Virus record (IMG/VR): IMGVR_UViG_3300046718_000201
Location: 1-32,479 of that record
Length of the DNA: 32,479 nucleotides
Source: a virus
Strand: one strand, 5' to 3'
Position 1 is the first letter of the stretch. The number at the start of each line of letters is the position of its first letter. Both the position numbers and the translations under genes were made by a program. Positions 1-32,479 of the stretch are shown here, one piece after another. The notes under the pieces were generated by a model. The model saw only the letters and a list, made by a program, of their open reading frames with translations, did no database searches and had not been told where the DNA came from.

Positions 1-114
1 GGTCGCTCCTGGGCGCGGAGGGTTCAAACCGTGCCGGCTCACTCAGCGTTACCACCCTTTGGTCACTCGCCGTAACGGCTGGCGGCCCGTGCCCGCAACG
101 GGCTGGAGGACACA
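1..114. other. Leader upstream of terminase genes, no gene seen
   Basis: No convincing coding frame is visible. The last 25 bases hold a small CCCG-CAA-CGGG hairpin followed by GGAGGACAC, a good ribosome binding site for the gene at 115. In cos-type phages the packaging start lies in this position, but no cos overhang can be recognised here. Confidence 0.5.
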
Positions 115-573
115 ATGACAAGCGGCGGATCCCGTAACCGTTCCGGCCCCCCGATCGACCCCAACAGTGGCCGCTCCGAGGCACGTGGCATCACCCTCGA
201 CACCCTCCCCGCCGCCGGCTACACCGGCGACGCCCCCGATTTTCCCCTCCCCGACCTGTCAGAGCGTGAATCCGAGGTGTGGGCTGAGGCGTGGCGTTCA
301 CCGCAGGCCGCGGCGTGGGCTCGTGAGCCTTGGCGGCACCGCACGGTGGCCCTTTGGGTGCGTTGGTCGGTCCGTATGGAGGCCGAGGACGCCTCCGCTG
401 CCCTCGGCAATGTCGTTGTGCGGTTCGCCGACCAGATCGGTATGACCCCGGCGGGGTTGCGTGAGAATGGTTGGCAGATCGGCGCCGTCGACACCGACAA
501 GGCCGCGGCGGCCCCGGCTCGGCGCGGTTCGTCGTCCCGGACCCGCCTCGCGGTGGTCAACGGTGGCGGCTGA
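115..573 (+). CDS. terS: Terminase small subunit
   Basis: A 152-residue protein resembling actinophage small terminases, the DNA-recognition partner of the packaging motor. The supporting signature is the central segment (about residues 50-115): tryptophan-rich helices with PQAAAW, then charged helices and a GMTPAGLRENGW end, matching the family pattern of a helical oligomerisation region ending in 'GLTP..LR..rW'. The N-terminal 40 residues are Pro/Gly-rich and the C-terminal 25 are basic and probably disordered. The ATG follows GGAGGACAC at good spacing. It overlaps the start of the large-subunit frame by 11 bases, consistent with coupled translation, and sits first in the head operon as expected. 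Sequence conservation in this family is low, so the call leans on position as well as pattern. Confidence 0.75.
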   Translation: MTSGGSRNRSGPPIDPNSGRSEARGITLDTLPAAGYTGDAPDFPLPDLSERESEVWAEAWRSPQAAAWAREPWRHRTVALWVRWSVRMEAEDASAALGNVVVRFADQIGMTPAGLRENGWQIGAVDTDKAAAAPARRGSSSRTRLAVVNGGG

Positions 574-1642
574 CGAGTACGTCGTCGACTTCCCCAGCCT
601 TGGTTTTCTCGCCGCGGACTGGGTAGAGGCCCATTGCATCGTCCCTGACGGGTTCGGTAAGGGTTCCCCGTTCGTCGAGATCGACTGGCAGTTGTGGTGC
701 ACCGTCAACCATTACCGGGTGGCGGAAACCGCCGTGTGGCGGCCCGAGAACCCGATGAAGGCTGCGGCGTTCCATTACCGCCGGTCGCAGATCATCGCCC
801 CCCAGAAAACAGGCAAAGGGCCGTGGTCGGCGGCGAAGGCCGCGCTTGAAGCGTCCGGGCCGGCCTTGTTCGGTGGGTGGGCGAAGGCCGGTGACGCCTA
901 CGATTGCGCCGACAACGGTTGCACCTGCGGGTGGGGTTACGACTACGAACCCGGCGAACCAATGGGGATCCGGTGGCCGACACCGCTGATTCAGTTGTTG
1001 GCGGCGTCCGACGACCAGACGGAGAACATTTACCGGCCGTTGCGCGCCATGATCGCCGGCGGCCCGTTGCGTGACCAACTCCTCATCCGCGAGGGGTTCA
1101 TCCGCATTCTGCGCCCCGGCGACCCGGACAATGACGCGAAGATCGACCGCGTCACGTCGGCGGCCCGCTCGAGGTTGGGCAACCCGATCACGTCGGCGTT
1201 GCAGGATGAAACCGGCACCTACACCAAGGTCAGTGGGTTGCGGTCGGTTGCGTCGACGCAACGCCGCGGCCTGGCCGGCATGGGCGGCCGGGCGATCGGC
1301 ACCACGAACGCGTATGACCCGGCGCAGGAAACTGACGCGCAACTGACGCATGAGTCGCGGCGCCCGGATATTTTCAAGTTCTACCGCGAACCGCCAAAGA
1401 CGTTGTCCTACAAGAACAAAGCGGACCGCCGGAAGATCCACGAGTACGTCTACCAGGGGTCACCGTGGGTAGACCTCGACGTCATCGAGGCTGAGGCCGC
1501 GGAGCTGATGGAGACGGACCCGGCGCAGGCCGAGCGGTTTTACGGTAACCGGTTCGTTCAGGGCGCCGGTTCGTGGCTGCCTGACGGCCTGTGGGAGCAA
1601 TGGGGGCCGAAACGTGAGGATCGCCCTGGGGTTCGACGGTAG
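563..1642 (+). CDS. terL: Terminase large subunit, ATPase part (split gene)
   Basis: N-terminal ATPase half (359 residues) of the packaging motor. A Walker A-like loop, APQKTGKG, lies near residues 79-86. A Walker B-like QDE lies near residue 215 and is followed by the usual threonine-rich segment. The chosen GTG at 563 overlaps the small-subunit stop; the open frame extends further upstream, but there it lies inside terS. The C-terminus reaches the conserved RFYGNRFVQGAGSWLPDGLW block, which in intact actinophage terminases runs straight into the nuclease domain. Here the frame stops 14 codons later, and the nuclease continues in the +1 frame from 1614. This is either a true split gene, a +1 frameshift, or an indel in the run of five G at 1602-1606. 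Confidence 0.85.
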   Translation: MAADEYVVDFPSLGFLAADWVEAHCIVPDGFGKGSPFVEIDWQLWCTVNHYRVAETAVWRPENPMKAAAFHYRRSQIIAPQKTGKGPWSAAKAALEASGPALFGGWAKAGDAYDCADNGCTCGWGYDYEPGEPMGIRWPTPLIQLLAASDDQTENIYRPLRAMIAGGPLRDQLLIREGFIRILRPGDPDNDAKIDRVTSAARSRLGNPITSALQDETGTYTKVSGLRSVASTQRRGLAGMGGRAIGTTNAYDPAQETDAQLTHESRRPDIFKFYREPPKTLSYKNKADRRKIHEYVYQGSPWVDLDVIEAEAAELMETDPAQAERFYGNRFVQGAGSWLPDGLWEQWGPKREDRPGVRR

Positions 1643-2198
1643 CGACTCGGACGACCACACCGCGATTCGCGCGGAGACGATGGCTGGCTATCAGTTCACC
1701 CCCACCTACGAGGTGGACGGCGAGCGGTTCCCCACGATTTGGAATCCCGCCGAGTGGGGCGGCCGGGTGCCGCGCTCCCATGTGCATGCCGCGATCGAGC
1801 AACTATTCGCGGAACACACGGTGTTGCGGTTCTACTATGACCCGCCCGACTGGAAATCTGAGGGTGAGTCGTGGGCGCTGGAGTACGGCGAGAAGGTCGT
1901 CATCCCGTGGGCCACTTACCGTGTCGTTCAGATGCACGAGTCGCTGAAACGGTTCGTCACTGACCTGTCCCTCGGCGCCATCACCCATGATGGGTGCCCG
2001 TTGACGGCGTTGCATATTGCGAATGCTCGGAAGATCCCGAAACCGGGTGACCGGTACCTGTTGGCGAAACCGGTGGGTGCGTACCACCAAAAAATTGATG
2101 CCGCGATGGCGTCCGTCCTTGCCCATGAGGCCGCGGCGGATGCCCGCGCGGCCGGCCTGGCTGATGAGCCGCAACGTAGAAGGGTGGTCGTTTCGTGA
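1614..2198 (+). CDS. Terminase large subunit, nuclease part (split gene)
   Basis: This 194-residue protein is the RuvC-like nuclease half of the large terminase, which cuts the concatemer during packaging. Conserved acidic residues are visible: GFDGSDSDD (D8), FYYDPPDW (D76) and KIDAAMA (D162), which form the expected metal-binding triad. THDGCPLTALHIANARKI is another strong family block. The frame opens with GTG immediately before the first catalytic strand, 8 bases after GGGGG at 1602-1606, which could act as a ribosome binding site. It overlaps the ATPase frame by 29 bases. It could be translated as a separate subunit by coupling, or as part of a full-length protein through +1 slippage. 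Removing one G from the G run would also restore a single 544-codon gene. Confidence 0.85.
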   Translation: MRIALGFDGSDSDDHTAIRAETMAGYQFTPTYEVDGERFPTIWNPAEWGGRVPRSHVHAAIEQLFAEHTVLRFYYDPPDWKSEGESWALEYGEKVVIPWATYRVVQMHESLKRFVTDLSLGAITHDGCPLTALHIANARKIPKPGDRYLLAKPVGAYHQKIDAAMASVLAHEAAADARAAGLADEPQRRRVVVS

Positions 2199-3694
2199 CG
2201 TCGTCGTTTCCGGTTACGGCGTTCGGGCCGACATCCTATGACCTGTCCCGGCCGTTGGTGTCGATGCCGGTCAGCATGGACCCGGTGGAGGAGGTGCAAC
2301 GCCTCGGCGGCGTCCTCTGGCAGGGTGTGTCCAGGTTGCGCCTCTACGACATGTACTACGAGCGTGAGCAGCCGTTGCAGTTCATGATCCCGGCGTTGGC
2401 CGCGAAGTACGGCGACCGGATCCCGCAACTGGCGATCAACTGGTTCCGGTTGGTGTGCGACTCCTACGAGAACCGCCTCGACGTCGAGGGTTTCCGCTAC
2501 CCCGGTAAAGAGTCCTCCGACGAGGGTATCCAAGAACTATGGCAGGCCAACAACCTTGACGAACAGTCACAGCAGGCACACCTCGAGTCGCTGACGTTGG
2601 GCCGGTCGTATGTGATCGTCGGCGCCCCCGACATCCCCGGTGACGCCCCTGTGATCACTGTGGAGTCGCCGTTTCAGGTGACCGCGATTCGTGACCCGAA
2701 ACGCACCCGCGTCGTCAAGCAGGCCCTCAAAGAGTGGTTCGAGATCGACGGTTCCCGTTGGGCGAACCTGTACCTCCCTGACGCCACGATCACCTACACC
2801 GTGGAGCACGGCAAGTGGACCGAGGTGGACCGGGACGACCACAATTTCGGTGTTGTGCCGGTGGTGCCGATGGTGAACCGGCCGCGGACGTTGCGCCCGG
2901 ATGGCCTGTCGGAGGCGCACGACCTGATCCCGATCATTGACGCGGCGAACAAGATGGCCACGGACATGATGGTGTCCGGTGAGTATCACGCGATGCCGCG
3001 CCGCATGGTGTTCGGGATGAAACAGTCCGACTTTGAGGACGCGAGTGGTAACCCGTTGCCGGCGTGGAAACGTGACGCCGGCACCTTGTGGGCCACGGAG
3101 AACGAAAACGCCAAGGCCATGCAGTTCACCGAGTCCGACCTCGCCGTGTTTCACAACACCATCCGTTTGATGGCCAGGTTGGGTGCGCAGTTGGCGGGCC
3201 TGCCGCCGGATGAGCTCGCTTTCGACACGGTGAACCCGCCGTCGGCGGAGTCCCGGCGTGCCGGTGAGACAACGTTCGTGAAACGCGTGGAGCGTAAGCA
3301 AACGTACCTCGGTGGGTCGTGGGAGGACGTTATCCGGTTGGCGTTGCGGTTCCGCAACGGCGGCAAGGAGGACAAGGCCGCCCGGTCGTTGGAGACACAG
3401 TGGCGTGATGCGGGTACCCCGACGCGGGCGCAGATGGCTGACGCCGTGGTGAAGCTCGTGACGGCGCGGGACGGTCAGGGTCGTTCGATCATCCCGGTTG
3501 AGCAGGCCCGTGAGGATCTTGGTTACGGGCCGATCGCGCGTGACCGGATGGCGAAGATGGATAAGGCCGCCGCCGAGGCGCAGTTGACGGCGATCCGTGA
3601 TTCGTTGTCCCCGGCGCCGGATGTCACCCCACCGGGTGCGCCGCCGGTGACGACGCCGCAGCAGGTGCCTGATGCCGTCCACACTGGAAGCTGA
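2195..3694 (+). CDS. Portal protein, SPP1 Gp6-like
   Basis: This is a 499-residue portal protein, the dodecameric ring at the head vertex through which DNA enters and leaves. It matches the SPP1 Gp6-type portals of actinophages: an N-terminal block with Y-M-Y-Y-E and NWFRLVCDSYENRLDVEGFR, a central beta-rich wing (residues about 140-240), a DLIPIIDAANKMATDMMVSGEYHAMP helical stem region, and a C-terminal crown with ERKQTYLGGSWEDVIRLAL. The last 25 residues are Pro-rich. The GTG overlaps the nuclease stop as GTGA, the usual coupling in this genome. The position directly after terminase and before the MuF-like gene is the canonical order. Confidence 0.93.
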   Translation: MTSSFPVTAFGPTSYDLSRPLVSMPVSMDPVEEVQRLGGVLWQGVSRLRLYDMYYEREQPLQFMIPALAAKYGDRIPQLAINWFRLVCDSYENRLDVEGFRYPGKESSDEGIQELWQANNLDEQSQQAHLESLTLGRSYVIVGAPDIPGDAPVITVESPFQVTAIRDPKRTRVVKQALKEWFEIDGSRWANLYLPDATITYTVEHGKWTEVDRDDHNFGVVPVVPMVNRPRTLRPDGLSEAHDLIPIIDAANKMATDMMVSGEYHAMPRRMVFGMKQSDFEDASGNPLPAWKRDAGTLWATENENAKAMQFTESDLAVFHNTIRLMARLGAQLAGLPPDELAFDTVNPPSAESRRAGETTFVKRVERKQTYLGGSWEDVIRLALRFRNGGKEDKAARSLETQWRDAGTPTRAQMADAVVKLVTARDGQGRSIIPVEQAREDLGYGPIARDRMAKMDKAAAEAQLTAIRDSLSPAPDVTPPGAPPVTTPQQVPDAVHTGS

Positions 3695-4562
3695 CCGGCT
3701 GGCGTCGGTGACGGCGTTGGACCGTTGGGCTGTGAACCGCGCCCTGTCGGCGTGGGCGGCCCTCGACCTTGGGAACCTGCAGGGGTCGTTCGTTTCGACT
3801 GTCCTGCCGGGTGTGTTGGCGGCGTTGGTGAAGGCGCAGGAGACCGCGGCGGACCTCGGCGGCCAGTACGTCGATGCTGTCGCGGAGGAGCCGGGGCCGC
3901 AGATCGTGGCCCGCTCGTTCGCGGGTGTCGCCGCCGATGGCCGGCCCTTACCGGGGTTGGTTTCGCAACCGCTGATCGACACCTACAAGGCGTTGTCGGC
4001 GGGTATGCCGCCGGCGCGGGCGTTGCGGTTCGGTGCCGACCAAATGGATTCCGTGATCACCACGGAGATTCACGACACGGCTCGGTCCGCGGAGCAGGTC
4101 GCCATCACCTCGAATCGTCACCTCGCCGGTTACCGGCGCAGTGTCGAGTCGGGCGCGTGTGGTCGGTGTGTGATCTTGGCCGGCCGGACCTACCGGTGGT
4201 CGGCGGGGTTCCTGCGTCACCCTCGTTGTCGGTGTCATAACACGCCGATCACGGATTTGACGGAGGAGCCGCAGGATCCGCGGGAGCAGTTCGATGCGAT
4301 GACCCGCGCCGAGCAGGATCACTCGTTCACTGTGGCGGGCGCGGAGGCTATCCGGTTGGGTGCCGACCCCGCTCGTGTGGTGAATGCCCGCGCCGGTATG
4401 GCCACGGTGAAGGTGTACGGGCAGAACGTGCAGGCCACCACGGTATTGGCGGGTGGCAAGAAGGCGCCGGTGAGGTTGATGCCGGCGTCCATCCTGAAGC
4501 TCGCCGACGGCGACCGCGTCGAGGCCGAGCGCCTACTTCGGTTACACCAATTCATCAAATAG
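3672..4562 (+). CDS. MuF-like head morphogenesis (capsid maturation) protein
   Basis: This 296-residue protein resembles Mu gpF-like minor head proteins, internal capsid proteins made next to the portal. The diagnostic block at about residues 160-192 has the form ACGRC-x(16)-RHPRCRCHN, a cysteine/histidine cluster found in the MuF domain. The N-terminal half is helical and alanine-rich. The C-terminal segment (about 215-296) has a VNARAGM/VKVYGQNVQATT pattern, also seen in actinophage members often labelled 'capsid maturation protease'; no protease active site can be assigned here. It starts inside the end of the portal gene (23-base overlap), with GCAGGTG as a possible ribosome binding site. 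Confidence 0.85.
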   Translation: MPSTLEADRLASVTALDRWAVNRALSAWAALDLGNLQGSFVSTVLPGVLAALVKAQETAADLGGQYVDAVAEEPGPQIVARSFAGVAADGRPLPGLVSQPLIDTYKALSAGMPPARALRFGADQMDSVITTEIHDTARSAEQVAITSNRHLAGYRRSVESGACGRCVILAGRTYRWSAGFLRHPRCRCHNTPITDLTEEPQDPREQFDAMTRAEQDHSFTVAGAEAIRLGADPARVVNARAGMATVKVYGQNVQATTVLAGGKKAPVRLMPASILKLADGDRVEAERLLRLHQFIK

Positions 4563-4612
4563 CCCCTGCCGCAACGGCATTCGGGGCCTACCCGCAACGG
4601 GAGACACAACGC

Positions 4613-5152
4613 ATGTCCGCAACGATCCCCGGCACCACTGACCCTGCAGCCGATCCCGCCGCAACGGCACCCCCGGCTGACCCGCAGGCCACCCCGGATG
4701 CCCCGCCCGCCGAGCAGGCCCCCGAGCCGAAACCCACCGAGACGGTGGAGTTCTGGAAGCGGAAGGCCCGCGAGCAGGAGGACCGCGCGAAGTCGAACGC
4801 TGACGCCGCACGGAAGCTCAAGGAGATCGAGGACCGCGACCTGACGGAGCTGCAGCGCGCGCAACGCGCAGCGGAGGAGGCCACCGCCACCCTCGCGGAC
4901 CTGCAACGCCAGAACACCCTCCTCGCCAAGGGGATCCCGGCGGATCTCATTCCGCCAGTGAACGCCACCCCGGATGACTTGGCCGCGTTCGCGGATCGGC
5001 TCATCGCTTGGCGTGGCGCCCCCGCCCCGGCGGCGCCGCCCATTCCCCGCCCCGATGGCGGGCAGGGTCCGCGCCCGTTGGATGCGAAGGCCGCGGAGGA
5101 CGCAGCTTACGACGCCTATTCGCAGGCGTTTTTCACCCCCCATTCTCGCTAA
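4613..5152 (+). CDS. Scaffold protein
   Basis: This 179-residue protein has the architecture of phage scaffolding proteins, which organise capsid assembly and are then removed. It has a disordered Pro/Ala-rich N-terminus (residues 1-40), a charged coiled coil (about 42-108, with EFWKRKAREQEDRAK and heptad-like leucines) and a disordered tail with a short C-terminal helix that would contact the capsid protein. There is no enzymatic motif. It is preceded by a CCCGCAACGGG mini-hairpin and GGGAGA before the ATG. Lying between the MuF-like gene and the decoration and major capsid genes supports the call. Confidence 0.8.
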   Translation: MSATIPGTTDPAADPAATAPPADPQATPDAPPAEQAPEPKPTETVEFWKRKAREQEDRAKSNADAARKLKEIEDRDLTELQRAQRAAEEATATLADLQRQNTLLAKGIPADLIPPVNATPDDLAAFADRLIAWRGAPAPAAPPIPRPDGGQGPRPLDAKAAEDAAYDAYSQAFFTPHSR

Positions 5153-5170
5153 CCAAGAAAGAGGCCCCCA

Positions 5171-5560
5171 ATGGCCGATTACCAGCCGATCTTCCTCGAG
5201 GGGCCTTACACCCTTCAGGCGTCCGCAACCATCACCGCCGGGCAGTTGCTCGTGATCACCGGGGCGGGCACCGTCGGCCCCGCCGGCGCGAACGCCGCCA
5301 ACTGGGTGGGTGTCGCCGCGTTCGACGCCGTGTCCGGCGACAAGGTCACCGTGTTCGACGACGGGGTGCAGAACCTTGTGGCCTCGGGTTCTGTCGCCGC
5401 CGGTGACCTCGTCGTGGCCGCCGCGAATGGTCAGGTTTCGACCCTGGCAGCGGTGACCACCCCGACCGCCGCGGATGTCACGAACTCCCGCGCGATCGTC
5501 GGTGTTGCGTGGTCGGCCGCGACCAACGGCAACAAGGTCCGCATTCAGCTCGCGCGCTAG
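5171..5560 (+). CDS. Capsid decoration protein, DUF2190-like
   Basis: This 129-residue, beta-rich, glycine/alanine-rich protein resembles the DUF2190/head decoration family, which binds the outside of the capsid lattice and stabilises it. Supporting features are the N-terminal 'FLEGPYTLQASATITAGQ' strand-turn pattern, the ITGAGTVGPAG turn, the WVGVAAFDAVSGDKVTVF strand and the C-terminal IVGVAWSAATNGNKVRIQL strand, typical of a cyclic beta-barrel fold. A strong AAGAAAGAGG ribosome binding site precedes the ATG. It sits immediately upstream of the major capsid gene, as in many actinophages. The family match is by pattern, not by database search. Confidence 0.72.
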   Translation: MADYQPIFLEGPYTLQASATITAGQLLVITGAGTVGPAGANAANWVGVAAFDAVSGDKVTVFDDGVQNLVASGSVAAGDLVVAAANGQVSTLAAVTTPTAADVTNSRAIVGVAWSAATNGNKVRIQLAR

Positions 5561-5605
5561 TCGCCCGCCCCTCTCCCCTTCCCCTGAAATCAGAGGCCAT
5601 ACGAA

Positions 5606-6535
5606 ATGGTTGCATTTCCCCCCAACCCGGTGACCCTGTCCGGTGACAACCTCACCGCCAGTCGGTTCCTGGAGTCCCCGACCCTTGTGGCGCGGCGGCT
5701 GCAGGAGCTCGCGCAGCTCCGTTACATCGGCACCATGATCCTGAAGGGCCGCGTCGCCGCGTCCGGCGGGTCCGTCCTGTACGAGCAGGTCGAGGCCCTG
5801 TTCGCGGACAAGGCCCCGGAGGCTGTCGCGCCCGGCGCCAACTACACCCGCACCACGGCGTCGGACGGCCCGGCCGCGCTGGCGAAGGTCACCAAGCAGG
5901 GTGAGGACCTCGTCGTCACCGATGAGGCCATCGCCCGCCGGAAGATGGACCCGATCGTCAAGGGCACCCGCAAGCTGGTGAACTCCACGGCGTCGCAGCT
6001 CGACGCGACGGTCATCGCGGCGGTTGCGTCGCAGGTCACGGCGAACGCCAACGCGGTCGCCAAGTGGGACCGGTCCGGTGGCGCCGCCGCGGTGCTGCAG
6101 GACATCATGCTGGCCATCGCCAGCATTACCGGTCAGAACCTCGGGTACAACCCGGATCTCCTGCTGGTCGACGACACCACATGGGCGTACCTGGCATCCG
6201 ACACCACCATCGCCGCGGCCATGGCCCGCGAGGACAAGAGCAACCCGATCTACTCGGGTCGGTTCGAGGTGCTGTCCGGCCTCGAGATCGTGCACGTCCC
6301 GGCCGCGAACCTCCCCGGCGGGGTCGGCACCTCGGCGTGGGTGCTGGACTCCTCGCAGCTCGGTTACCTGGCGTTCGAGAACTTGGGCGGCGGGTATCAG
6401 TCCGCCGGTGAGCTCATCGAGTCGAAGGTCATCCGCGACGAGGACAACGACCAGTGGCGCGTCCGCGCCCGCACCAACTTCGTCCCGATCGTGACCGACC
6501 CCCTGGCCGGTTACAAGATCAACACCGTTCGCTGA
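5606..6535 (+). CDS. Major capsid protein, HK97 fold
   Basis: This 309-residue protein is the head shell subunit. Its length, its position after scaffold and decoration genes, and its sequence pattern fit actinophage HK97-fold capsid proteins. It has an N-terminal arm, an early helix (LVARRLQELAQLRYIG), a beta-rich segment before RTTASDGPAALAKVTKQGEDLVVTDEAIARRKMD (spine/P-domain region), a long alanine-rich helix (about 130-165) and a C-terminal A-domain with NPDLLLVDDTTWAYL. It ends in the conserved-looking VRARTNFVPIVTDPLAGYKI. No N-terminal protease or delta domain is present; scaffolding is supplied by the separate gene upstream. AGAGG lies ahead of the ATG. Confidence 0.93.
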   Translation: MVAFPPNPVTLSGDNLTASRFLESPTLVARRLQELAQLRYIGTMILKGRVAASGGSVLYEQVEALFADKAPEAVAPGANYTRTTASDGPAALAKVTKQGEDLVVTDEAIARRKMDPIVKGTRKLVNSTASQLDATVIAAVASQVTANANAVAKWDRSGGAAAVLQDIMLAIASITGQNLGYNPDLLLVDDTTWAYLASDTTIAAAMAREDKSNPIYSGRFEVLSGLEIVHVPAANLPGGVGTSAWVLDSSQLGYLAFENLGGGYQSAGELIESKVIRDEDNDQWRVRARTNFVPIVTDPLAGYKINTVR

Positions 6536-6554
6536 CCGAGAGGGGTTGGAACAC

Positions 6555-6734
6555 ATGGCAAACGCACCCATTGCCGCGCCGCAACGGTTCGTGGTTTCGG
6601 CGCCCGTTGCGGTCATCAACGTGACCGGCATCGGCCCGGTGTACGTGGACCGCGGTGGGGTTGTGCCGGCGAACGCCGACCCCGCGCACGTGCAACACCT
6701 GTTGTCCCTTGGGCTGATCAAGCCCTCCGAGTGA
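6555..6734 (+). CDS. Small head protein of unknown function
   Basis: This 59-residue protein is not assigned to a named family with certainty. Its C-terminal half has a pattern often seen in tiny phage structural genes after the capsid gene: a short beta segment (VYVDRGGVVPANADP) followed by a helix, HVQHLLSLGLIKPSE. The ATG at 6555 is preferred over an upstream TTG at 6546 because AGGGG at 6541-6545 is well placed for it. It lies 19 bases after the capsid gene. A structural or assembly role at the head-tail junction is inferred only from position. Confidence 0.7.
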   Translation: MANAPIAAPQRFVVSAPVAVINVTGIGPVYVDRGGVVPANADPAHVQHLLSLGLIKPSE

Positions 6735-6750
6735 TGGTGAGGGGGTCCCG

Positions 6751-7119
6751 GTGAACCCGGTTCTGACCACGGATATCGAGGCCGGCTGGCGCCCCCTCAC
6801 CGCCGCCGAGACGATCGTCGCCGCATCGTTGATTGATGACGCGTGGGAGATCCTCGTGGCCCGCGTGCCGGGCATCGAGGACCGCCTCACCGCCGGCGAT
6901 CTACGCCCCGGCCTTGTCGTGAAGGTCGTTCGTGACGCTGTCCGCGCGGTGATGCGCAACCCGGAGGGGTATGTCCGGGAGTCCATCGAGGATTGGTCCG
7001 GTCAGCGTGACGCGTCGTCGTCGGGTGGCCGGGTCACCATCCCGGATGAGGACATCAAACTGTTGATGTTCAAGGCGCCGCAGCGGTCGGCGTTCGCTAT
7101 CACGCCGGGTTGGTCGTGA
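6751..7119 (+). CDS. Head-tail connector, Gp19/Gp15/Gp42-like
   Basis: This 122-residue, mostly helical protein fits the Gp19/Gp15/Gp42 family of head completion (adaptor) proteins that bind under the portal ring. The family's pattern is visible: AAETIVAASLIDDAWEILVARVPGIEDRL (first helices), then VVKVVRDAVRAVMRNPEGYVRESIEDWS (helix rich in V/R, with NPEG), then a short C-terminal strand ending in a glycine-rich tail. GTG start after GGGGGTCCCG. It overlaps the next gene by four bases. Confidence 0.82.
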   Translation: MNPVLTTDIEAGWRPLTAAETIVAASLIDDAWEILVARVPGIEDRLTAGDLRPGLVVKVVRDAVRAVMRNPEGYVRESIEDWSGQRDASSSGGRVTIPDEDIKLLMFKAPQRSAFAITPGWS

Positions 7120-7532
7120 CGGGCGCGTATCGGGTGCCGGCCGCGGCCCGCGCCCGCGCCGAGTACCTGATGACCGATACGTGCACGGTGACGCGGCCGG
7201 TTGCGCCGTCGTCGATGGAGTTGGACCCGGTGACGTTGTTACCGGTGGAGTCGCCACCGGACGCGGTGTGGTCGGGTCCGTGCCGGGTGCGGTTGCGTCG
7301 TGTGGCGTCTAAGGGCGGTTCGGGGTCGGTGGCGGGGGATAACCCCGCCCTCGTCGATTCGACGCTCAGCGTGCCGTACAGCGTCCCCACGTTGCAGGTG
7401 AACGACATTGTCGTGGTCACCGGCAGTGTGGAGTCCCCGGCGTTCGTCGGTACCCGTTACCGGGTGACCGGGATCCTGCCGAATACGCAGGCCACGGCGC
7501 AACGCGTCCAGATCGAGGCGGTTGTCGGATGA
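7116..7532 (+). CDS. Head-tail stopper-like protein (DUF6093-like)
   Basis: This 138-residue, beta-rich protein fits the slot of the head-closure (stopper) protein that plugs the connector after packaging. It has a C-T-V-T-R-P strand near residue 22, a WSGPCRVRLRR strand near 50 and a C-terminal VGTRYRVTGILPNTQATAQRVQIEAVV hairpin. That last pattern ('G..yrV.g......aT.qR..vee') is common to actinophage stopper-type proteins. The GTG at 7116 overlaps the previous stop as GTGA and is preferred over the TTG six bases upstream. Function is inferred from order and fold pattern. Confidence 0.68.
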   Translation: MTGAYRVPAAARARAEYLMTDTCTVTRPVAPSSMELDPVTLLPVESPPDAVWSGPCRVRLRRVASKGGSGSVAGDNPALVDSTLSVPYSVPTLQVNDIVVVTGSVESPAFVGTRYRVTGILPNTQATAQRVQIEAVVG

Positions 7533-7894
7533 TCATTGTGAACGCCGAGGACGCGGTCAGGTTGATGGCGGAGCTTGCGGCGAAACACGCCACCCTTGTG
7601 GCTGCGGTGAAGGTCGCCACCATTGCGGCCGGCCGTGAGATGGCCAGCACAGCCAAAGGGTTGGCGCCGCACGGCCCGCATACTCGCGGGTATGCGAACA
7701 GTATTCGTTCGCTGGTGATGAAACAATCCAGTGACGGTATCGACGTTACGGTCGAAACGACAAGCCCCCTCGGCGCGATCATCACGTTCGGTACCGCCAC
7801 GTCCGGCCCACATGACGCGTTCGGCCCCGCGCTCGAGCAGGGCGTCCCGCCGTGGGAGGCGAAGCTTTCCGAGGCCGCGGCGGCTGCCCTATGA
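7529..7894 (+). CDS. HK97 gp10-like tail/head-tail protein
   Basis: This 121-residue protein resembles the HK97 gp10/minor-tail-component family that acts at tail completion or the head-tail joint. It has an N-terminal helix with VRLMAELAAKHATLVAAVKVATIAAGREMASTAKGLAPH, then the GYANSIRSL block typical of the family ('T G.L r.SI'), a beta hairpin ending in GAIITFGTAT ('..viefGt...') and a C-terminal helix. The ATG overlaps the previous stop (ATGA). Order and motifs agree well. Confidence 0.75.
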   Translation: MIIVNAEDAVRLMAELAAKHATLVAAVKVATIAAGREMASTAKGLAPHGPHTRGYANSIRSLVMKQSSDGIDVTVETTSPLGAIITFGTATSGPHDAFGPALEQGVPPWEAKLSEAAAAAL

Positions 7895-8307
7895 CCGTCA
7901 CTGATGCGGCCCTCGCGGTCATTCAGGCCGCCGTGCCGGCCGGTGTCACCGTGTACGACGGTGCCGTGCCGGGTATCCCCCCGGCACGTTACGTCGTCCT
8001 GTACGGCGACACCGGTTGGCGCACCTCGACGGGTTGGGATGGCCTGGCGCGTGACGAGTCGTACACCATTCAGGTGACGACGGTTGCGTCGGCGGGTGAT
8101 TCGTTGATGTCGGCCGGCCCGTTGTGTCGGGCGTTGGCGCAGCGGGTTCGTGACGCCCTTGTCGATGTTGTCCTCACTGTTCCTGGGCTGATTTGCGGGC
8201 CGGTCACTCATTCGTTGTCGAACCCGCCGCAGGTGGATGAGGCCGTGAAGGACCGCCCCACTGTGTATGCGGTGGACCAGTTTTCAATTCTTGCCACCCG
8301 AGTCTAG
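7891..8307 (+). CDS. Tail terminator-like protein
   Basis: This 138-residue protein fits the tail terminator slot (DUF3168/Gp17-like), the ring that ends tail-tube growth and joins tail to head. Its pattern is an N-terminal helix, VYDGAVPGIPPARYVVLYGD (family pattern 'vyd..vP...p.PYvvl'), a central strand with SYTIQVTTVA, a helix with RALAQRVRDALVD, and C-terminal strands. The ATG at 7891 overlaps the preceding stop as ATGA. It is the last head-tail gene before the tail-tube gene, the usual place for a terminator. Confidence 0.7.
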   Translation: MTVTDAALAVIQAAVPAGVTVYDGAVPGIPPARYVVLYGDTGWRTSTGWDGLARDESYTIQVTTVASAGDSLMSAGPLCRALAQRVRDALVDVVLTVPGLICGPVTHSLSNPPQVDEAVKDRPTVYAVDQFSILATRV

Positions 8308-8316
8308 GAGCATCCT

Positions 8317-8496
8317 TTGTCTGAACCTGTCCCGGACGTTTACCCGTCCGGGTTCGTGCACCCGTCCACCCTCGACGGGTGGGAGTCGCACGTCCCGAGT
8401 GTCGCCACCCCTGAACACCTGACGGCCCCCGCTGCGGCGCCGGACCCCGACCCTGCAGCGGCCCCCGCTGTCGAAGGAGAACACCATGGCGAATGA
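8317..8496 (+). CDS. Small Pro/Ala-rich protein of unknown function
   Basis: This TTG-started frame of 59 codons lies in the otherwise empty gap between the terminator and major tail genes. An AGGAG at 8306-8310 sits six bases before the TTG. Its predicted product starts MSEPVPDVYPSGFVHPSTL and contains GWESHVPSVATPEHL followed by Ala/Pro/Asp repeats. The end overlaps the major tail gene start by 11 bases, and its last codons carry that gene's AAGGAGA site. The tyrosine/tryptophan-containing N-terminal half looks protein-like rather than random. No function is recognised; position suggests a small structural or assembly factor. Confidence 0.6.
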   Translation: MSEPVPDVYPSGFVHPSTLDGWESHVPSVATPEHLTAPAAAPDPDPAAAPAVEGEHHGE

Positions 8497-8986
8497 TCGC
8501 CTCATTGACATTGCGGTCACTAAGGTGATCGTTTGCTCGACGGCGCCGGCGGCCCCGTTGGCGCCGACCGTGACGGAGCTCACCGCGGGCCTCGACATCA
8601 CCGCGGCGTTGACCACCGGCACCGTCATCGACTACGCCGATTCCGATGTCGTGACGGAAATGTCGTTCGCGGATGGGCAGAAGATCGAGGCCCCGTCGCT
8701 GGGTGCGTACACGGTCGACCTGACGATGTTCAGGTTGTTCACCTCCGGCACCCCTGGTACGGATGATCCGGCCACGATTTTCACCGGCAACTACCCGACG
8801 CTGTACGTGTATAAGCGGACCGGGTTGCCGTCGACGACCGCGGTGGCGGCGTCGCAGAAGTTCGACGTTTTCAAGATCACCGCCGACCGGCCCAAGAAGC
8901 CGTCGGGTGCGGGTGGGTTCCTGAAAATGATGGTCAAGGGCCGCATGTCCGGTTTCTCCGGTGAGGCCACCGTCGCCGGGCCATGA
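8486..8986 (+). CDS. Major tail (tube) protein
   Basis: This 166-residue beta-rich protein fits the siphovirus tail-tube subunit. It has strand patterns at the N-terminus (DIAVTKVIVCST) and the 'LTAGLDITAAL' segment seen in actinophage tube proteins, then the DGQKIEAPSLGAYTVDLTMFRLF block and a C-terminal ITADRPKKPSGAGGFLKMMVKGRMSGFSGEATV strand pair. AAGGAGA precedes the ATG at ideal spacing. It is followed by the chaperone pair and the tape measure, the invariant tail order. Confidence 0.87.
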   Translation: MANDRLIDIAVTKVIVCSTAPAAPLAPTVTELTAGLDITAALTTGTVIDYADSDVVTEMSFADGQKIEAPSLGAYTVDLTMFRLFTSGTPGTDDPATIFTGNYPTLYVYKRTGLPSTTAVAASQKFDVFKITADRPKKPSGAGGFLKMMVKGRMSGFSGEATVAGP

Positions 8987-8991
8987 CCTTG

Positions 8992-9012
8992 TGTCGCCCG
9001 TCTGTGGCGACA
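8992..9012 (+). terminator. Short hairpin after the major tail gene
   Basis: Perfect 7-bp inverted repeat TGTCGCC / GGCGACA with a 7-base loop, starting 5 bases after the major tail stop. There is no T-run. It could be an attenuator, a processing site that protects the abundant tube mRNA, or chance. Confidence 0.4.
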
Positions 9013-9034
9013 TCCTGATACTCCCCGTCGCGTG

Positions 9035-9076
9035 CTTGCCCAGGGCGCGCGGCGGGGCCTGGGCACCCTGGGCAAG
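9035..9076 (+). promoter_or_regulatory. Inverted repeat before the tail chaperone gene
   Basis: Perfect 10-bp arms CTTGCCCAGG (9035-9044) and CCTGGGCAAG (9067-9076). Inside lies a competing CCTGGGC copy (9058-9064) that can pair with the same left arm, so two alternative hairpins are possible. The right arm ends just before ATGAGGAAACCCCC and the start at 9091. It could attenuate transcription or tune chaperone translation. Confidence 0.5.
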
Positions 9077-9090
9077 ATGAGGAAACCCCC

Positions 9091-9651
9091 ATGAGTACAC
9101 GTCCCCGCGCTGCCCGCACCACCGTTGACCCCTCCACGTTCGACGTGGACGGCTGGATCTCCAAGTTCAAACCCCCCGTTGTGCGTGTTCCCCTGTTCGC
9201 CCGCGCCGACCTCATCCCGAGGATCGTTGAGTTGCAGGCCGCAGCGGACAAAGCCGCCCCCAAGGACGGCGCCGAAACATCATTCGCTGACGGCGCCGAC
9301 CACGTCGCCATCGTCGACGAATGCAACGCCCTCATCGAGGAGCTCGAAGCGTCCGCCGAGTGGTTCGAGTTCGGCCCCGGCACCAAACCGAAGATGGATG
9401 CCGCGAAGGCCGCCGCCGACGCTGACGGTATCGCCGAGGACGACGTCGAGTCCCGCGCCATCTACGAGATGGCCGCCACCCTCATCTCCCCCCCCATCCC
9501 CGGTGCTGCCCTTGTGGCGCTCCGCGACGTCGTTGGCGACCCCGCATTCAACACCCTCTACACCGGGTGGCAGGAGGCGTTGACGTTGTCGAAGTCGGTG
9601 GGGCCTGATTTTTTGCACAAGCGCTCGCCTACCCCCGTAACCGGCGAGTAA
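9091..9651 (+). CDS. Tail assembly chaperone, short form
   Basis: This 186-residue protein is the shorter product of the tail chaperone pair (lambda gpG counterpart), which coats the tape measure during tail assembly. Residues 10-60 hold 'DGWISKFKPPVVRVPLFARADLIPRIVELQ', a pattern seen in actinophage chaperones. The remainder is helical and acidic. GAGGAAA precedes the ATG. Near its 3' end the message carries T-TTT-TTG at 9609-9615 with a hairpin 8 bases downstream. A fraction of ribosomes should shift to the -1 frame there and continue to 9965, giving a fusion of about 291 residues. It lies directly between the tube gene and the tape measure. Confidence 0.88.
   Translation: MSTRPRAARTTVDPSTFDVDGWISKFKPPVVRVPLFARADLIPRIVELQAAADKAAPKDGAETSFADGADHVAIVDECNALIEELEASAEWFEFGPGTKPKMDAAKAAADADGIAEDDVESRAIYEMAATLISPPIPGAALVALRDVVGDPAFNTLYTGWQEALTLSKSVGPDFLHKRSPTPVTGE
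9609..9648 (+). promoter_or_regulatory. Programmed -1 frameshift site (tail chaperones)
   Basis: The heptamer T-TTT-TTG (9609-9615) is in the correct phase of the upstream gene (GAT TTT TTG). After an 8-base spacer, CTCGCC (9624-9629) pairs with GGCGAG (9643-9648). The -1 frame is then open to 9965. Slippery site, spacer and stem match the standard layout for -1 frameshifting. Confidence 0.85.
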
Positions 9652-9965
9652 CGCAACGGCTGCGCGCCGCCATCCTCATGGGTGCGCCGCTCCTCATCAC
9701 GTGGGGTATCCGGAAACGGTTGCACCGCAAAGCCATCCTGTTGGCCGAGGCCCTCGTCCTGTACGAGGACAGCCTCTGCAAGGGGTGCGGCATGTCGGGG
9801 TTCGTGACGTATGACCGGCACGAACTCACCCACATGTTCACCCCCGCGGAGTTGGTGTGTGTGGCGTGTGAGCACCGGGAGCAGTCCGCGCGGGCGGCGG
9901 CCGCCGACGGTGAGGAGCCGTGGCCGGGCACTAAGACATTCGTGAAGTTCGACGACGGGAGTTGA
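9615..9965 (+). CDS. Tail assembly chaperone, frameshifted C-terminal part
   Basis: This -1 frame extension adds 116 residues to the chaperone after the slip (lambda gpGT counterpart). The junction reads ...PDFL then AQALAYPRNRRVTQRL. It continues with a helix (LLITWGIRKRLHRKAILLAEALVLYEDSL) and a four-cysteine pattern, CKGC ... CVAC, that may bind zinc. An ATG at 9678 exists inside the frame, but no good ribosome binding site precedes it. In homologous phages this part is made by frameshifting and bridges the tape measure to tube subunits. It ends 6 bases before the tape measure ATG. Confidence 0.82.
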   Translation, partial: AQALAYPRNRRVTQRLRAAILMGAPLLITWGIRKRLHRKAILLAEALVLYEDSLCKGCGMSGFVTYDRHELTHMFTPAELVCVACEHREQSARAAAADGEEPWPGTKTFVKFDDGS

Positions 9966-9971
9966 CCCCCC

Positions 9972-12900
9972 ATGGCCGACCGCCAGGTTCGCATTATCAT
10001 CGCGGCCGATGTGGCGCAGGCCATCCGGGGGATGCGGGACGTGGAGTCCGGCCTCGGTCGTATCGGGCAGGCCGGTACTCAAGCTGCCACCCTTGGTGAC
10101 AAGCTGAAGTCAGGCTTCGCCATGGCAGGTATGACGGTCGGTATTGCCGCCGTCGGCGCCGCCTTGACCGGTGTTGTGAAGTCCGGCATGGATTTCGACT
10201 CGAACATGCACCAGTTGCAGGCCGTCACCGGCGCCTCTGGCCTCATCATGGAAGCGGTCGGCGCGAAAGCACAAGCCCTCGGTAACGACATCGAACTTCC
10301 CGGTGCGTCAGCGTCGGACGCCGCCGAGGCCATGCTGGAGCTCGCCAAGGGTGGGCTGACCGTTCAGCAGGCCATGCAGGCCGCGAAGGGCACCCTCACC
10401 CTCGCGGCGGCGGCGCAGATCAGCGGCGCGCAGGCCGCCACCATTCAATCGAACGCCCTCAACGCGTTCGGCCTGTCCGCCGACAACGCCGGCCACGTCG
10501 CCGATGTGTTGGCGAACACCGCGAACAAGTCCGCCGGCACCATCACCGATTTCGCCGCAGGTATGCAGCAGTCCGCGACGGTCGCCCACGCCTACGGCAT
10601 CAGCCTGGAGGACACCTCCACGGTTCTTGGTGAGTTCGCCAACGCCGGGGTGAAGGGATCCGACGCGGGCACGTCGTTCAAGACGATGCTGACGGCGTTG
10701 GCGTCGCCGACGAAGCAGCAGTCGCAGGCGTTGACCGAGCTCGGTGTCAGCGTGTGGGACGCGCAAGGCAAGTTCGTCGGTATGCGCGCGGTCACGGAGC
10801 AGTTGACCGCGGCGAAGGCCCGGATGACTGACCAGGATTACCAGATGGCGGCATCCACCGCGTTCGGCACTGACGCTATCCGGGCGGCGAACATCCTCGC
10901 CGCCGGTGGTGTGCAAGCGTGGGATGACATGTCTGCCGCTGTGGCGCATGCGGGGGGCGCGCAGGAGGTCGCGGCGGCGAACACCCAAGGTTTGAACGGC
11001 GCCGTCGGTAACCTGAAGAACTCGATCGAGAACGCGGCGTTGAGCCTGTACCAAGGGTTTCAGCCGGCCCTCACCGCTGTTGTGACGGGCCTCGCCGGCA
11101 TCGTCGGCCCGTTGGGTGAGGCCGTGTCGTGGTTCGCCGGCCTTGATGCCCCGGTCCGTAACGCCGCCATCGCGTTCGGTGCGCTCATCCTCCTGAAGGG
11201 GCCGATGATCGGCCTGTGGACGGCGATGAAGGGCAGCGGCGTCGGTGTCGCCATTCAGGGCGAGATGATGGCCGCGAAACTGTCGATGCAGTCGATGCGC
11301 CTCGAGGCCGCCGCCACCGGCACCTCATTTTCAACCCTCGGTGCGGGTATGCGCATCGCCGGCGCGGAGGCCGTGGCGTTCGGTACGAAACTTAAGGCCG
11401 CGTTCATGTCCAACTGGGTTGGGCTGGCGCTCACCGCGGTTGCAACGGCCATCACGTTTTTCATCTCGCAAACCAACGAGGCCGCAGCGTCGACGTCCGA
11501 TTTCTCGGGCGCCATCGACGAGAACACCGGCGCCCTGTCGGCGAACGCACCCGCGGCGATCGCCGCCGGTGTGGCCCATTCGGGGTCGGCGGATGCGTTC
11601 GAGAAGATCGGCGGCAACGTCAAGGATTACACCTCGGCGTTGATCGGTAACAGTGGCGCCCTCGACGTTGTGCACACCAAGATCCTCGACGCGGCTACGG
11701 CTGGCGTGGAGTCGTCGTCGGTGTGGGCGACTGTCGGTAAGGCCATGGAAGCGCAAGGCAAGTCCGCGCGGTCCGTGGCCAGTGACATCCTCGCCACCGG
11801 TGACGCCGGTAAGTACTCCTCGGCTGGCCTCACGGATGCGATGAACGTGTCCAGGCTGTTCGCGTCGGAGTCCGACCAGTTGGGCACGTCGCAGCGTCAG
11901 CAAAAGCAAGCCATCGAGGGTGCTACGGCTGCCCTGGACGGCAACGCGGCGGCGTCGTCAGGTGCCGCCACCCCCCTCGGTGTGTTCGCTACCACGATGG
12001 AATCCGCTGGCACCTCCGCGGACGGCATGAAACCGGCCATTGATGGGCTGAAGGGCGCCACCAACGACTTGACGTCGGCGGCGGCGTTCGCCGACGCGGC
12101 CGTTCAGTTCTTGTCGGCGTCGTTGGATGCCGCGTCGGGTCATGCGATTTCGATGGAGCAGGCGACCCGGCTGAACGAGGCCGCCATCCGTAACATCACG
12201 TCAGCGAACTCGGATTACGCGGCGGCGCAGGACGGTGTCACTGAGGCCGGCCTGAAAGTGAAAGAGGCGCAGGACAAGCTGAACAAGGCGCAGTCGGATG
12301 GTAAGTCGACGGCCGAGGACATCACCCAAGCGCAGCTCGACTTGGCGGCGGCGAACCGCACCAACGACCTCGCCACCGGCAAGGTCACGGATGCCACCGA
12401 TAAACAATTCCAGGCGAACATTCAGGCGCAGGACTCTGCGCTGAAACTGGCCACGTCGATTTACACGAACGCGGCAGCGAATGGTGACTTGCAGGGCGCC
12501 GCCGACCAGGCTACGCAGTCGTTGCAGGCGTCAAAGGATGCGTTCATTGCAGCGCAACCCGAGGCCGACCGTTTGTCGGGGAAAGCGCAGGTCACGGCCG
12601 ACAAGTTGTTCGGCATCCCAAAGGACACGGTCGCTAGGATCGCGGAAACGGGTGCGGCGGCGACGCAGGCTGCGGCGCAGGGTGTCACCACCGCGGTTGG
12701 CGGCATTCCAGGGTTCAAGTCCGTTCAGTTAACGGCGCAGGATAACGCATCGGGCATTGTGGATCACGTGCAGTCCGTCATCAACGGTCTGCACGGAAAA
12801 ACCGTGAACATCGACGTGGTGACGACACAGTCGGGTGCGTCGGTATACGCCGGCGGCACCCTCGTCGCGGGGTCCGGTGGGGTGACGGGCGGCAACGTTG

Positions 12901-13286
12901 GGAAGCTCGCCGGGTTCGTTGATGGTGGGCGGGTGCCGGGGTTCGGCCTCGGCGGAAAACTACCGGGGCAGGCTCCCGACCCCGGGGCTGACAACCTCCG
13001 CGCTGTTGGCCCCGGTGGGCAGCCGTTCGGGTTGCAGTCCGAGGAGTGGATCGTGAACACCAAGGCGTCGAAGTATTACGGCGACGCCATGATGGCGCAG
13101 ATCAACAACATGACGTTCCCCAAGTCGTTGCCGAACATCCCCGCGCAGTTCGCCCCACAGTGGGGCGGCAGCGGCGGTGGCCAGGCCGGGGCCACGGTGA
13201 CCTTGAACGCTGATGTGACAACGACCGGTGATCCCGCGAAGGTGGTTAACGACACCATGTTTCAACTACGGGCGATGTACCTATGA
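9972..13286 (+). CDS. Tape measure protein
   Basis: This 1104-residue protein, the largest in the window, is the tail length ruler. It is Ala/Gly/Gln-rich with long helical stretches. An N-terminal TP901-type tape measure core is visible (about residues 20-330: hydrophobic GMTVGIAAVGAALTGVV, then DFDSNMHQLQAVTGAS and 'GTSFKTMLTALASPTKQQ'). Membrane-like segments occur near residues 395-420 and 475-495. A coiled-coil region with KVKEAQDKLNKAQSDGK lies near 755-830, and the C-terminal tail is Gly-rich. At roughly 1.5 angstrom per residue the tail would be about 165 nm, a rule-of-thumb estimate. GGGAG precedes the ATG. No lytic peptidase domain is evident. Confidence 0.95.
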   Translation: MADRQVRIIIAADVAQAIRGMRDVESGLGRIGQAGTQAATLGDKLKSGFAMAGMTVGIAAVGAALTGVVKSGMDFDSNMHQLQAVTGASGLIMEAVGAKAQALGNDIELPGASASDAAEAMLELAKGGLTVQQAMQAAKGTLTLAAAAQISGAQAATIQSNALNAFGLSADNAGHVADVLANTANKSAGTITDFAAGMQQSATVAHAYGISLEDTSTVLGEFANAGVKGSDAGTSFKTMLTALASPTKQQSQALTELGVSVWDAQGKFVGMRAVTEQLTAAKARMTDQDYQMAASTAFGTDAIRAANILAAGGVQAWDDMSAAVAHAGGAQEVAAANTQGLNGAVGNLKNSIENAALSLYQGFQPALTAVVTGLAGIVGPLGEAVSWFAGLDAPVRNAAIAFGALILLKGPMIGLWTAMKGSGVGVAIQGEMMAAKLSMQSMRLEAAATGTSFSTLGAGMRIAGAEAVAFGTKLKAAFMSNWVGLALTAVATAITFFISQTNEAAASTSDFSGAIDENTGALSANAPAAIAAGVAHSGSADAFEKIGGNVKDYTSALIGNSGALDVVHTKILDAATAGVESSSVWATVGKAMEAQGKSARSVASDILATGDAGKYSSAGLTDAMNVSRLFASESDQLGTSQRQQKQAIEGATAALDGNAAASSGAATPLGVFATTMESAGTSADGMKPAIDGLKGATNDLTSAAAFADAAVQFLSASLDAASGHAISMEQATRLNEAAIRNITSANSDYAAAQDGVTEAGLKVKEAQDKLNKAQSDGKSTAEDITQAQLDLAAANRTNDLATGKVTDATDKQFQANIQAQDSALKLATSIYTNAAANGDLQGAADQATQSLQASKDAFIAAQPEADRLSGKAQVTADKLFGIPKDTVARIAETGAAATQAAAQGVTTAVGGIPGFKSVQLTAQDNASGIVDHVQSVINGLHGKTVNIDVVTTQSGASVYAGGTLVAGSGGVTGGNVGKLAGFVDGGRVPGFGLGGKLPGQAPDPGADNLRAVGPGGQPFGLQSEEWIVNTKASKYYGDAMMAQINNMTFPKSLPNIPAQFAPQWGGSGGGQAGATVTLNADVTTTGDPAKVVNDTMFQLRAMYL

Positions 13287-14134
13287 CGGCGCCAACACCG
13301 CCGGTCACATTCACCTGGAATGGTGTGCGCCTCGGTGGGGATTCCCCTTACCGGGTGGACACCATCGACGGCATGGCGGGCCTCACCGCGCCCGTGTTCG
13401 CGGCCTCACCGGGCCGCGGGCACGGGTCGGCCGTGACACCCGTCATGCAGGACGAACGCGCCATCATCATCACCGGGCATGTCCGGGACCGGGACCAGTG
13501 GCCAGCACTGATGGCCGCGTTGGGGGCGGCGTTCACCCCCGCCCCCGCCGGTGATGTGAACACCTCACCCCTGGGGGTGGAGTACGGGGGGCGGGTGCTC
13601 ACCGCGAACGCTCAACTCACCCGGTACAAACCGGCCGTCACGGTGGGGAAGTACTCCGCGGGGTGGGTTGATTTCGCCATCCAATGGCGTTGCCCGGACC
13701 CGCTCCTGTACGGGCCGCCCACCACTGTGCTGTCGGGGTTGGTGGTGCCGGTCACCGGTATCGCCCTCCCGTTGACCTTGCCGGTGACGTTGACGGCCCG
13801 CCCCGTTGGTGGGGAGTTCACCGTCGACAACCCTGGGACGTATGAGGCGCAAGCCATTTACACGTTGACGGGTGCGCAGGCCGCGCCCGGTGTGTGGGTG
13901 AACGGGCGCCGGGTGGCGTACTCGTTCGACCTCACCGCGAATGATGTGTTGGTGATCGACACCGCGAAGGGTTACGCCACCCTGAATGGTGAGTTCAGGT
14001 CGCCGGTGTTTGACTGGTCGAACGTGACCAGTGACCTCGTGTTGCGGCCGGGGCTGAACACCATTCGCGCCACCGGCACCGCGGGCGCCGGTTCCCCCAC
14101 CATTGCCGCCACATTCTCACCCGCATATTGGTAG
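13283..14134 (+). CDS. Distal tail (Dit-like) minor tail protein
   Basis: This 283-residue beta-rich protein follows the tape measure with an ATGA overlap, the canonical place of the distal tail protein that forms the hub between tube and tip. The N-terminal half has VTFTWNGVRLGG, a short helix (DQWPALMAALGAAF) and a WVDFAIQWRCPDPLLYG strand, matching the Dit ring-domain pattern ending in 'f.ApDP..Y'. The C-terminal half (about 185-283) is a jelly-roll-like domain with GVWVNGRRVAYSF and LRPGLNTIRATG ('G.N.i...'). Its product would nucleate assembly of the tail tip with the next gene product. Confidence 0.82.
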   Translation: MTAPTPPVTFTWNGVRLGGDSPYRVDTIDGMAGLTAPVFAASPGRGHGSAVTPVMQDERAIIITGHVRDRDQWPALMAALGAAFTPAPAGDVNTSPLGVEYGGRVLTANAQLTRYKPAVTVGKYSAGWVDFAIQWRCPDPLLYGPPTTVLSGLVVPVTGIALPLTLPVTLTARPVGGEFTVDNPGTYEAQAIYTLTGAQAAPGVWVNGRRVAYSFDLTANDVLVIDTAKGYATLNGEFRSPVFDWSNVTSDLVLRPGLNTIRATGTAGAGSPTIAATFSPAYW

Positions 14135-14144
14135 GAGGCACGTT

Positions 14145-15323
14145 ATGGGTTGGTCCCCTGTTTGGTCCTACCCTGTGACGGATCTCCGCACCGGTGTCCT
14201 CATCCACGAGGACTTACCGATGGTGTGCGAGGGGTTCACTGATTCGGTTGGCCAGTCCGCCGGCAGTGTGAACCCCGGCATCACCGGCACCGTTGACCTG
14301 TCCGAGGCGCCGCCTGACCTGGACGAGATCATTTCCCCGCAACGCCGCGTCATCTGGCCATGCGCCGATGGTGTCCCGGTGGGTGCGTACCTGATCCTGT
14401 CGGAGCCGGCGTTCGGGGGGAACTCGAACGCCGCGCAGGTGGTCGGCAAACGCGTTGACTGGTTACTGACGCGGCGCACCATCAACGACACGTTGACGTT
14501 TGGGTCACCGACGGCGACCGTTGACCAACTGGACATTGCCCGCGACCTTTGGCGGTACGCGTTCGGCGTGCCCACCGTGACCGCGTACTCCCCGTTGTGG
14601 GGTGGCGGGCCGCCGGTGAAACCAGCGGCGCAGGTTCCGTGGTTGACGTTGGGTGACCAACTGTCTGGGGTGATGCGGTACCGGTTGGACAACACCGACG
14701 GGTACCAGGCCGATGGTAAGCCGGTGGCCGACGCGCTGAAAGCGTTGATGGAGTTGCAGAACGGGCATGACTACCGGCTCGACTACTACCGCAACGATGA
14801 CCGTTCCCTCGGTGCGCGGGTCACGTTCGGCACCCCCAACGTTGGTTCCGCCCCCGACGCCCCTGGCCTCGTGTTGGAGGCCGGCCCACGTGGTGGGAAC
14901 CTCCTGAATTGGTCGGTGGCGTTGGATGGTGAACCGTCCGCGACATCCGTGACGTACCGGGGTGGGCAGTCGCCGTCGTTGATCGTGGCCGCCGCCACCG
15001 CCGTCGATTTGCACGCGCAGGGGTTGCCGCTCCTCGAGGTGGCGTTGCAGGACTCCAGTGTGACGGAGCTCGGCACGTTGCAGGAGAAGGCGAACGCTCG
15101 CCTCGCGGGGGGGCGCGGCCCGGTTGTGACCATCACCGGTGATCTCGATTTCCCGTTGACGTCTTACAGTTTGGGGGATCATGTGGTGTTGAGGATTTCG
15201 CATCGTAGGTGGCCTCGTGGGCCGCAGAACTTTGTGCGCCGGGTGGTGGCGTGGACTGTCCGCCCCGGCCGTGGTGGTGCTCGCACTGTTGTGACGCCGG
15301 TGTTTTCGGCGCCGGTGACCTGA
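14145..15323 (+). CDS. Minor tail protein, Tal-like tail tip
   Basis: This 392-residue protein follows the Dit-like gene and fits a tail-associated (Tal/gp27-like) tip protein. The pattern includes an N-terminal domain ending in a WLLTRRTI segment, the helical DQLDIARDLWRYAF part, ALKALMELQNGHDYRLDYY ('l..l......fdw.y'), and a C-terminal part with ITGDLDFPLTSYSLGDHVVLRI ('GD.v.l') typical of tail-tip proteins of actinophages. The ATG at 14145 has TAGGAGGCACGTT upstream, an excellent ribosome binding site, so it is preferred over in-frame TTG at 14103. No peptidase motif is seen. Confidence 0.77.
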   Translation: MGWSPVWSYPVTDLRTGVLIHEDLPMVCEGFTDSVGQSAGSVNPGITGTVDLSEAPPDLDEIISPQRRVIWPCADGVPVGAYLILSEPAFGGNSNAAQVVGKRVDWLLTRRTINDTLTFGSPTATVDQLDIARDLWRYAFGVPTVTAYSPLWGGGPPVKPAAQVPWLTLGDQLSGVMRYRLDNTDGYQADGKPVADALKALMELQNGHDYRLDYYRNDDRSLGARVTFGTPNVGSAPDAPGLVLEAGPRGGNLLNWSVALDGEPSATSVTYRGGQSPSLIVAAATAVDLHAQGLPLLEVALQDSSVTELGTLQEKANARLAGGRGPVVTITGDLDFPLTSYSLGDHVVLRISHRRWPRGPQNFVRRVVAWTVRPGRGGARTVVTPVFSAPVT

Positions 15324-15628
15324 TGGCGTGGGATCCGCCGGCCGCGCGTGACGGGTCACTGTTGGATGAGTTGCGCCGGATGCGCCGCGAGATCGACGAC
15401 TTGAAACGTAACCTCGCTGATGTGACGCGCAGTTCCGTTGCGGGGGTGAGTGGTTCGTCGGGGTCGCAACTGTTGTCCGTGCGGATCGACCCTGCCACAA
15501 CGGGTGTCGCCATCCTCACCGGCACGTTCCCTGTCACCGGCAGTATTGCCGGTATCCCGTTGGGCACCCTCGCCGCGCGTGACCCGAACGATTCTACTGT
15601 CGCGGTTCTGACCGTGACGCAAACGTGA
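15323..15628 (+). CDS. Small coiled-coil minor tail protein
   Basis: This 101-residue protein starts within the stop of the previous gene (TGATG). Residues 12-40 form a clear coiled coil (LLDELRRMRREIDDLKRNLADV), followed by a Gly/Ser/Thr-rich beta segment with GVAILTGTFPVTGS. This layout (short trimerising coil plus small beta domain) is common in tail-tip or fibre anchor proteins. No named family is assigned. It ends the first tail block, just before the membrane proteins of the lysis cassette. Confidence 0.65.
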   Translation: MAWDPPAARDGSLLDELRRMRREIDDLKRNLADVTRSSVAGVSGSSGSQLLSVRIDPATTGVAILTGTFPVTGSIAGIPLGTLAARDPNDSTVAVLTVTQT

Positions 15629-15643
15629 AAGAGGTTGCTGCGC

Positions 15644-16060
15644 ATGATGATCGGGGGGCGCCGTGTGCGCATCTTCTGCAGGTGTGATGCATGGGAGTGG
15701 GGGGTTATTTTCCTGTCGGTGCTGACCCTCACCCGCGGGTTGCTGTACACGTTGAAACCAGATGGGTCGGCGTCGTTCGTGCTTGACCAGCTCGGCCCGG
15801 TGTTCGGGTTCACGTTCGGCATCCTGTGGCTATGGGCGGCGTTGTGGGCGATCGTGTCGACCTGGTTGCATCGTCGCGCCCGCCGTGCCCTGCTGATGCA
15901 GTGCGGCTTGTTCCTGTTCTGGGGGACGTTCTATGTGGCGTCGGTGCCGATCCGATCGGACAACATCTATTCGGGTCTGCTGTTCCTGATGTTGGCTGGG
16001 TGGGCGGGTGTGTTACCGCGCCTCGTCGCCATGCCGAAGCTGCGTCGGAGGGGTCGGTAA
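15644..16060 (+). CDS. Four-helix membrane protein, lysis cassette
   Basis: This is a 138-residue integral membrane protein with four predicted transmembrane stretches (about residues 18-36, 48-70, 82-100 and 106-124), linked by basic loops and ending in a basic tail (KLRRRGR). Two start codons (15644, 15647) follow AGAGG at 15630-15634; a TTG at 15635 is less likely. It abuts the next membrane gene with no gap. It is the first of three small membrane genes ahead of the endolysin, so a holin or lysis-accessory role is possible. The sequence does not match a holin family that I can name. Confidence 0.7.
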   Translation: MMIGGRRVRIFCRCDAWEWGVIFLSVLTLTRGLLYTLKPDGSASFVLDQLGPVFGFTFGILWLWAALWAIVSTWLHRRARRALLMQCGLFLFWGTFYVASVPIRSDNIYSGLLFLMLAGWAGVLPRLVAMPKLRRRGR

Positions 16061-16474
16061 ATGGATCCCACAGTTGCCTCCGCTGTCATCGCGGCGGCTG
16101 CGGCCATCCTCGGCCCGTTCATGCTGAACCGTTGGGACAAGATGCGCGCCAAACGCATCGGCGACGCCATCGACACACCACCGCAACGCGGTGTGAGCCT
16201 CACCAAGAAGTCCGGCGAGGAGCAATTCATCGACTACCTGAAGGACAGCCTCGCCATTGTCACCGAACGGTTGGAGGCGCTGGAGGCTGACCGCGACGCG
16301 GACGCTGAGCTGATCAAAGCGCAGGCCGCGCAACTGGTTGAGTACCAAGGCCGGTTGGCTGAGTTGGAGCGGCACGAGCGGGAGAAGGACGCCTACATCC
16401 TGATCCTCACGAACTGGGGCACGAACTCGACGGAGGCCCCGCCCCGCACCCCGCCGCCGTGGCGGGCGCCGTGA
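16061..16474 (+). CDS. DUF2746-like membrane-anchored coiled-coil protein
   Basis: This 137-residue protein has a single N-terminal membrane segment (residues 4-22, VASAVIAAAAAILGPFML), a short basic stretch and a long coiled coil (about 60-117, with LEALEADRDADAELIKAQAAQLVEYQGRLAELER), ending in a Pro-rich tail. That plan is shared by DUF2746-type actinophage proteins found next to lysis genes, and is also reminiscent of spanin-like or holin-accessory proteins. The start directly follows the upstream stop, and the end overlaps the next gene as GTGA. Confidence 0.68.
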   Translation: MDPTVASAVIAAAAAILGPFMLNRWDKMRAKRIGDAIDTPPQRGVSLTKKSGEEQFIDYLKDSLAIVTERLEALEADRDADAELIKAQAAQLVEYQGRLAELERHEREKDAYILILTNWGTNSTEAPPRTPPPWRAP

Positions 16475-16758
16475 CCGCCGCGTGGGTTGACGCCACCCTA
16501 CGGGTGGCCATCATCGTCACCGCGTTCGTGGCGTTCGTCGCGGTCCTCCTGGTGCGGCACAAGCTGAACCGCAGGTTACGGCCCGGTGAGTCCCTCCGCA
16601 TGTTGGGGGGTGGCCTCCTGTGCTTGTCGGTTTCCACCGGCACCCTCGGCCTGCTCCTGGGGTGGGAAACGGTGTGGCGTTTGCCGTTCCTGGCGCTCAC
16701 CGTGACGTGGGTGGCCTACGGGGGGATTCACGAATACATCGACCTACGGAGGCAATGA
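16471..16758 (+). CDS. Three-helix membrane protein, lysis cassette
   Basis: This 95-residue protein has three hydrophobic segments (about residues 10-28, 44-64 and 66-84) and a conserved-looking end, HEYIDLRRQ. The GTG at 16471 overlaps the previous stop (GTGA); an in-frame GTG at 16459 is an alternative. Its 3' end carries GGAGG, which serves the endolysin. The size and topology suit a holin or antiholin. Which of the four small membrane proteins in this cassette is the real holin cannot be decided from sequence. Confidence 0.68.
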   Translation: MTAAWVDATLRVAIIVTAFVAFVAVLLVRHKLNRRLRPGESLRMLGGGLLCLSVSTGTLGLLLGWETVWRLPFLALTVTWVAYGGIHEYIDLRRQ

Positions 16759-16760
16759 CA

Positions 16761-17672
16761 ATGGCAAGCCTGTCCGCATATGGGGGCAACCCCCACGCCG
16801 ACATCAACCCCAACGCCGACCACGGTTGGGGTGGGTACCAGTGGCAAGCCGGCGTCCCCGCTGGCCTCCTCGGTTACGCCGAGTACAAGGGCATTCGGGT
16901 TCAGTGCAGGAAAGAACTAACCGTCCTGTTTTCGCTGGCACTGGCCATCGCGCGGGAGGTTCACGGCTACATCGTCTACACCAGCAACCCGAACGGTAAC
17001 GGTGAAAACTGGGGGCCGTGGGGTTACGAGAATCGCGCCATCTCCGGCACGAACACGGCGTCGAACCACTCCAAGGGCAAGGCCATGGACTGGAATGCGC
17101 CCCGCAACCCTTACGCCACCGGGTCGCGTTTTCAGTCCGACTTCCCGCCGGCCATGGTCGCCGACCTGGAATCCATCGGCCTGTACTGGGGCGGCCGTTA
17201 CGGCGACGCCATGCACTGGGAATTTGCGTTCACCCCCGCCGATGTGCCCCGGTTCACCGCGCAGGCTGCCGCGATCCTGCGGCGCGCCATTCCGTCCTTA
17301 CCGGATCCCGCACCGACCACCACCCCGACACCGACCCCTGTAGAGGATGATTCCATGAGCGCAGCAGACGTTGCCGACCTGAAGCAATACATCGACGCGA
17401 AACTCGCGGACCGCACCGCCGGATCACATTCGGTGTTCGACGAGCTGTCCTACGCCGTGAATCAGGTCATCATGCCGCAACTGAACGACGTGCAGTCCCG
17501 CGTCCGGGGTGGCGACCCTCGCGGTGACATGCTGCAGCTCCTGACGGAGAAGGTGGCGGCACTGGAGGCTCGCATCTTCAACCGCGACAAGGGTTCACAG
17601 TCCATCGTTGACGAGATTCACTACGGCAACGACATGCTCGCCGCCAAGATCGACGGCCTCCCAAAAGCCTGA
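16761..17672 (+). CDS. Endolysin, M15 family peptidase
   Basis: This 303-residue enzyme is a VanY/M15-type D-Ala-D-Ala peptidase that cuts cell-wall peptides at lysis. The zinc-site motifs are visible: SNHSKGKAMDW (H103, D110) and AMHWEF (H152). The peptidase spans about residues 1-175 and is followed by a Thr/Pro linker (183-194) and a C-terminal helical region (about 198-300) that may bind the wall or trimerise. GGAGG at 16748-16752 favours the ATG at 16761 over 16755. Three codons before its stop, the sequence C-CCA-AAA (17660-17666) is in phase for -1 slippage, which would extend the protein into the lysozyme-like frame that follows. Confidence 0.88.
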   Translation: MASLSAYGGNPHADINPNADHGWGGYQWQAGVPAGLLGYAEYKGIRVQCRKELTVLFSLALAIAREVHGYIVYTSNPNGNGENWGPWGYENRAISGTNTASNHSKGKAMDWNAPRNPYATGSRFQSDFPPAMVADLESIGLYWGGRYGDAMHWEFAFTPADVPRFTAQAAAILRRAIPSLPDPAPTTTPTPTPVEDDSMSAADVADLKQYIDAKLADRTAGSHSVFDELSYAVNQVIMPQLNDVQSRVRGGDPRGDMLQLLTEKVAALEARIFNRDKGSQSIVDEIHYGNDMLAAKIDGLPKA

Positions 17673-17689
17673 CGGCGCTACCGACGCCG
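17660..17689 (+). promoter_or_regulatory. Candidate -1 frameshift site at endolysin stop
   Basis: The heptamer C-CCA-AAA (17660-17666) fits X-XXY-YYZ in the phase of the endolysin frame (CTC CCA AAA GCC TGA). Six bases on, CGGCG (17673-17677) pairs with CGCCG (17685-17689). The -1 frame stays open to 18115. This is predicted from layout only. Confidence 0.55.
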
Positions 17690-17707
17690 GCGCAGAACCT
17701 CGCCACA

Positions 17708-18115
17708 GTGTTGCAGGTCTGCGCCGACGTCGACGACTACACCCGGTTCTGCACTGTCCTCACAGGGTTCGCCGAGTCGGATTACCGGTCGGACGCGGTG
17801 CAGCATGGGTCGACGTTCGGTGTGTTTCAGCAGACCGATGCGGTGAACAACGCCGGTGTGCCGTTCTGGCCGTCGGCGCATGGCTCGACTGCCGACCAGT
17901 GCCGCGCGTTCCTGGCCGATTTCTGGGTCAACCGCATCCGTCACAACGGCGACCCGGTGCATGACTGTTGGGTCACGCAACGGTGGTCAGTGCCGAACGA
18001 GGGCGCGACCTGGCCGGATCCGGGGCCAGGGTTCACCACGGCCCCCGAAACCCTGAACTACTCCCGCCGGTTGGCGGCCATCCCCCACATCATCGCAACT
18101 GGAGTCCTCACGTGA
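17708..18115 (+). CDS. Lysozyme/transglycosylase-like lysis protein
   Basis: This 135-residue domain has the lysozyme-like pattern found in actinobacterial wall-lytic proteins: FAESDYRSDAV (probable catalytic Glu) followed by STFGVFQQT, matching 'ES.l......sxGlFQQ'. Three or four cysteines may form disulfides. The GTG at 17708 has no good ribosome binding site and would cut the first helix (NLATVLQVCADV), which is encoded upstream in the same open frame (from CTG at 17669 or earlier). The domain is therefore more naturally made as a -1 frameshift extension of the endolysin, giving a two-enzyme lysin of about 451 residues. Independent initiation cannot be excluded. Confidence 0.72.
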   Translation: MLQVCADVDDYTRFCTVLTGFAESDYRSDAVQHGSTFGVFQQTDAVNNAGVPFWPSAHGSTADQCRAFLADFWVNRIRHNGDPVHDCWVTQRWSVPNEGATWPDPGPGFTTAPETLNYSRRLAAIPHIIATGVLT

Positions 18116-18444
18116 CTGTTCTGTCGAAGCAAGCTAAGGCCATCGCCGCCGGTATCGCCCTGCTCCTCGTGCAGGTGCAGGTGTTCGTAGGTCAGGGTGG
18201 CGTGGATGTCCTGCTGAGCGTGACCCTCGGCCAGTGGATCACCGTCGCGTTGGGGGTGCTCGCCGGTTACGGGGTGGTTTACAACATCCCCAACGCCTAC
18301 CCGGTGGAGGCCGCCGAGTTCGCCCCGGTTGCCCCGGCGCTCCGGCCTGTGTCGTTGGAGCATGCCGCCCCCGCGCCGGTGGTTGTGAACGTGGCCCCCG
18401 CCACGGTTGTTGACCCGTCGGACCCCCACGCACCCATCGTCTAG
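18112..18444 (+). CDS. Holin-like protein
   Basis: This 110-residue protein has two membrane segments (about residues 10-28 and 38-60, QWITVALGVLAGYGVVY) followed by an Ala/Pro/Val-rich, probably disordered C-terminal tail (VVVNVAPATVVDPSDPHAP). This plan is typical of actinophage holins placed after the endolysin. The GTG overlaps the upstream stop as GTGA, and GGAG lies seven bases before it. It ends the lysis cassette and is followed by a strong hairpin. Confidence 0.78.
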   Translation: MTVLSKQAKAIAAGIALLLVQVQVFVGQGGVDVLLSVTLGQWITVALGVLAGYGVVYNIPNAYPVEAAEFAPVAPALRPVSLEHAAPAPVVVNVAPATVVDPSDPHAPIV

Positions 18445-18465
18445 TTTCGTCCGTCTCCGTTGATC

Positions 18466-18499
18466 TGAGGCCGCCCGCATTTGCTCGTGGGCGGCCTCA
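18466..18499 (+). terminator. Hairpin after lysis cassette
   Basis: TGAGGCCGCCC (18466-18476) pairs with GGGCGGCCTCA (18489-18499) over 11 bp, extendable by two pairs (one G-T). No T-run follows. This fits a U-less actinobacterial terminator or an RNA-processing stem between the lysis cassette and the second tail block. Confidence 0.6.
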
Positions 18500-18526
18500 C
18501 CTGCGCCCGAAAGGCACACCACCCTT

Positions 18527-18883
18527 ATGGCCACCCCCGTCGCCGCATCCCGTATCGCAGCGCTCACCGGCATCACAGCCGGCATCACCCATATCTCCGG
18601 TCACACCGCTGCCCCATCGACCACCGGAGCCAACGAGTTCACCGGCACCGGCGCATCCCGCGCCGCCGTCGCGTGGGGATCCGCCACCGATGACGGCACC
18701 ACCGCCACCATCGTCGGCACCTTCACCGGCCTGGCGCAACCCAACGCCGGCGCCACCCTCGCATGGTTGGGCGGGTGGTCGGCCCTCACGTCCGGCACGT
18801 TCAAGTACTCATGGGACGTCACCGACGTAACATTCGCGGGCGCCGGATCATCCACAGGCACCGTCACCATCACACAGACCTGA
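18527..18883 (+). CDS. Tail fibre-type small structural protein
   Basis: This 118-residue protein opens with HISGHTAAPSTTGANEFTGTGASRAAVAWGSATDDG, which matches a recurring phage tail-fibre/capsid-fibre domain ('.y.slHta.Pg.tGanE.sG..YaR..v..g.at'). The rest is beta-rich and ends in SSTGTVTITQT. GAAAGG lies 12 bases before the ATG. It begins the second tail block, placed after the lysis genes, and probably forms a small fibre or anchors the following fibres. Confidence 0.65.
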   Translation: MATPVAASRIAALTGITAGITHISGHTAAPSTTGANEFTGTGASRAAVAWGSATDDGTTATIVGTFTGLAQPNAGATLAWLGGWSALTSGTFKYSWDVTDVTFAGAGSSTGTVTITQT

Positions 18884-18887
18884 CCCG

Positions 18888-20474
18888 GTGGCCACCGCAT
18901 TCGCGGTTCGGTCATCAGGTGCCCGCGCCGCCGAGGGCAGCAACACCACCACCCACGCGTTCACCCTCCCGGCGGCTGGCGTCTCCGGTATGCAGGACGG
19001 CGACCTCATTGTCATCGCCGCCTGTTACGCGGGCGCGTCGACCACCGCCACCATTGCGGGCATCACTGGCCTAACCCTCGCTAAGCTACAGCAGGGCAAC
19101 GCGTCAACCATCTACGTGTGGTACAAGGCAAACGCCAGCACCGCGACGGATGCTGGCGCCACCATCACCGTTACCACGTCGACGAGCAACCGCGGCGCGT
19201 TCTCCTACGCCATCATTTCGGGTGCCGCCACGTCGGGCGCCATTGACGGCGTGTCTGGTATTAACGCCGCATCGTCGTCGACGTCGGTCACCCCGCTGAC
19301 CGTCACAACCACGGCGCCGGGCGACATGGAACTTCACGTGTTCGCGGACGGCACTAACACCACGCTGCCCGCAGTCGGTGCGATCACCGCCCCGGCCGGT
19401 ATCACCAAGGGGCAGTACGCGTCGACCGCGGACACATCGACGGGTCGGGCCGCATCGGTCATCGGGTGGAATCTCGCCCCGGATCCCGCCGGCACCGTCA
19501 TGGGTGGGGCGGCGTGGTCGACCACTGCAGGTAACCTTGCCGCGGTCGTCCTAGCCGTCGCGTTGGCGCCCGAGGTGGTCACCGGGTCACAGGGCGGCAA
19601 CGGGTCGCCCGGTACGGCTGCGGCTCAGCCAACCATCACCGCGGCTTCGGCCGGCACAGGGTCAGGTTCCGGCAATGTCCTACCCGCCGTCACTGCGGCG
19701 GCATCAGGCTCCGGGTCGGGCAGTGCCACCACCCGGCCCACCGTCACTGCGGCGGCATCAGGTTCAGGGTCGGGCAACGCCACCACCCGGCCCACCATCG
19801 CTGCAGCCTCGGCCGGCTCAGGGTCAGGATCGGCCACCGTAAATGCCGCCCTGTCTGTGACGAGCGCCGGTGCTGGCGTTGGTATCGCGGCGCTCCGACC
19901 CGTCATTACGACTACGTCGAGCGGGTCCGGGTCCGGTGCTGCGCAGATCAATGACGGCCTCATCGAGGGCCTCGGTTCCGGTTCCGGCGGGGGTACCGCC
20001 ACGGTTCAGCTAACCATCACCGCAACCACTGCGGGCACCGGTTCAGGGTCCGCCACCGTGCGCCCCCTGTTGACCGCCACGAACTCCGCAACGGGCACCG
20101 GGGCTGGCACTGTCCAACCGGTTGTCGTTGCCGCGTCAGGGGGTGGTGGGGCGGGTTCCGCGAACATCGACGACGGCACCATCGACGGCATCGGTAGCGG
20201 GTCCGGCGCCGGCGGATCGACCATCATCACCATCATCACGGCCACCTCGGGCGGGTCGAGCAACGGCGACGCCGTTGTGGTCCCGTTCCTGCCCGCAGCC
20301 GCAGCCGCGTCCGGTTCGGGGTCAGCCACCATCATCGCCCCCGGTGGGGTGACACACCTTGTCCGCCAACCGGTTGCGTCGCTACGCCTACCCGGCATCG
20401 GGGGGGCTGCGCTGCACCTGCCCGCTGGGCGGGCCACCATCCGTAACCCCCAAGCGAAGGCCACCCTCACGTGA
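18888..20474 (+). CDS. Tail fibre-like protein with GSGSG repeats
   Basis: This 528-residue secreted-looking structural protein has an N-terminal beta domain (about residues 1-228; 'AFTLPAAG..GMQDGDLIVIAACY') of a type often found in phage fibre proteins. It is followed by a long low-complexity region (about 245-490) of degenerate 18-residue units of the form P-x-x-T-A-A-(S/A)-(S/A)-G-S-G-S-G-x-A-T-x-x. The end is a compact basic segment (VASLRLPGIGGAALHLPAGRATI). The GTG start is four bases after the previous stop. The repeats probably act as a flexible or elongated shaft. Part of the N-terminal pattern is shared with the fibre at 22752. Role in adsorption is inferred from position. Confidence 0.65.
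   Translation: MATAFAVRSSGARAAEGSNTTTHAFTLPAAGVSGMQDGDLIVIAACYAGASTTATIAGITGLTLAKLQQGNASTIYVWYKANASTATDAGATITVTTSTSNRGAFSYAIISGAATSGAIDGVSGINAASSSTSVTPLTVTTTAPGDMELHVFADGTNTTLPAVGAITAPAGITKGQYASTADTSTGRAASVIGWNLAPDPAGTVMGGAAWSTTAGNLAAVVLAVALAPEVVTGSQGGNGSPGTAAAQPTITAASAGTGSGSGNVLPAVTAAASGSGSGSATTRPTVTAAASGSGSGNATTRPTIAAASAGSGSGSATVNAALSVTSAGAGVGIAALRPVITTTSSGSGSGAAQINDGLIEGLGSGSGGGTATVQLTITATTAGTGSGSATVRPLLTATNSATGTGAGTVQPVVVAASGGGGAGSANIDDGTIDGIGSGSGAGGSTIITIITATSGGSSNGDAVVVPFLPAAAAASGSGSATIIAPGGVTHLVRQPVASLRLPGIGGAALHLPAGRATIRNPQAKATLT
19629..19844 (+). repeat. 54-bp tandem repeats within fibre gene
   Basis: Four consecutive 54-bp units (19629, 19683, 19737, 19791) each encode 18 residues with a GSGSG core. 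Units two and three differ at only a few bases; the outer ones are more diverged, and degenerate copies continue to about 20340. In-frame slippage could change shaft length without breaking the gene. Confidence 0.8.
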
Positions 20475-20773
20475 TCGAGATAACGCAACACGACACCGCG
20501 CCCGCGCTGGAGGCCACCCTCAGCGGGCAGGGTGGCCCCGCCGACCTCACCACCGCCGCAACCATCCACGCCATCGCCACCCACAACGGTGCCACCCTGT
20601 TCGACCGCACCGTCACCGGCAACGCGTCAGGTGTGATCACCCTGCCTTGGCAGGTCGGCGACACCGACACCGTCGGTCTCATTCAATTCGAGTTCAAGGT
20701 CACGTGGCAGGCCGGGGGCGTGCAAACGTTCCGCGCCGGTTACGTCAACGTCGTAAAGGATCCCGTCGGATGA
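20471..20773 (+). CDS. BppU N-terminal-like baseplate/fibre adaptor
   Basis: This 100-residue, Ig-like beta protein fits the BppU_N type domain used to attach receptor-binding modules to tail tips. Visible elements are the 'DTAPALEATLSGQGGPADLTTAATIHAIATHNGATLFDRTVTG' strands, GVITLPWQVGDTDTVGLIQFEFKVTW and the closing strand FRAGYVNVVKD, matching the family pattern '..G.y..efev....g...tfP..gy..v.V'. The GTG overlaps the previous stop (GTGA) and its stop overlaps the next ATG. Confidence 0.66.
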   Translation: MIEITQHDTAPALEATLSGQGGPADLTTAATIHAIATHNGATLFDRTVTGNASGVITLPWQVGDTDTVGLIQFEFKVTWQAGGVQTFRAGYVNVVKDPVG

Positions 20774-21180
20774 CCAGTCCCCTCGTTGTTCGCACAATCA
20801 TCCTCGACGCTGCGGACAAAATCCCCGCGCAACACATGCCAGACACGTTCCCCGCCCTGCAGACCGCCGTGTCAGGGAAGATCGACGCCACCTCCCTCGG
20901 CGTCCCCGGCGGCCCCGCGAAGCTCGACGCCGACGGCGACGTCGTTAACGCCGCTGGTGCAAAAGTCACCGGCAACGGTGGCGGCCCCGGCACATTCGTG
21001 GCGTCCGTCGTGTACTACGTGCTACAGGCCACCGACGGCACCTGGCCGGCGCGCCCCGTCACCTCAAACCTCGTGCAGTGGATCGGCCGGCCAGGGTTCG
21101 GATCCAACCCCCCCGGCACCGGCACCACCACAAGCGGCACAGGTATGGCCGAGGGCGACCTCGAACTGTTGGCGCCCTGA
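20770..21180 (+). CDS. Minor structural protein, fibre region
   Basis: This 136-residue protein starts by ATGA overlap. The first half holds 'KIPAQHMPDTFPALQTAVSGKIDATSLGVPGGPAKLDADGDVVNAAG', a fibre-like register seen in tail fibre linkers. The second half contains YVLQATDGTWPARPVTSNLVQWIGRPGFG and a closing GMAEGDLELLAP, a pattern recurring in phage structural proteins ('..WPaRp......v.WiGp...P.....gD.w'). It is likely a connector between the adaptor upstream and the fibres downstream. No specific name is assigned. Confidence 0.62.
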   Translation: MTSPLVVRTIILDAADKIPAQHMPDTFPALQTAVSGKIDATSLGVPGGPAKLDADGDVVNAAGAKVTGNGGGPGTFVASVVYYVLQATDGTWPARPVTSNLVQWIGRPGFGSNPPGTGTTTSGTGMAEGDLELLAP

Positions 21181-21311
21181 TGGCCGCCTCCCTGCAAGCC
21201 TGGTTCATGCTCGCCGGTGCCCTGACGGCCCGCGGGCACGCCGCCGCCCCGCCCGCCGCGCCCGCCGGGCTGGGCCTCGCGCCCCTCGGACTCGCCCCCC
21301 TCGGACTGTAA
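21180..21311 (+). CDS. Tiny Ala/Leu-rich protein, uncertain
   Basis: A 43-residue frame begins within the upstream stop (TGATG) and ends 11 bases before the next start, so it fills the gap exactly. The product starts MAASLQAWFMLAGALTARGH and ends with the repeat GLAPLGLAPLGL. There is no strong independent ribosome binding site, so it would depend on coupling. It may be a real coupled gene of unknown role or a spacer. Confidence 0.45.
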   Translation: MAASLQAWFMLAGALTARGHAAAPPAAPAGLGLAPLGLAPLGL

Positions 21312-21322
21312 AAAGGACATTC

Positions 21323-22738
21323 ATGGCCACGCTCCAATTCCCTGCCATCGCGCAAGGCTCCACCGCCGGATGGGACGTCCCCCTCAAGTCCGACCTTGTC
21401 GCACTGAACAACGACACCACCGCGAACGCCTCGGCGATCGCAGCCCTATCCGGGGTGGGCACGAGCTCACCATTCGGCGCCCTCGTGAACGTCAAGGATT
21501 ACGGCGCCACCGGCAACGGCACAACGGACGATTCGGTGGCCATTGCGCAGGCCCGCGACGTTGTCATCGCATCGAAAACCGTGAACGGCACATGCACCAA
21601 GGCCCTGTATTTCCCCGCCGGTAAGTATCGGGTGACGCAACCCGGTACCCTGATGAACACCCCTGACGTGGCCGGCGGCGTTCAAACACAGGTGAAGTCG
21701 TTTCACGTCCTCGGCGACGGTAAGCGCCGTACGCAGATTTTTTACGACTACTCCGGCACCGCCGCCGCCGGCCGGCACGTCGCCGACAACGCCCTGTTCA
21801 TTGCAGGTAACCGGACAGCGCAGCTCCGCGTCAAGAACATTGGGTTCCTGTCGTCGGTGGCCACAAACACCTGTTTCTTTTTCTACTCCCGCACCGGCAC
21901 CGGTTCCGGCACCGGTGGGGCATTCCCCGAGTACGGTTCCGGCAACAATCAGGACACCTTGTTCGAGGATGTCGAGTTTTCCGGTAACTGGCGTTGGTGT
22001 GTGCTCCTCGACGGTGACATCACAACGAACCTCAATTCGGAGTTCTTTTGCTCCAACGTGTGCACCACCGCGACGTCGACGTTTTCCGAGGCGTTCTTTC
22101 AGGTCGGTTACACCGCGTTCGCATCGAACGATCAGCAGGACCAGATGGTGAACTACTCGTTCACTGACTGCAAGATCGAATACAAGAACGGTAACGCGTT
22201 CGTGTTCAACCGTGGTGGCGTGGTCCGGTTCAATGGTGGTTCGTACATCAACGGAATCAGCGACACCGCGAACGTGGGTGGCGCGTTTTTCAAGGTGAAT
22301 GACGTAACCACGCATAACGCGGGGGCGATGTTCGCCCAATTCCATTCGGTGCGGTTCGAGTTGCGGACCACCAACTGCAAGATCTTCGACGTGCAAGGTT
22401 GGTACGGCGACGGCGCGCACATCTCCATGTACGACTGCAACGACGTCGGCCATTCGTTCACCACCGACGGCCCGCTGACTTCGGCCGCGATTTTCCGCAC
22501 ACACAACGGGTCGTTCCCGCAGGTGCGTGTCCAGAATTGTTACCTCGGTGGGTACTGGCAACTCCTCGGCGCGCAAACCGGTGTTGGCCGTGTCATCTTC
22601 GACCAGACCGGGTTTTACAACTTCAAGGGTGGAATCGGCACAGTCACCGCCGCCAACACATTCTTGCGGTACGACACCGCGACCGTCCCGAAGTACCGCT
22701 ACCGCGATTGCCCATCCGTCACCGACGGCGCCAACTGA
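21323..22738 (+). CDS. Tailspike, pectate-lyase-type beta-helix
   Basis: This 471-residue protein has the hallmark opening of pectate-lyase-superfamily spikes near residues 55-75 (VNVKDYGATGNGTTDDSVAIAQA), then the 'ALYFPAGKYRVTQPGTL' strand and many short strands with Asn and aromatic ladders, as in a right-handed beta-helix. The N-terminal 55 residues likely attach it to the tail. Such spikes bind and often depolymerise surface glycans; the catalytic residues cannot be picked out here. AAGGA precedes the ATG, which is preferred because the same frame reads far upstream through other genes. Confidence 0.8.
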   Translation: MATLQFPAIAQGSTAGWDVPLKSDLVALNNDTTANASAIAALSGVGTSSPFGALVNVKDYGATGNGTTDDSVAIAQARDVVIASKTVNGTCTKALYFPAGKYRVTQPGTLMNTPDVAGGVQTQVKSFHVLGDGKRRTQIFYDYSGTAAAGRHVADNALFIAGNRTAQLRVKNIGFLSSVATNTCFFFYSRTGTGSGTGGAFPEYGSGNNQDTLFEDVEFSGNWRWCVLLDGDITTNLNSEFFCSNVCTTATSTFSEAFFQVGYTAFASNDQQDQMVNYSFTDCKIEYKNGNAFVFNRGGVVRFNGGSYINGISDTANVGGAFFKVNDVTTHNAGAMFAQFHSVRFELRTTNCKIFDVQGWYGDGAHISMYDCNDVGHSFTTDGPLTSAAIFRTHNGSFPQVRVQNCYLGGYWQLLGAQTGVGRVIFDQTGFYNFKGGIGTVTAANTFLRYDTATVPKYRYRDCPSVTDGAN

Positions 22739-22751
22739 AAGGCCCTGAACA

Positions 22752-24155
22752 ATGGCAGTAACAAAGGTTGGTTCCGCTTTCACGTTCGGTGACACCGCGA
22801 ACACCACGACCCGCAACGTGACACTGCCGGCGTCCCTGACGACCGGTGACGTGATCTTCATGCACGTGGTGGGCGGGTCGTCCACATGGTTCCACGATGT
22901 CGCATCAACCGGTGTGACGTGGGTTCAAATGGACCTCACGAACTCCCTGTCCGGTTACCTGGCGTCGCTGTGGCGTGGGTACGTCACCAACGGGGCCACC
23001 GCGTCATCGTCGGCCGTCACCGTCCGAGCTCTCGGCGCGGACACCATCACCCCGCAGTCGTTCAAACTCACCGGCGGCGGACAAGTGTTCCGGGGCACCG
23101 ACAACGGTGGCACGTCCGGCGCGAACGCCGCGAACCAGTGGGCGAAGGCATCCTCGGGTGCGGCGGCCACCACCATCGTCGGGCCGTTCACCGCGGCCAC
23201 CACCGTCGCCGGTTGCGTCCTCTGGTCGGCCGGCGGCACCTCCCGCGGCACCCTCCCCGCCTACTCAAGCATCACCTACGAATCCGGCACCCCTGATCAG
23301 GTTGGCCTCACGTCGGGTGCCGTGCCGAACGAGGTGTCGGCATCATCAACGGATCTCACGTCGATCAGTCTTGGCGCCACCCCCGGCGGTAAGACGTTCG
23401 CGTTTTTCGATTCCACACCGGCCGCGCTCACCGGTGGGCCACGCTTGGCGTACTCGGTGGCGATCGCCCCGGCACCCGCCGCGCCCACCGTCACCGGTGC
23501 CATCGACCAGACCGACCCCGCCGTCGGTGCACTCCTCACCCTCACCGGGACAGTCACCGGCACCGCAACGTCGAGGTTGTGGCGTCAGGTGTCGGGGCCT
23601 GGTTCGCCGGCCATCACGAACGCCACCACCAACACGGCGACCGTGACCCCAACCCTGCCGGGTGTGTATGTGTTCGGGTTCACCGCCACCAATGCGGCCG
23701 GCACGTCCACTGAGGCCACGGTGACGGCGTATGTGCATCCGGCGGATGGTGACCCGGTGCCGGTGGTTTCCGTGACGTACCCCGCAGCATGGTCGCTACT
23801 GAACGCCGGGACCGCAGTGGCGAACCTGAACGACTCGGACGCGTCCACCGGCATTCAGAACGCCAGCGGCACCCCCACGCACACCGACAAGGCCACGCTG
23901 ACGTTCGCGCCACACGGCCTCGGCAACATCACGTTCGAGCTGGACTCCCTGTATGCCACCACGGCCGTTACCGCCCGGGCGATCGTTTACAAGGCCGACG
24001 GTGTCACACAGATTTACCCGACCACCGGGGGTGATGACTGGTCACCGACGACGACCTCGGCGACGCATGTGGTGACGTTGGATTCGACGGCGCTGGCCGC
24101 CATCCCGACGTTGGCGGATCGGCGGGCACTCGTGGTGAAGGTGTCGGCGCAGTGA
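22752..24155 (+). CDS. Tail fibre with Ig/PKD-like domain
   Basis: This 467-residue beta-rich protein has three parts. An N-terminal domain (about 1-240) has 'NVTLPASLTTGDVIFMHVVGGS', similar in pattern to the start of the fibre at 18888. A PKD/Ig-like domain follows (about 245-335; SRLWRQVSGPGSPAITNATTNTATVTPTLPGVYVFGFTATNAAGTSTEATVTAYV). The C-terminal domain (about 340-467) may bind carbohydrate ('TLTFAPHGLGNITFELDSLY'). It overlaps the next gene by four bases. Role is inferred to be host-surface binding. Confidence 0.66.
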   Translation: MAVTKVGSAFTFGDTANTTTRNVTLPASLTTGDVIFMHVVGGSSTWFHDVASTGVTWVQMDLTNSLSGYLASLWRGYVTNGATASSSAVTVRALGADTITPQSFKLTGGGQVFRGTDNGGTSGANAANQWAKASSGAAATTIVGPFTAATTVAGCVLWSAGGTSRGTLPAYSSITYESGTPDQVGLTSGAVPNEVSASSTDLTSISLGATPGGKTFAFFDSTPAALTGGPRLAYSVAIAPAPAAPTVTGAIDQTDPAVGALLTLTGTVTGTATSRLWRQVSGPGSPAITNATTNTATVTPTLPGVYVFGFTATNAAGTSTEATVTAYVHPADGDPVPVVSVTYPAAWSLLNAGTAVANLNDSDASTGIQNASGTPTHTDKATLTFAPHGLGNITFELDSLYATTAVTARAIVYKADGVTQIYPTTGGDDWSPTTTSATHVVTLDSTALAAIPTLADRRALVVKVSAQ

Positions 24156-26593
24156 GCTACGGCCTGACGGGGGCAAGGGGGCGCGCCACCACACGTTCAT
24201 TCAAGTTGGTTGGCGCTCGTGGCCGCGCCGCTGTTAGCCGTTCCTTCGAGCTCGTGGGTGCACGCGGGCGCGCCGCCGCGCCGCCCGCCCTCGGTGGCAC
24301 GTTCGAGTTGGTCGGCGCTCGGGGCCGGGTGGTCCCGGTCAGCGCCACCACCACCCAGTCCGCGTCGCCGTTCGAGTTGGTCACCTTGCCGCCGGGTACG
24401 TGGGCGCAGGTGGCCGGCCCCGTCGTTGACGTGAACGCCGCCATGCAGTTCGTGGCGCCGGCTCAACCGGACGGCGTTGACGTCCGGTTTCAGTCGCCGG
24501 ATGGGTTGCAGGTGTTCGACGTGTCGGTGTTCCCGCACACGGTGTTCCGCATGTCGGGTGGACAGTTGGTGCCGGTGTTCGTTTCGCCGGTGTCGGCCCC
24601 GGTGCCCGCAGTGGTTGGCGTGACACCACCACCACCACCGGACCCGACGCCCATCCCGGATCCGGGTACGGATGCGCCGCCGCCGACGCCAACGCCGGAC
24701 CCGACACCGGTGACGCCGGACCCGGGCACGGACACTACCTATCTGCCGTTCAATCTGCCGACGGTGGAGTCGCTGCAGGCGTCGGCGGCGGCTCGTGGTG
24801 TGCTCACCGCTGCACACCCGATGGGCGGCATGTGGGTGACGCCGCAGCAACCGGCGGACAACACGGTAGCCGATTATTGGGACATCAACTATCTGTATTA
24901 CCCGCCGAACAACCAGTCGTTCTCGGGGTTGACGTCGTCGGGTTCCACGATCACACACACGGCGACACCGTTGGTCAATGGTGACGTCCTGTTTTTCACC
25001 GCCACCGGCGGCGCCACCGGCGTCACGGTGGGCGCCGTGTATTACGTGGTTGGGAAGGCGACGAACAGTTTTCAGGTGTCCGCGACGTCTGGTGGCGCCC
25101 CTATCACTTTGGGGTCAACGGTTGGTTTGGCGATCACCAAGTCAACGTTGCGGAATCTGTACGGTGGAGAATGCCGCGACCGTTATGCGCGCCGCCCGAT
25201 TCGGCCGGAGGCTTCCGGCACGTGGCAGGTGCTAGACATTGAGTGGGAGATCCGCGCCGCCCAATCGGCGGGCATCAACGCGTTCACGTGGGGCACGGCG
25301 ACGCGTAACGGCATTGAATGGACCCGGCTGCAGTACGCACTCAAGGCCGCGTCGAACCATAACGCGAAGTACCCGACCCGGCCGTTTCACATCATTCCGT
25401 GGGTGCTGAACCTGTCGAGTATTTCCGGGACGCCGGCAACGGAAACACCGACACAATCGGGGCAGATCCTCGCCGACTTGTTCTCAGGCCTGATTAATGA
25501 CCCGGCCTATGCCAAGGGGTTCAGGAAACGGAACAACCGGGTACTGTTCATGCCATACGCGCCGAACGAGGCGCAGGCCGGCAACGGTAGCAGTATCACC
25601 CCAGCCGCCGGTGTCGTGACGTCCGGCATGGAGTTTTACCAGGCGCTCGACGCGAGGATGACGGCGAACGGCACCCCCGCGGATTGGTACATGTGTTTTC
25701 AGTCGAACTTCACCGGCCTGGCCGCGGGGTTCGAGTCGGTTGGCGCCGGCATGGGCCATTTCGGTTCGAGGGATTACAACACCACCGCCGGTAGCGGCAC
25801 GTCCTACGGTGGGGCGCGCACATGGATTCAGAACACCATGGGATTCACTTACCGGAATGCGGCCAGCCCGCCGATGCCGTACATTGCGCCGATTTCCACA
25901 CAGGCATTCGTGCCGCGTGGGACGCCGACGCAGGTGGGCGGCAACGGCATCATGTGGGAGTCGGGTGGCACCCTGAACCTGGAGAACTCGTGCTTGTCTG
26001 CCAGTAACCAGCTTGACCCGACCGGATGGAACATCGTCAATATCAACACGTGGAACGACTTCACCGAGGGTTCCTCGATGGCGCCGTCCAAGGGTAGCGG
26101 GTTCCATTGGCTCGACTTGTGGTCCTGGCATATGGTCAAAATGGTGACGGGTTCATATCCAACCATTGTCCGTGACGGCCTGTATTTGACGCACCGGAAG
26201 CAGAAAACCAGCGGCGTCACGTATACGTCTGTGCAGAAGAAGTTCGTTGTGCAGGCCGGTACGCCGTCGGGTTCGCCGACTACATACACCGGGACCAACT
26301 GGATTGACATTCTCGACGTCGTTGTGTATTTGACGGCGCCGGCGACGGTTGAGGTGACGTCGGGTACTAACGCGCCGGTGTCGTTCACGTTGGCGGCTGG
26401 TCGTAACCGGGTGACGGTGCCGTTGGGGAATGGGACGCAGTCGGCGCGGATCCTCCGCGGCGGCACCCCGACAGGCACCGCGGTTACATCGCCGATCACG
26501 GTGTCGGCGACGCAGTTGGTTCAGGATCTCATGTACTACGGGTGTAGCTCGTTCGCCGGTGTCGCCCGCCCGGTGCCGGTGATCGCTGACTGA
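24152..26593 (+). CDS. Tail protein with GH71/GH99-like glycosidase domain
   Basis: This 813-residue protein is the last of the tail block. The N-terminus has four copies of a short GARGR-containing repeat, each followed by hydrophobic residues and F-(E/K)-L-V. A Pro-rich hinge follows (about 155-195), then a large domain (about 215-665) with patterns of alpha-glucanase/mutanase-like TIM barrels (GH71, also GH99-like): AHPMGGMW, DYWDINYLYYP, LDIEWEIRAAQSAGINAF, HIIPWVLNL and, near residue 632, INTWNDFTEGSSMAPS. A beta domain ends the protein (about 680-813). It would act outside the cell on a surface glucan or capsule. Family assignment is by motif only, and the substrate is unknown. Confidence 0.68.
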   Translation: MSYGLTGARGRATTRSFKLVGARGRAAVSRSFELVGARGRAAAPPALGGTFELVGARGRVVPVSATTTQSASPFELVTLPPGTWAQVAGPVVDVNAAMQFVAPAQPDGVDVRFQSPDGLQVFDVSVFPHTVFRMSGGQLVPVFVSPVSAPVPAVVGVTPPPPPDPTPIPDPGTDAPPPTPTPDPTPVTPDPGTDTTYLPFNLPTVESLQASAAARGVLTAAHPMGGMWVTPQQPADNTVADYWDINYLYYPPNNQSFSGLTSSGSTITHTATPLVNGDVLFFTATGGATGVTVGAVYYVVGKATNSFQVSATSGGAPITLGSTVGLAITKSTLRNLYGGECRDRYARRPIRPEASGTWQVLDIEWEIRAAQSAGINAFTWGTATRNGIEWTRLQYALKAASNHNAKYPTRPFHIIPWVLNLSSISGTPATETPTQSGQILADLFSGLINDPAYAKGFRKRNNRVLFMPYAPNEAQAGNGSSITPAAGVVTSGMEFYQALDARMTANGTPADWYMCFQSNFTGLAAGFESVGAGMGHFGSRDYNTTAGSGTSYGGARTWIQNTMGFTYRNAASPPMPYIAPISTQAFVPRGTPTQVGGNGIMWESGGTLNLENSCLSASNQLDPTGWNIVNINTWNDFTEGSSMAPSKGSGFHWLDLWSWHMVKMVTGSYPTIVRDGLYLTHRKQKTSGVTYTSVQKKFVVQAGTPSGSPTTYTGTNWIDILDVVVYLTAPATVEVTSGTNAPVSFTLAAGRNRVTVPLGNGTQSARILRGGTPTGTAVTSPITVSATQLVQDLMYYGCSSFAGVARPVPVIAD

Positions 26594-26666
26594 TCTTCCA
26601 CCGCCATGCCCGACGGTGGCGCGGCCCACGGCGCCCTTGATCAGCCCGCCAAGTGGTCCGCACAGC

Positions 26667-26706
26667 AATGGCCCCCACCCTCTCGCCGAGGGTGGGGGCC
26701 ATTTTG
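26667..26706 (+). terminator. Strong rho-independent terminator
   Basis: ATGGCCCCCACCCTC (26668-26682) pairs perfectly with GAGGGTGGGGGCCAT (26688-26702) around a 5-base loop and is followed by TTT. It ends the tail operon and lies between convergent units, so it may also stop the minus-strand gene at 26732. Confidence 0.9.
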
Positions 26707-26731
26707 TCGTTGTCGTTTGTCTCGGGACGTG

Positions 26732-26953
26732 TCAGACTGACTTGTCGACTGTCTCCTCCTGTCGGAGCCACTCGTCGGCGGCCTCGTCCCGCACCATCTC
26801 GAGGAGCTTGTCGAGTTTCTCGGGGGTCCACTGGTCGAGCCGGTCGAGGTTGCTACCCCCGGTGGCTTGGTCGGCGGCGGCGAGCGCGTCGTCGATGGCG
26901 CGGTTGCGGGCGCGGCGGGCCTCGATGCGGGCGGCGAGGTTGATGGTTCTCAT
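26732..26953 (-). CDS. Small helical protein of unknown function
   Basis: This 73-residue protein starts at ATG (26953) eight bases after AAGGGGGA. It is mostly helical and strongly charged: a basic N-terminus (RTINLAARIEARRARNR), an Ala-rich helix, and an acidic C-terminal half with LDRLDQWTPEKLDKLLEMVRDEAADEWLRQEE. No family is recognised. It is transcribed away from the HTH gene at 27053, across a shared region that contains a TGACGCG operator half. The only nearby features are the convergent terminator and these control sequences, so it may be an early or lysogenic gene. Confidence 0.65.
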   Translation of the reverse strand: MRTINLAARIEARRARNRAIDDALAAADQATGGSNLDRLDQWTPEKLDKLLEMVRDEAADEWLRQEETVDKSV

Positions 26954-26983
26954 GGTTGGTTCCCCCTTGGTTGGTATGCGAAA

Positions 26984-27012
26984 AGGATACGCCAGCGCGT
27001 CAGTCTGATACA
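26984..27012 (-). promoter_or_regulatory. Divergent promoter/operator region, minus side
   Basis: On the minus strand, TGACGCG-CTGG-CG (27002 down to 26990) abuts a possible -10, TATCCT (26989-26984). A -35 at the right distance (TGTATC) is weak. The sequence matches the left half and spacer of the operators found before the plus-strand small genes. Confidence 0.5.
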
Positions 27013-27031
27013 TGTGGCACTCGGGTGATTT

Positions 27032-27052
27032 TCGGTGCGGCATGATGCGGGG
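27032..27052 (+). promoter_or_regulatory. CATGAT -10 box, leaderless start for HTH gene
   Basis: CATGAT (27041-27046) lies six bases before the GTG at 27053, the same spacing as in the three CATGAT promoters downstream. The -35 region is poor, so the promoter may need an activator or be weak. Confidence 0.45.
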
Positions 27053-27274
27053 GTGGCTCGGTACCTGTCTACCCGTGAGGCCGCCGAGCTCGTGAAGATG
27101 ACGCCGGCGGGGTTCCGCAACCTCGCCGCGCGTGCGCGTCGCGCCGGGGTGGAGTTGCACGCACCCGAGGACACGTGGCCGGATCGGCGCACCCCGATGT
27201 GGGACCGGCGGGCGATCGAGCGTTACCGGGCCGGCCAGCCCGGATCCGGCCGGTGGGGGCCACGAGAGGACTGA
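27053..27274 (+). CDS. HTH DNA-binding protein, excisionase-like
   Basis: This 73-residue protein has a MerR/excisionase-type helix-turn-helix at its N-terminus (RYLSTREAAELVKMTPAGFRNLAARARRAG). A wing and the motif TWPDRRTPMWDRRAIERYRAG follow, a pattern common to actinophage small HTH proteins ('D.RtP.Wde..v..w..gr'). The GTG is preceded by GATGCGGG and by a CATGAT box that suggests a leaderless message. It is a clear paralogue of the protein at 27813. It could be a recombination directionality factor or a Cro-like regulator; sequence alone does not decide. Confidence 0.78.
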   Translation: MARYLSTREAAELVKMTPAGFRNLAARARRAGVELHAPEDTWPDRRTPMWDRRAIERYRAGQPGSGRWGPRED

Positions 27275-27289
27275 CGCGTTGGCGCGTCA
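27272..27289 (+). promoter_or_regulatory. Operator, perfect TGACGCG inverted repeat
   Basis: TGACGCG-TTGG-CGCGTCA, a perfect 7-bp inverted repeat with a 4-base spacer. It begins on the stop codon of the HTH gene and lies upstream of the promoter for the gene at 27344. It is the best palindromic example of the motif found six times in this region. Confidence 0.75.
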
Positions 27290-27308
27290 TTGTTCACCCA
27301 TTTGCACG

Positions 27309-27343
27309 TTGACAGTGACGCGCACGCGCGGCATGATTCTCCT
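27309..27343 (+). promoter_or_regulatory. Leaderless promoter with internal operator
   Basis: TTGACA (27309-27314), 17-bp spacer, CATGAT (27332-27337), six bases, then ATG at 27344. The start codon therefore falls at the expected transcription start. Operator TGACGCG-CACG-CGCGGCA (27316-27333) fills the spacer, so a bound protein would block polymerase. Confidence 0.8.
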
Positions 27344-27514
27344 ATGACCAACACCGCAACCGCAGCCGCCCACACCATCGACATCTACGAACTGGATATG
27401 CACTTCGGCCAGGCGTTCCGCGCCGAGTGCTCCTGTGGTTGGGAGGGCACCGCCCTTACTGGCCCGACCGCCGTCAAGGCCGCCCTCGATGAGGGTGACG
27501 CGCACCGCTCCTGA
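27344..27514 (+). CDS. Small protein with CxCGW motif, unknown
   Basis: This 56-residue protein contains FRAECSCGWEGTALTG...AVKAALDEGDAHRS near its end, a CxCGW...H pattern often seen in small actinobacterial and phage proteins, possibly a tiny metal-binding or zinc-ribbon-like fold. The start has no Shine-Dalgarno sequence, but the ATG lies six bases after the -10 of a strong promoter, predicting a leaderless mRNA. The first residues (MTNT) are shared with the gene at 28253. Function unknown. Confidence 0.7.
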   Translation: MTNTATAAAHTIDIYELDMHFGQAFRAECSCGWEGTALTGPTAVKAALDEGDAHRS

Positions 27515-27525
27515 AGCCCCGCCGG

Positions 27526-27545
27526 CTGGCCTCACCCGAGGCCAG
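27526..27545 (+). terminator. Hairpin between small genes
   Basis: CTGGCCTC-ACCC-GAGGCCAG, a perfect 8-bp stem with a 4-base loop, 12 bases after the stop of the 27344 gene. There is no T-run. It probably limits read-through or protects the upstream mRNA. Confidence 0.5.
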
Positions 27546-27573
27546 TCAACCGCACACCGAAAGGACACCGACC

Positions 27574-27813
27574 ATGCCCGTCTACACCACCCACAACACC
27601 CTGAACCCCGAGGCCACCATCACCACCCTCTACGGCATCAACAGGGCCGCCCACGGCGCCTACCAGGCCGCGTGCGACGCCGCCACGGCCAAAGGTGTCA
27701 GCATCCTCGACGACCTCGCCTGCCGACACCTCAGCTCCCTGTGTGACGTCGTCAGCCTCGCCGCCGACCTCGCCGCCATGGTCCGCGACGACGCCGCCGA
27801 GGCCGGTGCGTGA
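27574..27813 (+). CDS. Small protein of unknown function
   Basis: This 79-residue protein has a polar N-terminus (MPVYTTHNTLNPEATITTLYGINRAAHGAYQAA) and two Ala-rich helices with CRHLSSLCDVVSLAADLAAMVRDDAAE. AAAGGA precedes the ATG, so unlike its neighbours it uses a conventional ribosome binding site and probably depends on transcription from upstream. Its stop overlaps the next ATG (TGATG), coupling it to the second HTH gene. No family recognised. Confidence 0.65.
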   Translation: MPVYTTHNTLNPEATITTLYGINRAAHGAYQAACDAATAKGVSILDDLACRHLSSLCDVVSLAADLAAMVRDDAAEAGA

Positions 27814-28022
27814 TGCCCCTCATCTCCACCGCCCGCGCCGCCGAGATCGCCGGCCTCACCCCCGCTGCGTTCCGCAAGGCCGCCAGCCGTGAACGCGCCC
27901 GCGTCGGCGGCGTCGACCTCCAGGCCCGCCGCGACCGGTGGCCCGACGCCCGCACCCCCATGTACGACGAGCGGAAGGTTCGCGCATGGGTGGCGGGGCG
28001 GGCGTCGCCCGAATCGGCCTAA
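27813..28022 (+). CDS. HTH DNA-binding protein, second excisionase-like paralogue
   Basis: This 69-residue protein has the same layout as the one at 27053: LISTARAAEIAGLTPAAFRKAASRERARVG (helix-turn-helix), then DRWPDARTPMYDERKVRAWVAGR. The two align almost end to end, with shared STxxAAE, TPAxFR and WPDxRTPM(W/Y)D blocks, so they are paralogues. The ATG at 27813 overlaps the previous stop; GTG at 27810 is an alternative. Possible jobs are excision control (RDF) or regulation of the operators nearby. Having two suggests different targets. Confidence 0.78.
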   Translation: MPLISTARAAEIAGLTPAAFRKAASRERARVGGVDLQARRDRWPDARTPMYDERKVRAWVAGRASPESA

Positions 28023-28026
28023 CCCG

Positions 28027-28056
28027 TTGACAGGGTGTCACCGTCGCGTCTACTGT
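28027..28056 (+). promoter_or_regulatory. Promoter of the 15-codon gene
   Basis: TTGACA (28027-28032), 18-bp spacer, TACTGT (28051-28056). TGACA-GGG-TGTCA overlaps the -35 as a small palindrome, and CTGTC/GACAG flank the start region, suggesting control by a protein other than the TGACGCG-binding one. Confidence 0.65.
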
Positions 28057-28100
28057 CTACCTCGACAGGATGACAACTCACCCGCAGGAGGTGACCCTAC

Positions 28101-28148
28101 ATGACCAAGCGTGGCACCCGCATCGGGCGCGGCACCCGCATCGGCTGA
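28101..28148 (+). CDS. 15-residue basic peptide MTKRGTRIGRGTRIG
   Basis: This is a 16-codon frame with an unusually strong ribosome binding site: AGGAGGTGA (28086-28094), a nine-base match to the 16S 3' end, at ideal spacing from the ATG. The peptide is highly basic (four Arg, one Lys) and duplicated internally (RGTRIG twice; the DNA repeat is 18 bases). It has its own promoter upstream and a perfect terminator immediately after, so it forms a complete independent transcription unit of about 140 bases. No family is known to me. It could be a peptide inhibitor, a nucleic-acid-binding peptide, or the coding part of a dual-function RNA. Confidence 0.6.
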   Translation: MTKRGTRIGRGTRIG

Positions 28149-28166
28149 CCCCCGACAACGCCGCCG

Positions 28167-28197
28167 AAGGCCCCCCGACACCGTCGGGGGGCCTTTT
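28167..28197 (+). terminator. Rho-independent terminator of the peptide unit
   Basis: AAGGCCCCCCGAC (28167-28179) and GTCGGGGGGCCTT (28183-28195) form a perfect 13-bp stem with a 3-base loop, followed by TT (a TTTT run in total). It lies 18 bases after the 15-codon gene and just before the next promoter, insulating the two units. Confidence 0.92.
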
Positions 28198-28217
28198 GTG
28201 TTCACCCGATCGGACTA

Positions 28218-28252
28218 TAGACAGTGACGCGCTAGCGTGGCATGATTCTCTT
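28218..28252 (+). promoter_or_regulatory. Leaderless promoter with internal operator
   Basis: TAGACA (28218-28223), 17-bp spacer, CATGAT (28241-28246), six bases, ATG at 28253. The operator TGACGCG-CTAG-CGTGGCA (28225-28242) fills the spacer. The block from TTCACCC (28201) to the ATG is nearly identical to that before the gene at 28551. Confidence 0.8.
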
Positions 28253-28480
28253 ATGACCAACACAGAGAACCTCCCCGCCGAGTACACGATCACCGCCGGC
28301 AAGACCGGATACCTGATCAAGTGGCAGGGCCGCCCGGCCGGTAAGGTCAGCTACCGCAACGGCGCAACGATGGCCGACGCCATCGCGGAAGCCTGGGGAC
28401 ATCGCAGGAACATCCTGATCGCGCAGGGCATCAACGACGGAATGACCCCGGCCGAGGCCATCGCCGCGGCGAACCGGTGA
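28253..28480 (+). CDS. Small protein of unknown function
   Basis: This 75-residue protein has an N-terminal beta part (EYTITAGKTGYLIKWQGRPAGKVSYRNG) and a helical C-terminus (MADAIAEAWGHRRNILIAQGINDGMTPAEAIAAANR). No Shine-Dalgarno sequence is present; the ATG is placed at the predicted transcription start of an operator-controlled promoter. No family is recognised. It resembles small accessory 'moron'-type phage genes: single gene, own promoter, upstream terminator. Product probably cytoplasmic. Confidence 0.7.
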   Translation: MTNTENLPAEYTITAGKTGYLIKWQGRPAGKVSYRNGATMADAIAEAWGHRRNILIAQGINDGMTPAEAIAAANR

Positions 28481-28495
28481 CACGCTGGCGCGTCA
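28478..28495 (+). promoter_or_regulatory. Operator, TGACACG-CTGG-CGCGTCA
   Basis: Inverted repeat with one mismatch, starting on the stop codon of the 28253 gene and followed by ATTGTTCACCC exactly as at 27272. It lies about 20 bp upstream of the next promoter and repeats the arrangement seen before the 27344 gene. Confidence 0.7.
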
Positions 28496-28515
28496 TTGTT
28501 CACCCGATCGGACTA

Positions 28516-28550
28516 TAGACAGTGACGCGCTAGCGAGGCATGATTCTCTT
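28516..28550 (+). promoter_or_regulatory. Leaderless promoter with internal operator
   Basis: TAGACA (28516-28521), 17-bp spacer, CATGAT (28539-28544), six bases, ATG at 28551. The operator TGACGCG-CTAG-CGAGGCA (28523-28540) fills the spacer. It differs from the copy at 28218 by a single base across the promoter. Confidence 0.8.
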
Positions 28551-28856
28551 ATGACCACCGCAACCACCGCCGCCCCCGAGTTCTTCCTCGCCAAGTGCCA
28601 CGAGGGCCACGTCACCCACTACACCGCCGCCGAGCGGGCCGACGTCATGGCGCCATGGTCGTCGGCCAAGTGGAGCTACACCAAGTGCGCCGTGGCCATC
28701 GAGGGTGGCTACAAGGGTCGCTGCAGCAACACCGCGGCGTTTACGCCTATCCGAGTCAAGGTCACCCGCACCGAGTGCGGCCCCCGCTGCACCGGCGCCG
28801 TTGGCCCCGCCTGTGACTGCAAGTGTGGCGGGGCCAATCACGGTGGCGGGCACTGA
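28551..28856 (+). CDS. Cys/His-rich small protein, probable zinc binder
   Basis: This 101-residue protein has an N-terminal part with KCHEGHVTHYTAAERADVMAPW and a C-terminal cysteine cluster (TECGPRCTGAVGPACDCKCGGANHGGG), matching a pattern of small actinobacterial/phage proteins ('C...C..A....C.CsCgG.NHG') likely to bind zinc. It is expressed from its own operator-controlled leaderless promoter. Its last codons lie in the first copy of a 36-bp tandem repeat. Function unknown; the zinc site is an inference from the cysteine spacing. Confidence 0.75.
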   Translation: MTTATTAAPEFFLAKCHEGHVTHYTAAERADVMAPWSSAKWSYTKCAVAIEGGYKGRCSNTAAFTPIRVKVTRTECGPRCTGAVGPACDCKCGGANHGGGH

Positions 28857-28916
28857 AAACGGGCCGCCATAAAGATGGGCGGCGGGCACTGAAAACGGGC
28901 CGCCATAAAGATGGGC
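28845..28916 (+). repeat. 36-bp perfect tandem duplication
   Basis: Two exact copies (28845-28880 and 28881-28916), the first covering the final codons and stop of the 28551 gene. Across the junction GCCGCC pairs with GGCGGC around a 9-base loop, so the duplication creates a hairpin downstream of the gene. It looks recent because the copies are identical. Confidence 0.9.
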
Positions 28917-28960
28917 GACCTAATGGGGCATGAGTCCGCGGCCTGACCCCTGAACCGACA

Positions 28961-28994
28961 ATGGCCCTGACCTGTATTCGCAGGTCAGGGCCAT
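28961..28994 (+). terminator. Perfect hairpin beside attP
   Basis: ATGGCCCTGACCTG and CAGGTCAGGGCCAT form a perfect 14-bp stem with a 6-base loop. No T-run follows on either strand, but the stability suggests a terminator ending the accessory block. The GCAGGTCAG within its right arm recurs at 29091, so it may also act as an integrase arm site. Confidence 0.7.
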
Positions 28995-29004
28995 GATCAT
29001 CTTG

Positions 29005-29050
29005 TGCGCCTGGAGGGACTCGAACCCCCAACTTTCTGATCCGTAGTCAG
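29005..29050 (-). other. attP: attP core: 3' half of tRNA-Arg(ACG)
   Basis: On the minus strand this reads as the anticodon stem-loop (CTGACTACGGATCAG, anticodon ACG), variable region, T arm (GGGGGTTCGAGTCCCTCC) and acceptor 3' strand (AGGCGCA) of an actinobacterial tRNA-Arg. The 5' half of the tRNA is absent, so it is not a tRNA gene. It is the segment a phage carries to restore the host tRNA after integration. Phage genes lie on both sides, which makes it attP rather than attL or attR. Crossover in or near the anticodon loop is expected for tyrosine integrases. Confidence 0.88.
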
Positions 29051-29200
29051 CATGTCGGGTGTATACTCAAGGCGTAGACAAGGCATAACCGCAGGTCAGA
29101 GGTAATCCCATCGCATGATGTCGTGGGTTACCTTACGATGAACAAGGCCACAATATGGGGCATGAAACCGCCCCGCCACCCACCACCGAGGAGAACCGAA
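29051..29200. promoter_or_regulatory. attP arm region with repeats
   Basis: Between attP and the next gene lie AAGGC(G/A)TA twice (from 29069 and 29081), a second GCAGGTCAG (29091-29099), and an interrupted inverted repeat AGGTAA...TTACCT (29100-29105, 29128-29133). Such repeats flanking a core are typical of integrase arm-type and IHF-like binding sites. No gene is evident before 29201. Confidence 0.5.
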
Positions 29201-29494
29201 ATGGACACCCCAACCACCCGCAGTGACGCGGACCGCGCCAAGCTCCTGGCCGGCATCGCGGCCCCGGCCGCCGCACCCGCACCCGTCGCCCCCCGCAACA
29301 CCGAGGCTGAGCGCCGCACCCGCATCACCCTGTACCTCGTCATGGTCGGCGCCGTCCTGGCCGTGGTCGGCCTCATTGTCGGTTTCACCACCGGTAACAT
29401 TTTCGTGGGCATCCTCGCCGGGGCCGCCCTCACCTCCGGTGTCGTGGCCCTCGTCGGCGCCGTGGTCGTGTCAGCGTTGCGGCCCCGCGCATGA
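29201..29494 (+). CDS. Small membrane protein, two TM helices
   Basis: This 97-residue protein has a polar, Ala/Pro-rich N-terminus (residues 1-45, ending in RRTR) and two transmembrane helices (about 48-68 and 72-94), finishing in RPRA. GAGGAGAA sits seven bases before the ATG at 29201, which is better than an upstream in-frame start at 29123. It heads a chain of coupled genes ending in integrase, so it would be expressed with it. Function unknown; a role in superinfection exclusion is possible but unsupported. Confidence 0.68.
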   Translation: MDTPTTRSDADRAKLLAGIAAPAAAPAPVAPRNTEAERRTRITLYLVMVGAVLAVVGLIVGFTTGNIFVGILAGAALTSGVVALVGAVVVSALRPRA

Positions 29495-29532
29495 GTCACC
29501 CCCGCCACCCTCACCCGACAGGAGAACGACCA

Positions 29533-29748
29533 GTGACCACCCCGAAGCCCGCCCCCGCCGCCGCCCACATGGCCGCCGACGCTGAGTGGGACGCAGCCTT
29601 CGCCGTCGCGTGGGCCGAACTCGCCCTCGCCATGCGTGGCCCACTGGCCGAGATCGGCAAGGAGTTCGGCCGCATCCACACCGACCACCTCGCCCGCCTG
29701 GCCGCCGCCGACGGCGCCACCCCCGACAACGTCGAGCTCCGCGGGTGA
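29533..29748 (+). CDS. Small protein with HLAR-DGAT-DNVELR tail
   Basis: This 71-residue helical protein starts at GTG (29533) after AGGAG; an ATG at 29491 overlapping the upstream stop is the alternative. The body is an amphipathic helix (WDAAFAVAWAELALAMRGPLAEIGKEFGRIH). The end, HLARLAAADGATPDNVELRG, is almost the same as the end of the next gene product, so a C-terminal module has been duplicated. No family recognised. Confidence 0.65.
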   Translation: MTTPKPAPAAAHMAADAEWDAAFAVAWAELALAMRGPLAEIGKEFGRIHTDHLARLAAADGATPDNVELRG

Positions 29749-29963
29749 GCGCGCCACAGCAGAAATGCACCGTCTGTGGCCGCATCGAGGTTGTCACCCC
29801 GGACGGTCGAGGTTACCCGCCGGACATCGCGGCCCGGAAACTCGCCAAGCTCTGCAAGGCGGACGGCCACAAGGCGACCATCGAATACACCGCGGGCTGG
29901 CACCTTGCCCGCATGGCCACCGCCGACGGCGCCACCGCCGACAACGTGGAGCTCCGCGCATGA
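29745..29963 (+). CDS. Small zinc-ribbon-like protein with duplicated tail
   Basis: This 72-residue protein starts by GTGA overlap. The N-terminus has KCTVCGRIEV and a later Cys (KLCKADGH), which with the His could bind a metal. The end, HLARMATADGATADNVELRA, repeats the tail of the upstream gene at protein and DNA level. It overlaps the next gene as ATGA. Function unknown. Confidence 0.66.
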   Translation: MSAPQQKCTVCGRIEVVTPDGRGYPPDIAARKLAKLCKADGHKATIEYTAGWHLARMATADGATADNVELRA

Positions 29964-30163
29964 CCGCCACCGACGACCTCGCCGCACTGCTTGGCGCGAA
30001 CATCAGCGTGGCCGGGCGCCCCGTTGATGGCGCGCTATTGGAACGCGCCGCCGACGCCATCCTCGCCGCCGGATGGACACCACCGGGGACGACCTTTGCA
30101 GTGTGCGGCCATGGTCGGCGCCCGGATGAGTCGTGCATCCTCTGCGAACGGGTCGCACCATGA
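29960..30163 (+). CDS. Small protein, N-terminal module shared with next gene
   Basis: This 67-residue protein begins MTATDDLAALLGANISV and continues with a helix (LLERAADAILAAGWTPPG) and a C-terminal CGHGRRPDESCILC cluster that may bind zinc. Its first 40 residues align with the next product. It overlaps both neighbours by four bases. Role unknown; it belongs to the integrase transcription unit. Confidence 0.66.
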   Translation: MTATDDLAALLGANISVAGRPVDGALLERAADAILAAGWTPPGTTFAVCGHGRRPDESCILCERVAP

Positions 30164-30303
30164 CCGCCCGCGACGACCTCGCCGAGTTGATATGGGGTGC
30201 GACCAGCGACGGCCCCAACCATCGCGACTCCGATATCATCGCTGAAGCCATCGTCGCTGCCGGGTGCATGGGCACCGGTGCGTGTTTCGCGTGCGCACCA
30301 TGA
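30160..30303 (+). CDS. 47-residue protein, shortened paralogue of upstream gene
   Basis: The product starts MTARDDLAELIWGATSDG and has the helix IIAEAIVAAGCMGTG, paralogous to the gene just upstream, then ends early in CFACAP, a reduced cysteine cluster. It is joined by ATGA overlaps at both ends (with 29960 gene and integrase), which strongly supports translation despite its size. It may be a degenerating duplicate or a functional mini-version. Confidence 0.62.
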   Translation: MTARDDLAELIWGATSDGPNHRDSDIIAEAIVAAGCMGTGACFACAP

Positions 30304-31547
30304 CCCCGAAACGTCGCCAATACGGAACCGGGACCGTCCGGCAACTGCCCTCCGGTAAGTGGCAGGCCCGGTTCGACGTCGGCTACAACTCGGCCGGTTC
30401 CCGCCGCCGCCTGTCCGTCGTCGGCAACACCGAAGCGGAAGCCAAGCGGAAGCTGCGGGACAAGCAGCGGGAGGTGGCGTCGTCGGGCGCCCCCGCCGGC
30501 GACGCCAGTAGGGCCACCGTCAAGTCGTGGGCCGAAACGTGGCTCACCATCAAGGCCCACGAGGTGCGCCCGAAAACGTGGGCCGGCTACCAGTCCGCCG
30601 TGAAGCAACACATCGTGCCCACCATCGGGCACCGTCGCCTCGACCAACTCACCCCCGCCGACGTCCGCGCCGTCGGCGCCGGGGTCCGCAAGGCCGGCCG
30701 CTCGTCGTCCACCGCCCGGCACGCCCACATCGTGCTCGTCGAGCTCCTCACCGCCGCGCAACGCGAGGGCTACCCCGTCCCAGCCCGCGCCCTCCTCGTC
30801 GACGCGCCCTCCCCTGGCGTCAGCGACCGCGACGCGCTGCCCCTCACTGACGCGCTGGCGCTCCTGAAAGTGGCGGCCGGTACGACGGGAGGGTCACGGT
30901 TCGTTGCGGCGCTCCTGCAGGGCATGAGACAGGGGGAATGCCTCGGCCTCACGTGGGACCTCGTGGACCTCGACGTGGGCGCCCTGGATGTGTCGTGGCA
31001 GTTGCAGGCCATCCCATACCGGCACGAGTGCGCGGCCGAGCCGCCCTGGCCGTGTCGTCACCGGTTCGGGGGTGACTGCCCGCTACGTGGCCGCCGGATC
31101 CCCGACGGCTACGAGATCCGGCCCCTCGACGGCGCCCTATGCCTCACCCGCCCCAAGACGGCCAAGGGTCAGCGGATCATTCCGTTGGTGCCGTGGATGG
31201 CCGCCGCCCTCGACGCGTGGCGTCAGGTGGCGCCGGTGTCACCGCACGGCCTTGTGTGGCCGCGCCCCGATGGCCGGCCGAGACTGGCGCGCGTCGACTT
31301 CGAGGAGTGGGTGGACCTGCAGAACCTTGCCGGTGTCGCCCACCCCGGCGGGCGCCCTTGGTTCCTTCACGAGGCACGCCATACGACTGCGACCCTGCTG
31401 GCAGAGGCCGGCGTCGACCCCTCCACCATCATGGCCATCCTCGGGCACTCGTCGGTGGCGACACAGGCCGCCTACAAACACGTCCGGTTGGACCATGTCC
31501 GCGAGGCACTGGAGGGTGTCGCCGCACGGTTGCAGCTCGACACGTGA
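30300..31547 (+). CDS. int: Tyrosine integrase
   Basis: This 415-residue site-specific recombinase has the catalytic residues in place: R210 (ALLQGMRQGE), K286 (RPKTAKG), H357 and R360 (LHEARH), H383 (LGHSS) and Y392 (AAYKHV). The N-terminal arm-binding domain (residues 1-60, RRQYGTGTVRQLPSGKWQARF) and the SAM-like core-binding domain (about 70-165) are complete. An insertion with several Cys/His (about 241-262, RHEC...PCRHRFGGDC) is typical of many actinobacterial members. The ATG overlaps the upstream stop. It would recombine attP at 29005-29050 with a host tRNA-Arg gene. It is separated from attP by about 1.25 kb of small genes. Confidence 0.95.
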   Translation: MTPKRRQYGTGTVRQLPSGKWQARFDVGYNSAGSRRRLSVVGNTEAEAKRKLRDKQREVASSGAPAGDASRATVKSWAETWLTIKAHEVRPKTWAGYQSAVKQHIVPTIGHRRLDQLTPADVRAVGAGVRKAGRSSSTARHAHIVLVELLTAAQREGYPVPARALLVDAPSPGVSDRDALPLTDALALLKVAAGTTGGSRFVAALLQGMRQGECLGLTWDLVDLDVGALDVSWQLQAIPYRHECAAEPPWPCRHRFGGDCPLRGRRIPDGYEIRPLDGALCLTRPKTAKGQRIIPLVPWMAAALDAWRQVAPVSPHGLVWPRPDGRPRLARVDFEEWVDLQNLAGVAHPGGRPWFLHEARHTTATLLAEAGVDPSTIMAILGHSSVATQAAYKHVRLDHVREALEGVAARLQLDT

Positions 31548-31563
31548 CCCCGCACGGTGACAC

Positions 31564-31602
31564 GTAAACGGCCCCCACCTCGAACAGGTGGGGGCCGTTT
31601 AC
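31564..31602. terminator. Bidirectional terminator, integrase/minus-strand units
   Basis: GTAAACGGCCCCCACCT and AGGTGGGGGCCGTTTAC form a perfect 17-bp stem with a 5-base loop, with T's within the distal arm on both strands. It lies between the convergent integrase and minus-strand genes and would stop both. Confidence 0.9.
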
Positions 31603-31611
31603 GCTTGCGCC

Positions 31612-31896
31612 CTACTGTCCCCCGACGATGCGGAGCGCACGTGCCCGGTTGGCATCCTTGGCGTCGTCGACGCCGGCGCGGTGACCGGCCGACCACACCT
31701 CGGGCAACGCGGGCATGTTCGCCAGCACCACCGCCGACGTTGTCAGGGCCGCCGCCACGGAGCAGGACAGCATGAGCACGATTCGCGCTACCCCGAGGAC
31801 GCCGGGTGCTTCCATTGCCAGGACCGCGGCGGCGATCGACACCCCCCACGCCACTATGACGGCACCCCACAAAAACCGACGACGGACAACTGACAC
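31612..31896 (-). CDS. Small membrane protein next to repressor
   Basis: This 94-residue protein has two membrane helices (about residues 8-27 and 37-59), followed by a cytoplasmic-looking charged tail (GHRAGVDDAKDANRARALRIVGGQ). GTG at 31896 has AAGGGGG eight bases ahead; an alternative GTG at 31968 directly abuts the repressor stop but lacks a ribosome binding site. Co-transcription with the repressor means it is probably expressed in the lysogen. A superinfection exclusion role is therefore plausible, though nothing in the sequence proves it. Confidence 0.65.
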   Translation of the reverse strand: MSVVRRRFLWGAVIVAWGVSIAAAVLAMEAPGVLGVARIVLMLSCSVAAALTTSAVVLANMPALPEVWSAGHRAGVDDAKDANRARALRIVGGQ

Positions 31897-31968
31897 GACG
31901 ACAACCCCCTTGTTGCGTAGATTCGGGTCGTTCGGACCCTCTTGGTGTATTCCCTGATTCGTTGCCAC

Positions 31969-32479
31969 CTACTCGGCGGATTGGCCGGTGGTTGGCAACG
32001 ATTTGAGTTCCGCTAGTAGCGACTCCCGGCGTGTATCGCGGATCCGCCCCTCCAACGTTACTAGTTGGCGCTTACTCGTTACGCTTGTGTTACGAAGTTC
32101 GGCCAATCGGGTGGATAATGTTTCATCCAATTCGGGGTTATCTAGGAGGAATTGGACATCGGCGCGGCGCCGTTCGACGGGGTCCTCGACGCCGACCATT
32201 GACCGGATGAGTTCGTCGATGGCCAACCTCTGGCGGCGGGACAACCGCACGGCCTCGACGGGTGGTTCGTAGGGGCCGAGGCCGCCGGCTGGAATGTGGG
32301 CGGCCTGGCGCAGGTTCGCCAGTGACTCGCCGGTGAGATCGGCGAGGGCCTGCAGCGTCTCCTCGTCGGGTTTGCCGTGCTGGCCGCGTCTGTACTTGTG
32401 GATGGCGTCCTTGGATAGGTCACCGTTAGACCGGCTAGCAAGTTCGCGCAGCGAATACCCGGCCCAACCTTTACGCGCG
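31969..32479 (-). CDS. XRE-type repressor, N-terminus cut by window
   Basis: Open to the window edge, with 169 residues visible and the start missing. The visible N-terminal part contains an XRE helix-turn-helix: YSLRELASRSNGDLSKDAIHKYRRGQHGKPDEETLQALADLTG ('sl.eLA..s....s...i..y..g....p...tl..lA..lg'). The C-terminal part (about residues 80-169) is charged and helical, with RRQRLAIDELIRSMVG and ESLLAELKSLP, and shows no LexA-type peptidase motif. On the minus strand, divergent from the lytic genes expected beyond the window and next to integrase, it is the likely immunity repressor. It is a candidate binder of the TGACGCG operators, but that link is inferred. Confidence 0.8.
   Translation of the reverse strand, partial: ARKGWAGYSLRELASRSNGDLSKDAIHKYRRGQHGKPDEETLQALADLTGESLANLRQAAHIPAGGLGPYEPPVEAVRLSRRQRLAIDELIRSMVGVEDPVERRRADVQFLLDNPELDETLSTRLAELRNTSVTSKRQLVTLEGRIRDTRRESLLAELKSLPTTGQSAE

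Follow-up and report, generated by a model that had tools for sequence, protein, structure and literature searches.

Phage morons are extra genes that bring a promoter and a terminator of their own (the term is used as in PMC8065619 and PMC3918226). The start-associated sequences (SAS/ESAS) of Cluster K mycobacteriophages have a 13-bp sequence, GGGATAGGAGCCC (PMC3203893). In Mycobacterium tuberculosis, most newly found translated short open reading frames (ORFs) carry no sign of selection (PMC9094748). Here we describe a 15-codon frame, the micro-ORF, and the signals that surround it in a viral DNA of 32,479 nucleotides (IMG/VR record IMGVR_UViG_3300046718_000201), the whole of which we refer to as the window. 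In this record the terminase shares about 63% identity with its counterpart in Arthrobacter phages.

The locus compares best with a phage moron. To judge from its sequence, the unit would be monocistronic, with promoter and terminator signals of its own around a single gene, and would be transcribed independently of induction; it has modules of a temperate phage on either side, namely the tail genes and attP with the integrase. Unlike a typical moron, it has a gene of just 15 codons with no known host benefit, and its base composition is not foreign (about 65% GC vs 66% for the phage), foreign composition being usual in morons but not required.

The likeness to the other systems is more partial. 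As with SAS/ESAS (PMC3203893), the neighbouring genes have near-identical repeats just before their starts together with an inverted-repeat element. However, the sequence differs, the repeats here hold leaderless promoters, and no such repeat precedes the micro-ORF. With the translated short ORFs of M. tuberculosis (PMC9094748) the micro-ORF shares a length below 50 codons and a high-GC genome, but it has its own promoter, terminator and ideal Shine-Dalgarno (SD) sequence, and its translation is a prediction.

Anatomy and surroundings of the unit

The unit consists of the following parts, given in window coordinates:

28027-28200, plus strand: whole unit, with promoter-like pair, SD, micro-ORF and terminator hairpin
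28027..28056, plus strand: promoter-like pair TTGACA-18-TACTGT; -35 matches 6/6, -10 matches 3/6 and fits TANNNT
28086..28094, plus strand: Shine-Dalgarno sequence AGGAGGTGA, 6 nt upstream of the ATG
28101..28148, plus strand: micro-ORF of 15 codons, translated as MTKRGTRIGRGTRIG; ATG at 28101, TGA at 28146-28148
28109..28144, plus strand: tandem 18-nt direct repeat inside the micro-ORF, copies 28109-28126 and 28127-28144
28167..28200, plus strand: intrinsic terminator with a perfect 13-14-bp stem, a 3-nt loop and a TTTT run

All elements named in the original prediction, that is, the promoter pair, AGGAGGTGA, the ATG, the 15 codons, the TGA and the hairpin, are present in the sequence where it had placed them. 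The -35 hexamer TTGACA occupies 28027-28032 and is separated by an 18-nt spacer from TACTGT at 28051-28056, with a predicted transcript start at about 28063. The pattern TTGACA-16..19-TANNNT occurs once in the window, both strands counted. Calling this a consensus promoter was correct for the -35 element and too generous for the -10, which agrees with TATAAT at three of six positions and is compatible with the looser actinobacterial TANNNT. Because of this low agreement the pair was missed by a general promoter scan, being absent from the standard output.

The encoded peptide has a charge of about +4.5 at pH 7 and a GRAVY of -0.98, and contains no hydrophobic stretch; these properties do not fit a type I toxin or membrane peptide. 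A duplicated RGTRIG motif had been noticed in this strongly basic product, and the 18-nt direct repeat was confirmed. Downstream, the terminator hairpin (28167-28195, stem core 28169-28193) is followed by TTTTGTG and folds at -32.1 kcal/mol, with a z-score of -5.1 against shuffles. A terminating ribosome would be clear of this hairpin, since 18 nt separate the stop codon from the stem.

The unit is situated among small genes, after the tail genes and upstream of the integrase, about 0.8 kb before the attP core. The relevant features around it are:

27810..28022, plus strand: small putative DNA-binding gene, running up to the left edge of the unit; shares 47% identity with 27035-27274
28199..28252, plus strand: next gene boundary, with leaderless promoter TAGACA-17-CATGAT and the palindromic, operator-like TGACGCGCTAGCGTGGCA
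29007..29051, minus strand: attP core, the 3' half of tRNA-Arg(ACG), from genome matches and ARAGORN
30264..31547, plus strand: tyrosine integrase (phrog_1, E 1.8e-62; PF00589)

The attP core recurs with at most 3 mismatches in 11 of 396 genomes of the phylum, and ARAGORN calls tRNA-Arg(acg) at the equivalent place in one genome locus (L179); the core in the record, being only partial, escapes tRNA calling. In a prophage, the unit would adjoin attR.

Three gene boundaries of this region, at 27290-27374, 28199-28283 and 28497-28581, are near-identical. They carry leaderless sigma70-like promoters (TTGACA or TAGACA-17-CATGAT) with the ATG about 7 nt past the -10, and an operator-like palindrome, TGACGCG-N4-CGCGTCA, lies in the promoter spacer. 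The micro-ORF promoter has no such palindrome and is therefore probably outside the control exerted on its neighbours. A weak minus-strand promoter-like site at 28243-28214 reads toward the unit, as the antisense RNA gene of a type I toxin-antitoxin pair would, but the repeat in which it sits has further copies.

The region has further features of its own. The products of 27035-27274 and 27810-28022 are small paralogous putative DNA-binding proteins, the former matching phrog_597, for which as a pair IMG/VR held no confirmed relatives. A perfect palindrome at 27272-27289 overlaps a stop codon and folds as a hairpin. A 36-nt tandem duplication (28842-28913, 97% identical) spans the end of gene 28551-28856. 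A 67-nt direct repeat, 29686-29752 and 29901-29967 (88% identical), lies at the 3' ends of two small ORFs and gives them similar C-termini, DGATPDNVELRG and DGATADNVELRA. Positions 24152-26593 encode a tail-fibre-like protein with a glycosyl hydrolase family 71 domain (PF03659, E 2e-16). PADLOC and NCBIfam returned nothing useful for the genes neighbouring the unit.

Coding signal and folding of the predicted transcript

Measured against the phage's own genes, the 14 sense codons that follow the ATG have a codon adaptation of 0.91. The codon log-odds of the micro-ORF is +4.7. Only 0.6% of wrong-frame stretches reach this value, as against 76% of stretches in the true frame; when the repeat is counted a single time, the proportions become 1.2% and 59%, respectively. 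The remaining two frames of the same stretch score -4.7 and -8.0. Between the copies of the repeat there are two differences, both third-position and synonymous, which is weak evidence with a chance of about 0.1, given that some 31% of random single changes would be synonymous. The G/C-skew test of PMC9094748 was not significant for the micro-ORF (p = 0.6; GC3 13/14 vs GC2 11/14), as expected given only 14 codons, many of them for Gly, Arg and Thr. From these sequence measures the micro-ORF is likely translated; selection on it is unproven.

A 136-aa ORF running through the unit in another frame (28070-28480) was also considered. It shows modest rises of coding signal near 28031-28093 and 28139-28165, but a strong signal sets in only with the 75-codon gene that begins at 28253. 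This ORF also encloses both the terminator and the next promoter, and we reject it.

Neither strand of the window has a second perfect match to AGGAGGTGA, which had been described as the strongest ribosome binding site there. The high translation that had been read from it was overstated and is unproved. In the predicted leader fold UCACC (28079-28083) pairs with the GGUGA in which the SD ends, leaving the SD core mostly 5-40% unpaired and the ATG also partly paired; strong translation is for this reason not assured.

The product might instead be a short structured RNA, the frame being incidental or serving only to load ribosomes. Some 135 nt lie between promoter and terminator, a length appropriate for a small RNA, and the terminator hairpin is very stable. 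Outside the terminator, however, the transcript would fold no better than shuffled sequence (z +0.5 for the leader, z +1.2 for the 66-nt coding part), and Rfam gave no family at gathering score, its best sub-threshold matches covering the terminator hairpin itself. Nor would an ideal SD at correct spacing and frame-specific codons be expected of a small RNA. We consider this explanation unlikely.

Attenuation offers another role for a short frame. Like attenuator leader peptides, the micro-ORF is short and followed immediately by a terminator, beyond which lie two genes (28253-28480 and 28551-28856) that it could regulate as a leader peptide; moreover, five of its 15 codons specify Arg or Lys. 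Against this, it has no run of a single regulatory codon, and constrained folding gave a probability of terminator formation of about 0.98 for every modelled ribosome position, with no competing antiterminator seen at the unit. The downstream genes, furthermore, have their own leaderless promoters just past the terminator. Since the terminator stays formed and those genes are separately promoted, we regard attenuation as very improbable.

Chance expectation and search for relatives

Could the unit have arisen by accident from promoter-like, SD-like and hairpin sequences? Its ORF is tiny, its -10 is weak, and no homologue was found in the collections searched, all of which would suit such an origin. 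In 200 dinucleotide shuffles of the window, an SD of at least 7 followed by an ORF of 5-40 codons was common (6 per window), an SD of at least 9 with such an ORF was rare (0.165 per shuffled window), and the combination of SD, ORF and terminator never arose. A survey of 1.37 Mb of real sequence for a U-tailed hairpin preceded by a tiny ORF with an SD of 7 or more turned up no second unit. This sequence came mostly from related phages: besides the window it took in parts of phage records with a relative of the integrase or of the 2195-3694 protein, plus a small number of other loci. The thresholds were chosen after the finding had been seen, and the shuffle and 1.37 Mb figures are a guide rather than a formal p-value; even so, the failure of both to reproduce the unit argues against accident, which we hold to be extremely improbable. 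The claim of a self-contained unit for a 15-residue peptide draws support from the anatomy, from its improbability under shuffling and from in-frame codon usage, and the unit looks real.

Neither the peptide nor its DNA had a relative that our searches of IMG/VR, INPHARED, GTDB genomes and the records of 50 related phages could find. Peptide patterns were scanned in 2.9 million viral contigs and 84,980 genomes and matched only within other genes; these patterns presuppose CGN arginine codons and a KRGTR core, and a diverged relative could escape them. On inspection of frame, the degenerate-pattern matches in IMG/VR (L005, L006) were only a dCTP-deaminase-like reading frame, and the tandem RGTRIG pattern had no match in that collection. 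The GTDB matches (L027, L028) were two starts of signal-peptide-like proteins. Similarity at the DNA level was absent from phages and limited to short GC-rich chance pieces in plasmids and in the 50 related viral records; the unit is missing from these records, as an inserted moron gene would be, but they share little of the region as a whole with the window. Using the neighbour genes 28253-28480, 27810-28022 and 28551-28856 and the HTH pair as bait yielded no confirmed relatives in IMG/VR, and gene 28551-28856 gave weak tblastn matches in phages. Candidate host families chosen by the tRNA core returned nothing in the 13 genomes searched, and a full-text literature search for RGTRIG or KRGTRI brought up only two papers, both unrelated. 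The empty peptide, DNA, Rfam and literature searches agree with the earlier statement that no described family resembles this peptide.

One of the GTDB matches bears on a further possibility, that the unit is what remains of a longer gene whose promoter, SD and first codons were left when the rest was deleted, with a terminator now following and the peptide functionless. In an Actinomycetota MAG (L028), the nine residues MTKRGTRIG, with GGAGG upstream, open a signal-peptide-like protein, and by virtue of this match our peptide resembles a charged signal-peptide start. The L028 frame has no similarity past these nine residues, however, and with just two matches in 84,980 genomes the resemblance is compatible with chance. 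A remnant would also require extra events to account for the internal 18-nt duplication and for a well-placed stop and terminator. Such an origin appears to us quite unlikely.

A candidate moron-like cassette

We favor, with about even confidence, the reading of the unit as a self-contained orphan moron-like cassette of a temperate actinophage, making a basic micro-protein. A sigma-70-type promoter would give rise to a transcript of about 135 nt, translated from the strong SD into a strongly basic micro-protein of 15 residues. Ending at the intrinsic terminator, this transcript would make expression independent of the flanking phage operons. The cassette might be constitutive or expressed in the lysogen, next to attR.

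The peptide may act by electrostatic binding; to go by its composition, nucleic acid or the ribosome is the most likely partner. That it acts on host RNA, ribosomes or transcription in lysogens, and would rank among the smallest dedicated phage genes, is a more specific proposal that we consider doubtful.

In conclusion, the cassette belongs to a known kind of element but is unusual in its size. Frames as short as 15 codons are passed over by standard gene finders. If the micro-ORF is functional, temperate phages carry peptide genes well below the usual size limits.
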